From Rhodocollybia butyracea (Eukaryota > Basidiomycota > Agaricomycetes > Agaricales > Omphalotaceae), in contig JADNRY010000041.1 in NCBI GenBank assembly GCA_015501585.1, positions 186,001 through 250,000 of the forward strand: DNA of 64,000 nt, in the 5' to 3' direction. The translations under genes were made by a program, and so were the position numbers. The notes below the pieces were generated by a model, which was not told where the DNA came from, did not search any database, and saw only the letters and a list, made by a program, of their open reading frames with translations. Position 1 is the first letter of the stretch. Every line of letters begins with the position of its first letter. Shown here piece by piece: positions 1 through 64,000 of the stretch.

Positions 1-41
1 TATGTGTGCGGAGATGAAAATAGCCTCTTCAGGATTGACGC

Positions 42-3000
42 TTGTTCAGATCATCATCTTGCTTTTGGGGTGATACACGTGTTGTATTGGGTTGGAATGG
101 AAGCCAGGTGTACGATCATATGTTTGTATTGCGGAAGCGTGTAACGAGTCAGTACAAGTACGAGCTTGACTCTTTCCTGTGTATTTTCTCTACTATGTTT
201 CGCACTCGAAATCTCTCCCATATTCTTTCACAGCTAGTTGTAGTTCTACCACCTGATTCACCTCTACCTACACCGCCTGCTACTCCTCTTTCTCTTGCGC
301 TGGACGGAGACTTTGTAGCTGACCTCTTTTCTGACAGTGCTGGACACGGCTTGAACAGAAATACCAATCTCTTTGGGGATGCTTTCTCTCGGGCAGCGAC
401 AAGCGTCCCTAGCTCTCCGATCTCTTCAACGACAGCGATCCCCAAGTCTGTTCCTCCTGCTACCCCCCACCTCATAGGTACTCACGAAGACGGCGCTGGA
501 TCACCTGCTTCATTTCCTCGAATGCACACCGTCAACGTCGAGACCCCTTTTCAGTCGTCTGACCGGGCGTGCCCACCTGCGGAACATACAGCCGACTCAG
601 ATGAATTGTCGCCTGATCATGGACCTGACTCACAACATACTATCCGACCCTCGAGAGTGTCGAGTGGGTACGAGTATGGGTATGGGGCACCACCTTCCGT
701 AGAAGATCTAGGAGCTGATAGTGCCGGCGCTGCTGTCCGTGGCGATTCAGCTCGTGGACGTCGTGTGGCGCACCAGTACGACCAATCGACAATTCGAGCC
801 AACAGTGGCTCTGGCCTTTCGAGAGCAATGGCGCGTCCGAATCCCATGATACAACCCCAACTTCAACGGCATGGTGCACGTCCTTCGACAACGACAATAC
901 CTGTTAGTGTCAACGGGGCTCCAGACCAAGGCGATACGATTTCATCAGCAAGGTGGGATTGTTCACTCAACGGGCGGTAAGTTATATTCACTTTGTCCAA
1001 TATTGCAGATGCTGACGCAAGATTCTTCGTATCAGACGGTTGCTTTTCCTCTCCTACTATCCTGCCGGATTACAGATATGGGACTGCACTGACCTTGGCT
1101 CAATATCCGAAGTGTTGAATTTGCCGTCGAAGTCTGTGTACCAGCTTATCGTTGACGACTCTCTACCGACGAACGGAGACACGCCGGACATGGTTATCGA
1201 GTATGCTGGGATTGTATCCCAAGGATCCGATGAGGATCCTTTACTGGGTTTAGTGTAAGTAACAAAAGAGTTTCTAGTCCACGGTGCTCATCTGTCCAAT
1301 AGTGTTACCCCAACTGACGAAAGACGCGACTCTATAGACGAAGCCTCTGACTCTGTGTTACTCGCCGCAGAAGACGAAGTTTCCCGTGAACCTTCTGATA
1401 ATCATTCATGGCTCTTGATATATTCATTTGCCGAATATGGTGTTGTCAAAAGGATTCGTCTTCCTGGACTTACTATTGGTGGAGGACGATTTGAGGTCGG
1501 AAAAGATTTCGTTGTTGTCGTATGTGTTTTTTTGTTGTACGAAAAAAAAATAGATAAACTTATTTTCCTTACTAGAGCACGACCTTGCCTCCATCACTTC
1601 TTGTTCTTTCATCATCCTCGTTCGACATCCTGCATCACATACCGTCGAGTGACCTTCTCCCATTTTGTCATAAACCCGCTTCATCGTCTGGCCTATCTAC
1701 TTCGCATCTATCTTCCCGGCCTCACTCTTTTTTGGAAACCACTTCAAATATAGTCAACGGCATATACAACAATTATAACGACCATTTCCACGATAACTAT
1801 CATAACAACATCAACCGCATTTCAGAACGAAACAATAATGTATTATTACCAACTGTAGACCATTTTTCTTCTTCCTCTTCTGGTGCGATAGGCGACTATC
1901 CCGGTGGGCATCATATTCGCCCCAATTTACAAGGGCAAGCATCGCAAGCGACGGAACTCCCGTCTACCGCTATACCCGAGACCATCCCTCAACCTGCTCC
2001 GATTTTCTCTGTTTCAGGGCGTTTACTGGCGTATGCTTCACTGCCAGAAGGTAATTCCTCACCGTCACTAACAGGAGTGCAACCCCGCACATCATCCACA
2101 CTGTCTAGCGCAGCGGTATCAACAGCCTCTGCATTTAGGTCTGCCCTGAGTGCGCAGCTGGTCAATCTTGGAAATGCGGGAGACGCGAGTAGTGCCCTAG
2201 GTGCCCTCGGCGGGATCAGCCAAGCCGACGTAGGCAATGCAGCCCTCAAGGTGGGAGGGAGTATGCTTAGTGGGATGAAGTCGCTGGGTGGGCTGGCATA
2301 CAAGAGTGCTGTTTCAGCTGCGACAGATTCCGGTTCAGGTGCGAGTGTGAACCGACGCGTCTCTGGAGGTGGAGGTGGAGTGGGTGGGCTGGCGAATCGG
2401 TTCTTCTCTCGCAGCGCCCCTGCTGCGACATCTTCGAATCACGAAGAACGCGAACGACGGTATTCAATGAGCTCGAATGGCTCAATGGGTATCGAAGGAT
2501 ACGAAGCCGGCAAGACTGTAAGTATTGGTCAGGATAGTGAAACCGACTCCAATCGTCGGCTCTCTGTACCACCACGGACTGTGCCGGCCATTGAGACTGG
2601 ATATGGTGTGACTGTGCTGGATTTGGCAAAGATGCTGAATTTACCCACTTCCATGAAAAGGTCAAACGACAATTCAGCGGTGATCACGCAGTTCATTGCA
2701 TCGAAATCGCAACCTGTATCGAATATTTGGTTTTCAGCTAGTGGAACTTCACTCCTGATTGCGCCCAGAGACGGCCAGTCCATACAAGTGCACGAGATTA
2801 GGAGTGACCCGGTGCTACGGATAATTGGAACCGATAGACAACGCGATGCCACTTTTTCTGCCAGCAAAACCAAGAACAGTGTATCCTCACAGTCTTCTCC
2901 GCCTCCACCTAAAGGTACCGAGCAGGTCTACAACCTTCGTCGAGGCCGGACTCCTGCCGTTATCGAGTCGGCCGATTGGGCTTCGGATGGGCGTTGGCTA

Positions 3001-4723
3001 GCAATTGGAACTAGAAAGCGGACCATTCATATTTTTGCTGTCAATCCTTATGGTGGGCCTTCAGATATCCAAAGCCATATTGATGGTCGGGTTAAGAACC
3101 TACAGGAATTGGTAATGATATTTGCTCTCTGCTTGTTTATCTCGTGCTGATTACTGACTATGCCAGCCTGCCATGCCTGGCGAATTGTACCCTCTTGTGC
3201 GCTTACGAGTACAGAAGAACCCCAGCCCTGAACAGCCCAAAGTTCCCCTTGCGTTCGCCTTCCTTGAACCATCAAATGAAGCTGAGCGCCGTTTGCCCTC
3301 AAATCTTCTCCCACCCATAAGCTCTCCGCATCTATTACCCTTGCATCAACAGTCTTATGGAAGTGTCAGCTCTAATCACACCGTCATGTCGTCGTCGCCT
3401 TCCACATGGTCCGAACCAATGTCTCCTCGCCAACAACTCCACCCCAGCGGCCGGCCGCGAAACTTCCAGGACGTTTTAGTTTTCGATCCCACAGATGGCT
3501 TACTATCTTTAAGGCGAATAACCACTAATGTCAAAATTAAATCCAAGGACGGGACGTCAATTCTCAATGCAAGTATTGGCTCAGTGGGTGGTATGAATGC
3601 CAGTAGATCACTTCCTGGCACTAACACTGGAGGACGGTTGAGTAGCTCTGCTTCTCCGGGCACCTCACCCCCGCAGAGGATGACAGTAGTTGGACACCCT
3701 CCAGTCGTGGAAGGAATCAGCGAATTAATTGGTAAAGACGATATCGTTGCCTCGTGGATTCTTAGACGAGGTAATGACTGGTCTGAGAAGAAAGGGACGT
3801 TAGAGAGCTTGGCTCGAAAGGGTGTTGTTGGTTCTACAGCTAGTCCGACGAAGTAAGTTTCGAAGCACCTTTTATTTCATAAACATGCTCATACCCATTT
3901 TCATAGTTGGCTTGCACAAGCAGAACTCTCTACATTCTCCAAGTCTAATCGTGTGCTTCCTCGATCTGTTTACCTTTCTCACCAGTTTTCGTTTCGTGCT
4001 CTTGGCGAAGATTACCATGCTCTAATTCGCCGATACCAATTTGACGTTGCTGGTCCCAAGATAGAAGTACACAAAGGTGTTGAAGTCAGTGCTTATCCTA
4101 CTGGCAGTAGTGAATCTTTTGTGGAAGGTGGTGGATTTGCTGTCCACCACGATCGGCGTCGGCTTTCTTCGTCGTTTGATGAACCCCTGGCTTCTGCTTT
4201 AGCTGGAGGTCTAGACTACACTCCCTCTCAGCCCATACTGCCGATGTTTCCTAACGGAGCCCCAGGGACTAAACCTCGGTCATTCAAGAACTCGATTCCT
4301 ATTCGGACAATGACGGGCATCGGAGATGGAATGAGTGAAGGTATCGGACGATTCCGACGAGAAATTAACAAAGCTCGCTCGCCACCGTTTCCTCCTAGCT
4401 CAGACGCCAGTCTTGCTTCCTCTGTGCCTCTGGAATTTGACGAAGAGGATGAAGACTTTTTATCGCGAGAAGCAGCTCCAATTCCTGAGAGTAAGGATAT
4501 CAGGAATAACGGTTTATCACTGGATGGCAATGATGTGCCCCTATCGGAACGGCCTATAAACGATGACCAGTGGCCTGGATGGGTGGGAGAGGACCGGAAA
4601 GCCGTTGACGAGGTTGAAACATTTGACGATATTTCTGCTGTTGGGTTTATGGATGAAGAGATTCACGCGACGAAAGTAAACTCTTCAGCCAAGAATCGGA
4701 AGAGTAAGAAGAAGCGTAATTAA
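42..4723 (+). CDS. BCAS3-family WD40 protein (autophagy)
   Basis: Multi-exon gene with approximate coding blocks 42-976, 1036-1255, 1302-1519, 1576-3110, 3168-3853 and 3907-4723. A WD40-like blade reads GLQIWDCTDLGSISEVLNL near 1070-1130, and a second conserved stretch, GRWLAIGTRKRTIHIFAVNP, lies near 2990-3050, followed by YGG; both are hallmarks of the BCAS3 family, whose animal members bind phosphoinositides at the phagophore with C16orf70. Between the blades lie long serine- and glycine-rich inserts, usual in fungal members. The C-terminus is acidic and then ends in a lysine-rich tail. The start is uncertain: the first block reads back to 42 without a convincing N-terminus, so the true ATG may lie upstream of the window or in a missed exon. 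I could not join the first two blocks in frame with any GT-AG pair that I tried. Family call is good; role in this fungus is inferred. Confidence 0.8.
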
Positions 4724-4895
4724 ATTCCACATTGTACTCTAGGTGTATGTATAGGGAAGGTTTGGATAAATGCAGACCCTGTTGCGTTTTCAACGCATAG
4801 CTCTCGAGCGCTGAATTTGCGCTTCCTGATAAGAGATCGTGGCGTACAACTCCAGGAACTGCTTCAAGTCTAGGGCTCCCATACTTAAGATAGAC

Positions 4896-5168
4896 CTGAA
4901 GCAGCTCCCTCTAAGAGGTTGTGGCTTATGCGAGAGGTCTTTGGCTGGCCAGGTTCCATAAGGTTAAGATTAAGAAGTATTTTGGCATTGATAGTGCTTT
5001 GTCAACGACGCATACAAAGCAACGATGAAAATATGGAACGACTACAGAAATTCCGATCGCTAAATCCTAATCCGAATCGGGCCTTGCCTTATTAGGTCTA
5101 GCGCTCAGGCCCGAAAAAAAGTGCCGGTTCTCGCATAAGCCGCAACCTCTTAGAGGGGACTGCTTTAG
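4896..5168. repeat. Imperfect inverted repeat, 40-base arms (MITE-like)
   Basis: Arms at 4896-4935 and 5129-5168 are reverse complements with a few mismatches and enclose about 190 bases. The core CTCTAAGAGGTT is itself partly palindromic. The repeat sits in the gap between the BCAS3-like gene and the acyltransferase. A 19-base piece of the right arm (5150-5168) recurs exactly at 53732-53750, which suggests a dispersed small element. No coding sequence is visible inside. Confidence 0.55.
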
Positions 5169-5315
5169 TTCCAGGATCGGAGCCGCAGTGTGCCTATGAG
5201 CCAATTCCCTTATATGGAATTGCATCCTGCTTTATCTAACCATACCTCGACTCAAAGTGTCAAAAGGTTCTAGAGTTTTCGGGAGACAGGCTTGTATCGG
5301 ATATCCAGCTAGAGA

Positions 5316-6979
5316 ATGTCGATGATTCACGGTGTCCTACCAGAAATCACAACAGATGGACCTGAGGAGAGTATAGATGTAGCAAACTATGACCTTTGGA
5401 TGACTTTTGTGAGTGTTTGATGCTAGACTTCGGTACTACTCGTGTTGATTCACCATTATCGTAGATAAAGAATGTTCATGAGATTCCGGATGCTCTGAAT
5501 CTTGACCTATTCAAGGCAGCACTGTCGAAATCGTTGTCCATATATCGACATGCTTGTGGTCATTTGTGTCAAGAAGCTCCAGAAGTCGAAGGAATGTCTC
5601 TTTGGAAGGTTGGCGCTCAAGTATCGCTCTTAGGTCTAATGATACTCAGCTTTGAGCAGATACGCATAACGGACTCTCCAGTACCTGTGGAAATTGTGGA
5701 AAAAGATACGCCGATCCTTACAGATTGCGTGATACAAGATGATCTCACCTCATTTCTTCCTCACCCAAACTCAGAAGTGGTCAACAATGATAGTCCGCTA
5801 CTTAGCTTCAAGCTTCACATATCAAAGCAGAGGACGTTTATTGGGGTTGCATGGCATCATACACTTGGTACCTATCTGATCCGTAACGGCCATTTGGTTC
5901 AATTTGGTTGATCTCTTTCTCTACTAGGGGACGCTGCTACACTGCTACGTTTCATGAATACACTCTCTCGGTACTATCAAGGACATGACATAGACCATGG
6001 CTCTTTACCTTCTTTCAAAAAGCACCGCTTCCCCACACCTTCTGTAGACGACTTTCCCAGGTGGTTGCCCTACATGTCTCATTTAGCGCATACATACTCT
6101 TCAACCGAAATTCAAGACAAATATGCTGAAGGAAACGAAGTAATAATTCCCATTCGTGCCATTATCCGGCGTTCTGAGGCAGAGATCTTGCGTGGAAGAG
6201 TACGCCGTATGCTGGGACCTGATTCTAAACTCGAAATATCCATTCAAGACTGCTTGACTGCCTGCTTTGTGGTTGCTACCAATAACTTGCAAACAAACAC
6301 TGTTCTAGGAGTGCGAAGGATCACTAACGCCGCAGGAGTAAGTGTTCTTTCTCTATCGGTAAAAGTGGTAGCTTATCTGTTGTCATCTGCTTAGTTTAGA
6401 CAAATAGTAACCGAGTGGAATGAACCAAATGTCGCAGGCAACTCGATATACATCGTAAGACTGCATTTCCATGCTCCAGTTATGCATTAAGATTTTTGTT
6501 ACATACTAGGTCCCTAGCGCAGACTTTGACCCAAACCGGGTCCAGGATATTGCTTACATCTCAGCCACAATACGAAAATCCCTTATGGAAGCTCGCAAGC
6601 CTGATTTTCTCGCCAGTTATATGTCTGTTGCAGGTTATCAAATGGCGCTGGCAGCAGAGAGAAAAGAAACCTTCTTTTTTGGCTCTGATCTCACTACGAT
6701 TTCAGTCAACTCTAATGCGATGTTCGTGTCCTCTATATTACGGACAACAATGAACCTCACTAAAACCTATATTCTATCTGTAGCCTCAATTGGCAAGGAG
6801 CAGACTTCGGATATCCTAGCGCGCGATTTTTCACCCCCGGAATCACGAGGTTCTACATGCGAGTGTTTCCTGCTAATAATTATCGTGAGAGTGAAGCTCT
6901 TGATCTTACATTTGGAGCTCCGGCGAGTATGCGACAAGCTATACTTGAGAAACTTGGTCCAGAATTTTCGATCATGTAG
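5316..6979 (+). CDS. BAHD-like acyltransferase
   Basis: Fungal member of the BAHD/chloramphenicol-acetyltransferase fold, which moves acyl groups from CoA thioesters to alcohols or amines. The first exon begins MSMIHGVLPEI at 5316 and ends near 5408; the next starts with IKNVHEIPDALN. The catalytic HxxxD motif appears as WHHTLGD, made by joining an exon ending near 5869 to one starting near 5929. The second conserved motif appears as WQGADFGYP near 6806-6832, matching the DFGWG position of the family. An intron near 5609-5660 joins LWK to IRITDSPVPVEIV. The protein ends LEKLGPEFSIM at 6979. Both signature motifs are intact, so it is probably active. The substrate cannot be told from sequence. 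It lies upstream of the sugar-phosphate mutase on the same strand, with only about 77 bases between them. Confidence 0.8.
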
Positions 6980-7056
6980 CAATAGTGCCATTACTACTTA
7001 CTCAAATCAATATCTTACGCCTTTTATAGTCAAATATTTCTAAGATCATATGATTG

Positions 7057-10046
7057 ATGCCCTCTCAACCAGAACCGTCAGCTTCGCTGCAAGAACTCGT
7101 AGATGCTTGGCTGCAAACGGATCAGGCAAGCTTTAAATCTCTTTTGAGATCCTTGTATCTTCAACAATATGCTTCTCAGAATGAGACTACCCGATCCGAA
7201 ATACAAGCTCTCTGGGACTTGGGCGATACCGCCTCTAAGAAGGAATTGGAACGTCGAATGAAACCCCGGATCGAGTTCGGAACTGCTGGTACGGGAACCC
7301 ATATCTTGTTCATCTGATTTTCCTTGGTTATAAGACAAATATATAGGCCTTAGAAGTAGGATGGAGGGAGGCTGGGCGCGTATAAACGGTTAGAGATTCA
7401 ACTTAGAGTGCTTCTTTATGACGACTTCTCTCATTCAACACGTTCAGATTTAACCATTATCCAAACATCCCAAGTAACGCTTCCTACTTTCCGATTTACA
7501 TGGTAAATCATCTGAGTTTTGAGCAGGGCCTTTGTCAATACGTTCTCAACCAGGTAAAGGACGCGTCATCCAGAGGCATTGTAATCGGACACGATCATCG
7601 ACACAACTCAGAAAAGTGGGCACAACTGACCGCTGCAACTTTTCTTGATAACGGGATGAAAGTCTATCTCTATCGAGGGCTTGTACATACACCTCTGTGC
7701 GTATGCACTTGAACCACAAATAAGGGTGCACCAATCCTTCTCCAGTGTCCCTTTCGGTGTGAAACGGCTGAATGCAGCTTGTGGTGTAATGATCACCGGT
7801 GTGTCATCTTGGTGACTTTCTTTGATCAACAACACTTATCTGGGCATTAGCGAGCCACAATCCAAAGGTAAAGACAGTAATTCTTTATGAGGAGAGGTTA
7901 CTGAGTCGATAACAATGTCAAGAATGATAACGGGTATAAAGTGAGTGTTCTTCATCAAGGTCATACCTAATATGTCTACCGTGACCCGTCTTCAAAGGTT
8001 TATTGGGAAAACGCTGTTCAGGTGTGCTGCTTGCTTGTGTATGTATTCCCTAGCCTTGAACTTTCTTTCCATCAGATAATTGCCCCACACGATGAAGGAA
8101 TCTCGGACGCTATCCAGGCCCATCTTACCCCAAAGATATGGTCAACAAACGAAGTATTCACCTCTTCTAGTTGTTTAGATGTGACGGAAGACATGAAGAC
8201 CGCATACTTTTTTGAAATAGGAAAGTTGAAGCTTCCTCAGTTCGTTACCATCTCGAAATAAATGCTGGGCTCCAATCTGCTAACATCATTTTCAGGTACA
8301 AGCCCTCACTTAATCCGCTTGTATTTGTGAACACATCAATGCATGGGGTTGGGTATCCATTTGTTACTAAAGCGCTCGCTCCCTACGGTGTTACGGTGAT
8401 ACCGGTGAAAGAACAGATGCTCCCTGATCCAGAATTTCCAACAGTCCCATTCCCCAATCCTGAAGAAAATGGCAAGTACATACATTTTTTCGCTGAGTAT
8501 GAACTTGACTCTTTGAAACAGGTGCATTGGTGGGTAAACTCTCAAAGCGGTGGATCGTAGAATGGCTTGACGATCTTATCATTTAATTCAGGATCTGGCT
8601 ATTGAACAGGCGAAGAAGTGTAATGCGAACTATGTGCTGGCCCAGGATCCCGACTCCGACCGGTTTTCAGCTTGCGAATTACAGTACGTGTGCTGACATG
8701 GTTTCTGGTCTTCGCTGTTCCCGTCTTCACCAGTCAAAATCTAGCTCTTCTGGTGTGACCGCATTCACTGGTGATCAGTTGGTAAGCAGGGAACAGGAGC
8801 TACAGATGATACAATTACAAGGTTTTTTTTAGGGTGCCATCTTTGCTGCACATGCGTTTGAGACGTACAGAGACTCAGGGAAGCCTTCTGCCAAACTGGC
8901 AATGGTAGCGTCTACAGTGAGCTCGAAGATGGTAGAAGCTATGGCTAAAAAAGAGGGCTTTAAGTTTGTGGAGTGTCTTACAGGCAAGTTAATTCTTTCT
9001 TTTCGTCGTCATAACTCTTATACAGCACTGCTGTAGGGTTCAAATATATTGGTAACACGGCTCTATCCTACGAAGCAAGCGGATGGGATGTTCCGTTTGG
9101 CTACGAAGAGGCTATTGGATTCATGTTCGGTACGGAAATCAGAGGTATTGAAATTTAATTTCGAGCTCGATATCCGGCGCGCACTGACTACAAAACCGGC
9201 TTCCAAAGACAAAGACGGAGTTGCAGCTTCCGTACGTGGGGCCAATCACCAAGCGAATCTAATATACTAACTGGTTCACAGGTAATGTTTGTACAACTCG
9301 CCGAAACTCTTCACAGGCAGGGGAAATCCATAAATTCGTATCTAGAAGACCTTTATAGACGGTACTTCTAGCTTTGACTGAACACCATTCTTTACATTAC
9401 TTAACATTCCCTTTCAGGTACGGTTATTTCAAGGTTTGAAACACGGTATCTTTCGAACCATCGGACTCTCATTACCCATGCTCAGTCCGCAAATAGCTAC
9501 TATAAAGTTGATGATCCCCAGATCATCGATACCATATTTGCCAGACTTCGGAGCTATGTAAGCTGGATGCATTTTATCATCACAGATTATTCATTTCCTC
9601 GGTAGAATAACTCTAGCGTCTCACCCAATTATCCTCAGCAGATCGCCGGCTTGGATATTACTAGTGTGGTAGATCTGACTACAGGCTATGATAGTACCAA
9701 TCCTCCGACGTACAAACCTTCACTACCGTTGTCCTCTGGCCATATGATTCAGTTCCGGGCTGAGCAAAAGTCTGACGGGACGAAGATTACTCTTACTATA
9801 AGGTGTGTTACTGTCCGAATCCGTATTCACATTCTGATAAGTACACAGAACTAGCGGGACTGAACCAAAGGTGCCTTTCTTTCTTCAAGACCGTGTTGTG
9901 TTACTTATAGACCAATACAGATCAAGTATTATCTAGAAGGTAATGGGAAGGACAGATCAGTCATTTCGAAGCTGTTGCCTCAAGTAATATCGGAATTAGG
10001 TAACGACTGGATGCAAATGTCTGTGTATCATCTAGAGCATCCTTGA
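7057..10046 (+). CDS. Phosphoglucomutase / phosphoribomutase (PGM2/Pgm3 type)
   Basis: Alpha-D-phosphohexomutase superfamily enzyme that moves phosphate between C1 and C6 (or C5 of pentoses). The start MPSQPEPSASLQELVDAW is at 7057. The N-terminal signature RIEFGTAG continues over an intron to LRSRMEGG; this marks the PGM2 / yeast Pgm3 branch, often phosphoribomutase. The active-site serine loop TASHNPK is split by an intron (ACC-G at 7795, resumed at 7850). The metal loop DPDSDRF lies near 8645-8670, and the sugar-binding stretch GYEEAIGFMFG near 9098-9130. The C-terminus ends VYHLEHP at 10046. The gene has about a dozen short introns. All catalytic motifs are intact. Whether glucose-1-P or ribose-1-P is the main substrate is not decided by what I see. 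Confidence 0.9.
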
Positions 10047-11057
10047 AAACCTGTATGTATGTATAATGCTAATTTTTCAAGATCACAGTTGTCACTTTTT
10101 TGAAGTTCAGATCAAAAGATACTAAGGTAGTCAAAGCGTCTGCTCACACGCACTAAAATGGGAAATTGATGAAAATTCATCATTTCTTGCTTGACCTCTT
10201 GACTATCGAATCCTCAAAGGTCACATCGCTAGTTGAGAGACCAGCAGCTCGAATTGAATATCCGGGAAAAATTCTATAACGGCGGTTAATCAAGTTCAAG
10301 CCAGATCTGACACTGTCGGCCGTAATCGTTTCTACACCTTACAATGACCGGTTCCTGGTCTTTTCGATATATATACAATCTCTAGGAAGCATCTGTTGTA
10401 TGCCCTGTTCAACTTGACAGGTAAACAGAGGTAAACCTAATTAGGTTTGGAGTACCTAGTCTTCGATCACTTCAGCGTAGATGGCAGTTCCGCTGTAAGT
10501 GAGAACGGCGTGAAGATCCAGCGTTTCTTCCCTGGGTCTGAAAGCCTAACTATCCGGCGACGAAGTACAGAAATGGGATGCTTTGACACTACTAGATGTA
10601 CAAGATACGGAAACAAGTATATTATGTCCAACTCATTCTTTGAGCTAATCGATACACCTACATATTTGTTTGAGGGCAACATATCTTACTCCGCAGGGTA
10701 AAAACTGTGAAAAAGTCTTACCAAGTGGGAATGGAAAGCCAGGTGAGAACGACAATGACTTGTATAGACACACTTATTTAAGTGCTGTCATCCAGTAAAT
10801 TTCAGCAGGGAAGTATGTATACATACATTACATGAAGTTGAACAATTAAAAAAATGGAATGAGTGTAGAGCAGGTATTTACCAAGGTATATAGTTCGAAT
10901 GAGGGTATAGAACGAGCCCAGTATGTATGTATGTGTCAAAGGATCTAGAGACTTGAAAGTGATAACCAGGTACAGTACATCAAACAAACAAGAGTAAGTA
11001 CTATAGGACAGATCGTGAATGTCGTGTTCGTGAAGCAAAAGTATCGGGGTGGCGGCA
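10047..11057. other. Intergenic gap, no gene supported
   Basis: About 1 kb between two convergent genes. It holds AT-rich stretches with short tatgtatacatac-type repeats near 10813-10830 and 10920-10935. An 84-codon open frame at 10447-10701 has no recognisable family and no splice support. The region presumably carries the 3' ends of the flanking transcripts. Confidence 0.4.
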
Positions 11058-14000
11058 TTAGAGATCATTTTGTAATTCGTCTTCACTGTCGTTGCCAGAA
11101 AATCCCAATCCATCGGATGCCAATTTGTTCATTCCATTTAAATGAAGGGTGCCACCAGCCCGTCTACTTCGTTCGAGAAGATCATTCCATTTATCGGCCT
11201 TCTCCTTGTCTGAAAGAGCACCGTGTGTTCGAAAGTGCTGTGGTTCGGAACGCGAAAGAGAGACCCTTGCCGATATGGATGAAGGGTCTGGCGAGGTCTT
11301 GGGCCTACCGGAACCACTGGTAGCGCGTTTTCTGATGTAGGACGAAGCATTGGCATTAGTATTAGAGACCTCAGAGCCCAACGATTTGCGTATAGCTCGC
11401 TTCGAAGAGGATTCTGACTCGAGATCAGATTTTGAGTGTTCTACTGGGGACCTATGGCGTTCTACATTAAGTAAAGTGGCAGAAGTTGTCGGAGGAAGCG
11501 GAGGAAGTGTCGGGATCGAGAGTTTCTCGTTTGAGGGGGAAGAGGCTGAGGTTGACCTTTTCGGACTTCTAGAAGGGATAACAGGAAGCGAAGGCGAGGG
11601 CGAATGTGTGCCCTTTGAAGCGGAAAATGGAGAAACAGGTGAAACCGCTTGTTCTGGCTTTCTGAGTGCTCCGGATGACCACGAATTGATCACGGCTTCA
11701 TTAGAGAACATCGGGATAGTTGGGGAAGGAGGATGAAGATCAACAGATGAAGCAGTACGTCGTGGACCACCTTCTTCCCCATTCCGACGCCGTGGAACCG
11801 GTAATGAAAAGCTTACTTTCTCATCTTTTGGTGTAGCAACAATCATTCCAATCCTCCAGAGCAGATTCATTCCGGGTTTGTTGAGTTTTTAACTTCAAAT
11901 TCGGTTGCGACGCGGACATTGAGGTATTAACGGATGATGCTAAAAGCGAATAAGATGTACTGGAAGTTGTCGAACGTGTCCGGTTGCCGCTATTTGTTCA
12001 AGGCTGACATGAAGCTGATATAATTCACTGGGGGCAAAATGTGCTGCTGGAGCTGCGCCGCTTCCCCGGAGGAGCGGGAACAGGAGGTATTTGTTCTCCA
12101 TATGAACTGGTTGAGCTTCGCTGACTCTGAGACCGGTTGAAGAATTTGGAAGAACCAATATCAGAGGACGAAATGGGGGATGAAGATCGCGTGGTGGTTC
12201 CTGTCTTGTTGTCGAGGTAGGAGTGTCCAAAGCAGCTATTCGAGAAGGAGTGACGGTATTCTACTAGGAGTAGAAGGAGATGAACGCTTCCTTGTCAAGA
12301 GTGGGTGCACAGTGGAAATGTCATCAGGTTTCTGTTGTCCAATTATCATGTCTCCACCTTCTTTACGCTTCATTTCCCTTGCGTATAAAGACAAATCTTT
12401 GGGAATAGCGGGGACAGGAGGTGGTGGCAAAGGACTAGAAAGCGGACTATCATATTTATGATAGCTATCGCGAAGTCCTCCAGTTGATATGCGCTTCATG
12501 AGGTTCCAAATCCTATTTTTGCCACTTGAATGGCCGGTAGGACTAGGAAGACTACTGTGAGTACTCGGGGAAAAACTAGACTTGGAGGCTGTAATACGAT
12601 AATCAGCGATTGAAAAGCTGAACGCAGGGTATAAGATCACTTACCGGGAGTAACACTTCCACCGTCAGGTATCGGCGGAGATCGCGGGAGCATCGAATTT
12701 TTCATTGGCGAAAGAGGACTGTTTGATGGATATGCATCGATTGACATTCGTAGATTCCGCTTTTCACCCCGAGGCCGGGAACTCGTACCATCTTTCATTG
12801 TCAGCCCCCGTTCCTGGAGGCTTGGCCTTCCACGTTCAATAAGCGTTGGAGGAGTACCAGAGACATCCAGAGATGGTTCCCTAACAGATGTACCCAACCG
12901 GCCGCTCACCTTACGAGATAGCGTCTTCCCTATCGTGAAGGAAGATGAACTTTTTGATAGAGGTTTGCCAACGCTTACAGAAGCAGACCTTCCCCATGTT
13001 TGCCCAGAACGACTTTGCGGACTACCGGATGGCTGCCCGATACCAAGCCCTATACTGGATGATATGCCCTCCACCGAGTGGGAGTTACTCCACGAAAAAT
13101 CGGAGATGTACGAATCCTCGATCTTAGTGTCTTCAGCGGCCACGACACGCTTCGAGTTACCAAGAATAGTGTAATAGGGATGAGAAGGTTCTCCATCGGT
13201 TAACCCAGATTCTCTCGAAGACTTTGTTGTTCGTGAAGGAATGTGATTCGAGGACTGCGTTGAAGGTGAGTTATCGTTGACATTTGGGACTGGGGAAGAT
13301 TTACTACTGGGAGTAGAAGATGACTGTTGCCCGTTCACTTGGGCCGAGGACACGCCATTCGAAAGGCTATTTGTCGGGAGAGTGCTGGGAGCAGGTACAA
13401 TCTCTGCCTTTAATACACGCTGCCGGCGTTCTTCCTCTTCCCGCTGCCACAGCTCTCTTTCACGCTGCTTTTCTCGAGCACGTTCACTTCTTTCCTTTTC
13501 TCTCATTTTTTCCCGTTCCTGCTGCTGTTTGTATGCAAGCATAACTTCTTTTGCAGGGGTTGTGCCGGATGAAACAGAAGCGTTATCATCCGACAATCCG
13601 AGACCATGTTTCAATAAAGCAGATTGGGGAATTAGGCTTCGCCTTTTGTCCTCAAGGGGAGCAGGTGACGGACCCCTTGTCGACGAACTCCCAGTCAATG
13701 GAGCTTTTAGGTTTCCAGAAGAAGTTGTTGGTCGAGGCGCCGACGCCACGGGAAGTATAGAGCCAGTATAAGCGGGCGCAAAGGACGAGTATGGAAATTC
13801 CATGACATTGGTAGGTTCCGGGGGAGGGGAAGTAGCTCTGGCTGTAGCCGAGGGACGTCTCTTCAGGACGTTTCTTGACTTTTTCTCGGGTTTCTCTGGC
13901 CCTTCCCGTTCTCGTGAACGAGACAAAGATGTGTTACGCACTAGCAGACCACCTAGCCCGGACCGCTTCTCTATAGGTGCCTCAGTTGTAATTGCCGGAG

Positions 14001-16211
14001 TAGGATGGGAAGACAAGCTCCGTTGCCTCAGCAACCTTCTCTCAGCTTCCCACTGCGTCTTCCTGGCTCGATCTCGTTCACGACTTCCATCAAAAGATGA
14101 CGATGGGATTACTGGTCCTTCAACATCGGACTCGAGGGCCCTGTCTTTGGTAATAGCCTCGATCCTCTGCTTCTCCATCTTTTCTTCAATCCTTTCGATC
14201 CTGCGTACTACAGGCGATCGTGTGACAACGGGCCCACTTTCGCTCTCGCTTGCACTGGAATTTCCAGCGGGTGCAGGTTTAGAGAGGAGACGTTTGATAT
14301 TGACTGTTGGAGGAGATGAGCTCTGGTCGACGGGGAGGTACGGTGAAGGTGAGGAGATATGGGAAGAACTCGGGCTCAAAGGTGACGTGTATCGCTGTCC
14401 ATAAGATGATCCGGGAGAACGTTGTAGAGAGGATTCGAGGGAGGTGGAACGCGATGCAGTAGCTGCGTTCGTCAGCTCGGTGGGATGTATATGATTGCGA
14501 CTGGTAAATGTTGAGGTAGGAGCTGTGGTAGTAAAGGTTGTATGAGAGGACTCCATTCCTTCTGTCCCATATCCGGAAGGCTCGGAACGAACGTCAACTG
14601 GAGCGGGTACTCTGGCCCTAGTGACCGGGGAGTCTATAGGGGATTAATGATAAACATCAACATGAGGATCTTGAATACTACGCACCTTTCGCGGAAGACG
14701 TTGTCCTTGACGACCCGGCGGCGACTCGGGTATATCCTACGTGCGAGGTGGCTATGAAACACGTAGATCAGAATTGTACTTCAGGAAAGAAAATGTCATC
14801 AAAAACTAATACCTCGTAACGAAGCACGCGACCTTGGTCCTGACGCGCTGTCCTCGCGTACTATGTCTTTCGATGAGCTAGCTGGAAGCTGGAACTCCAG
14901 TTCTGGAGTAGATGAATTTGACCTAAGGTATTGCACTGCAGTATAAACGTCGAGAGCGTCAGGAGAGTTGGCTGAAAACTGCGCAGGTAAATGTGGTGTT
15001 TGGTGCATTGAGGAAAGGTGACGGCCAGTTGGAGATGGTGGTGCTGCTATCTTGGGTGAGGTGTCGTGAAGAAAAGAATCGTATGTAGGAATTCGCTGCG
15101 GGATTGTCTGTGTAGTAGTTTCGCTGCTACTAGCAACTGGAAGCTGGGAAATCGTCTTCGTAGATGCCACAGAATGGCTCGAGAAGGTTGAATCTATCGA
15201 AGAGATGGATTGTGACCGATCGAGTGAAGAGTCTAGGGATCAGAAAAAGAATTAGAGCCCGAGTAATAAGGAAGTATCGAACAGACATGTTGACGGGAAA
15301 AAAATATGCACATGTTCAATTGAAGAGATAGTAAAAAAAAAGTAGGTAAGCACCTTCCGTAACTGCGATACTGTTTCTTGGCTTGGACACCAGACTAAAG
15401 CCGAAGACAGAACCGTATCCAGACTTTATGGCATTTCTGTCAATTGAACCTTCATCGAAAGACGTGGGATTTGCGACTGAATCTGCAATACAGTATATAT
15501 TGAATCAGAATGAACGTGGAAACGCAGTGAAACAGTTAACTCACCTTCCCAAACGCTTTTCAGTACCTTGACATCCCCAGATAGCAGACCTAACTCTTTC
15601 GATATCTCCGCTGCTGATGTATCTACAGTTTTCAAGTCTTTAGGACGCTGGATCTGTTTCACATCTGTTTGCAACCTTCTCCCATTAACCAAACTATCGC
15701 GCCTTTGTTGACCTGTACTATCCATGAGTTTGGGAGAACTGATAGTGGCGACCGCACTGGTGCGTGACTTCGCAGTTTTGGCCGGCCTAGGAGAAGGTAC
15801 AAGGGGATTTAAGGGTCGCGCTAACGCTGTATTCACAGTTTTAGTGGCTGAAGGGGACTTGGTGCCGAAAGCAATTGTAACGCGGGGAGGTGTCCCAAGT
15901 GATATTGCTGTAGTTCGTGGATGAGCAATACGGGATGGGGGAGATGCAGTTACTGATGAACGAATGGATGCTGGAGTAGATGACGATGTTGAAAACGGAG
16001 GTCTTGTGGAACGAATGGTGTTGGTTGACGGCTGAGGAAAAGGGACAGATGGTTGAGGTTTGAGGGCACGAGGGAGACAGGTTTTCTTTGCGCTCCCAGT
16101 AGCCTGAAGCGTAGAAGGTATTGGCTTGAAACTTGCCTCATTTCGAGTCCAGCCAATCTCTGATTTTGTCCGCGTGTTGTTTATACGACCATTAGCAGTT
16201 GGTCCAGACAT
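11058..16211 (-). CDS. Serine/proline-rich low-complexity protein, unknown function
   Basis: I do not recognise the family. Coding blocks on the minus strand run from MSGPTANGRINNTRTKSEIG (16211) through about 15549, 15493-15354, 15231-14813, about 14751-14696, 14634-12644, about 12590-12000 and about 11850-11058. The joins at 15549/15493, 15354/15231 and 14696/14634 keep frame and use GT-AG ends. The product is probably over 1300 residues, dominated by Ser, Pro, Thr and Arg, with many SP/TP and RxxS sites that look like kinase targets. One charged coiled-coil segment (EREKMREKERSERAREKQ and following) lies near 13430-13530. The C-terminus has a more ordered stretch, DKEKADKWNDLLERSRRAGG, then an acidic tail. 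Such proteins in fungi are often cortical or cytoskeletal scaffolds, but that is only an analogy. The last two exon junctions are the least certain. Confidence 0.6.
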
Positions 16212-16780
16212 ACAACGGAGGAAGCAATCTTTTATAACCTTTTGGCTCTACAGTTACCATGAATTTTTACGGAGAAACCTTAAGTATGAAACTTGCCTCA
16301 AAGGCTCAGGGTGGCAAAGTGAAACTTGAGATAAAATGAAACCGGGAAAGCAGAAAGACTCGAGTTGAGAAAGAGCGTGGATATTAGAACGAGTGTGGTT
16401 GGGGACGAGGGCATTCAAAAGGGTTGGTTATAAAAGTGCTATAGCTTAAAAGAAAGTAAAAGTATACTAAAATTTGGGCGCTTAAACAATGTAATCGGGT
16501 CCGTTGTTATGGCAGTGTTTCGGAGTTCGGTTACTAGCCGAAATACCCAATTCCTTTACACCGAATGACAGTATGACCAGATGACAACTGCTCAGTCGCG
16601 AATTTCGCATGGCCCTCAGTGAGATATTCAGCAACCCAAATCGCAGTTCTAAAGTGAGGTCAAATAAAAGTATCAAACAAATAATATAATCTCACCTAGT
16701 ATGTAACTGCAGTTCGCCTTTTCCACAACGTACTGCTGATTCACCTTTAGCCAAAGCCATAAATATGATTATCTGATCTT
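16212..16780. other. Gap between convergent and divergent transcripts
   Basis: About 570 bases between the start of the serine-rich gene and the stop of the RNA cyclase gene, both on the minus strand. It should contain the promoter of the former. I see no clear gene; only short open frames are present. Confidence 0.35.
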
Positions 16781-17921
<1,141 letters not shown>

Positions 17922-18034
17922 AATGGTTTTGTTTACTAAATTATTATAAGTAACCAAGTACTGTAAAAGTAATCAGATGTCAATTCCCGAAAATAGTAAT
18001 TGACAACGCTTCTTCTTCAGTAGCATTCCAGTCA

Positions 18035-21000
18035 ATGTCGGATTCCAAACGAAAGGAAATCGATGCTTTTTTTCAACTTTTTTGCAACTTTTGACTTGAC
18101 AAGCCCTGTCGCTACGCTTGCAGACCTCAGCGATGGTCAGGCTCTCTTTGAGGTTTTGTCCGTGGTGTGCGTCAGTTATCCATTTCTCTCCTTTTTACCT
18201 CTAATGTTTTACATACAGTGACTCTGAATACTTTCGCCAATCGACACGTCCATCTGCTCAGCCTTCAGACAATTGGGTCCTACGCTTTGGCGCGCTCAAG
18301 CGGCTGTATCGTCTAATGACACAGTACTTCTCCGACGTGCTACAGAAACCAACTAGTGGCTTGGATGTACCTAATCTGCAAGCCATGGCCAAGGATGGCG
18401 ATGACACAGCGACACTCACAATGTGTAGATTAACAATTGCTATCGGAGTCCAGTGCGAGAAGAACAAAGTATTTATTGACAAGATACAAGGGTTAAGCCA
18501 GGTAGATCAGCATCATCTCATGAAGGTTATTGAACAAGTAATGCATTATCTCTCACCAAACCAGACCCAAGCTAACTAAAATCAGGTCATGTCGCGAATA
18601 ACCACGTCGAATTCATCAGATCATGTCGAGGCTAGCATGACCGAGTACGCTATCACCTGGTCAAAATTTATACACTTTCTGAATGTGTGGACATAGGGAT
18701 GACCACTACTATCGAATCCAGTCAGAGAAGAGTATGATAATCAATGAAAAGGAGACATTAGAAAAGGTCTACCAACAATTACTCGATGAACATCGCCATT
18801 TACAAACTGCGCACGACGACGTGCTATCTGAGAAGGGAGATCTTGTCGCTCAGCTCAAGGAAGCAAGAAGAGAAGTCGACAACCGGAAGCATGACGGGAA
18901 AGCGGATGTCATGTTGCGTACAGAAATTGATAGACTAAGGACAGATCTGTGAGTCTTTCCTACTCATATTCACGCTCCCCAACTGATGGTGCGGAGAATG
19001 TCAGCCAAAAAAGTGAAGATAATCTTGCAATGGCTGAATCAGAGGTCGACAAACAGACGTTTGTAGTGACAGATTTGACGCGTAAAGTCGAAGAGCTGCA
19101 AACCCTTGCGGACGAAGCAGAGAAGTTGAAAGATCAGCTCGACGAGTATGCATAAATCTCTTGTTGCAGAGTATTCACTCATTTTCTATCAGATATCGAC
19201 ATGCCACTGAAAAACTAAACAAGGTGGAGAATGTGCTGGAAAAGTACAAGAAAAAGTTACAGGAAGCGTCTGAACTTAGACAGCGCGTCAAAGTAGATCT
19301 TTGCATTCCTATTATTGCTTCTCCAACTGACTTGATATGTCAGACCCTCGAAAAACAAAACGCTGACCTAGTTGATCAGAATGCTTCTCTCGAAGAAGAG
19401 TTCCGCAAGGTTGCAGCGTTTCGGCCGCTCATGGATTCGTATAAGAACCAAATCGCTGACCTCGAAAGCAAAGCATCGGCACGCACTCACGACCTCGAGA
19501 CGCTCAAATTCGAGCTAGAACAAGCGCGGACAAAGCTAAAAATCGTCACAGAGGAGCGCGCAAAGGATTCGGAGACCATTGAGCTCTACCAAGAACGAGT
19601 GCGAGAGCTCGAGTTGTCTGATCCTCGTCCACCAAAAATAACGCGGACGAGGCAAGACTCGACAGATAGCACTTCGTCCTTGAAAGAATATGCAGCATCA
19701 CCTGTTGAAGATGAAGATGGTGATGAAGAAGAAGACGCGAAAGCGATGGGTCTTGGCGGAGAGCTGCATGATGCGGAGTCAGGAACAACAATGACGGACT
19801 TGAAGCTGCAGATCCGGAAGCTGAAACGGGAGTTGGATGCAGTTAGGAAGAATGAAGCTGATGCGAGCAGGGTACTAGTGCTGGAAAACCTTTTGGAAGA
19901 TGCCAACCGAACAAAGTCAAGATATGAAGCCGATTATCTTACTGCTCACCGGGAGAAGCTTGTGCTGCAGAGAGATCTGGAGGAAATCCGAAGTGGGAAA
20001 TCCATGGGTGATGGGCAAGTATCCTTGAATATTTTGTTGAGCTTTATTGACATTTCTCGTAGTGCCGAAGCGGCGATTGCTCTTCGTCAACGCTTGAACG
20101 AGTCGGTAGATCAGCTAGACTCGCTCCGCAAAGAACATGCCGAGCTCGAAATTCGCTTTGAGTCCCAGAATAAAGAGCTCATCATTGCAAAGTCGGATCG
20201 TAAGACCTTTTTATACTTATCGTATCCCGTTCTGATCTCAGTCGTTTAATGATAGTCACTTTGGTTAACAAAGATCAACTCGATATTCTTGCTTCCCTTC
20301 GAGAATCGGTCAATGAAGACAAAGTCGGCCTGGAAGCTGACCTTGCACGGGTTCAAAAACAGAACAAGGAACTATCCGAGAAAAACCGAATGCAACTGGA
20401 GCAAGTTAATGCTCTATTGCTCGAAAAAGTCAACCTGCAAAGTGAAGGAATAGGTCAGCGCGAAAAGATGCTCCAACGTGAACGGGACTTTGGGTTCGTT
20501 GCCTCTGGTCGATCTTTTGGAACAATCACTAATATTTCCATCGAAGCGATCTCCGTGCCTCGTTATCAGGCAAGAACGTGCCAGAAGATATCAAGCAACG
20601 TCTATTAGCCCTGCATGAAGACAACGTGATGTTAAAGGAGTCACTGAAGACTGCGAACGAAAAGCTCACAAAAGCAAAATCTGTAAGAACTACTGGACTT
20701 TCCCTGAGTGATGGGTTTACATGCTGTGGTTATAGTTTATCAAGAATCAAGACAAGTTATATCGAGAGGAACAGGCTGGCAAGGGCATCGAACCAAATAC
20801 CTCTTCTGTTCGTATCAAGCACCTGACTCTAACATGATTGACTCAACTTATCTAGGGCATGTTCGAGGAAGCTGAAGTTAGTCTACGGTCCCAGATCAAA
20901 ATCCTCGAGGATGAGCTAGAACGGCAAAAGGTTGTGCTCTTTTTTCATCGCTTCACTCTACTAATGATCCCCAGACCTTGATGGTTGAATTAAAGAAGCG

Positions 21001-21203
21001 GTACATGCGAGAGCAAGAATTGATGACGAGTGTTATACACAGCTATGGTATGAACACCACTCGAGGTCACTTGGGACAGCGTCCTAGCAAGACTGCTTGG
21101 TTAACTTCTCAGCGGAACAAGGTAGGTTTTGTCGCCTCAAATTTTTTGGGGGGGTTTGCGCTCTAATCTATGACCTCAGTCTCGTCTTCAACGCGATAGT
21201 TAG
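18035..21203 (+). CDS. Hook-family dynein adaptor
   Basis: Hook proteins link cargo such as early endosomes to dynein; the fungal example is HookA of Aspergillus. The start MSDSKRKEIDAFFQLF at 18035 matches the Hook N-terminus but runs into a stop, because the reading frame shifts by one within a T run near 18077-18083. After the shift it reads ATFDLTSPVATLADLSDGQA, the start of the calponin-homology-like Hook domain. A second ATG at 18063 is in the downstream frame and gives a shortened N-terminus. Exons follow near 18219-18537, 18586-18640, 18698-18949 and on to 21203. From about 18730 onward the protein is almost continuous coiled coil (Leu/Glu/Lys/Gln heptads), for example KLNKVENVLEKYKKKLQEAS. 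The last exon, SRLQRDS, is joined at 21180. Overall about 850-900 residues, a normal Hook length. Confidence 0.85.
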
Positions 21204-21542
21204 TTTTGATCTGGTTTAACGGATAGAATAGTATACCCTCATATGTACAAGTTTTTTTAATGTGTATTGGATACATAGATTTCAGTATACTGTACGATCG
21301 AGACGGGAGTTTGCCGAAAGAAATGCCAGATCCGGGCCCCGTTGCCGTTTTTTTACTCCGCAACTCCGCTGCGTGTTTAAGCACGACGACTTGGACCACG
21401 ACTTGGTCGCCTTCAAGTCAACCTCTTCCTTCCTTCTTCTCTCCGATTCACCTCCTCTACCATTACACTTGCAAAAACGGCGACCGGACCCGGAAACGCA
21501 GCAGTCCGGCGCTCGGTCACACCGTCGAGGACAAGCGTGCAT
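21204..21542 (+). promoter_or_regulatory. Presumed promoter and 5' leader of NOT1
   Basis: A 339-base gap between the Hook stop and the NOT1 start on the same strand. It includes a GC-rich stretch with several CG dinucleotides (21300-21540) after an AT-rich part. I see no gene or clear core promoter element. Confidence 0.3.
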
Positions 21543-24500
21543 ATGGATAACCCGTCGACGAACACGACGAATATCAGCACCATCGTCAAGGCGCAAATTG
21601 TTTTCTTGTTGTCGACACTGACAGAGGATAACTATGAGCGGAATCAGTTGGAAATTCGATCGGTGCGTGGTTGCAAGTACCCTACGAGGAAAACAGCTAA
21701 TTATTTTGCAATAGCTCTCGGAACAACATGGTATAGACACGTATCTGCACTTTATACGTCGTTTAATCGTTCATTCGCATTCACGGCTTGCTTCAAATAA
21801 CAACTCGACAGCATTTGACTCCTCAAATTCACTCACTTTTCGACTCCTCGTCCAAGAAACACAGCGACTAGCTCGAGACCCGTTCTTTGCTGATCGTTTT
21901 CGCGACGGTATCGACAAGGGCGAAGGAGAGGTGTTCAGGAGTTTCGACTTTGTGAGATTCGTTGATCGTGTGGGTCTGCGGCCTCTCGAGCGTTTGGTTC
22001 TCGCTGCGCCAATAATTTCTTCGCCAACCAGAAAGGAATTTGGGCAGCAGGCCCAGACAGTCATCAAAATGTGCTACGACGAGGCCGTCCTCAGTCTTTG
22101 CCACAATCCTTCTTTCGACCACGCCGATTTGTCGCCGAATCAAGTTGCCAAACTCATGGCAAATCTGCTTTCCGATCCGCCGGCAGACTCTCCTGTATTG
22201 GACCCGTCACAACGCCAGGCTCTCATTGTTGCGGCACAAACGAAATATGGCAAAGAAACCATAGCTCCAATGTTGCAGCGAATTTTGCCTAATTTAAGGT
22301 AAATTTTTACGTCTAATTACGTCAACTGAAACTCATCTTTCCATAGTTTGTCTTCCGGAGCCACACCTGTTCAGATTCTCATGCAACTGGGCCCAGAAGT
22401 CACCAACGACACTGATGTTGTTCGTGCAATTCTGGGGCGGTTTGGGATCACAGACGCCTCGCCACCTCAGGATGATCAGGTTATCGACATTGTGTCAAAT
22501 TTGAGCCGCAAAGCCACTGAAGGCGCAGTGCTCTGCGATGTTGCTGCCCTAGTGCGAACTCTGAACAGTTTTCCCGCTTCCAATATTAGCTGGGCTGCCA
22601 TTATTAAATCTTTCGATGTCCCCGACCGCCACGGCGTTGACACGCCCACCCTCAAACTCCTCATCGCCATTCTCCTCAACTGCCCCCGTGACACCGACCC
22701 TCACGCCGTCACTGGATTTTGGTCTATCTGGACTAACGCGCTTTACCAACTGCGACTTCTCGATGCTCTCCTTTCACTTCCTGGTGATACTTTTAACTTT
22801 GTCCACCTCCCTGGTCGTCGAATCGTGACCGTCGATGACGTTGCCGTCGCTAGTCCTACTATCAAATCTCTTGCCGCCAACGTCCAAGGCCACACTTGGA
22901 ATTCACTTGATTTATTTGAAGTGCTGGTGCGGATGGCGGATTCAGAAACTACAGAGATTAGAAATGTTGTTCGGGAAATGCTGGACAAAGCTATCAAAAT
23001 CAGTGCCGAGCTCGTGCACATGGGTCTGTTACAGGTTCCAGTGAGTATCTAACACTATTCTGAATGTGTATTTGCTTACTTTAATTTAGGATGCTCCCTG
23101 GAATGAAATACGTCTTGAATATTCCCGAAAACTGCTAGCAATGTTCCTCGCTGGACATCCCAATCATCAGCTTGTCTTCATGCGTATCTGGCAGATAGAA
23201 CCAACTTATTTAACAGATGCCTTCCGCGACTTCTACACGGAAAATCCCTTAAATATTACCCGCATCTTAGATGTTGCCCAGGATCTCAAAGTACTTCCTT
23301 TCGCCTTTATGTCCTTTACGTTTCTAATTTATTCTTGATAGATCCTTGAAGCACTATTGGAAGTTCGTCCCTTTGGATTCGCATTGGATGTTGCCGCGCT
23401 GGCTTCAAGAAGGGAATATCTGAACCTAGACAAATGGTTAATTGATAATGTCAACAACCATAGTTCGGAATTCTTACATGCAGTGTTGATGTTTCTGGAG
23501 GAGAAAATGCAAAACGAGAAACTAATAAGGATTTCAGACCCTCAGCCCGAATCTAGGACTATGACTCTGAATCCTAACACCATCACTATCATCTTGAGGA
23601 TGCTGCGGAACAGGTATGTCGCTTGCACACTCAATCCGAATTTATCTCATTCATCTGTGCGTAGCCAAAATCAAATGAGCGAGGAAGACAAGCAGTTCTG
23701 GTTGGATGTCAAAAACCACTGTCTTCAAGTCCACCCTCGACTCATGAGTATGATGCCTAACTCAGATGTCGAGCCCGGTTATACCGTCATCAACTATACT
23801 GCCGAAATTGAAACCGAAGTTGATGGGATCTATAAACAAATGTACGACGAAAACACTACCATCGACGATGTTATTGCTATGCTTGAGCGGTCCAAGGAAT
23901 CCAGTAACCCTCGCGACCACGAGGTCTTCTCCTGCATGTTACACTTCCTCTTCGACGAGTACAAATTCTTTCAATCTTATTATCCCGCACGCGAACTAGC
24001 TATGACGGGTTATCTATTCGGCAGTCTAATCCAACATCAGCTCATCGACTACATACCGCTAGGAATTGCTATCCGATACATCCTAGATGCTCTCGATTGT
24101 CCTCCCGAGACGAACCTTTTCAAGTTTGGACTACAAGCGCTGGGTCGTTTCGAAGGCCGGCTGCCCGAATGGAGACCGCTTTGCGACACTTTAGTGCGCA
24201 ACGCGAACCTCACAGAAGCGAGGCCTGAATTAATCACCAATCTACAGAGATATCTTGCATCGACTGGGGATGGGTCTACCCTCGGAGTTGGTGTTCCAGG
24301 CTCTCTTCTTCCTCCAGCTGATATACTTCCGGTGTTCTCTGCAATCCAGCCAGACGTCGTACACGAAGGCATTGAGGTCCCCGTCGAAGAGGTATCAGAC
24401 AGGATTCTATTCATCGTTAACAACCTTGCCCCGAGTAACTTCACCTCTAAACTTGAAGAAATGCAAGGTTTATTCAAAGATGAATATTCCCGGTGGTTTG

Positions 24501-27500
24501 CCAATTATCTGGTCGACCAGAGAATCAGTACTGAGCCCAACAATCATGCCCTGTACCTCGAGTTCCTGGATGCGCTCAACAGGGATAAGCTATCGAAATA
24601 TATACTACACGAGACCCTGGTCAAGTCTGCTAGTGTGCTCAATTCAGAACGAGCATTACAGTTTGGATCAGAAAGGACGACGCTCAAGAACGTTGGAATC
24701 TGGTTGGGAACGCTCACACTTGCCCGCGATATACCAATCAAACACAAAAATCTCTCCTTCAAAGACCTGCTCATCGAAGGGTATGAGTCCGGCCGAAGTA
24801 TAATCGCTATTCCCTTCGTGTGCAAGGTACTCGAGGGTTGTGCGCAGTCCAAGGTGTTCAAACCTCCTAACCCATGGCTCATGGGAGTAATGAGCCTTCT
24901 TGCGGAGCTTTACTTTTTCGCAGACGTCAAGTTGAAGTATAAGTTTGAAATCGAGGTTCTTTGCACTTCCCTTGATATCAACCTTGATGCGATTGAAGCT
25001 TCCACCATTCTCCGGACACGTCCTCTCACTGATTCCCTTGCAGGGCCTTCCCTCCCTGAATATGTCACGGATATCGACTCGCTGCCTATTGGTCCTTATG
25101 ATCCTGCGGGAGCTGGCGCTGGTGGTTCTAGTCTGAGCGCTGAAGGGAGTTTGGTGGGCACAGCGGATGGACAGCAAGTTCTAGGTCTAGGTTCTTCCAG
25201 CCCTCCGGATCCCGCGAGAGTATTGGGCCCTCATATCGAGAACATCCTTTCGAATTTGGCAAATATGGCGCATGTAAACTCTCAACTGAATCCGTTGAAC
25301 TCCCAGCCTGCCTTCAAACGAGCCGTCGCACTCGCTGTCGAACGGGCAGTACGAGAGGTATGTGTCTACTTTTTGTGGGCATTTCCATTTCTGACTTCTT
25401 GCAGATTATACTTCCCGTAGTGGAACGATCTGTTACCATAGCTGGTATATCTACTAGGGAGCTCGTTGCAAAAGATTTTTCGACTGAGGTCAATGAAGAG
25501 AAGATGCGCAAGGCTGGTCATTTAATGGCTCAAAGGCTTGCTGGAAGTCTTGCCCTTGTTACGTGCAAGGAGCCTTTGAAGAGCAATCTCGCCGTGCATA
25601 TACGCCAATTCCTCGCTGAGAGTTCATTTGCTGACGTATGCTTTTACCAAACGCTTTAAGGTCGTATTAATACTAATCTACAATCTCAGATTTCGCAAAA
25701 CGAGCCGGTGATTGCTATCCTCGTTTCAGACAACCTCGAAATCGCCTGTGCAGCCATCGAAAAAGCTGCGATGGAACGTGCTGTCGCTGATGTAGACGAT
25801 GGCTTCGCTTCCGCCTACGAGCAACGTCGTCGACACCGCGAGGTTTGCACCTTGACTTTTTTTTTTATGGTCTTTCATCCTTACTTTTATTCTAGCAACG
25901 CCCTGGACCGTATCTTGACCAGAACGTCATAGGCCCAGCTCATTTCAACATTTCTCTTCCGGATCCCTTGCGCGTGGCCCCGAACGGTGTACAACCCAAT
26001 CAAACCACTGTGTATGAAGACTTTGGTACGTGGATTCTGCGCATAGTACTTTTTTTCATTTTTTGATTCAGCTCCTGCAGGCTTAGACTCGAAAAGGCGG
26101 ATCACCAGCAGACCGAACTCAACAATGTCATTCGCGACCTCGAACCTCTTTCCTCCGACTCCTGCTCCTGAATCTCTGTTGGGCTCCGGTGCTGGTCATC
26201 AAGATGCTATGGATCGATTCAATATCATGACAAGAGATTTGGAAGCACTTTTCGCTCAACTCCCCATCTCCTCTCTTGGGGTGCTTCCACCCAATCATGA
26301 TGTCCGATATCTCATCCGCAACATTCTCAACTCGGCTAATATGGGAGATCGTCAACGTACCCCTCTGCAAATGTCACAGAAGATTGTTCAGTTATTGTAC
26401 AAAACCTCATCTCCTCTTGGCAGGGAGGTATATGTCGCCTTACTGCAGCAGTTATGTGCTGCCTTTGAAGATGTAGCGAAGGAAGCTATCACGTGGCTTT
26501 TGTACGCCGAAGATGAAGTAGGTCGACCACATCGTTCATGTTTACTTGGTAGCTAACAGATCAACAGCGCAAATTTAACGTTCCCGTAACTGTTACTCTT
26601 TTGCGTAGCAGTTTGCTGAACGTTGTTCATCTGGACCAGGCCCTCGCAAAAACACTGTTCTCAATGGGTCCCCGTCCTAGTCTGTTGAACTTTATCTCGG
26701 GATTGATCAGGGAGTGCCTGTCCAACGAACCGCCTGTAGCGTCGCAAGCTCAGTTCCAATACTGTATCGAGGTGCTCACTAATACGACTCAGGAAGGAAA
26801 GGCCACTGATCAGTACGTTATTCTATGATTTTTCTCTGCCCATTTTCCTCATCGGACATCTCCAGGGTCTCTAAGCTTTTGGACGATTTGCGAGGCGTTC
26901 GCCGTCCTGCTGTGGCTTTGATTCCCGAATCGCGTCAGCCTTCCACGAAACCAGGGGCAGAAAATATGCGGGAAAAGCTCCTGGTATGGTTCCAGCAATG
27001 GATTAACATCTACCAGCGTTCACATTCTCCGGAAAAGAACTTCGTTCACTTCATCACTCAACTCACAAAAAATGGCATCGTTAAAGAAGACGACACTTCC
27101 TCTCTTTTCTTCCGTGTCTGTGCCGAGGCCAGTGTTAATAGCTACTTGAAATCTGTAGCCGCGGGAGAGTTTGATTATGCGTTCCAGGCATTGGATGCAA
27201 TGTCCCGCTTGATAGTGTACATGATCAAGTATCACGGGGATCCCTCAGGTGGTAATGTCGACCAGGCCAAGGCGCATTACTTGTCGAAAATTCTTTCGAT
27301 ATTCGTTCTTGTCGTCGCCAATTTTCACGAGGAGCAGGGCGTCACATTCCAGCAAAAACCGTTCTTTAGGTTCTTCTCGAGTCTTATCAATGATTTACAC
27401 TCGATGGAGGTACATCTGGGAACAGCATACTTTCAATTGCTATTTTGTATCAGGTATGTCTTCTTCCGCCGCTGCCGGAGAATCCTTATCCATGCCATTT

Positions 27501-28660
27501 CAGCGATACTTTCATATCCTTGCAACCAACAAATTTCCCTGGGTTTGCGTTTTCGTGGATGTGCCTTATCTCCCACCGTTTGTTCATGCCCAAGCTGTTA
27601 CTATCCGAAAATCGAGAGGTATGTTCCCCGTTTGGCATGTGTTCAACCTTCTAAACATCCGGGTATAGGGCTGGTCAGCTTTCCACAAGTTACTGGGCTC
27701 TCTCTTCAAGTTTTTAGCCCCGTTCCTGAAGGAAGCGGACCTCCAAGTCGCTGCCAGAGATCTATACCGCGGTGCTCTGAGACTGCTCTTAGTCTTGCTG
27801 CACGATTTCCCGGAGTTCCTGAGTGAATACTACTTTACGCTCTGCGATGTCATTCCCCCTCGCTGCATCCAACTTCGAAACATCATACTCAGCGCGTTTC
27901 CTCCTACTATCATCTTACCTGATCCTCACCTTCGCAATATCTCGCTTGAGTCGATCCCAGAAATGGGCCCAATCCCACCCATTATTTCCGACTTCGCATC
28001 TGCATTGAAAAATACTGATCTCAGGGGTCATCTCGACCAATTTCTTTTGAATCGAGGCTCACCTTCATTCCTTTTGACGCTGAAAGATCGATTCAGATAT
28101 CCTGGAATGACTGAAGTGATGCCTGACTCGTACAACCTTTCCCTCCTAAATACGGTTGTGATGTATATCGGGGTTTCTTCTGTTGCACAAGCAAAAGCCA
28201 GGAGCGGTACTTCGGTATTCGTACCAACAGACCCCGGGGTTGTTGCCCTTCAATACCTTGCAGGCAATATGGACGTTGAGGGTTTGTCTTTTCTTTATAT
28301 TATATCTCATCAATCGGACTCAATTTTTCTCTAGGACAACACCATCTCCTTAGTGCAATGGTCCTGCACTTGCGATACCCCAATGCACATACACATTGGT
28401 TCAGTGCTCTCCTTTTGCATCTGTTTATGGAAGTCAAAGATGACAAATTCCGAGAAGTGATGACAAAGGTTCTTCTCGAACGATTCATTGTTCATAGGCC
28501 ACATCCATGGGGTGCTCTCATTACGTTCATTGAGCTACTCAGAAACCCCAAATATGAGTTTTGGAACAAAGAGTTTATTCGTATTGCACCTGAAGTATCG
28601 CTGCTTCTCGAAAGTGTGAGTAGTTTTACTACTGCGAATACCCGAATTGCTGGCAGCTGA
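21543..28660 (+). CDS. NOT1: CCR4-NOT complex scaffold subunit 1
   Basis: Scaffold on which the Caf1/Ccr4 deadenylases, Not2-Not3/5 and Caf40 assemble for mRNA deadenylation. The start MDNPSTNTTNISTIVKAQ at 21543 was chosen because the next ATGs lie inside conserved helices. The N-terminal HEAT region runs to about 24250. A CNOT1 MIF4G-like region follows, with APSNFTSKLEEMQGLFKDEY near 24428, and conserved WLGTLTLARDIPIKHKNL near 24702. The DUF3819 (Caf40-binding) region covers about 25250-25930. The C-terminal NOT-module domain is seen in LLVLLHDFPEFLSEYYFTLC near 27790 and in HPWGALITFIELLRNPKYEF near 28505. The protein ends TANTRIAGS at 28660. It has about a dozen short introns and roughly 2100 residues, as usual for fungal Not1. 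It appears complete. Confidence 0.95.
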
Positions 28661-28983
28661 ACGCTTGTGGCAGGTCGCGACATCAATATTTCAGTAGATT
28701 TTTTCTTTACCTTTTTCACCAGTCCCTTCTAGTCCGTCTGCTATCTTTGCACAATGTCTGCTGTTTTCATACTTATTTTCTGGGTTGTTTCTCTTTTCAT
28801 TTGTCTTTTACATCGTGCACAATGTATTGTAACAGTATTATTATCATTTTGAACTTCGGAAAATTATGGGCTGTGGAACTCAAATAATGGCATGTGATGT
28901 GCAAGCAAGAAGATACATGCTGATCTGATAATAATTCCCGCGATACGCGATACCTTTTCTTAAGCCCTTTACTTATCACCTCG
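28661..28983. other. Gap downstream of NOT1
   Basis: About 320 bases, T-rich just after the NOT1 stop, consistent with a 3' UTR and then the promoter of the next gene on the same strand. No gene or repeat is seen. Confidence 0.35.
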
Positions 28984-30566
28984 ATGTCGGGTGCCCAAAA
29001 TGTTTCGCCCCAAGATGTGCTTTTGGTGGGTTTTGGAGCGGTCGGCGCAATTTGTGAGTTCTTAAAGAACTACGTCCACTTAAGTAATACTACTTAATGT
29101 ACTGTATAGATGCATACTCTCTTCATCGATCAGGCAAAATACGACTAACAGTAGTAGCAAGAGGAAACTATGAACTTATACAAGGTGAGAGATGCAGAAT
29201 AAATAGTGGTGGCACCTCTTTAAACATGATTAGAACACGGAATGAACATCAATAGTCAGAGATACGGAGATGTCAAAGGTTGGAAGCCTGATAGAGGTAT
29301 CTCTCAACAACACTTGAAATTTTGAACGTTTTGACGGTGTCTACTGATCAGTGGTGAACTCAGTTTCAAATGCTGCCGATAGACAATATTCGCATGTTTT
29401 TCTGTGTGCCAAGTGTGTCCCTGAAGTCATCAAGAGTTCAAAACTCCTTGAGCCCCTCCTTTCCTCGCCGTATTGCGACCAGTTTGAGCAGCCCACTTAT
29501 GTTTTGCTCCAAAATGGCCTGAACATCGAAGTGGATCTTTACCAGGCTATCAAAGCTTTGGAAAAGCTCGAACCAAGGATTGTTAACACTGGAGTGTATG
29601 TATTTTCTAACCTAATCACTCCGAATGTCGTTGAACATGGTCCAATCGTGGGTATAATTTTTGATGCTTCGAAATAGTGTGAGTATTGACTTGCGCTCCA
29701 GGCGCAACTTGACCTAGGCATCTACCGGGAAAATGACCTTACGACCACGGTAAACTCCCCCGACGAACAAAATTTGCTAGAAGAAATCAAGGATTTGTTT
29801 TATGTATGCTTGTGTTCGTTATCAGAGCTACCAATTCTCCTAATGCCCTTCCAGAAAGTTGACATCAATATATACCCAGAAATTCAACGCAAAAAATTTG
29901 CCAAAAACATGTTAAATATAGCATATTCATCGTTAGCTTGTCTGACAAGGTGAGGGTACTGATCCTGCGCTCTTTCGCGGAAATTAACTATAAATCCAGA
30001 TGTTCCCTTTCTGCTGTATTTCGGCCCCCTCCGACAACCATCCCGTACGAGATTTACTTGGAGCCTGCAAATGCAGAACGCGTCAATCAGTACACTCGTA
30101 AATGGATCAGAGATATCCTCCAAGAATGTCTTTTCGTTGGTGAGTATGAGGATCATCTCTCCAGTTCTATGGGCCACCTAGACATCTGAAACCTACATTC
30201 ATAGGTCATGCGATGGGCTTCCCTGACTCGGAGGACGGACTGCCCTCGAGCTTGATTGAACAGTATCTCAGGAGTACGGAAAAAAATTATAGCAAACCCC
30301 ACATAAATCACAACCCAAGTACTCTGCTAGATGTAGAAAAGGGTGTTCCTATCGAGGTCGAAGTCATCTGGGGGGAAGTTGTGCGCATGGCAAAGGAAAG
30401 GAACGTCGATGTCCCCGTAAGTCTTGAGTAAATGGGTGATATTTCTACTTATTACCTTCCTCTTCTGAAGCGCATTGAAATGGCATATGCGCTTCTAGTG
30501 TTGGTACAAAACCAAAATCTGCGACAGAACACAAATAAACAGACAGCAGACAGAGCTAAGTACTAA
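28984..30566 (+). CDS. Ketopantoate reductase (ApbA/PanE family)
   Basis: NADPH-dependent reductase related to 2-dehydropantoate 2-reductase of the pantothenate/CoA pathway. The start MSGAQNVSPQDVLLVGFGAV at 28984 contains the Rossmann glycine motif GFGAVGA. Later blocks give RLTVVARGNYELIQ, VVNSVSNA, HVFLCAKC, and VLLQNGLNIEVDL, where the QNG asparagine-glycine step is typical of the family. The C-terminal domain includes RKKFAKNMLNIAYSSLACL, whose KxxxN pair fits the usual catalytic lysine and asparagine. It also has NPSTLLDVEKGVPIEVEVIW, typical of the PSML(Q/D)D-(I/V)E region. The final exon, from 30471 (RIEMAYALLVLVQNQNL), ends at 30566. Fungi carry several paralogs of this family, so the exact substrate is unsure. 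Confidence 0.85.
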
Positions 30567-30980
30567 CTAGACTATCTCGGGCGGATAGTATTCTAAGCGG
30601 TGTTCACAAACCAAGAAAGGGAATGGTAACAGGAATGAGAAGGGAGCGAAAGATGGACTCTTACCAGATGTATTGTGAAACGCATTTGAATATCTGTATG
30701 ATGCGCGTCTGTATCTTGGTCTGTATATGACTGACGATACAAAGCGAGATAAGTTGTGTACATTATTCTTCGCATAAATTGCACTCCTATTCCCACATAC
30801 TACATTGATCCTGATACTCGAGATCATGTGAGTTTTTCTTGACAAAGCCTTCTTCATCCATTCCTTCCCCTTGGACATTTGCTGAGATCTATGATTTATG
30901 ACCCAGTACTAGTACTTGTCTGCTCCTGGTTAATAAAATTTAAATATCTGATTAAACAAGAAGAGATTTTGAGGGAATTA

Positions 30981-31530
30981 TCAGAGGGTACTAGTACTGG
31001 ACCACATACCGTCCACATAATCAATACTCAATTGACCATCCAGAACGTCGTGTTCCTTGAGGGCTTTCGCAAAGCACTGGACTCCAGGACTAGCTAAGTG
31101 TTCTTCGAATGCAGCATTATCTGGAAATAGTGGTCAATGATGTGAAGGACGAACAAAGAACGACTCACCGGTATATTCCTCCTGCGTAGTGAATCTCAGT
31201 CAGTAAATGCGTACACAATCCAAAAACCTTGAGGGAAAATACAGCTTACAAAGAGAAAGAAGACTGGCCTCAAGTTCCCCTGCGAGTCAAGCTGACGCAT
31301 GAGGCGGTAAGTGAGCTGTAGACATGTTAGCGTAGAACATTAAAATCATTAGACGCCTCCGGGGCTTACAGTTCCAGGCTCCTCCTCACTGTTTGCGCGT
31401 TTCTGTACAAGCTTGAGAGCCTCTGTAGCGATCGCTTCCTAGCATATAGTTAGTTCCTGGGTGGAAATACCTACAAGTACAAGTGATTGCATACCTTGCC
31501 TTCTTTCACAGGTATCTTTACGATGGCCAT
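30981..31530 (-). CDS. Small ABM-fold (antibiotic biosynthesis monooxygenase-like) protein
   Basis: A small gene with five short exons. The start MAIVKIPVKEGK at 31530-31495 is joined to EAIATEALKLVQKRANSEEE, then LTYRLMRQLDSQGNLRPVFF, then EEYTD, then NAAFEEHLASPGVQCFAKAL. This gives about 100 residues in the ferredoxin-like dimeric barrel pattern of ABM/YgiN proteins: N-terminal strand, long helix, a strand ending in FEEY, and a second helix ending in EHL. All four introns have GT-AG ends and are 45-70 bases. The 3' end is uncertain: reading on from YVDG gives a stop at 30981, while splicing there would add a different tail. Members are often quinol or haem-related oxygenases, or of unknown role; none is assigned here. 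Confidence 0.7.
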
Positions 31531-32793
31531 GATCTTTCCAGAGGGGGTAGTTTTACTGAGAGGCAATGCAAGTCAGGGTCTCGGTTCGGAGTCGTAAGGC
31601 TGTTGGACAACGGATACACACGGGGGAGGATTTACGACAGACATCTGTTGAGCTGTGGGGTATTCTGAACTACTTGACCTTACCTGACTTGTGCTTAAAT
31701 CATTTATAGTGTAACGAGTAAGGCCGCATACGAGAATCGAGATGACCCTTCATCTCGATATTTCAAATATGAAATCACATGCTGCTAGCATTGTTAGCAT
31801 GTTGTTCAGCTAGTACTTATGTTCAATCAGCTCAGTGAAGGGGGCGACCTATCCCACCGGCTTCCAGATGTTGATGCGATCAACGGTCAGCCGGCTAAAG
31901 CGAGGCTTCTCTTGAAAATCAATATCTTTGTCGTGCGCCATCTATATTGTTTTTCGCACGAGAAATAAAATGGGCGCTCATCGGCCTCTTGTCGGCCTCT
32001 CATCAGCCTCTCATCGGAGTCTATTTGGGAGAGTCACCCGCATCTCTGATGCGATCACACCCGGTGATCCGACCAAATGGCAGGCCCGCGAGTCTAGGGG
32101 CGACCGAACGGAACTAGCAAGTCTACCCTTCATCGTTTCTGAGCGGCAGCGATACGCGAAGTTCTTGTTGGAGATATTGATATCACCTGAACAATTGATT
32201 TGCTCGCCGAGGTTTCTCCAGTAAGTAGTTTCGGCTGTTTATTCTCCCTCAGAGTGCACGCCGGTATCATTCCTGGTGTATATTTCGTTGATTAAAGTGT
32301 GTGTGCTTGGCATTATGTAGCAAAAATTACAAGGACCATTTCTATGCTGTTCGATTGTGGACAAAACCCAGTTTGCGATTCTTAGGTAGTTCGCATGAAT
32401 TCTGTGTGGAAATAAGCCCGCACGAGGGATATGAGTGCGCGATCAATCAGTGCGCGCACGCCGAGTAAGTCTGCGATCAAATCACTGCACACGCGCCAAG
32501 TAAGTGTGTGCGCTCCACAACACCACTTCTCCGGTTTTAACCACAACCATCATCACAATTGATACCTCGTACAGCAAAGACCAGTGACCCTAGTAGACAC
32601 TGAGCAGCCAGGTACAGCTACATGGACTTTCTGAGTCAAGGAATTCTTCGAAGATTGACTAGTAGTAGCAGTTAATTATCAAAGGATTACTCAATCAAGA
32701 CAACATTACTTATAGGTCACAAAAAGTAATCATCTAGTTGAAAAAGGCCTAAATAATAATATTGGACATAGTTTAAACTTACTTTTAGCGCGT
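31531..32793. other. Gene-free start of accessory island
   Basis: About 1.2 kb without a supported gene. It includes the promoter side of the ABM-like gene and a 98-codon open frame (31928-32224) of unknown kind with no splice or family support. Phrases such as tcggcctct and gtgcgcgcacgccgagtaag recur locally near 31980-32000 and 32450-32510, suggesting degraded repeats. Confidence 0.35.
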
Positions 32794-33009
32794 TGGGTGG
32801 ATACCTATGCTGTGGGCAAATAGCGAATAGGATAGCAAATAATTAGTCATACATCCATAGTAGGAATGTTATTCCCACCACAGACGCTCAGCGCGTCCAG
32901 CCGCGCGTGGGTGGATACCTATGCTGTGGGCAAATAGCGAATAGGATAGCAAATAATTAGTCATACATCCATAGTAGGAATGTTATTCCCACCACAGACG
33001 CTCAGCGCG
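32794..33009. repeat. Two direct copies of a 102-bp unit
   Basis: Copies at 32794-32895 and 32908-33009 look identical over 102 bases and are separated by 12 bases, a period of 114. Both start TGGGTGGATACC and end CTCAGCGCG, and each is preceded by GCGCG. The identity suggests a recent tandem duplication. No coding function is seen. Confidence 0.9.
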
Positions 33010-33152
33010 GTACCCAGGATCAATCCACGCACCTCCCAGAAAATAATAAAGTGTCCAATAAATCCTTTCTGTCCGCAACCATTATGAGAAAGGTAGCGGG
33101 AGCTATAAGCTTCCACAGTAACACGGAAGATGGGTATCTGTAGACTGTGACC

Positions 33153-33236
33153 AATCTGTGGTACACGGTGATGTTGGCACAAAAAAGAGTCTTGTTTTTT
33201 GTGCCAACATCACATCCATGTACCACCAAGATTCAT
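33153..33236. repeat. Long hairpin / inverted repeat
   Basis: Arms at 33159-33186 and 33195-33225 are near-perfect reverse complements (core gatgttggcacaaaaaa), with a 3-base difference in one arm and an 8-base loop. Weaker pairing extends to about 33153 and 33236. It could be a small foldback element or a head-to-head junction of two element ends. Confidence 0.75.
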
Positions 33237-33816
33237 GCATGGCTCTTTATAAAATGAGACCATACGAGTTTACACTACATACCTACTACCATAGTTGAGC
33301 AAGGGGTTGAAATCCTAGCTTGTTCTCTTGTAATTACTTACAGAACTTGATAAGTATGGCAATATTGATATGTAAGATGATTCACAGCCTGGATACTTCA
33401 ATAGTAGGGACACCTGGACACTCAAAAGGCTCAAGATTTAAGATGCCTAAAGAGAGGGTTGATTTAAACAGCAGCCTTCTAAAACAGGAGATCCGAGCCT
33501 TTTGGAGAGGTATACTAGTAGTACTTAGACTTTCTAATGTATCCAGTGTACTTAGTAGATGAACTACGTATACAATGCAGAGTATAACGACTTATTTATT
33601 GTTCTTCGTCTCTTAACGTTGAGTGGGCGGCTTCATACTAACATCTTATCTTATCTATTGACTGATTTCGTCACGACAATTTCCGTTTTCGGGATCGCTA
33701 TCCAGATGAGTCACCAAGATTTCCTGAAAGTTACGGCAAAAAAAATTCAAAAAAGGAAAATCTTGCGATTTTCTTGGTGGTATCATCTCGGCAATGCCGA
33801 TGACATCCAAACGCTA

Positions 33817-33821
33817 TATGA
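33817..33821. repeat. Target site duplication, left copy (TATGA)
   Basis: TATGA directly before the left LTR; the same five bases follow the right LTR at 37213-37217. This fixes both element ends. Confidence 0.9.
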
Positions 33822-34074
33822 TGTAACGCCTCCGCCTCTCCATAATCACCACTGACCGTATCCGGCGATACGGTCATCCTAGACGCCGCCGATAGACCAA
33901 ATGGTCTATCTTATCATTCTATTTATTATTAATTATATAATAAATCCGTTACTATAAGTATCATATGATTACTTAAGAGTCTAGTTAGTCTTTTACACCG
34001 TCGTACACACAATAGTATCCTATTTGTCGTGTTCACCAGTGTTCTTAAGGACTTTGCCCATAGGGCGCATTATA
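33822..34074 (+). repeat. Left LTR (253 bp)
   Basis: Same length as the right LTR with five differences, all transitions at CpG sites. It contains strong hairpins at 33853-33876, 33891-33910 and 33921-33945. Confidence 0.95.
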
Positions 34075-34242
34075 CTTTTTTGAACATCAAAAAATACTAT
34101 TGTGTGAATAACACAAAGCTATTAGTTTAACAAGCTAAAAACAGTTATACTACCAAGTATAACAATCACTATTCCAACTCGCTTCAACAAGCTATACAAA
34201 TCCGCTCCATTTTTCCTTATCGCTATATCATTTGCTGTCCCC

Positions 34243-36619
34243 ATGACCTCTCGAAATCAATCAGAGAAGTCATATCAGAGTGTGCGCGATCGCGCACATT
34301 CCATTCGTGGTGACGTGTCACCACACTCAATCTATTCAGTCGCATCAGCGACTCATTCCGTACGTGCGTCTGAAGGACGGCACTACAGGCAGGACAAGAG
34401 TCCACCTAATGAACAGTCTATGACTATTCGTAAGAAACGGCGAACCCGAGAGGGTTTAAGTGAGATTTCTTCTGCGCTACGAGATGTAGCGGCATCACTC
34501 GACAAGAGTACGCAAGTACTCAATCGTATTCTCAATATAACTGAGAAATGGGATGCATCTAGCATCCGATCTAATGAAGAAAGATCTTCTTCATTGAGAA
34601 ACAGCAATAGAATCACCCACACCGAGACGGCCTGCCGTCACACCGCCGGTATTGCACAATGCAGCACCATCTGTTCCTACCGAGGCAAACAACTTGGTAC
34701 GCCAATGGCGTGAGACTGTGCCCAAGGCACCATCAGTCCAACAATCACTGTTGGATGAACAGTATTCACAAGGGATGACCAAGTCACCCCGTCATGTTCC
34801 TGTATTCCGACAGGAATACACACCAGTGTCAGTAACTATACCGACACCCATCTACACATCCCGCATGAGACAGAGTCCCAATGTGGAGGCAGCGTCTCTG
34901 ACACTGCGAGGTCCCAGGCCATTACCGGTGACCAAATCTTGCTCACCACAAAGCGCGGTGAACATTAAAAGTGAACCGAAGTTACCTCGTAACTTCAATC
35001 AGGTAGTAGCGATACCACCACAGGAAAGTACAATGTACTTCCCTACTGCAAGGGCGCCAATGGTACCCAATATTATTACACCTCCAGTAGTTGTACCAAA
35101 CACTACTGGAAATCATTCCAGTATGGGACCGCAACACGGTACCCTCCCGGTAGTTCCTACTACCATATCCATTGCCCCGGCGACACAAAGTGTTGCCCCT
35201 CCGGTAGTACACACTACCGTAAGACTGCCCAAATTGCCGCCCAGCAATGCGCCAGAGCCAAGTTCAATGCCAGTACCAACGGTATTGGCCGAGTTGCAAC
35301 CACAGCCGCTTCCATTGGGAGTAGCTAAAGATTGGATGAGTCGCATAGCGATTCAACGCCAACATAACACCAGTCTCCGAGATTTCGGATTTGCGCCATC
35401 TGGGCTTCCCGACCAAATGGTGGGATATAATGTCGACGGAATACCCGTTGATAAATTGACTACTCCCAGAGAAATCTGGGATCGATTTTACATTCCACCC
35501 ACTGAGTCCTTTCCAGGACCAAGCAATAATGCCGGAGCGAAAGCACCTAGCAAAAAATCCCGTGAAGGGGGGAGGAAGCACAAGAGTGCTAAATCCAAAG
35601 GCCGCAAACGCAGGCCATGGTCGGATGAATCATCTGACTCTAGTGATACCGAGTCACATGGTCGGATGAATCATCTGACTCTAGTGATACCGAGTCAAAT
35701 ACTGACTCTTCGTCTGATGCCTCTTGGCTAGACAAATTTGCTACCCGTAAGGGTAAAATTACTCCTAATGAGCGCCGTAAAATACTGCGTTCACTTGCAT
35801 CTAAGATGCGAGAAACAACAGGTGACGACGAACGTCGTTCCCGATGGAAACACAAGGTACACAAAGTGTACCGTAAACAAATTCGAGATAAGGTAGGGAA
35901 TCCTATCCCTCCCATTGAGAGCCGTAAAGCTCTTAAAGTTCCATCTCCAGAGGTCTATGACGGATCTCCGGATGTCGATGTCTTCGAGCGGTGGCTAATG
36001 TCACTTCTCCAATGGATGGTAGTCAACCGCATGTGCGGTGACGATTACGATGCTACATGGACTGCCGTGCTTGGCATGTTTCTAAAGGGCAAAGCCCTTG
36101 GCTGGTATAACGACGAAGTCGCTGGTATACACCGCACTGTCCTTAAGTGGACATTTGAAGGCGCCATCATTGGTGTCTTTGATCGTTGCATCCAAGCAAC
36201 GACCATTCATCAAGCTGCACGGCAGTTTGACCTTATTGAGTATTCACCCGATACGGGTGTGAGGGATTATTATTCCTCACTTACACGATGGGCATCACGG
36301 ATGCTCCAAACACCGGATGATGCAACAATGCGGAAACGGTTCATTGAGGGATTACCCTTCAAAATTATCAGGCAACTCACGAACGAGGGGATCGTTCCGG
36401 AGTATGCCAAATTAGTTAGAAGTGATGGTCAGAGCCGTCACACGCATTGAGGACCACACGGCCCTCACTAAATATTATGTCTCTTCTAGGAATAGAGACA
36501 ATGAACTTGAATCATCAGAACACCCCAATGAGTCGGACACCGAGAACATTAAAAATGTTCTTGAGCCAATCGAGGAGGACACCTCCTTAAGTATCGGAAA
36601 GGATAAACCTTCCGAATGA
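34243..36619 (+). pseudogene. Degraded gag-like polyprotein of LTR element
   Basis: Coding sequence runs in three successive open segments that change frame: 34243 to about 34610 (start MTSRNQSEKSYQSVRDRAHS), then to about 35656, then 35657-36450, with a last shift near 36422 and an end at 36619. The second shift is explained by a 41-base tandem duplication (35616-35656 and 35657-35697). The N-terminal part is Ser/Pro-rich and then basic (KKSREGGRKHKSAKSKGRKR). The segment 35930-36410 resembles a retrotransposon gag core: EVYDGSPDVDVFERWLMSLL, MFLKGKALGWYNDEV, and SSLTRWASRMLQTPDD. No CCHC zinc knuckle is seen. With three frame breaks this copy cannot make the full protein unless frames are recoded. 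Confidence 0.8.
35616..35697. repeat. 41-bp tandem duplication inside gag
   Basis: Two exact 41-base copies in tandem, starting CATGGTCGGATGAATCATCT. As 41 is not a multiple of three, the duplication shifts the gag frame. Confidence 0.95.
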
Positions 36620-36950
36620 TTTATTGGTTTATTCCGACGCCCAGGTAATATGCCTTACCTGGGCATAACTACATATCCTCAGCCCAGATTCTCACTGAGA
36701 ATCCTCATTAAGCAATACTCGGAAACTTCTGAGTCTGCGCGTTGAACATTTGGACATTTCCGAATCAAATCATGCTCTAGTGGTACGCCCCACTATTGTT
36801 TGATTTGGACAAGTCCGAAAATCTGATGCGCCGCATCACTTAATCCCGTACTTGATACGGGATCATTCTATGTTAAACCAAATTAAAAATGGTTTGGATG
36901 GTGATGATGTCATTACCATTTTCGATTCACATCCCTGATGTTAATCTGGT

Positions 36951-36959
36951 GGGGGAGGG
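36951..36959 (+). other. Polypurine tract of LTR element
   Basis: GGGGGAGGG lies immediately before the right LTR, the position where plus-strand DNA synthesis is primed in LTR elements. Confidence 0.75.
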
Positions 36960-37212
36960 TGTAACGCCTCCGCCTCTCCATAATCACCACTGACCGTATC
37001 CGGCGATACGGTCATCCTAGACGCCGCCGATAGACCAAACGGTCTATCTTATCATTCTATTTATTATTAATTATATAATAAATCCGTTACTATAAGTATC
37101 GTACGATTACTTAAGAGTCTAGTTAGTCTTTTACACCGTCGTACACACAATAGTATCCTATTTGTCGTGTTCACCGGTGTTCTTAAGGACTTTGCCCATA
37201 GGGCGCGTTATA
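36960..37212 (+). repeat. Right LTR (253 bp)
   Basis: Matches the left LTR at 248 of 253 positions. It keeps CG where the left copy has TG or CA at all five differing sites. Confidence 0.95.
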
Positions 37213-37217
37213 TATGA
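37213..37217. repeat. Target site duplication, right copy (TATGA)
   Basis: TATGA following the right LTR, matching 33817-33821. Confidence 0.9.
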
Positions 37218-37290
37218 ACACCGGGATCATCTTGCGAGAGCTTCGACAACAGCACAGAGTAATTTTCATTGAGATTGAGAGTGAGGAATT

Positions 37291-37335
37291 CCTTTCTTTC
37301 TTTCTTTCTCTTTTCTCCTCTTTCCTTTTTTGGTT
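37291..37335. repeat. Pyrimidine-rich microsatellite
   Basis: A (CTTT)n-like run followed by mixed C/T sequence just downstream of the LTR element. Simple-sequence DNA with no coding sense. Confidence 0.7.
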
Positions 37336-37546
37336 TTTATTATTTTTGGAATTCTGGCCCACAACATCGCTATCCAGCCTTAACATTTGCCACATGACTG
37401 GCTTGAACTCACATGGATAGGATATTGGAGCTTAGAGAAAGCGTGACCTTAACCCAGGGTCGGCGCTCTAAACGACTAATCCATAGCGGCATTTGAATAT
37501 TTTCTTTCATGTATCTGCATAGAGAGAAGAAATATTGCCCTGTCTA

Positions 37547-38543
37547 TGCTGCTGAATAGTGGACAAAAATCGTTTGCGCGAATTTTACATAATTTGCAAT
37601 ATTTTTGTAGTTTTCTGTGCATGGACCCTCATTCCCGCGCGCACGCCCAAGTTTCAAGGGCGAAATGTACTATGTTTGGTAAGGCCTAGTTTTGACTCAG
37701 TCATACAGCTCGAATTTTGTAGTTTTCTGCGCGCGCACCCTCATTTCCGCACGCGCGCGCAAGTTTTTGTCATCAGATCTACTATATCTGGTAAGGCCCA
37801 GTCTCGACTCAGTCATATGACTGCCTAATTCAGACATGTTTCTCTCGACTTTACCTTCTATTGAATTTGGGCCCTTGCTGATAGTAATGATTTATGAAGC
37901 AGGCAAGGGGGCCAGTATTTATTTACTATTTTGTACATGCATGAGTCTAAGCTATGCCTACTGTCACTGGCACATGCATAAAGAGTTGATAAAGAGAGTT
38001 GTTACACATACTAATGATTTTTAGAATGAATTAAGTGGACAGCAGTTGGGCAGCCTTGCAAGTTGCAAGCTTGCCAATCTGCCACCAATGACACATAAGT
38101 ATGGTACTACTCAGTAAAATACATGGTGTTTCCTCCAATATAGCATCCTCTTTCTGTTCTCCATATCTACTTTGGGAAATATGTAACTAATCAGCCATGA
38201 CTGATCTCGTCACGGCACTCCTTTTGGCCGGTCAAAGCAGTTCGACCTACACTGTGGCTGTGCTCGAACCAACAATCGGGTTTGGGGAGGTTTGGGGTGC
38301 TCACCTAATTTGCACCTAATTATCTGCCAATATAATGTTAAGTATAAGTACATTGAGGGAAGCATGTCCAAGTTAGGCAGCTGTATAACCGAGTCAAGAT
38401 TAGGCCTTACCAAACATAGTAGATCTCGCGCTCGAAAACTTGGGCATGCGTGCGGAAATGAGGGTGCGCGCGCAGAAAACTACAAAAATAGTGCAAATTA
38501 TGTAAAATTCGCGCAAACGATTTTTGTCCACTATTCAGCAGCA
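37547..38543. mobile_element. 997-bp TIR element with TA target duplication
   Basis: Terminal inverted repeats of about 165 bases (37547 to about 37710 and about 38380 to 38543) start TGCTGCTGAATAGTGGACAA and match closely. A TA flanks each end (37545-37546 and 38544-38545), as for Tc1/mariner-type insertions. The left arm contains a second, diverged copy of part of the repeat in direct orientation, with a 112-base period (37603 and 37715). No transposase is visible, so this is a MITE-like or internally deleted element. Open frames inside are shadows of the repeat. Confidence 0.85.
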
Positions 38544-38545
38544 TA

Positions 38546-39255
38546 TGATTCACTAGTCAGGCCATTATCGAGTCCTTATAAGTTATATCGGCAAAAATTA
38601 CAAGCATCAGCTGAGCGAGACAACTGAAAATCGGCGAGCACGTCGTGGTTATGCTTCGACGGCCCCTGGCATATGTTAGCGGGAGCCTGCCAATCACCGC
38701 TTGAATCATTTCGACCGCTAGAAAGTGTACTCACTGAAGAATTTCCCAGGTGGGTTCAAATGCGCAAAACTGTCAGCCTTCACCTTCAGGATTATGCATA
38801 CATATGAGTTCGCTAGGAGCGAGAGCCCCAACCTTTATAATTCTATCGACGAGCGAAAGGGCCCAAGACTATCAAAAAATCACGCGCGCTCCCTCTTACC
38901 GCTGGCAATTCACCGACACCGTTAGACAAACTTAGACTTGGGATGTGGCTATGAAGCGCTGGTAAGATGACTCTAAAGATTCATTATCCACAAGACTGGT
39001 GCCACGAAGCATACTAACATGCTGTCTTCAAGACTTCGTAGAGGCACAGAAGCAAACTTAACGGCAGAACTGTCGACGCATGTACCCAAGTACCAAACGG
39101 TCGTTTCTCTTAAAATATGGCTCTATCCATGTCATTGTCACGAAAACTTGTCACGCAAACTAGTCCTCCATAAACTAAGTATAGAGAAGAAAATAAGTAT
39201 GTATTCATTGCATTAATCCATCCATCCATATAGAAAATGTAACAGCAATTTGCAA
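38546..39255. other. Gene-free stretch before SCYL2-like gene
   Basis: About 700 bases without a supported gene. Short open frames near 38725-38935 and 39019-39216 lack family or splice support. The right end is probably the 3' UTR of the SCYL2-like gene. Confidence 0.35.
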
Positions 39256-42200
39256 TCACGAAAGCGGGTCAAAATCGCCCCAGTCGTCCTTTGAAGGTTT
39301 GTTCGATGTTTTCCAGGGCGGCGGCGGAGGCTTCGAAGGTGTAAGCAGGCCACCACCTGCAATTGAGGAGTTACCCATGACACCACTTGGCCTCATTGCA
39401 GGTTGCATTGAACCCATTGTAGAAGGAGATCCTAAAAACCCAAGTGCCGAGCTGGGAGCTGCGACGGGCAGCGATGGAGCCGCAGCAGGTAGCGATATGT
39501 TGTAATTGGGTTTCGAGGGCTGTAGGGGTCCACCAGACAGCGGGGGAACTGGTTGGGTAGGAGAAAAAGAATTTGGCTGCATAGATGCCACGAACGGGCT
39601 GGCAGTGCTAGTTGATGAAAGGGGAAGTACGAAACCCGAACTGGAAGCCCGATGGTTTGGCGGAGGGGCAAATTGAGGAGCAAGATAAGGCTTAGAGCTG
39701 CCTAACTTCATTGGTTGAATAGATGTGCTTTGGGGAGAAGCAGGAAGCGATGATACTGGTGATATAGTCGTTGGCGCCAGTGCGGGGGTTCCGTTACTCG
39801 GAGTCTGTAATTGATAAGTATTTGCACAAAGAAAGAAGAACCAGTAAACTCACTGTGTCATTGAAAATGCTTCCCCAAACATCGTCATCCCAAGAACTTT
39901 TCCCAGCATTGATATTACCAGATCCAACAGATCCACCGGTAGCATCTATCTGAACGGCACCGTTTTTGCCTCCAACTAGACTTTCAAAGTCCACAGAGCC
40001 ACCGAATGACTGAGTTCCAACCCCATCCACCGTCACTGTTGACCTATCTTCATGTCTCTGAGAGTCACGCAGGAACTGGTTGTGTTCTTTCTCCACCCGT
40101 TCGCCCAATTTCTTGATGACTTCCATGAAACGCTGGAACTGTCCGATATTTAACACTATCAAATGCGTTAGAGCAGATATTCAAGATGTTCGAGCAAATC
40201 ACTCACAAGGGCCCATTGACATACTCCAAAGTTGTGGCAGTACAAGAGTAGCAACAGCTTCTCGGTCTACTTTGAAGCCCATGGCTTCCTGTACAGATAG
40301 CGTTGCCATCTTCGCAGTTTCGATAAGTGGCGTACAAAACACAAAAGACGAAGTGGACACACCGTGACTGCTGGTTCCTTGGTTCGTATCTTCGACAATA
40401 ATGGTACCATTTTTTGCGTCAGACTTGACTAAGAAATGAATGTCAAAGATAAGAGTCTACGCAGATATACAACGAACGAACTTGGTCAAGCGTCTTCACC
40501 ATTGCCAAGAAGGTAGCCAGAGTCGCAACTTTTACCGTCAGGATGCGCGTTTTGGTGAATACAAGCTATAGAGAAATCAACTTGAATAGCAGAGCATTTT
40601 CAGCGTGAATGACGCACCGCAACTCGAGGGAACAATACCCCCTGCACCTCTGCGTAATCGATGGATTCACAAAGGTCGGGGACCATTTTCAACGCCCTTT
40701 CTTGAATCTCCATTTTGATCAGCTGAACTATGCAAACCACATGAAGCCAAGGTCGCTTACCATAGCATGTTCTGATTCGAGAGCATTGTAAACCAGCGGC
40801 AAAACCTCTGAAACAATACTATTATCTCGAAATCTCTGCGTCAAATAAACACCAACCTGTTTGAAAAACAACCTTGTCGGTTTTGCTTTGAAGCATGGAT
40901 AGATTGTCGAGCAATGTTAGCATGTTCGCGGGGGATCTTTGATTGAGAATAGCGGTTTTAAGCTTGGAAGAACCATAGACGCAAATTGGGCAGGCGAGAG
41001 GGCGGTGGCGATGGCGAACACGTTGGGCAAGATGTAGGGGAGTAGGTGAAAGTCTTTCATCTGACGATACCATCAGGTACATCATGAGGAAAAAGCTGGA
41101 TTTAGCTTACTTCTTCCAAGAGTGAAGGCAGAATCTTTCTACTCTTGAGTCCTTCTGAAAACCGTCCAAGGACACTTGTGAGTCCTTTCATGAACGAAAT
41201 CTTTTCTTCTCGTGTTTTGGCCGTGAAATTTGACCGGTCCAAAAAGTTAAGAGTCGATATGGGAAGTGATGAGAAGAATGGATCAGCCGGTAGCGTTGAT
41301 GGTGTCGGTCTTCCATTGTGATTTCGGGTTATGAGAGAGCGTAAGAGCGCTTTGGGGTCATTAACATTAGTATGAGAGTAGTGAAGGGAGAAAGCAGGAG
41401 TTACATTGTAAATCTGGCTCTAATCTCTCCATTCCAGGGACAGGACGTCCAGCATTCTCTCTGAGACCAGACAAACTACCATGGGTCTTGTATGGAGCGC
41501 TTCCTTTGCAATGAACCACGTAGATTATAACCCCTAGGGAGTACATATCACTGGAAGTCACTAGCATCTCGTCGAGGGCGTATTCGGGAGCTAACAAAGT
41601 AAATTATGAGACCAATTTCTAGTTTTGAGAACTGAGAACTCACCAGTGTAATCAAACGACCGCTGTATATATCTCGGTACTCTGCCATCGAAAGTTGGAA
41701 ATTCCCAGTTGGTTGGGACACCGTTTGTCATGAGCGGTATGGTCAGTCCTAGCCCAGATATTTTCCAGTCACCCTGAAAGCTAGGTTGAGATAAAGACAA
41801 ATAGCGGTGATCAATCGACACGAACAGCACGGTTGATAATTATACTCTCTGGACAGAGATTCGAATGGATGAGTTGTGCAGAAGAGTGAAGGAATATGAG
41901 GCCTTTGCAAATCTGTAAAATGCCTTTCTGAATCTAGTCCGATGATTGTCTCAGTTGCAGCACAAAATAAGTGATACGAACACTGACCTCTACTTCGTCA
42001 AGTTCTACGAGCGACGCGAGCTTCCCTGCTCCTGGTATCGCTTGTTCCAGGGAACATATCACGAGTTCGGTGGCAAAAATGAGTTCAGTTCTAGTTTCCT
42101 CCAGAGGCTCAACCATTTCTGTGAAACTTGTTGATGAGAATGTCATAAACTGAGCTTGACGACGTGCCTAATATCGACGGATGTCGAAATCGAGAGAGTG

Positions 42201-42598
42201 CAGATGCCTGCAATAAAAATCTTAGTGCTTGTTCAATATTGGGGACGAAGTAAGCTTTGATATGAACGCACCTCGGCCTTCAATACCTCTAATGTTCTTT
42301 CCTTCGCCAAAGGACCTAGTCGCTCCATATCTGGCCCTCGCTTATCGAAGCTCCATACAGATACCTTCTTGTTGTTTACTTTGTGAGTTGCGCCTTGTAC
42401 TTTCCAAAGACCGATGAATATCGTTGGTGTAAATGATGCTGAAAATGGCGAACTGGGACTTGGACTCTGTGGACCAGGTGTGGAGGATCGACTTCCAGTA
42501 TTGGATGATGTGTTTGTAGTAGTACCGACATTATATGTTTGAGATATATTTGTTCGTGCAAAGAACGAACTCGCTGCGGAAGTCGCCGCAGCCAACAT
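39256..42598 (-). CDS. SCY1-like pseudokinase (SCYL2 type)
   Basis: SCY1-like proteins are kinase-like scaffolds acting in clathrin and Golgi/endosome traffic; SCYL2 binds clathrin. The start MLAAATSAASSFFARTNISQ is at 42598. The kinase-like part follows: VWSFDKRGPDMERLGP, then MVEPLEETRTELIFATELV (about 42120-42060), GLIFLHSSAQLIHSNLCPES (about 41905-41850; the usual HRD is here HSN), GDWKISGLGLTIP (DFG replaced by SGL), and APEYALDEMLVTSSDMYSLG (APE intact). Loss of HRD and DFG supports a catalytically dead kinase. Helical HEAT-type exons follow to about 39800. The tail is Pro/Ser-rich and ends DDWGDFDPLS, resembling adaptor-binding WxxF/DPF motifs. About 12 introns. Confidence 0.9.
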
Positions 42599-43813
42599 GA
42601 CCGTGAAAAACAAAAACCTTGCAGAGAAGTCTAAAGATCAAGTGTCAAAGCTGGTACACGAGCGCCAGGGCGTGCTGATTGCCGCCGAAATTTAGGACGT
42701 TTGGAAGATCCAGAGAGTTTGCGTACCCTTTAGGCTAGGGCTACTCAAAACTGCCTCAGATCTGCATATTTGTGTGTACGTGGGAATAGACATAAGTTAC
42801 AGAAATACTTACTTCTTTACTAACGAGCTTGATAGGCTGCAAACTCTGTGCCTCCTTCCGATCTTGATTCCGTGGTATGGAAGACTTTGCTTCTCCTTTA
42901 CTTGGCCCTGGAGCCATTTTGTAAACCAGAAATGTCGACGGGAAATTCAAAAACCATCTTACTTACTGCGACTGCTAGGGGGAACTTACTAGTAACCGAA
43001 ATCTTCTCCGACTCGTATACTGATCGATAGCTGAGAGGGGGCCGCTTCATCTGTGCCGCCATACCTATTGATGATTAGGTATCGCCATCGCAGGTGGGAC
43101 CAGTAGAATCGGAAGGCGTCCTTTCTCGCTCTTTGGCACTATTCTTGTCAGCTACGATGACCAGGAGAGGTACTCGACGATTATCGAATCGACACTGTCA
43201 TTTCTGCAGCTTTCTGGGGTCGTGATAGATTAATCGCTTCCCAGGAAACCTTCCCGTTGCATTATCATTACTAGTAAGCAAAAAGAGTCTTCCAAGCGCA
43301 GAATTTCCTTGGAACTGCAGGGGCAAAATTCGATGTCAATCGCGACACGAGGGAAGAGCTTATTATATACTAGCTATTGCTAATGATGACTATAAACAAG
43401 TTAGTGAACGTGAAGGCCGATGGGAGTTCGTCGGTTTGTAACGGTGGGCTTGATGTTATAATACCAAGAGCGAGGTGACCCGTGTGTAGATATGCACATA
43501 ATTTCACTGATTGCGGCCAACGACGTCAAAGGTAGCAATACACAAAAGATCAATGCTGGAGTTTTATACAGTATGTATTCTGCCAATATCTGGAAAATAG
43601 TGGGGGGGGGGGGGGGTTGAATAATTGACAACTTTATAGCGGAGCATAAGGAAAAAGGGAAGCAACACCACCACCCCAACAGAAAAAGAACAGAACAAGG
43701 AACAAGGAAAATGCATCAAGACATAATGGGCTGTGAAAGTTAGTCGAAGATTGCGAGAGATACAAACCAAAGCAGCTTGGATAGTGAGTGGTAAAAGGAC
43801 AGCAGGTAACAAC
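42599..43813. other. Gap between two minus-strand genes
   Basis: Roughly 1.2 kb. A possible short minus-strand open frame, MAPGPSKGEAKSSIPRNQDR and following (42910-42800), might be part of a tiny spliced gene starting MAAQMKRPPLSYRS near 43061, but no family is recognised and the splice chain is not convincing. A run of 15 G lies at 43602-43616. Confidence 0.3.
43602..43616 (+). repeat. Poly-G run of 15
   Basis: Fifteen consecutive G after tagt, downstream of the acidic-protein gene. It may be a true homopolymer or may hide a length error in the assembly. Confidence 0.9.
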
Positions 43814-46442
43814 TTAGCCTTCATCTTCCTCAATTTTTGTCTTAGTGGTGGACTCATTCTGTACGAGCCCTTTTGGAGCCTGCAATAGAATGTTAACACC
43901 GAGACTAAAAGAAAAGGACTGGCTAGCTTACCAGGTGAGCTTTGCACCGAAGGCGAGCCGTCGTTCCGATCCTCGTCGTCCTCGTCAACTTCCTGTATAG
44001 ACCTCTTCGAATTTCGGCTCGACAACGTAACCGAGCTCTGAACGGACTCAGATTCATGTTCAGCGTCACCCTCTGTGTCGAAGGTGGCGTCCGCCACCTC
44101 ATCGTATTCGGTGCCATCCCATTCAGCATCAACGTCTGCGTTTTCGTCGTAGTAAAGATCTTCGCCTTGGTAGGGTTCTTCAGTCGTATGTGATTCAGTT
44201 TCGACTAATGAGAGAATCTTGTTAGTGGTAACATAACATGCAACTGGAAAGGGACGCACAATGTGGTTCTGCCAAGGTGTCATGTTCTGTCAAGGTTTCG
44301 ATGCCAGTGCTCTCAATGATCTCATACTCTGTAGAAATGATCAGGATAGAAAGAGAGAAGAAAATGACAAAAACGTACCAGACTCGTGCGACCCCCCTTC
44401 CGCTTCCAATAGTGCGTCATTACTGGTTTCAGTTACTTCCTGGGCTGGAAAGTCGAGGTAAGACTGAAGTTGTTCTGCAGCAGGCATTATCGAACCTTCG
44501 TGGCCTTCATCGTCGTCGTGTGTTCGAACGTCATGCTCCTCCGCGGACACAGGGTCAGTATCACCATTGACAGTGGGTTCAAGATTCTCTTCGGACTCTT
44601 GCTCCTGCTCCTGCTCCTGTTCCTGAGCATCATCGTAGGGGGCTTGAGGCTCTGGGGCAGCATCATATAATTCCGGTTGAACGTTTTCACCGTCAGGTAT
44701 AGCACTTTCATGGGAAGCATCCAATTCGGTCTGGTTGGTGGTATCAAGCTCAGTGGAATGCGAGTCGTTTTCTGCAGGTTCTTCTGTTTGAAGGTTATTC
44801 TCCCCATCTTGTTCTTGCGTAAAGTCTTCTCCACTTCCTTCGATATATTCAGGTCCGTGTTCTTGTTCTTGGGGAGAGTGTCAGAAAACGCATTCAACAT
44901 CTATGCAAAAAACCACTGACCTAGCGTTTCCTGTAATGAGTTGTCATTTAGTTCTTCGGCAACGTATTCTTCACCAGCCTCGGCTAGGTTCAGACGCGAT
45001 ATTTGATCTTGCAACATACGATAGCGCACAATGAAACGAGGATTAAGTAGTTGCAGACGGAGGCGTAACGGGCCATAAAGATCGGAGCCATCGTGTAAGA
45101 CGTTGAGATCGTGCAAGCTCGTTTCGCGCGCAAAGATATTGTCCTATGAGACATCGCTAATCACTAAAGCACCATATGTAGGCAAGGAAAAACTCACCTC
45201 TGAGACAGAAAGTTGAAGATCATAAGCATTAAGTACCAATTCCGCATAAGACAGGTCTGTGACACCGCTCAGCTCTTTGTCATTGCGAAGCGCATCGAAC
45301 AGAGTCGATAGTGGTTCATAGTAAAGAGTTGGCTGATCTGCAAGAAGAATGGCATAACTGGACGGGTCACTTGTAGATGATGAAGGATCAAATAGAGACG
45401 GTTGATTGAACAAGCAGACATCAGGGTGGTCCAAGAAGCCGAAAGAAAGAACCACAGCAGGAGGTGGGTCGATGTAGACTCCATCAGATATCTCATGTGG
45501 ATCACTTTCTGAAACCCCACGCTCTTCAGCTTCAGTCTGCTCAGTGCTCGCCTCTACAGGAATTTCACCTGGAGCGGCTTCGATAGAGGCCACGGATTCG
45601 TGTTCGTCAACAGCGCCAGCCAAAGCTTCAACCAATCCAGCAGCATGTTCTTCAGTCGAGTGCGAAGTTCCCGTTTCCAATGTCTCTTCAGTCTGTGCCG
45701 CGTCACGAACATCTGTCTCTGAGGAATCACCCTCGAGATAGGTAACCGGAGGGTCCACAGAAGCACTAGAAACGTGCTCAGGTTCAAACAAGGCAGCTTC
45801 CGCATGGACAGACGCAGATGACTCATCCGCTGGTATATTGACGGACAAAGGCTGCGTAAGGTCAGAAACGGTCGCAGGCACAGTAACATTGGGCTCTGAG
45901 GCGTCATTTGCAGATACCGAAGTCTCTGATATAGGATCAGAAGAGTGTATAAATGTTTCTGGCGAGACCGGCAACTCCAAAGAATGAGGCTCGGCTGATG
46001 CTATAGTCTCTGCATCTATCGGTAGAGGAGAGGAAATAATGGCCGATTCAGAATCTATCACAGGTGGTAGATGAGACATCTCCTCTGTTTGTGCATGAGC
46101 CGCAGGAGAGTTTAGAGCCGAGCCACCCAAAGTGTGAGATGGATTATGCGACGCGTCCATAACGACGATATCCTCTGGAGGAACTGCAACAGAATAATCT
46201 GTAGCTTCGACCATTTCATATTCTGGATTTTGTGACGCTTCATCAAGATAGTTTTCCATTTCAATCTCCACATCGACTAATTCACCAGCCGAAGAAGATC
46301 TGGTTAAAGAAAAGGTAGTGTCTTCCGCTTCCATCGGGGCTTCTTCATGAGACCAAAGGTCGAGGTTTGTATGCATTTGTACATCCTGGTCTGCATGATA
46401 GTCGAGCATTGGGGTATCGAAAGGCTCGAGAATAGTGGCCAT
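43814..46442 (-). CDS. Acidic low-complexity protein, unknown function
   Basis: The start MATILEPFDTPMLDYHADQD at 46442 was preferred over an upstream in-frame ATG because of its fit to the exon. Exon 1 runs to about 45198 and is rich in Glu, Ser, Asp and Pro. It ends in a more ordered part with AILLADQPTLYYEPLSTLFD and LSYAELVLNAYDLQLSVSED; the next exon continues FARETSLHDLNVLHDGSDLY and RLRLQLLNPRFIVRYRMLQD. That block of about 150 residues looks like a folded domain that I cannot name. The rest is strongly acidic with EQ repeats near 44600-44625, and ends with KIEEDEG. About six exons. The charge pattern suggests a nuclear or chaperone-like role, but this is only a guess. It is divergent from the membrane-protein gene, with 93 bases between starts. 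Confidence 0.75.
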
Positions 46443-46535
46443 GGTGGAATGAAAGAAAAAAAGATGACTTAGCTTTGTCACGTCACGGATCATGTAATCG
46501 TTTCCCACAGGTCTTCAAGCTTCGCAGGGTTTCTT

Positions 46536-47225
46536 ATGAACACTCACAGCGCCGACACTGAGTATCTTGTCAGAAAGGGCTCAAATACAGGTTACCGTGT
46601 CATTTCCGTTGTAACTCCTCCAGCCTATTTGGTCTATGTTTTAACGCGGTACGGACGCCATTCGCTTTCAATAAATGGGCTATTACGCTCAACTTGGATC
46701 GGGGGACTTGCTGGTTCGTAAAAATGTCGCGTTCTGATTTTCGTACAGCCATGACCTCATCTTCAGGCGCTTTCGGAGGGGGTGGGATTGCATATGCACG
46801 CTATGAGTTTAGAAATCCAGAGCAAGTACGCACAAAGAGAGAGCAAACTGCATATGATGTATAGTATTGTTCCTTTCATGCTCCTCGACTGTTTCTGATA
46901 TGCTGTTTTTCACAGTTCGACCGGCTAAGAGCCGAGGATCATGCTACGATTGGAGGTGTTTTATTCGCCGTTTGTATGTGAACCTTTCATGTATTGTACG
47001 ACACTAATTTACGTCGATATGTAACTAGTGACTCCGGCAGTTTTATGGAATCGAGCCAAGATTGTAAATTGTGCGTTTTGCTTCTCATCTATACAGCTAT
47101 ATACAGAGGTTGAATCAGCTATAGTGGTACTAGGTGGTGCTGGCATAGGAGCCAGCGTTGGGATGCTCACTCATTGGACCCGAAGCGTTACTGGCGATCC
47201 ACCGAAACCCATTGTCTCAGTTTAG
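46536..47225 (+). CDS. Small putative membrane protein, unknown family
   Basis: Five exons read MNTHSADTEYLVRKGSNTGY, then VISVVTPPAYLVYVLTRYGR, WIGGLAG, AFGGGGIAYARYEFRNPEQ, FDRLRAEDHATIGGVLFAVL, TPAVLWNRAKI, and VVLGGAGIGASVGMLTHWTR, ending PIVSV at 47225. Three hydrophobic, glycine-rich segments suggest membrane helices with GxxxG packing. The pattern resembles small fungal mitochondrial inner-membrane proteins, but I do not recognise a named family. Splice ends near 46711/46768, 46824/46917, 46973/47030 and 47062/47108 are approximate. Confidence 0.7.
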
Positions 47226-47693
47226 CTTTATCTCCCCCATCTACCTACACCACTCTATCATTGGCCCGCGATGTGGTCTTTTCAAACACAGCACTTCTGA
47301 ACGTTACTAGCCCTATTTTCTCTTGGTATCACGAAAGTTCTTCAGCCCTCTTATCAAACAGGTCACAAAATCATTGCAAGCATAGACCAGATCCTTTAGT
47401 CTTCCCGTCATCTGTGCTCTTGGACAAGACTTACATAAAGGAACGTGATGCAATGAGTCATTCAGCAAGGCACTTGATATCTTGACAAGCTTGTTCCCTT
47501 AACGATTCAACTGTCCTGTTGGGTTCAACGCGAACTGACGGACCATTGGACGCCTATTACCTGGAGCTTGACATATTTAGATACTCTGAACATTTCTGAA
47601 AACCACGTCCGTGCGAGGCTCATGGGTAGCTAGACCCCCAGTTGAATTCAATAGGTACACTGAGACGAAATACAGATCCAGCCAGAGATCTAA

Positions 47694-48413
47694 TCAGTGA
47701 CATGCCATTCCTTTCCCATCTGACGAGAGAATACTATCAGGATTGATTGAAGCTCCGAAGATGAAGTGCCCAACAGCAGCACCCAACACAACCGCAAGAA
47801 TAAGGTATGCCTACGGAGCATGAATGTATAGTCAGAACCAGGATAGAAACTAGCGAGCGACGTACATTGTAAGTCATAAAAACCAGCATGAGGAAAAAGG
47901 ACAGGAACACCGACACTCCATAAAGTCCAGCACGTAGAATGCGAGAGGGAAGGGGTACAGGAACACTGGAAAAGTAATGAAATGTATAATCGATGAGAAT
48001 GCGCAAGTAACTAACCCTGCAATGTTAGCGAGCTTTCTGCCCGAGAGAAGCCCCTCATTCTCCTGAAGTATAGGGGAAGCCCTACCGCTGGAACTCCTGC
48101 TGCGAGACCTTCTCTGGTCTTTGATGAGAGATAGAGCGATGCGGGTATCAACAGACTTTTGCAAAGTTCGGAGATATTCGTAGAAGATTCCAAGTCCAAC
48201 TATGACAACAAACGAGAATACAAAAGCAGTATTGGTCTTGATATGCCAGCTGCGGAAGACGATACAAGTGTCGACAATTTGGGTGTTCCTGCGTAGATAC
48301 TCGGTTATTTATTTATTTCTTGAATACGAGATATAACAAACTTGCCACAGCATATTCATGGAGCACATTGCTGGCATTGGCATGTCGTGTCCGCCATGGT
48401 CTCCGTGATTCAT
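47694..48413 (-). CDS. CTR-family copper transporter
   Basis: High-affinity or vacuolar Cu(I) channel that works as a trimer. The start MNHGDHGGHDMPMPAMCSMN at 48413 shows the Met/His-rich metal-binding N-terminus. The first membrane segment contains NTAFVFSFVVIVGLGIFYEY. A cytosolic loop rich in Arg/Ser follows (QRRSRSRSSSGRAS). The second segment, LSFFLMLVFMTYN, has the essential MxxxM pattern, and the third, LAVVLGAAVGHFIFG, has a GxxxG-type packing motif. The protein ends KGMACH at 47694. About 180 residues and four introns, so it is short like Ctr2/Ctr3. All key residues are present. Whether it sits in the plasma or vacuolar membrane cannot be told. Only 48 bases separate its start from that of the next gene. 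Confidence 0.92.
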
Positions 48414-48461
48414 GGTGGAGGAAAGTAAAGACGTGGAATCAAGAATTACGTACTTGTTATT

Positions 48462-50025
48462 ATGGCTTCTTCCAGTGAATTATCACGATCAAAACCGAGT
48501 GTTCCTTCAGTTCCTCTTCAACGGCCTGCGCCTTTACCTTATTACCCTACTCAGCCTACTCAGCCTACTCAGCCCGCTCAGTCAGCAAATGCTGCAGCTG
48601 GCCCCAGTAGTACTCTTACTTCTCAATACGCGCCAAACTGGAAAAATGGCTGGACGATGGCGACATATCCCTTTTCTTCTCAAAATATCACCCCTTATCC
48701 CCAGCAACAATACTTGTATACGCATCCAAAACCACCTCAGCCAGGTTTACCGTCGAGTAAACCACCAACTGTCAACTTTGCACAGACATCAAAAGCTCCG
48801 AGTCCTTCGCCGCCACCCGAGCCGAGTAAAAATTGGGACCATGCTCTGAAAACATTTCTAGAAAGCATTGGAATGACTAAAGCCCTGCGAGGATTTGAGC
48901 TGGATATGCTTGTTTTGAATTCAGATTGGGAAAAACAAAAGGTACCAGGTGCTTTGCAGGAACTTGCAACTAGTATCCAGGTGTGTACGCTGAAACTGTG
49001 TGTCGATGGACATTGATATTTTGTATCAGAAAATCCAACGAGGACAATATGATGAACGTCCTGTTGAGGAACGCAAACTTGATCATATTCAGTTATCGAA
49101 GGGCTCAGAGCCCCAAACACCAACAACTGTGAGTGGCCACTCGATATCTTTTTCAATTTTTCCTCAATTCTCATCCAGCTCACCAAATCCATCTCAAAAT
49201 TTCTAGCCCAAAAACGTGCCATTAACGACGCGTCAAACCGAGATGAATTTCTACGCTCATTAGCAGATCAACGAACTTCATCCGATTCTTCCAGTGCCGA
49301 AGCCTCGTCATCGTGTGCTCGAACAGATGCAAAGGCAGTAGACAGAAGCGCGCAAATCAAGTACGATATCACTAAACACGAGGATGGTCCCCTTCGCCGC
49401 ACAATGCGAAATCGTGATTCTACTGTTGTGCCCTCGACCTCATCTACAGCCAAGGGTAAAGCTAAAGCAGTTGCATCCTCGCCAAAGACTGAGAACGCCG
49501 AAACTGAGACGAAGGTTTTACTCGATCTTGCTTCAGAACGACATCCGGGACTCGATGAGCGCTTGACAAATATCGAAACTCATTTGTCTGTTCGATATGG
49601 TATGACACCAACAAGATTTTGGTCGAGCTGGGTCTGACAATTACCTTCATTCAAAGTACCTCATCCTCCTCAAAGCTTACTGGATCGCCTACGCTTCCTT
49701 GAAGATCATATTATTAGGATAGAGAAAGACTACCCGCCATGGGCTGCTATTCATTTTAATCAGCCCAACCGAAATGTCGGTCCATTTTCCTACTCGTATG
49801 TTCACTTTGTCACCCTTTTGCCCCTTACAGTGGCCTCCTCCGCCGAAACAGACGCCAATCATCGTGCCTCCGAACCTCAGTCGGCAACAACCAAAACCAG
49901 ACACTGCATCTGCGTCGTCTTCCTTTGTGCTCCCCAACCGAGGTAAAAATTCGAGTTTGCATCGAGCTGTGATGGAGCGGCTCGAGGTTCAAAACGCCAA
50001 ACTTGATCTAAGCAGTGGTCGTTGA
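48462..50025 (+). CDS. MBIP-like coiled-coil protein
   Basis: The start MASSSELSRSKPSVPSVPLQ is at 48462. The N-terminus is Pro/Gln-rich with a 9-base repeat encoding PTQ three times. A helical part follows: NWDHALKTFLESIGMTKALR and LDMLVLNSDWEKQKVPGALQ. Near the C-terminus, HPGLDERLTNIETHLSVRY joins VPHPPQSLLDRLRFLEDHII and IEKDYPPWAAIHF. This arrangement, two ER/LE-x-H/I helices with a proline-rich link and a final aromatic motif, matches MAP3K12-binding inhibitory protein 1 (MBIP), a subunit of the ATAC acetyltransferase complex in animals. Similarity is by pattern only. The protein ends NAKLDLSSGR at 50025. Introns lie near 48979-49029, 49129-49180, 49599-49656 and 49773-49830. Confidence 0.6.
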
Positions 50026-50160
50026 TTATCGAAAACATTGGTATATACTGCTACTGTCATAGTGTATATATTGCTCGAGTATTCTCGATCGGCTTCGGGT
50101 GAGTTTAATAAACGCGATTCCCGCGCCAATTTAAGCTTTCCCGCTCTATCGATTACTTCC

Positions 50161-52798
50161 ATGTCCTCGTCCTTGCGCATTCTCCATTTCAACGATGTTT
50201 ATCGCGTCGCACCTCAAAAACTCTCTTCTCGTTCACAAGACACTATAGATGTAACACAGTTCGCCGCTGGTTTAAACGACATCCGAGATCAATTTCCTTT
50301 GCGCCCAGATGGGAAACGAGATGGCCTGGTTCTATTCTCCGGTGACGTATTTTCACCTTCAGTCGAATCTAGCGTGACCCGTGGGTCCCATATGGCAAGC
50401 AGGGCGATTCTTTACTCGAGGAGCGAGAGTTGATCTGACCATCGGTATAGGTTCCAGTGATGAACTTTTTGAAGCCAGATGTATCGATGACAGGGAATCA
50501 CGATTTCGATTTCGGTGCTAAAAATCGCTCACTCAGTTCTGTACTCTTTGACTGACGTGTAGAACCATGCTTAGGCTATCCACACTTAACAGAACTTATT
50601 GAGGACTGCCATTTTGTCAGTTAGACTTCATTGTTTTTGGACACTTAATGCTAAGCAACCTCAATGTCATTCAGCCGTGGCTTTTGAGTAACATTATCGA
50701 CACTGAAACCTCACAAGTTCCAGCAGCCCTCCGAGAATTCGAAGTCATTGAACGGGCAGGCGTACGTGTTGGAGTAATCGGGCTAGTCGAACGGTAAGCA
50801 CACTCTCACAAGCTTGTCTGCGGGTTGACTGGTAACTTCGTAGGGAATGGATCACAACTGTTCCGACATGGCCTCGAAATTTTGTGTACAAGGATATGAA
50901 GGAGGTGGGATTGAACCTTTCGACGCGTCTCCGGGACCCAAATGGCGAGTACAGATGTGATATAATCGTTGCTTTGACTCACTGCAGGTGATTGCTAGTC
51001 CTCTTATGATCCCTATCTACAAGATGTTGACTAACTTTTTGTTAGAGTGCCAAATGTAAACCTCCACAGTTGCACCATCCCTCTCGTACTCATAATATCT
51101 GGCAGGACGTAAAACTCGCAAAAGATCTTTCTGCTTTTTCACCTGCAGCTCAGAAGAGAAATTCAAACACTTCTTTACATGGAGTCGACATTATCCTTGG
51201 AGGTCACGACCATATGTACTACGTGAGCAAAGGTGCAACGTCCTGGGAAGAATACGATATTGACAAACCATCATTGGGAGCTGAACAAGATCATGGAGAC
51301 ATCCTGGTCGTCAAAAGTGGGACTGATTTCCGCGATCTGAGTGACTTTACTTTAACGCTTGTATCTACACCTGAGGGAAGTATACGGCGGAAAGTTGTCG
51401 CCGCAATGACTGGTTGAGCGTGTTTTATTCTTGATTGAAACTTATCTTCATGTTGTCCAGGAAGGCGTGTCGTAACTCAACCTGGCTCAAAATCCTCAGC
51501 AGAGTTAGTAGACATCCTCAAGAACTTGCTCTCCTCAGTATCAAAGTCGCTCAAAACGCCAGTCTGCAAATCGTTAGTCACTCTTGATTTAAGATCCAAC
51601 ATTATCCGAACGGAGGAGGCATGGCGATTTTTCGTTATCTTCGCTGTCAAACTCCCTCTTACTTTTATCTAGTCCGCAACTGGAAACTGGTTTGCGGATA
51701 TCATTCGCCATACATATGATGATTGTGAGACGCTCAAGACGTTAGGTGGCTCCGATGCGGTGCTCATTTGCGCGGGTACTCTGCGAGGCGACTCGGAGTA
51801 TGGGCCAGGTGAGCAAAATCATCAACCTTGAACCTTGATACAAGGCTCATCGCTCAACAGGGAATATCAGCCTAGGTGACATTCTGGAAATCCTGCCATT
51901 TGATGACCCGCTGGTCGTCTTGGAATTAGATGGAAATGCTGTTTGGGATGCTATCGAATCTGGTCTTTCTACATGGCCTGCTCAAGAAGGGTAAATGTTG
52001 CTTCTTTTTCGTTTGAAGATATCTTCTGACTTCTTGTATAGACGCTTTCCAGTGATTTCTGGCATGCGCGTTTCTTGGGACTCTCGTAGAGAACCTGGCA
52101 AGCGAATCTCCGGTATCTGGCTCACAAAAGAGATAGAAGACAGTATACTTAATGGCGAGAGTGGATACTTTACTCCACGCTTCATCGATTCTGAGCCCAT
52201 TCTACGAGCCAAAGGCGGCAGGCAGTACAGAATCGTGACTAGGGAATACATGGCATTGGGCCATGATGGGTTCTCGGCACTGCAAGGTTGGAAATACCTA
52301 GTCGACGATGAAACTGGACAACCAATGAGTACTGTCGTAAGAAAGTATCTACTAGGTAAGTTTTCTGAGAACTCTCCTCTGTCCTGGCTTGAACGAGGAC
52401 TTCTAGGATCGCAATATGTGAACAAACTTGCTCGTACTTCTGACCATCCCTCGACTGAGGATCTTTGCGAGGGAACAAAAAACGCCATCCGCCGCGAAAA
52501 AGAACATCGGAAACACCTATCTCACCATGATGCGCATTCGAAAGCCGTCTCGCAATGGAAACATGCTGCGAGCCTAGCAGTGAACTGGGTCCGGTCGAGA
52601 GCTCATTATCAGGATCACATTAATGTTTCGGTGGCTGAACCCATGAATAGTGTGGATGCTTATAACGGAAAGCATATGCGGACTTCCGCAACTGTTGAGG
52701 CTTCTCAACAGCCATTGAAGCTGGTAGACGAAGATCTGTTGGTCGTAAATCCCAAGGTGGATGATCGGTTCGAAGATGTGGGGCGGCGGAAGTTATAG
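50161..52798 (+). CDS. 5'-nucleotidase / metallophosphatase (UshA family)
   Basis: Two-domain enzyme of the 5'-nucleotidase family, which hydrolyses nucleotides or related phosphoesters with two metal ions. The start MSSSLRILHFNDVY at 50161 has the first metal motif in the fungal form HFNDVY. Then come GLVLFSGDVFSPS near 50325, TGNHDFDFG near 50492 (across an intron), IIVALTHCR near 50965, and IILGGHDHMYY near 51195, which completes the metallophosphatase signatures. The C-terminal nucleotidase domain shows ICAGTLRGDSEYGPG near 51770, GDILEILPFDDPLVVLELDG near 51875 and ALGHDGFSALQGWKYL near 52255. There is no signal peptide and no GPI tail, so the protein is probably cytosolic. It ends FEDVGRRKL at 52798. 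All key residues are present. Confidence 0.9.
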
Positions 52799-54103
52799 AT
52801 GAATTCATTCGTTGCATACTGAGCTCAAGGGAAACATAGATCACATGCTAACAAAGGAGTCAACATCCACGAGCCGATGACCAGTATTGACATGTCGCAG
52901 ACACTTGATCAACATTGAACAATCGCAGAAATGTGAAGGAAGCTTACACATTTTTGATCACTATGGACAGAAAGATAAGATAAGAAAGAGTGTTTAGGCT
53001 AAAGCTGGAACTGCAAATGATATACATTGAATAACTAGGTAGTATGCCCAAAGGCAAATGGTTTCCCGATAGCGATCCCTATCTCATGCCCTCAGGCTTT
53101 TGTTCATGCCAAACTCACACTGCCTCTTTTCCTCTGCTTGTTGCCATTAATGATTCCGAATTGTTGAATCATCGAAAGCTTTCTGAGTCTCCCATTCAAC
53201 CGCGTACTCAGACAAGCAGTCAGCTTTGTACATCCCCAGAAGGCGGCAGCGCAATTGGCGGAGTTTGAAGAGATAGACATGGAAGTGGAGCTAAAGTGGT
53301 AGGTTGATATTCAGACTATCTCTGTAGGACAGTGGGGTCATGTTGGGCGTGATGTGTGTTTCCTTGAATGGGCGAGATACCAGATTGGAGGCGTTGTTGA
53401 ATTGAAAGAGAGGCGGGAGTAGCTTCGGGAGAGGTGGAAACTTCTTCGAGCCAACCATGAACCAGGAATATAATAGAATAAAAGGAATATACATAAAAAT
53501 ACATAGGTTTTGTGGAAGATGGACTCAGAGAATGAAAAAGTAGTACTAGTAACTAGACGCACCGAGAAACGCTAAGCGCCCTGGTCACGCCGTCTGCCGA
53601 TAACATCCTCAACCCGGCAAATCTTGGGCAAATCACTTTCAGTATTTGTAGATTGAGATGTCTGCTGTGCGGGCTGCCACGATGACTGCAGCTACTAGAT
53701 GTTCCCTCAATCAGAGGATAAAAGAAGATTTAGAGGGGACTGCTTTAGGCCTATGTATGCTTATGAGCTCTTCAAGCTCTATTGAAGATATTGGTTACTC
53801 TTAGGTTATCAAAAACACAGCGAACCTTGCAAACTCCAAGGTGTGAGAGAAAACTTCTGGTCGAATTTGGTAGACACCTGTACAGCGTAGAACATTACTT
53901 ATGTCCGAACTGACAGCAGCTGTTTTTTCGACGATCGCGAAAACCCCCTGTATGCTCAGTTCGTATGCACTTTCCACACTTGAATTTCCGTTTCTACCAA
54001 AAGCTCTTCGATAAAAATTTAACAAGCTGAAAATGGTTGACTACGTTACATTATGTAGCTGAAATAGACTAAGGAAAGTACAGAAGTAATACTGTCTGTG
54101 ATA
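52799..54103. other. Gene-poor gap with a dispersed 19-mer
   Basis: About 1.3 kb. A 74-codon open frame at 53044-53268 (MPKGKWFPDSDPYL) has no recognised family. The stretch 53732-53750 repeats exactly a 19-mer from 5150-5168. No other gene is supported; both ends should be 3' UTRs of the convergent neighbours. Confidence 0.4.
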
Positions 54104-57100
54104 CTACTCGACCACGAGCTTCTGAGCGGTTTTAGTATGAACGGGTGAGGCACTGACGATGGAATCGTGCCCCTTCAGCTTCTTCTCATCAGCCTCATAC
54201 GGAATCTTATCCGGGTCAATAGGTTCATTGAGAATAGCTTTCAATATGACCAAAGCACCGGCTTTAGAGGACACAGTGTTTCCTTCTTTACACAAAGGGC
54301 TGAGAATGCCTGCGTTTTTATGATGACTCGATTAAACCTAGATTACGTTGGTGACTTACATTTTGTACACCCTTCCTTGCAATCGCAATTTTTGATTGCA
54401 ATGCAGGCTTTATGCAAGATATCCGACACTGTGGCGTGGTTTAATCACAGAGTGAGAAGACGTTCAAGTTTGAGCTCACCATGCTCGAATGCTTTCACAG
54501 AAACGCCACTTCCATTCCCCACAGGATCATACACAATCAACCTAGCTGACCTTTTTCGGCGAGATTCCTTCTTCAAATATTCCTTCTCTTCTGCTTTGCA
54601 CTCTGTGCGTAAGTCAGAAGCTAGAGAGAATTGGTTTAAGAATGCGTGTTCGGCGGAATGTATCGCAGAAGCTGGTTTGATAGATTTGTCGCGTAGCAGC
54701 CCTAACACAAAGTCGGGAACATCTAGCCATAAGCCAGTGGTGTCATGTATCCAAGGGCTTGTTTCGACGTCAACAATATCTAGGACAATATTATGCCTAC
54801 GTAAATAGGAATCAGCCCCAGCAGAGGAGATTAAGAACAAAAATATAAGAAGCACCGCATTTTGTAGAATCCTAAGGAAAATCCATGTGAGCGATAAATG
54901 AGTCTTGTTGAAGTAAAAGTCTTACCGAATACTTGGCAAAAGATTTCGACTCCTACAAAATTTAATAAAAAGAAAAGCGACTGCAAGTATGAACGCTCAC
55001 GGCCGTAAAATGCATGATGCGGTGATCCTTTGATCTCACGGATACGATGAGTTTGTAGAGCATTCACGTCTCTAAATACAGGAATTAGTCCTGACAATAA
55101 ATTCCAATGATACATGGCACCATACGTAAAATCTCTGTGGGGAATAACGGTGAACATTTGTACAATTATGATAGCAGCCCAACCAACCTTTGTTTTGTGG
55201 TCCAGTTCACGTCCACCTGGATTAACTTGACTAGCTTAGAATCGTGGTTGAGCTCCTGAACCTAGGTATTCTGTTTTCAGTAGCTGTAATGCAGTCCTGG
55301 CGTAGTTGTACTTGCAATGAAAGGCCGTCCTTGATGGATGAACTAGTGGGATAACCAAAATCACATCATCTTTCTGGGAGGTTGAATAGCAGACGTACAA
55401 TACCACCTTCATATACCTCAAAGATTGCCCGGGAGATCTCGATTTCTTCGAGTATTCTTGCACTCGCCACTGATTTAGTGACATCCACAAGAACGTATTT
55501 ATCCTCTTGTACTCCACCTAGAAATATGTGGAATAATAAGAAGAGAATGGTCAATTGGGACATACGTATAGATATGTGCTTTGAGGGCAATGGGAGATAC
55601 TTGTTGTGAGGATGATACCTGCATGCCTCTTGTCAGTGGTTATGCCCTTGTTTATTTTTGAAATCACCTTACCACCCTTCTCCGTCTCTGTGGAGCTTTT
55701 CCTGGCATATGCCCTTGAGCAGTGGACCAAAATATTGCTTGTCTTGAGAACAGATAGGCATTTCATGAGCGGCACATTGAAGGTGGACTACAGCAAATCC
55801 TTTCAACCCAATGATGGGATGATATCTAGAAAGGTTCACGTACCCTCTAGAATAATCTTGTTCTCCAAGTCAACAATCAAGTCATCCGTACCTTCGTCAA
55901 ACAACTCATTTGGGTTTGACATGTAATATTGATCAATTGGGAGGGCTTCAGCAACGAAAACAACGAGGGAATCACGTTTTCGACGGCCTGCTCGACCTGC
56001 CTGCTGTCTCTGTGTATTCTTATTCAATAGGGCATCTTTCACACAGAGAAAAGCTCACAAAGCTCGCTATATTGACAGGAAATCCCAGCATAAGTACAGC
56101 ATCAAGTGCACCAATATCTACACCTAGTTCCAGCGCGTTGGTTGCAACGATTCCCAGGAGATGTCCAGTGAAAGCATCGTGTTCTATTTGTCTTCGTTCC
56201 TACGTTAATTGTGCAGTTAGGGCAACCTTGAGAAAGAAAAAGCAATAAAAGCAATATACCGCTGCAGAGTATCCTAAATTACATTCAAACGATGAGGTTC
56301 GCGGAATCGTCAAAAACCGCAAAACTAACCTCCTCGATAAGCCTGCACTCGGTTCAAGATATCATGTCGTCCTTCGCTACTGAGTTCGGTACGGAGCGTC
56401 TTCATGGTCTATCCGGCATCCTTATCAATAAGTATTTCCACCATTAAAAAGACGATCACTCACTAGCTCGCAAACCTTGCGAATCTATGAAATTCCACAT
56501 TAGCGCCAAACAAGCGTTAAAAACCGTGAACATACCTTGCAGAACAAAATCACTCGTATCCCTCTCTTCATAAGGAACACCATCAATACAACGGCTTGCC
56601 TTATTCCGCTCTCCCTTCCGAGCTGAGGGTCAGAATTGTCGATATATGGGCTCCGCCAGATTAAGTATTCCTTAGACCCGGTGGGAGCACCATCTTGGGT
56701 GACAACTTGTATTTGGGTGGCGTCGAGGCCAAAGATATTAACCATGTGGGAGAGGGGGTTAGATATGGTTGCGCTGCAGGATACAAAGCGTATAGATTGA
56801 TCTGCGTAAATGTCATGTTGGAGTACTCTGAATCGCATCATTCTGTCACATACTTCCGATTGCAGCACATACTCGACGGAAACGGCGCATGACTAGAGCG
56901 ACGTGACTGGAGAGGGTCTTAGTAAACGTAGAGAATAGCCCTGTATACATACCTTCCAAACATCCCCGAATAATAATGAAGTTCATCAACGACAAAGAAC
57001 TACGAATAGGTTGAATGTCACTATGTTGGACAGACTATGACATATCTTTTATCTCACCTTGAGGTTTTTGAGGAAACTGTAATCATTAAGGTTAATTTCA

Positions 57101-59077
57101 AAAGATATATATATGAAAATGTACTTGCGTTCTCCAAAGTTCTTCGTAAGGAAGAATGGAGGCGTGAATCATGTCCTAGCGGTGTAGCCATAAGACTGGA
57201 CGTGTTGTATTTTTACAGAAAGGAATACCCACAAAATTGGTGAATATGACTGAGGCGGAAGAGCGTATGCCTGAACACGGGGGTTAGGAGTGTCCAGACA
57301 GCAACAGAAGAGTACATTATGACCTGATCTAAGGTCCGTAGGAGTGTCACCATCATAAGTAGAAACTTGTATATGTTCAAGACCAGGACATGCTAAGAGA
57401 AGGTTTTCTAGAGCGGCCTTTTGGTCTTGTGCTAAAGCCTACCAGAGCAGAGAAGAACAGAGCTCAGTAACGAGAGTCCGCTTGAGGGCAGTAGTGTACA
57501 CACTTTTGTAGGGTAAACAAATATAGCCGTTGCGTGAGGATCATACTCCAATAGGCGAAGTAAGGGAATCTGTACAGATAGATGACGCATTAAGCCAGAG
57601 TGGCAGGTTGAAAGAGCATAAACATCAGCAACACCGACCTGATATATCACACTCTTCCCCGAGGCAGTACTTGTAGATATAATGACATTTTTACCGGAGT
57701 TAAGTGCCCCAATAGCAACCGCTTGGTGGGAGTATAAAGAGGTTATGTTTCTAGAGTTTTTCAGGGCCTGTTGAATAGTGGCTGATAGTGGTTCGTCTAT
57801 TTCACCTTGAAGGATCAACGAGGACTGTGAGGATTTTGAGATCTAATATTAACGGAACTGACCAGTTTGACCCTCTCGAGCTTCAACTGTTCGCTGATCC
57901 ATGATCTGGTCTTTATACCACTCCTGTACTTTGATTTCAGCAAGGATATCAGCTACAGAAGCGCGATCTTGGGGGTTTGGGATGGACATATGTGCACTCT
58001 CGTCGATTGGGAGTTTGTGTTTGTGCTTAGGATCAACAGGAATGTGATCTCGAGCCGCAGCTTGAAGTAGCGAGACTGGATCATCAGTGGGGGGAGTAGC
58101 TGATAATAATCTGTGGACCTGTTTAAGCTTGGTTTGTTTGTGCTGTGCCCAAGCCTACGTACTCATCCACAGCCCTAATGAACCTTTCATTCCTCTTCTC
58201 TACAAGTTTCGTCGTAGCGGCGAGTGTTCGCGTCGCGGGAAGGAGGTATCCGGTCTCACTTGCACTAAGATCATATGGTGAACATACATTCTGACGATGC
58301 AGGCGTGCCTGCTACCTTGTCCCTCCTGGAACCCCTTTCCAGCTTTCAGCGAATTCTAACAGAAGTACATGTTCCGGTTCCTCAGCCAATACGAGCGACT
58401 CTCTTGAAGTTGAAAAGGCAGAAAAATCGGGCTCATCAGCTGATTTGTGGACCGAATTGACTCGGAGTTGATTGTGAGGGACGTATGCAAAGTTGATGAT
58501 CTCAGGTAGAAGTGCTCTAGTAGCCAATGAATGTCAACAAAGATACCATTTGTATAGTAGATGGGATGGAATGTACTTCAATTCTGCCACCTGGGACATG
58601 TTTAATGGTCTTTGTTCGGCAATATAAGCAGAAAAATAGACCTGGAACGCGTTCAAGACTCACTGTTTAGTGATATTCTCGACTGAGGACCGTATAGATG
58701 GAAAAGTGGTAGCCAATTGTTTCCTCGATGTAACAAACGCGAGGACAGTGTTGAGGGCCTGAGGGAGCGTGTACACGAGGAGAAATAAAAGCGCGAAAAG
58801 CACAAGTACCTTGTATACCTGATCCCTCCCTGGTTTCAGTACTGTGAATTTGAGCTAAAACGGGCGCGATACCTTGAAAAGCTACGAACTGTTTGCAAAA
58901 ATTTTGACGCGAGGAACGCAAGACTAGACTCACCAAGTGGAAATACTGAGGCCAATGATCCAACTTTTCATTTCCCTTTGATTTCGCAGATCGAGGTTTC
59001 TTGACTTTTACTTGACTTGAATCATCGTGAGCGCGTTTCTTTGATTTTTGTGATGGTCCAGGGTCCCCTGTGGACAT
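54104..59077 (-). CDS. HRQ1: Hrq1 / RecQ4-like DNA helicase
   Basis: Superfamily 2 3'-5' helicase of the YprA/Hrq1 branch, the fungal relative of human RECQL4, acting in crosslink repair and telomere maintenance. The start MSTGDPGPSQKSKKRAHDDS at 59077 leads into a basic N-terminus with nuclear localisation signals. The Q-region and Walker A read LYSHQAVAIGALNSGKN and STSTASGKSVIYQ near 57710-57645. The box II is VVDELHYY near 56975, motif III is SCSATISNP near 56775, a later stretch is ATNALELGVDIGALDAVLML near 56130, and motif VI is QQAGRAGRRKRDS near 56000. The C-terminal zinc (MZB/DUF1998) motif has cysteines in CDCKEGCTKC and ILSPLCKEGN, assembled across an intron near 54370-54310. It ends AQKLVVE at 54104. 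Over twenty short introns. All helicase motifs are intact. Confidence 0.92.
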
Positions 59078-59198
59078 TTATTTTAAACGGGTTGGCTGTA
59101 GAGGACAACGAGGTGGAGAATAGGAAAGTCTTAAGCCATCGCGTAAATCTAGTACTGGTGGAAAGGGGAAAAAAAGGTTGTACTGCACCGTTCATTAT

Positions 59199-59292
59199 GG
59201 TCTAATAGTGTAGAGGTTATCACACGGGATTTTGATTGACTTCATCATCATAGCATATTTCCCGTAACCCAGGTTCGAGTCCTGGTTAGACC
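59199..59292 (+). tRNA. tRNA-Gln (UUG) with 23-base intron
   Basis: The acceptor stem GGTCTAA (59199-59205) pairs with TTAGACC (59286-59292). The D arm carries the A-box, TAGTGTAGAGGTTATCAC. The anticodon stem CGGGA (59225-59229) pairs with TCCCG (59260-59264); the loop holds anticodon TTG at 59232-59234. An intron at 59236-59258 sits one base after the anticodon, the canonical place. The T arm has GGTTCGAGTCC. A five-T terminator follows at 59293-59297. The gene lies in the 720-base gap between HRQ1 and the mitochondrial uS15 gene. Confidence 0.95.
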
Positions 59293-59297
59293 TTTTT
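59293..59297 (+). terminator. Pol III terminator
   Basis: TTTTT directly after the tRNA 3' end. Confidence 0.85.
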
Positions 59298-59368
59298 GCC
59301 TCAACAAGAGGAAGAAGTAGTTGCAGTTAACGCTCGTACTAAGGCTTTTTTTAAATCTTCACAATTAC

Positions 59369-59388
59369 ATAGTAGTAGTAGTAGTAGT
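59369..59388. repeat. (TAG)n microsatellite
   Basis: Six or so tandem TAG units downstream of the tRNA gene. Confidence 0.85.
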
Positions 59389-59797
59389 CCGTCATAGAGA
59401 GCCTTCAACCCCAGCGCGCGCTCTCTCTCTCGTCGCAGGTCCCAGACGGGAGCGAAGCAGCGATCTTGACCCACACAGAGGGAAGAGGCCGCTCATGATA
59501 GCAAGAAAGTTGTGACGTGAAGAGTTATTGCAGGAAGATGTGCAGAGGTGTTTCAATATGAGAACATCTGAAAGGTGACCAGATTTTGCAGGGGAGGCAT
59601 GGAAGGTCGCTGGTTTTGCTGTTCTTACGTGGAACGTGGCCTTCCAAAAAAAGCCCATCTGGACCAACGGTTGGGATCGTCAATATTTCAATATTCAATC
59701 CTTGAGCAGAGCTCAGAATCAACTTCCCGGCGAATGGCGTTTCACCCGACGTTTCTGATCGTTGATTTCCAGCGCCTAATAACCTTTCGTTCCATCC

Positions 59798-60730
59798 ATG
59801 TTCAGAGCTTGCTTAACCCAGAGTCTGTTCTTTTCTTTGTTTATTCCCTCTTTTCTTACGCGTATCATAATATAGGCTCTCGAAGCACCGCGTCGACAAG
59901 TGCATCCAGCTCCTTCCTTCATACTTCTGCCGTCCGAAACGCCTCCAGCTCACAGCGGCTCACACCCAAGGCAAAAGCCGAACTCAAAGCCCAAAAATGG
60001 CGGACTACCAACGCCAACCGACCAAGTCCAATATTTGGCACACGGACAGGCGAAGAACACAAATGGAACGACTGTTACTTAGCCAAAATCCTGGTTGACG
60101 AAGCTGAATTGGCAGGTCCTCCAAAAATGACCCCAGTTGACCTCCCTGTCGGAAAAGTTTTTTTGCCTTCACAAATGGGTTTTGGAGTGACGGACACGGA
60201 CGCAGCGAAGCTCTTTCGGGACCTGCCAAATTTGTCCATACAAACGGGATTAAAGGCCCAGGACAGGGTCAATTCTCAGCTCCTTGTCGAAGCTGGAGGC
60301 GAGACACAAGAGAGGGAGAGAAAAAAGGCGATTGCGTTTGCAAAATTAGTTGACTTGAGGAACGCCAACGCAGATGGAATCGCGTATGAAAACAAACGGA
60401 GGATTATCGTGGCTTTTTCTACGCCGAAAAATCCGTTTGATCCTGGGCGTACAGAGGTTCAAGGTGCGTTCTTTCCTTTTGACAATACTCGCAATTCGCC
60501 TAATGGTTTTAATTGTAGCTGCTATCCTCACATACCGAATCCGAAATCTAGGGAACCATATGTTGAAATTTCCTCGCGATCTAGGCAACAAGCTCGGATT
60601 GAGAAAACTTGTGCACCATCGGGCGAAGATACTGCGTTATCTAAAGCGAGTGAGCGTTGAGCGTTATGAAATCTTATTAGAACAGCTTGCATTGGAGCCG
60701 GAGAGCGTAGAGGGCGAATTAATTCTATAG
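59798..60730 (+). CDS. Mitochondrial ribosomal protein uS15
   Basis: Small-subunit mitoribosome protein S15. The start MFRACLTQ at 59798 is followed by a 53-base intron (59823-59875) and then SSRSTASTSASSSFLHTSAV, a Ser/Arg-rich mitochondrial targeting sequence. A fungal-specific middle part follows. A second intron (60464-60518) joins RTEVQ to AAILTYRIRNLGNHMLKFPR. The C-terminal S15 core is then NKLGLRKLVHHRAKILRYLK and RVSVERYEILLEQLALEPES, with the conserved LxxLVxxRxxxLxYL pattern. It ends EGELIL at 60730. About 270 residues, long for bacterial S15 but normal for fungal mitochondrial versions. It is convergent with XPB, 61 bases apart. Confidence 0.93.
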
Positions 60731-60791
60731 ACGATTCTAATTATCGATATAATACAGATAAGGTAGTCGTTACGAGTGGAAAGTCCTCCTA

Positions 60792-64000
<3,209 letters not shown>

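What the first reader, a model, noticed from the sequence alone, without database searches (positions are those of the whole stretch)
33822..37212. LTR element saturated with short near-perfect hairpins over its full length
Reading the element, I find inverted repeats with short loops one after another through LTRs, gag-like coding region and 3' part. Verified arms with strict Watson-Crick pairing include 33853-33862/33867-33876 (10 bp), 33891-33898/33903-33910 (8), 34307-34314/34317-34324 (8), 34573-34581/34587-34595 (9), 34978-34985/34989-34996 (8), 35202-35208/35213-35219 (7), 35856-35862/35866-35872 (7), 36184-36189/36196-36201 (6), 36543-36550/36554-36561 (8), 36639-36648/36655-36664 (10), 36687-36693/36697-36703 (7), 36843-36850/36856-36863 (8). 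I count about 26 with arms of 6 or more and loops of 3-6. Chance for arm 6 and four loop sizes is about 4/4096 per position, so about 3 in 3.4 kb. Neighbouring host genes do not show this. Hairpins inside coding sequence must share the bases with codons. Possible causes are selection for RNA structure (packaging, Gag binding, protection from silencing) or reverse-transcriptase template switching that turns quasi-palindromes into perfect ones. I know of no description of such an element.
Basis: seen in the sequence. Interest (0 to 1): 0.9.

Follow-up and report, generated by a model that had tools for sequence, protein, structure and literature searches.

The report
Jumping genes packed with tiny hairpins
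A family of fungal jumping genes, from one end to the other and through its protein-coding parts, spells out dozens of short sequences that can fold back on themselves, far beyond chance, and comparison of relatives suggests natural selection keeps them, perhaps to shield the element's single-stranded copies inside the cell.

Summary
All 12 quoted hairpins are exact. The 3,391-bp element holds 47 non-overlapping perfect hairpins (arm 6 or more, loop 2-10) against 5.8±2.2 in shuffles; 57 kb of other DNA in the window has no excess (95 vs 103). It is a gag-only Ty3-type LTR element; 133 places at 86-100% gag identity were listed in its genome. Autonomous relatives with RT and integrase are equally saturated, conserved codons included (56 vs 8.9 in codon shuffles). 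Copia, a LINE and other Ty3 elements show at most a mild excess. Folding excess (MFED) is 32-42%; the highest whole-genome virus value in a paper seen in passages is 23.4%. Between relatives at 76% identity, four-fold sites in arms change less than elsewhere (0.31-0.37 vs 0.55-0.57), double changes are mostly compensatory, and many hairpins turn over. One-arm copying, expected from template switching, was not seen. Best reading: selection for being folded, as in 'genome-scale ordered RNA structure' of RNA viruses, but in an LTR retrotransposon and stronger. Which strand is selected, and why, is open: G·U is not favoured over A·C.

The parts
33822..37212 (+). gag-only Ty3-type LTR element (fam1), 3391 bp, hairpin-saturated
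   Evidence: 47 hairpins vs 5.8±2.2 in shuffles; LTR/TSD check
33817..33821 (.). 5-bp direct repeat TATGA, left (likely target-site duplication)
   Evidence: read directly
37213..37217 (.). 5-bp direct repeat TATGA, right
   Evidence: read directly
33822..34074 (+). 5' LTR, 253 bp; 4 hairpins
36960..37212 (+). 3' LTR, 253 bp, 5 mismatches to the 5' LTR; 4 hairpins
34075..34242 (+). 5' untranslated stretch; 3 hairpins; no tRNA-like primer site recognised by eye
34243..36619 (+). gag coding region; broken in this copy, open for about 810-820 codons in several other copies; Retrotrans_gag match below cut-off (E 0.067)
35619..35697 (+). tandem duplication in gag (38-base unit at 35619 and again at 35660)
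36948..36959 (+). purine-rich tract just before the 3' LTR
   Evidence: read directly
33853..33876 (.). hairpin 10 bp, loop 4
33891..33910 (.). hairpin 9 bp, loop 2
33921..33945 (.). hairpin 9 bp, loop 7
33955..33975 (.). hairpin 6 bp, loop 9
34076..34094 (.). hairpin 8 bp, loop 3
34100..34116 (.). hairpin 6 bp, loop 5
34144..34163 (.). hairpin 8 bp, loop 4
34281..34298 (.). hairpin 8 bp, loop 2
34307..34324 (.). hairpin 8 bp, loop 2
34338..34353 (.). hairpin 6 bp, loop 4
34475..34491 (.). hairpin 6 bp, loop 5
34506..34521 (.). hairpin 6 bp, loop 4
34529..34547 (.). hairpin 6 bp, loop 7
34551..34567 (.). hairpin 6 bp, loop 5
34573..34595 (.). hairpin 9 bp, loop 5
34626..34639 (.). hairpin 6 bp, loop 2
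34737..34755 (.). hairpin 7 bp, loop 5
34801..34820 (.). hairpin 8 bp, loop 4
34978..34996 (.). hairpin 8 bp, loop 3
35026..35040 (.). hairpin 6 bp, loop 3
35083..35110 (.). hairpin 9 bp, loop 10
35149..35164 (.). hairpin 6 bp, loop 4
35202..35219 (.). hairpin 7 bp, loop 4
35464..35481 (.). hairpin 7 bp, loop 4
35635..35656 (.). hairpin 6 bp, loop 10, inside the tandem duplication; gapped in all 20 other copies aligned
35692..35708 (.). hairpin 6 bp, loop 5
35825..35838 (.). hairpin 6 bp, loop 2
35856..35872 (.). hairpin 7 bp, loop 3; the same hairpin stands at the homologous codons of fam5 (L061) and, with one pair broken, of fam2 (L060)
36026..36039 (.). hairpin 6 bp, loop 2
36085..36099 (.). 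hairpin 6 bp, loop 3
36183..36202 (.). hairpin 7 bp, loop 6
36245..36259 (.). hairpin 6 bp, loop 3; fam5 has a hairpin of different sequence at the homologous codons
36381..36397 (.). hairpin 6 bp, loop 5
36478..36500 (.). hairpin 7 bp, loop 9
36543..36561 (.). hairpin 8 bp, loop 3
36573..36587 (.). hairpin 6 bp, loop 3
36594..36615 (.). hairpin 6 bp, loop 10
36639..36664 (.). hairpin 10 bp, loop 6
36687..36703 (.). hairpin 7 bp, loop 3
36778..36795 (.). hairpin 6 bp, loop 6
36824..36838 (.). hairpin 6 bp, loop 3
36843..36863 (.). hairpin 8 bp, loop 5
36875..36895 (.). hairpin 6 bp, loop 9
36991..37014 (.). hairpin 10 bp, loop 4 (LTR copy)
37029..37048 (.). hairpin 8 bp, loop 4 (LTR copy)
37059..37083 (.). 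hairpin 9 bp, loop 7 (LTR copy)
37093..37113 (.). hairpin 6 bp, loop 9 (LTR copy)

Best explanation
One clade of Ty3-type LTR retrotransposons in this fungal genome is under whole-element selection to be locally folded when single-stranded. Its sequence is a chain of short perfect hairpins (arms mostly 6-9 bp, loops mostly 3-7 nt) running through LTRs, untranslated parts, gag, RT and integrase. In coding parts they are written with synonymous codons. What is kept is foldedness rather than particular stems: a little under half of the hairpins stay in place between relatives at 24% divergence, the rest shift or are replaced. Most likely function (inferred): to shield single-stranded forms of the element, the genomic RNA and/or the minus-strand cDNA, from hybridisation with complementary RNA, in a host that carries Argonaute and RNA-dependent RNA polymerase genes. 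Shown here: the excess, its limits to the clade, the constraint on arms, compensation, loop and closing-pair preferences. Inferred: that hairpins form in the cell, which strand matters, and the shielding role.
For: Excess at all arm lengths from 6 to 10 pooled over 5 families (6: 122 vs 23; 7: 70 vs 6.4; 8: 45 vs 1.4; 9: 23 vs 0.3; 10: 5 vs 0.03), confined to loops up to about 10 nt with the peak at 3-4, as for physical hairpins. Survives codon shuffling: fam2 gag 45 vs 7.1, RT 17 vs 2.7, RH-IN 27 vs 5.4, fam3 pol 56 vs 8.9±2.9. Strong form clade-limited: cousin L082 (45-46% aa in integrase) 7 vs 5.0; 12 Copia loci 0.4-3.3x at arm 6, with 0 or 1 hairpin of arm 8; other Ty3-type loci L074, L076, L077, L078 0.4-1.9x; LINE-type L075 8 vs 2.6. 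Four-fold sites of identical amino acids, fam2 vs fam3: arms 20/64 and 33/89 changed (hairpins taken from fam2, from fam3), unpaired 135/244 and 121/214, loops 13/20 and 14/25 (arm vs unpaired p=0.0007 and 0.0024). Double changes in arms 20 vs 8.9 expected, 14 of 20 restoring a pair; reciprocal 23 vs 12.1, 14 restoring. Hairpin centres coincide within 1 nt for 18 of 40 (1.6±1.4 when rotated). Codon phase pooled 62/45/72 against 8.1/9.6/6.6 in codon shuffles: the phase with least synonymous freedom is under-used (p=3e-5). Loops A 0.446 vs 0.32 outside hairpins; closing C-G 72 vs G-C 24 of 184 (p=2e-6). MFED 32-42% vs about 0 for two host stretches. Argonaute and RdRP genes in the host.
Against: G·T is not preferred over A·C when a pair breaks (fam2/fam3 17 vs 20; one direction of five family pairs 38 vs 43; all 12 directions counted 88 vs 105; P=0.0002 for a 2:1 preference on 38 vs 43), and at stem ends G·T is rarer than composition predicts (27 vs 36.5) while A·C is commoner (66 vs 51.7). 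Structure of the plus-strand RNA alone should tolerate G·U. The absolute folding gain is about equal on both strands, although MFED is higher on plus (32-42%) than on minus (25-33%). Lower four-fold divergence in arms and the codon-phase pattern would also follow from a neutral pair-restoring process combined with protein constraint. The phase pattern is uneven: fam1 gag alone gives 5/11/11. Only five families from one genome were compared, two of them (fam3, fam4) 87% identical, and each comes from one copy that carries post-insertion mutations. No small-RNA, expression or probing data. Other Ty3 elements of this genome, L082 (12%), L074 and L076 (9-10%), show modest MFED without an excess of long perfect hairpins, and 10 of 12 Copia loci and the LINE have 1.5-3.3 times the expected arm-6 hairpins, so a weaker, wider cause is possible.
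Confidence: 0.58

Rival explanations
1. Mutation, not selection: during reverse transcription the growing strand folds back and copies its own arm, so imperfect palindromes become perfect (quasi-palindrome correction), and protein constraint limits this in coding parts.
For: No G·U preference; non-coding parts are somewhat denser (15.8-17.9 per kb vs 12.6 in gag) with longer mean arms (7.2-8.5 vs 6.7); protein constraint plus conversion would also lower four-fold divergence in arms and favour the same codon phases; DNA of the window outside the element lacks the trait, while some other retroelements have a mild form.
Against: For hairpins with 3 or more arm differences between fam2 and fam3 the differences never lie on one arm only (0 of 17, 2.1 expected; reciprocal 0 of 21, 2.1 expected); with 2 or more it is 4 of 26 (6.2 expected) and 0 of 28 (5.3). 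Neighbouring differences are not commoner in hairpins (0.154 and 0.213 inside, 0.240 and 0.223 outside). In 38 recent fam1 copies 1 of 193 clustered changes looked like a fold-back copy, and its bases are CpG transitions; many of the 193 are indels or alignment shifts around one duplication, so the test is weaker than the number suggests. Arms end sharply: pairing beyond the first mismatch is 0.30-0.37 for three positions and then at chance. Loops are A-rich and closed by C-G.
Confidence: 0.2
2. Dispersed packaging or Gag-binding signals: each hairpin is a weak binding site for Gag, as proposed for some RNA viruses (recalled).
For: Fam2 Gag has a zinc-knuckle-like C-x2-C-x4-H-x6-C stretch (seen by eye in the translation, motif recalled; Pfam finds no family in that frame); gag-only and autonomous families share the trait, and gag is the protein they share.
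Against: No shared loop sequence (the commonest triloop AAA is 11 of 83; GNRA-type 6 of 63 tetraloops); spacing is as irregular as random placement in 5 of 5 families (fam3 slightly more even, CV 0.56 vs 0.67±0.08); over half of the stem positions differ between fam2 and fam3.
Confidence: 0.1
3. DNA-level role: short inverted repeats act in double-stranded DNA, for example as cruciforms or by affecting chromatin or recombination.
For: G·T and A·C breaks are about equally frequent, as expected if both strands count alike.
Against: Loops are A-rich on the plus strand only (A 0.446, T 0.234 against 0.32 and 0.23 outside), a strand asymmetry that double-stranded DNA would not need; arms of 6-9 bp are short for cruciform extrusion (general knowledge).
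Confidence: 0.08
4. Composition or method artefact: the excess comes from base composition, codon usage, repeats or the search method.
For: None of weight; three hairpins between 35083 and 35219 share a GTAGT/ACTAC core.
Against: Dinucleotide and codon shuffles and other DNA of the window; five families.
Confidence: 0.01

Closest known systems
[quoted passage not shown] PMC7642675: abstract and passages seen; PMC3950689: passages seen)
   Same: Whole-genome excess of folding energy over dinucleotide shuffles, built from many consecutive short stem-loops through coding regions; stems often displaced or replaced between relatives; paired sites vary less.
   Different: Here it is an LTR retrotransposon of a fungus. 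Mean MFED 32-42% against 7.5-10.7% (HCV), about 15% (SARS-CoV-2) and 23.4% (highest genome mean in that paper; single regions there exceed 50%); stems are short and perfect; no sign of G·U tolerance on the plus strand.
Palindrome-rich cis-region in maize Sirevirus LTRs (Bousios 2016, as described in passages of PMC10760457; the 2016 paper itself is not held)
   Same: LTR retrotransposon with clustered palindromes and a link between predicted structure and small RNAs.
   Different: There described for the cis-regulatory part of the LTR of Copia elements; here spread over the whole element including pol, in a Ty3 clade.
Yeast Ty1 and Ty3 genomic RNA structure (SHAPE; PMC11381356, start of abstract and two passages seen)
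   Same: LTR retrotransposon RNA with structured regions through the coding part; stable, highly structured regions make up to 30% of Ty1 and Ty3 RNA.
   Different: I saw no report there of a saturating excess of short perfect hairpins, but I read only two passages and did not compute MFED for Ty1 or Ty3.
Ty3/Gypsy (Metaviridae) LTR retrotransposons
   Same: LTRs, 5-bp duplication and purine-rich tract in the window element; RT, RNase H, H2C2 and rve integrase domains in Ty3 order in the autonomous relatives.
   Different: The window's element has no pol; no primer site for a tRNA was recognised.

Membership tests
Ty3/Gypsy LTR retrotransposon (window element as a non-autonomous, gag-only member) | two direct LTRs flanked by a short target duplication | tested here: met
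   253-bp LTRs with 5 mismatches, TATGA on both sides
Ty3/Gypsy LTR retrotransposon (window element as a non-autonomous, gag-only member) | gag related to that of an autonomous Ty3 element | tested here: met
   61-64% aa identity over about 203 aa with 17 listed places, among them L060, whose next frames hold RT, RNase H and integrase; the Pfam gag match of the window copy is below cut-off
Ty3/Gypsy LTR retrotransposon (window element as a non-autonomous, gag-only member) | RT before integrase in the pol of autonomous relatives | tested here: met
   L060 and L079: RVT_1, RT_RNaseH, Integrase_H2C2, rve in that order
Ty3/Gypsy LTR retrotransposon (window element as a non-autonomous, gag-only member) | pol in the element itself | tested here: not met
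   gag stop at 36617-36619, then 340 bp and the 3' LTR; hence filed only as a non-autonomous derivative
Ty3/Gypsy LTR retrotransposon (window element as a non-autonomous, gag-only member) | tRNA primer-binding site after the 5' LTR | tested here: inconclusive
   read by eye only; a hairpin stands at the place (34076-34094)
GORS (by definition a property, here asked of a retroelement) | mean MFED above the 3% threshold used in PMC3950689, across the genome | tested here: met
   39% (fam1), 42, 41.5, 38 and 32% (fam2-fam5) with 350-base fragments and 15 shuffles each; fam2-fam5 are partial elements
GORS (by definition a property, here asked of a retroelement) | structure poorly conserved in exact pairing while overall folding is kept | tested here: met
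   8 of 39 gap-free fam2 hairpins keep all pairs in fam3, 18 of 40 centres coincide within 1 nt, both families saturated
GORS (by definition a property, here asked of a retroelement) | acts as structure of the plus-strand RNA | tested here: inconclusive
   MFED higher on plus than on minus, loops A-rich on plus, but no G·U preference
GORS (by definition a property, here asked of a retroelement) | positive-strand RNA virus genome | tested here: not met
   an LTR retrotransposon integrated in a eukaryotic genome; so it works like GORS rather than being a GORS virus

The most novel reading that the evidence does not exclude
A clade of retrotransposons encodes protein and a self-folding 'armour' in the same bases: hairpins that must form in both the plus-strand RNA and the minus-strand cDNA (hence no wobble on either strand), making target and small guide RNA from either strand self-folded and so blunting RNA silencing. 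In fam1, fam2, fam3 and fam5, 30-37% of 22-mers on both strands fold at -3 kcal/mol or better against 14-20% in shuffles. Controls are mixed: host 18-19% (shuffles 18-19%), Copia L072 15-22%, but cousin L082 24-27% and the minus strand of Copia L068 32% (shuffles 25%).
Probability: 0.2. Interest if true: 0.93.

Novelty: new variant of a known kind. Interest (0 to 1): 0.8.

Why it matters
Pervasive folding has been described for some RNA viruses, with its cause still debated. Here it appears, stronger than any genome mean I saw for a virus, in a DNA-integrated retroelement. Several related families lie beside little-affected elements in one host, so the usual confounders (host, base composition, replication site) are partly controlled. 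If selection is the cause, the case makes the question 'what is pervasive folding for?' testable against RNA silencing in a fungus; if mutation is the cause, it would reveal a reverse transcriptase that writes hairpins into its own genome. It also warns that synonymous sites of such elements are not neutral, which affects dating and family trees.

Tried and rejected
Template switching: sought as one-arm clustering and clustered replacements, not found (in one search, 11 of the 49 loci L010-L058 were dropped because they lie in the same places as others, and matches under 300 bp were dropped). Regular spacing: none. Tetraloop signature of RNA (GNRA, UNCG): 6 and 0 of 63. Wobble test for plus-strand RNA: negative. 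tRNA-gene targeting like yeast Ty3 (recalled): no tRNA gene at 33000-38200 or in 38 fam1 loci (ARAGORN here uses the bacterial code and can miss intron-bearing tRNAs). Rfam: no match in 33000-38200. Relatives in IMG/VR viral contigs with the fam3 pol as a single-protein query, which finds close relatives only: none. Pair changes among the young fam1 copies were uninformative: single changes in arms give 117 G·T, 115 A·C and 81 other mismatches, and of 22 double changes that keep a pair many sit in L052 and L058, whose alignment is partly unreliable.


Full report
What is there. The window belongs to a 95.6-Mb eukaryotic genome of 1,381 contigs. Many STE3 pheromone-receptor matches (31) and near-identical contig pairs among Argonaute matches suggest a fungus, probably a basidiomycete assembled with two haplotypes; this is inference. 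The element at 33822-37212 has two 253-bp LTRs (5 mismatches), a 5-bp duplication TATGA and a purine-rich tract before the 3' LTR. Between them lies a gag region (34243-36619), broken in this copy; a tandem duplication lies at 35619-35697. Several other copies have an open frame of 810-820 codons. There is no pol. A protein search with 214 aa of gag lists 133 places at 86-100% identity (this copy included, some partial) and 17 at 61-64% before the list is cut; 150 of 385 candidates were scored, so these are lower bounds, and allelic copies may be counted twice.

The observation. All 12 quoted hairpins are exact. Counted mechanically without overlap, the element has 37 (arm 6 or more, loop 3-6; 3.2±1.6 in 30 dinucleotide shuffles) or 47 (loop 2-10; 5.8±2.2). 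At arm 8 it is 17 against 0.33. Every part of the element shows it. Nineteen 3-kb tiles of the window outside the element total 95 against 103 expected. Twenty copies fetched over their length hold 30-52, flanks of about 300 bp included.

Not only gag, not only this family. Relatives fetched from the genome are called fam1 (window), fam2 (L059, L060), fam3 (L079-L081), fam4 (L083) and fam5 (L061); fam3 and fam4 are 87% identical over 1.2 kb, the others further apart. L060 carries a 1,326-aa frame that begins with gag (Pfam finds no family in it; a protease-like DSG stretch is seen by eye) followed by frames with RVT_1, RNase H, H2C2 and rve domains. Against shuffles that keep protein and codon usage, hairpins of arm 6 or more are 45 vs 7.1 in the first frame of fam2, 17 vs 2.7 in RT, 27 vs 5.4 in RH-IN, 28 vs 4.8 in the fam5 frame and 56 vs 8.9±2.9 in the 1,133-codon frame of fam3. 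Controls in the same genome: 12 Copia loci, several evidently of one family (L062-L066 1.9-3.3x, L067-L071 1.5-2.6x, L072 and L073 0.6x and 0.4x; none with more than one arm-8 hairpin); Ty3-type loci L074, L076, L077 and L078 (6 vs 3.2, 2 vs 3.8, 4 vs 2.9, 1 vs 2.5) and a LINE-type frame L075 (8 vs 2.6) (these type names are my reading of the translations); and a cousin with 45-46% identical integrase (L082; 7 vs 5.0). So 10 of 12 Copia loci and the LINE have a mild excess; the strong form was seen only in one Ty3 clade.

Anatomy of the hairpins. Pooled over the five families (20.7 kb), the excess sits at loops of 3 (59 vs 3.5), 4 (49 vs 3.8), 5 (39 vs 3.2), 6 (29 vs 3.6) and 7 nt (23 vs 3.3) and has faded beyond about 10 nt. 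Enrichment rises with arm length to 9 bp (23 vs 0.27) and then numbers fall fast (5, 1, 1 for 10, 11, 12 bp). Pairing beyond the first mismatch is slightly raised for three positions (0.33, 0.37, 0.30) and then at chance. Spacing is as irregular as random placement. Loops of 3-5 nt hold 44.6% A against 32% outside; G is 13.7% against 21%; T is unchanged. The closing pair is C-G 72 times and G-C 24 times of 184 (p=2e-6). Folding excess by the virologists' measure (MFED, 350-base fragments) is 39, 42, 41.5, 38 and 32% for fam1-fam5 on the plus strand, 25-33% on the minus strand of fam1-fam3, -1 to 6% for five of the Copia frames, 1-12% for four other Ty3 frames, 4% for the LINE and about 0 for two host stretches. 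In PMC7642675 (abstract and passages seen) HCV has 7.5-10.7%, SARS-CoV-2 about 15%, and the highest genome mean recorded is 23.4%, with a local peak above 50%; methods differ in detail (their shuffling program and 15-base steps; mine 175-base steps and 15 shuffles).

Evolution. Fam2 and fam3 share 76% of bases over 2.9 kb of pol. At four-fold sites of identical amino acids, sites inside fam2 arms differ in 20 of 64, outside hairpins in 135 of 244, in loops in 13 of 20; with hairpins taken from fam3, 33 of 89, 121 of 214 and 14 of 25. Of arm pairs changed on both sides (20; 8.9 expected if independent), 14 are again Watson-Crick. Eight of 39 gap-free fam2 hairpins keep all pairs in fam3 and 20 have at most one broken; 18 of 40 centres coincide within one base (1.6±1.4 by rotation; the single rotation that reached 19 is presumably close to no shift). 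Elsewhere a hairpin of different sequence stands at nearly the same codons, for example around gag codons YSPxxGVRD in fam1 and fam5. Pooled over six frames, hairpins under-use the codon phase in which only third-position pairs are free (62/45/72 observed, 8.1/9.6/6.6 expected; chi-square p=3e-5); fam1 gag alone (5/11/11) does not show it.

Selection or mutation. A neutral process that restores pairing, combined with protein constraint, could also lower four-fold divergence in arms and produce the phase pattern, so those two tests do not decide. The following bear on it. If one arm is rewritten from the other, differences should lie on one arm: 0 of 17 hairpins with three or more differences (2.1 expected), reciprocal 0 of 21 (2.1 expected); with two or more, 4 of 26 (6.2) and 0 of 28 (5.3) (the reciprocals are not independent). 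Differences are not more clustered in hairpins. In 38 recent copies, 193 clusters of changes, many of them indels or alignment shifts around one duplication, included one that looks like a fold-back copy, and it consists of CpG transitions. Arms do not grow outward without limit, even in non-coding parts. This favours selection but rests on few families.

Which molecule. If only plus-strand RNA mattered, G·U should replace Watson-Crick pairs more freely than A·C. It does not: 17 vs 20 (fam2/fam3), 38 vs 43 over one direction of five family pairs that I picked, 88 vs 105 over all 12 directions (overlapping); 38 vs 43 rejects a 2:1 preference at P=0.0002. At stem ends G·T is below and A·C above expectation; pooled with one-mismatch stems the split is 47 vs 101 (p=0.02). 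The loop asymmetry says that one strand, or RNA on one and DNA on the other, matters. The life cycle of an LTR element offers plus RNA and minus cDNA. This is a conjecture.

Mechanism. I take shielding as the most likely role: folded single strands are poor partners for complementary RNA. A passage of PMC7642675 states that structured virus genomes are inaccessible to probes. The host has Argonaute and RdRP genes. About a third of 22-mers on both strands fold at -3 kcal/mol or better, about twice the shuffles; the controls are lower except the minus strand of Copia L068. None of this shows that silencing is evaded; in maize, predicted structure in elements correlates with more small RNAs (PMC10760457, passages), the opposite direction.

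Novelty. Ten paper searches in an open-licence library found no description of such an element; subscription journals are mostly not covered. The kind of property is known from RNA viruses; its presence and strength in a retrotransposon clade appear new.

Noticed in passing
window 35619-35697: Tandem duplication (38-base unit, 41-base step) in the gag region of the window copy; the hairpin 35635-35656 in it is gapped in all 20 other copies aligned.
   Followed up: partly
L082 (G000:C821), L074, L076; Copia L062-L071; L075: Other Ty3 elements of the genome show a modest folding excess (MFED 9-12%) without an excess of long perfect hairpins; ten Copia loci and a LINE-type frame have 1.5-3.3 times the expected arm-6 hairpins.
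   Followed up: partly
window 34076-34094: An 8-bp hairpin stands where the primer-binding site should follow the 5' LTR, and no tRNA-like primer site was recognised by eye; self-priming is possible.
   Followed up: no
window 37290-37340: CTTT/pyrimidine-rich simple repeat just downstream of the element.
   Followed up: no
G000 contigs C143/C506, C102/C1212, C924/C1271, C1130/C428: Near-identical Argonaute matches on contig pairs suggest that both haplotypes of a dikaryon are in the assembly, so copy counts may include allelic copies.
   Followed up: no
fam1 copies L039-L058: Single changes in arms among recent copies give G·T and A·C mismatches in equal number (117 and 115); by eye many are transitions at CpG, as expected from decay of methylated cytosines on both strands.
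   Followed up: partly
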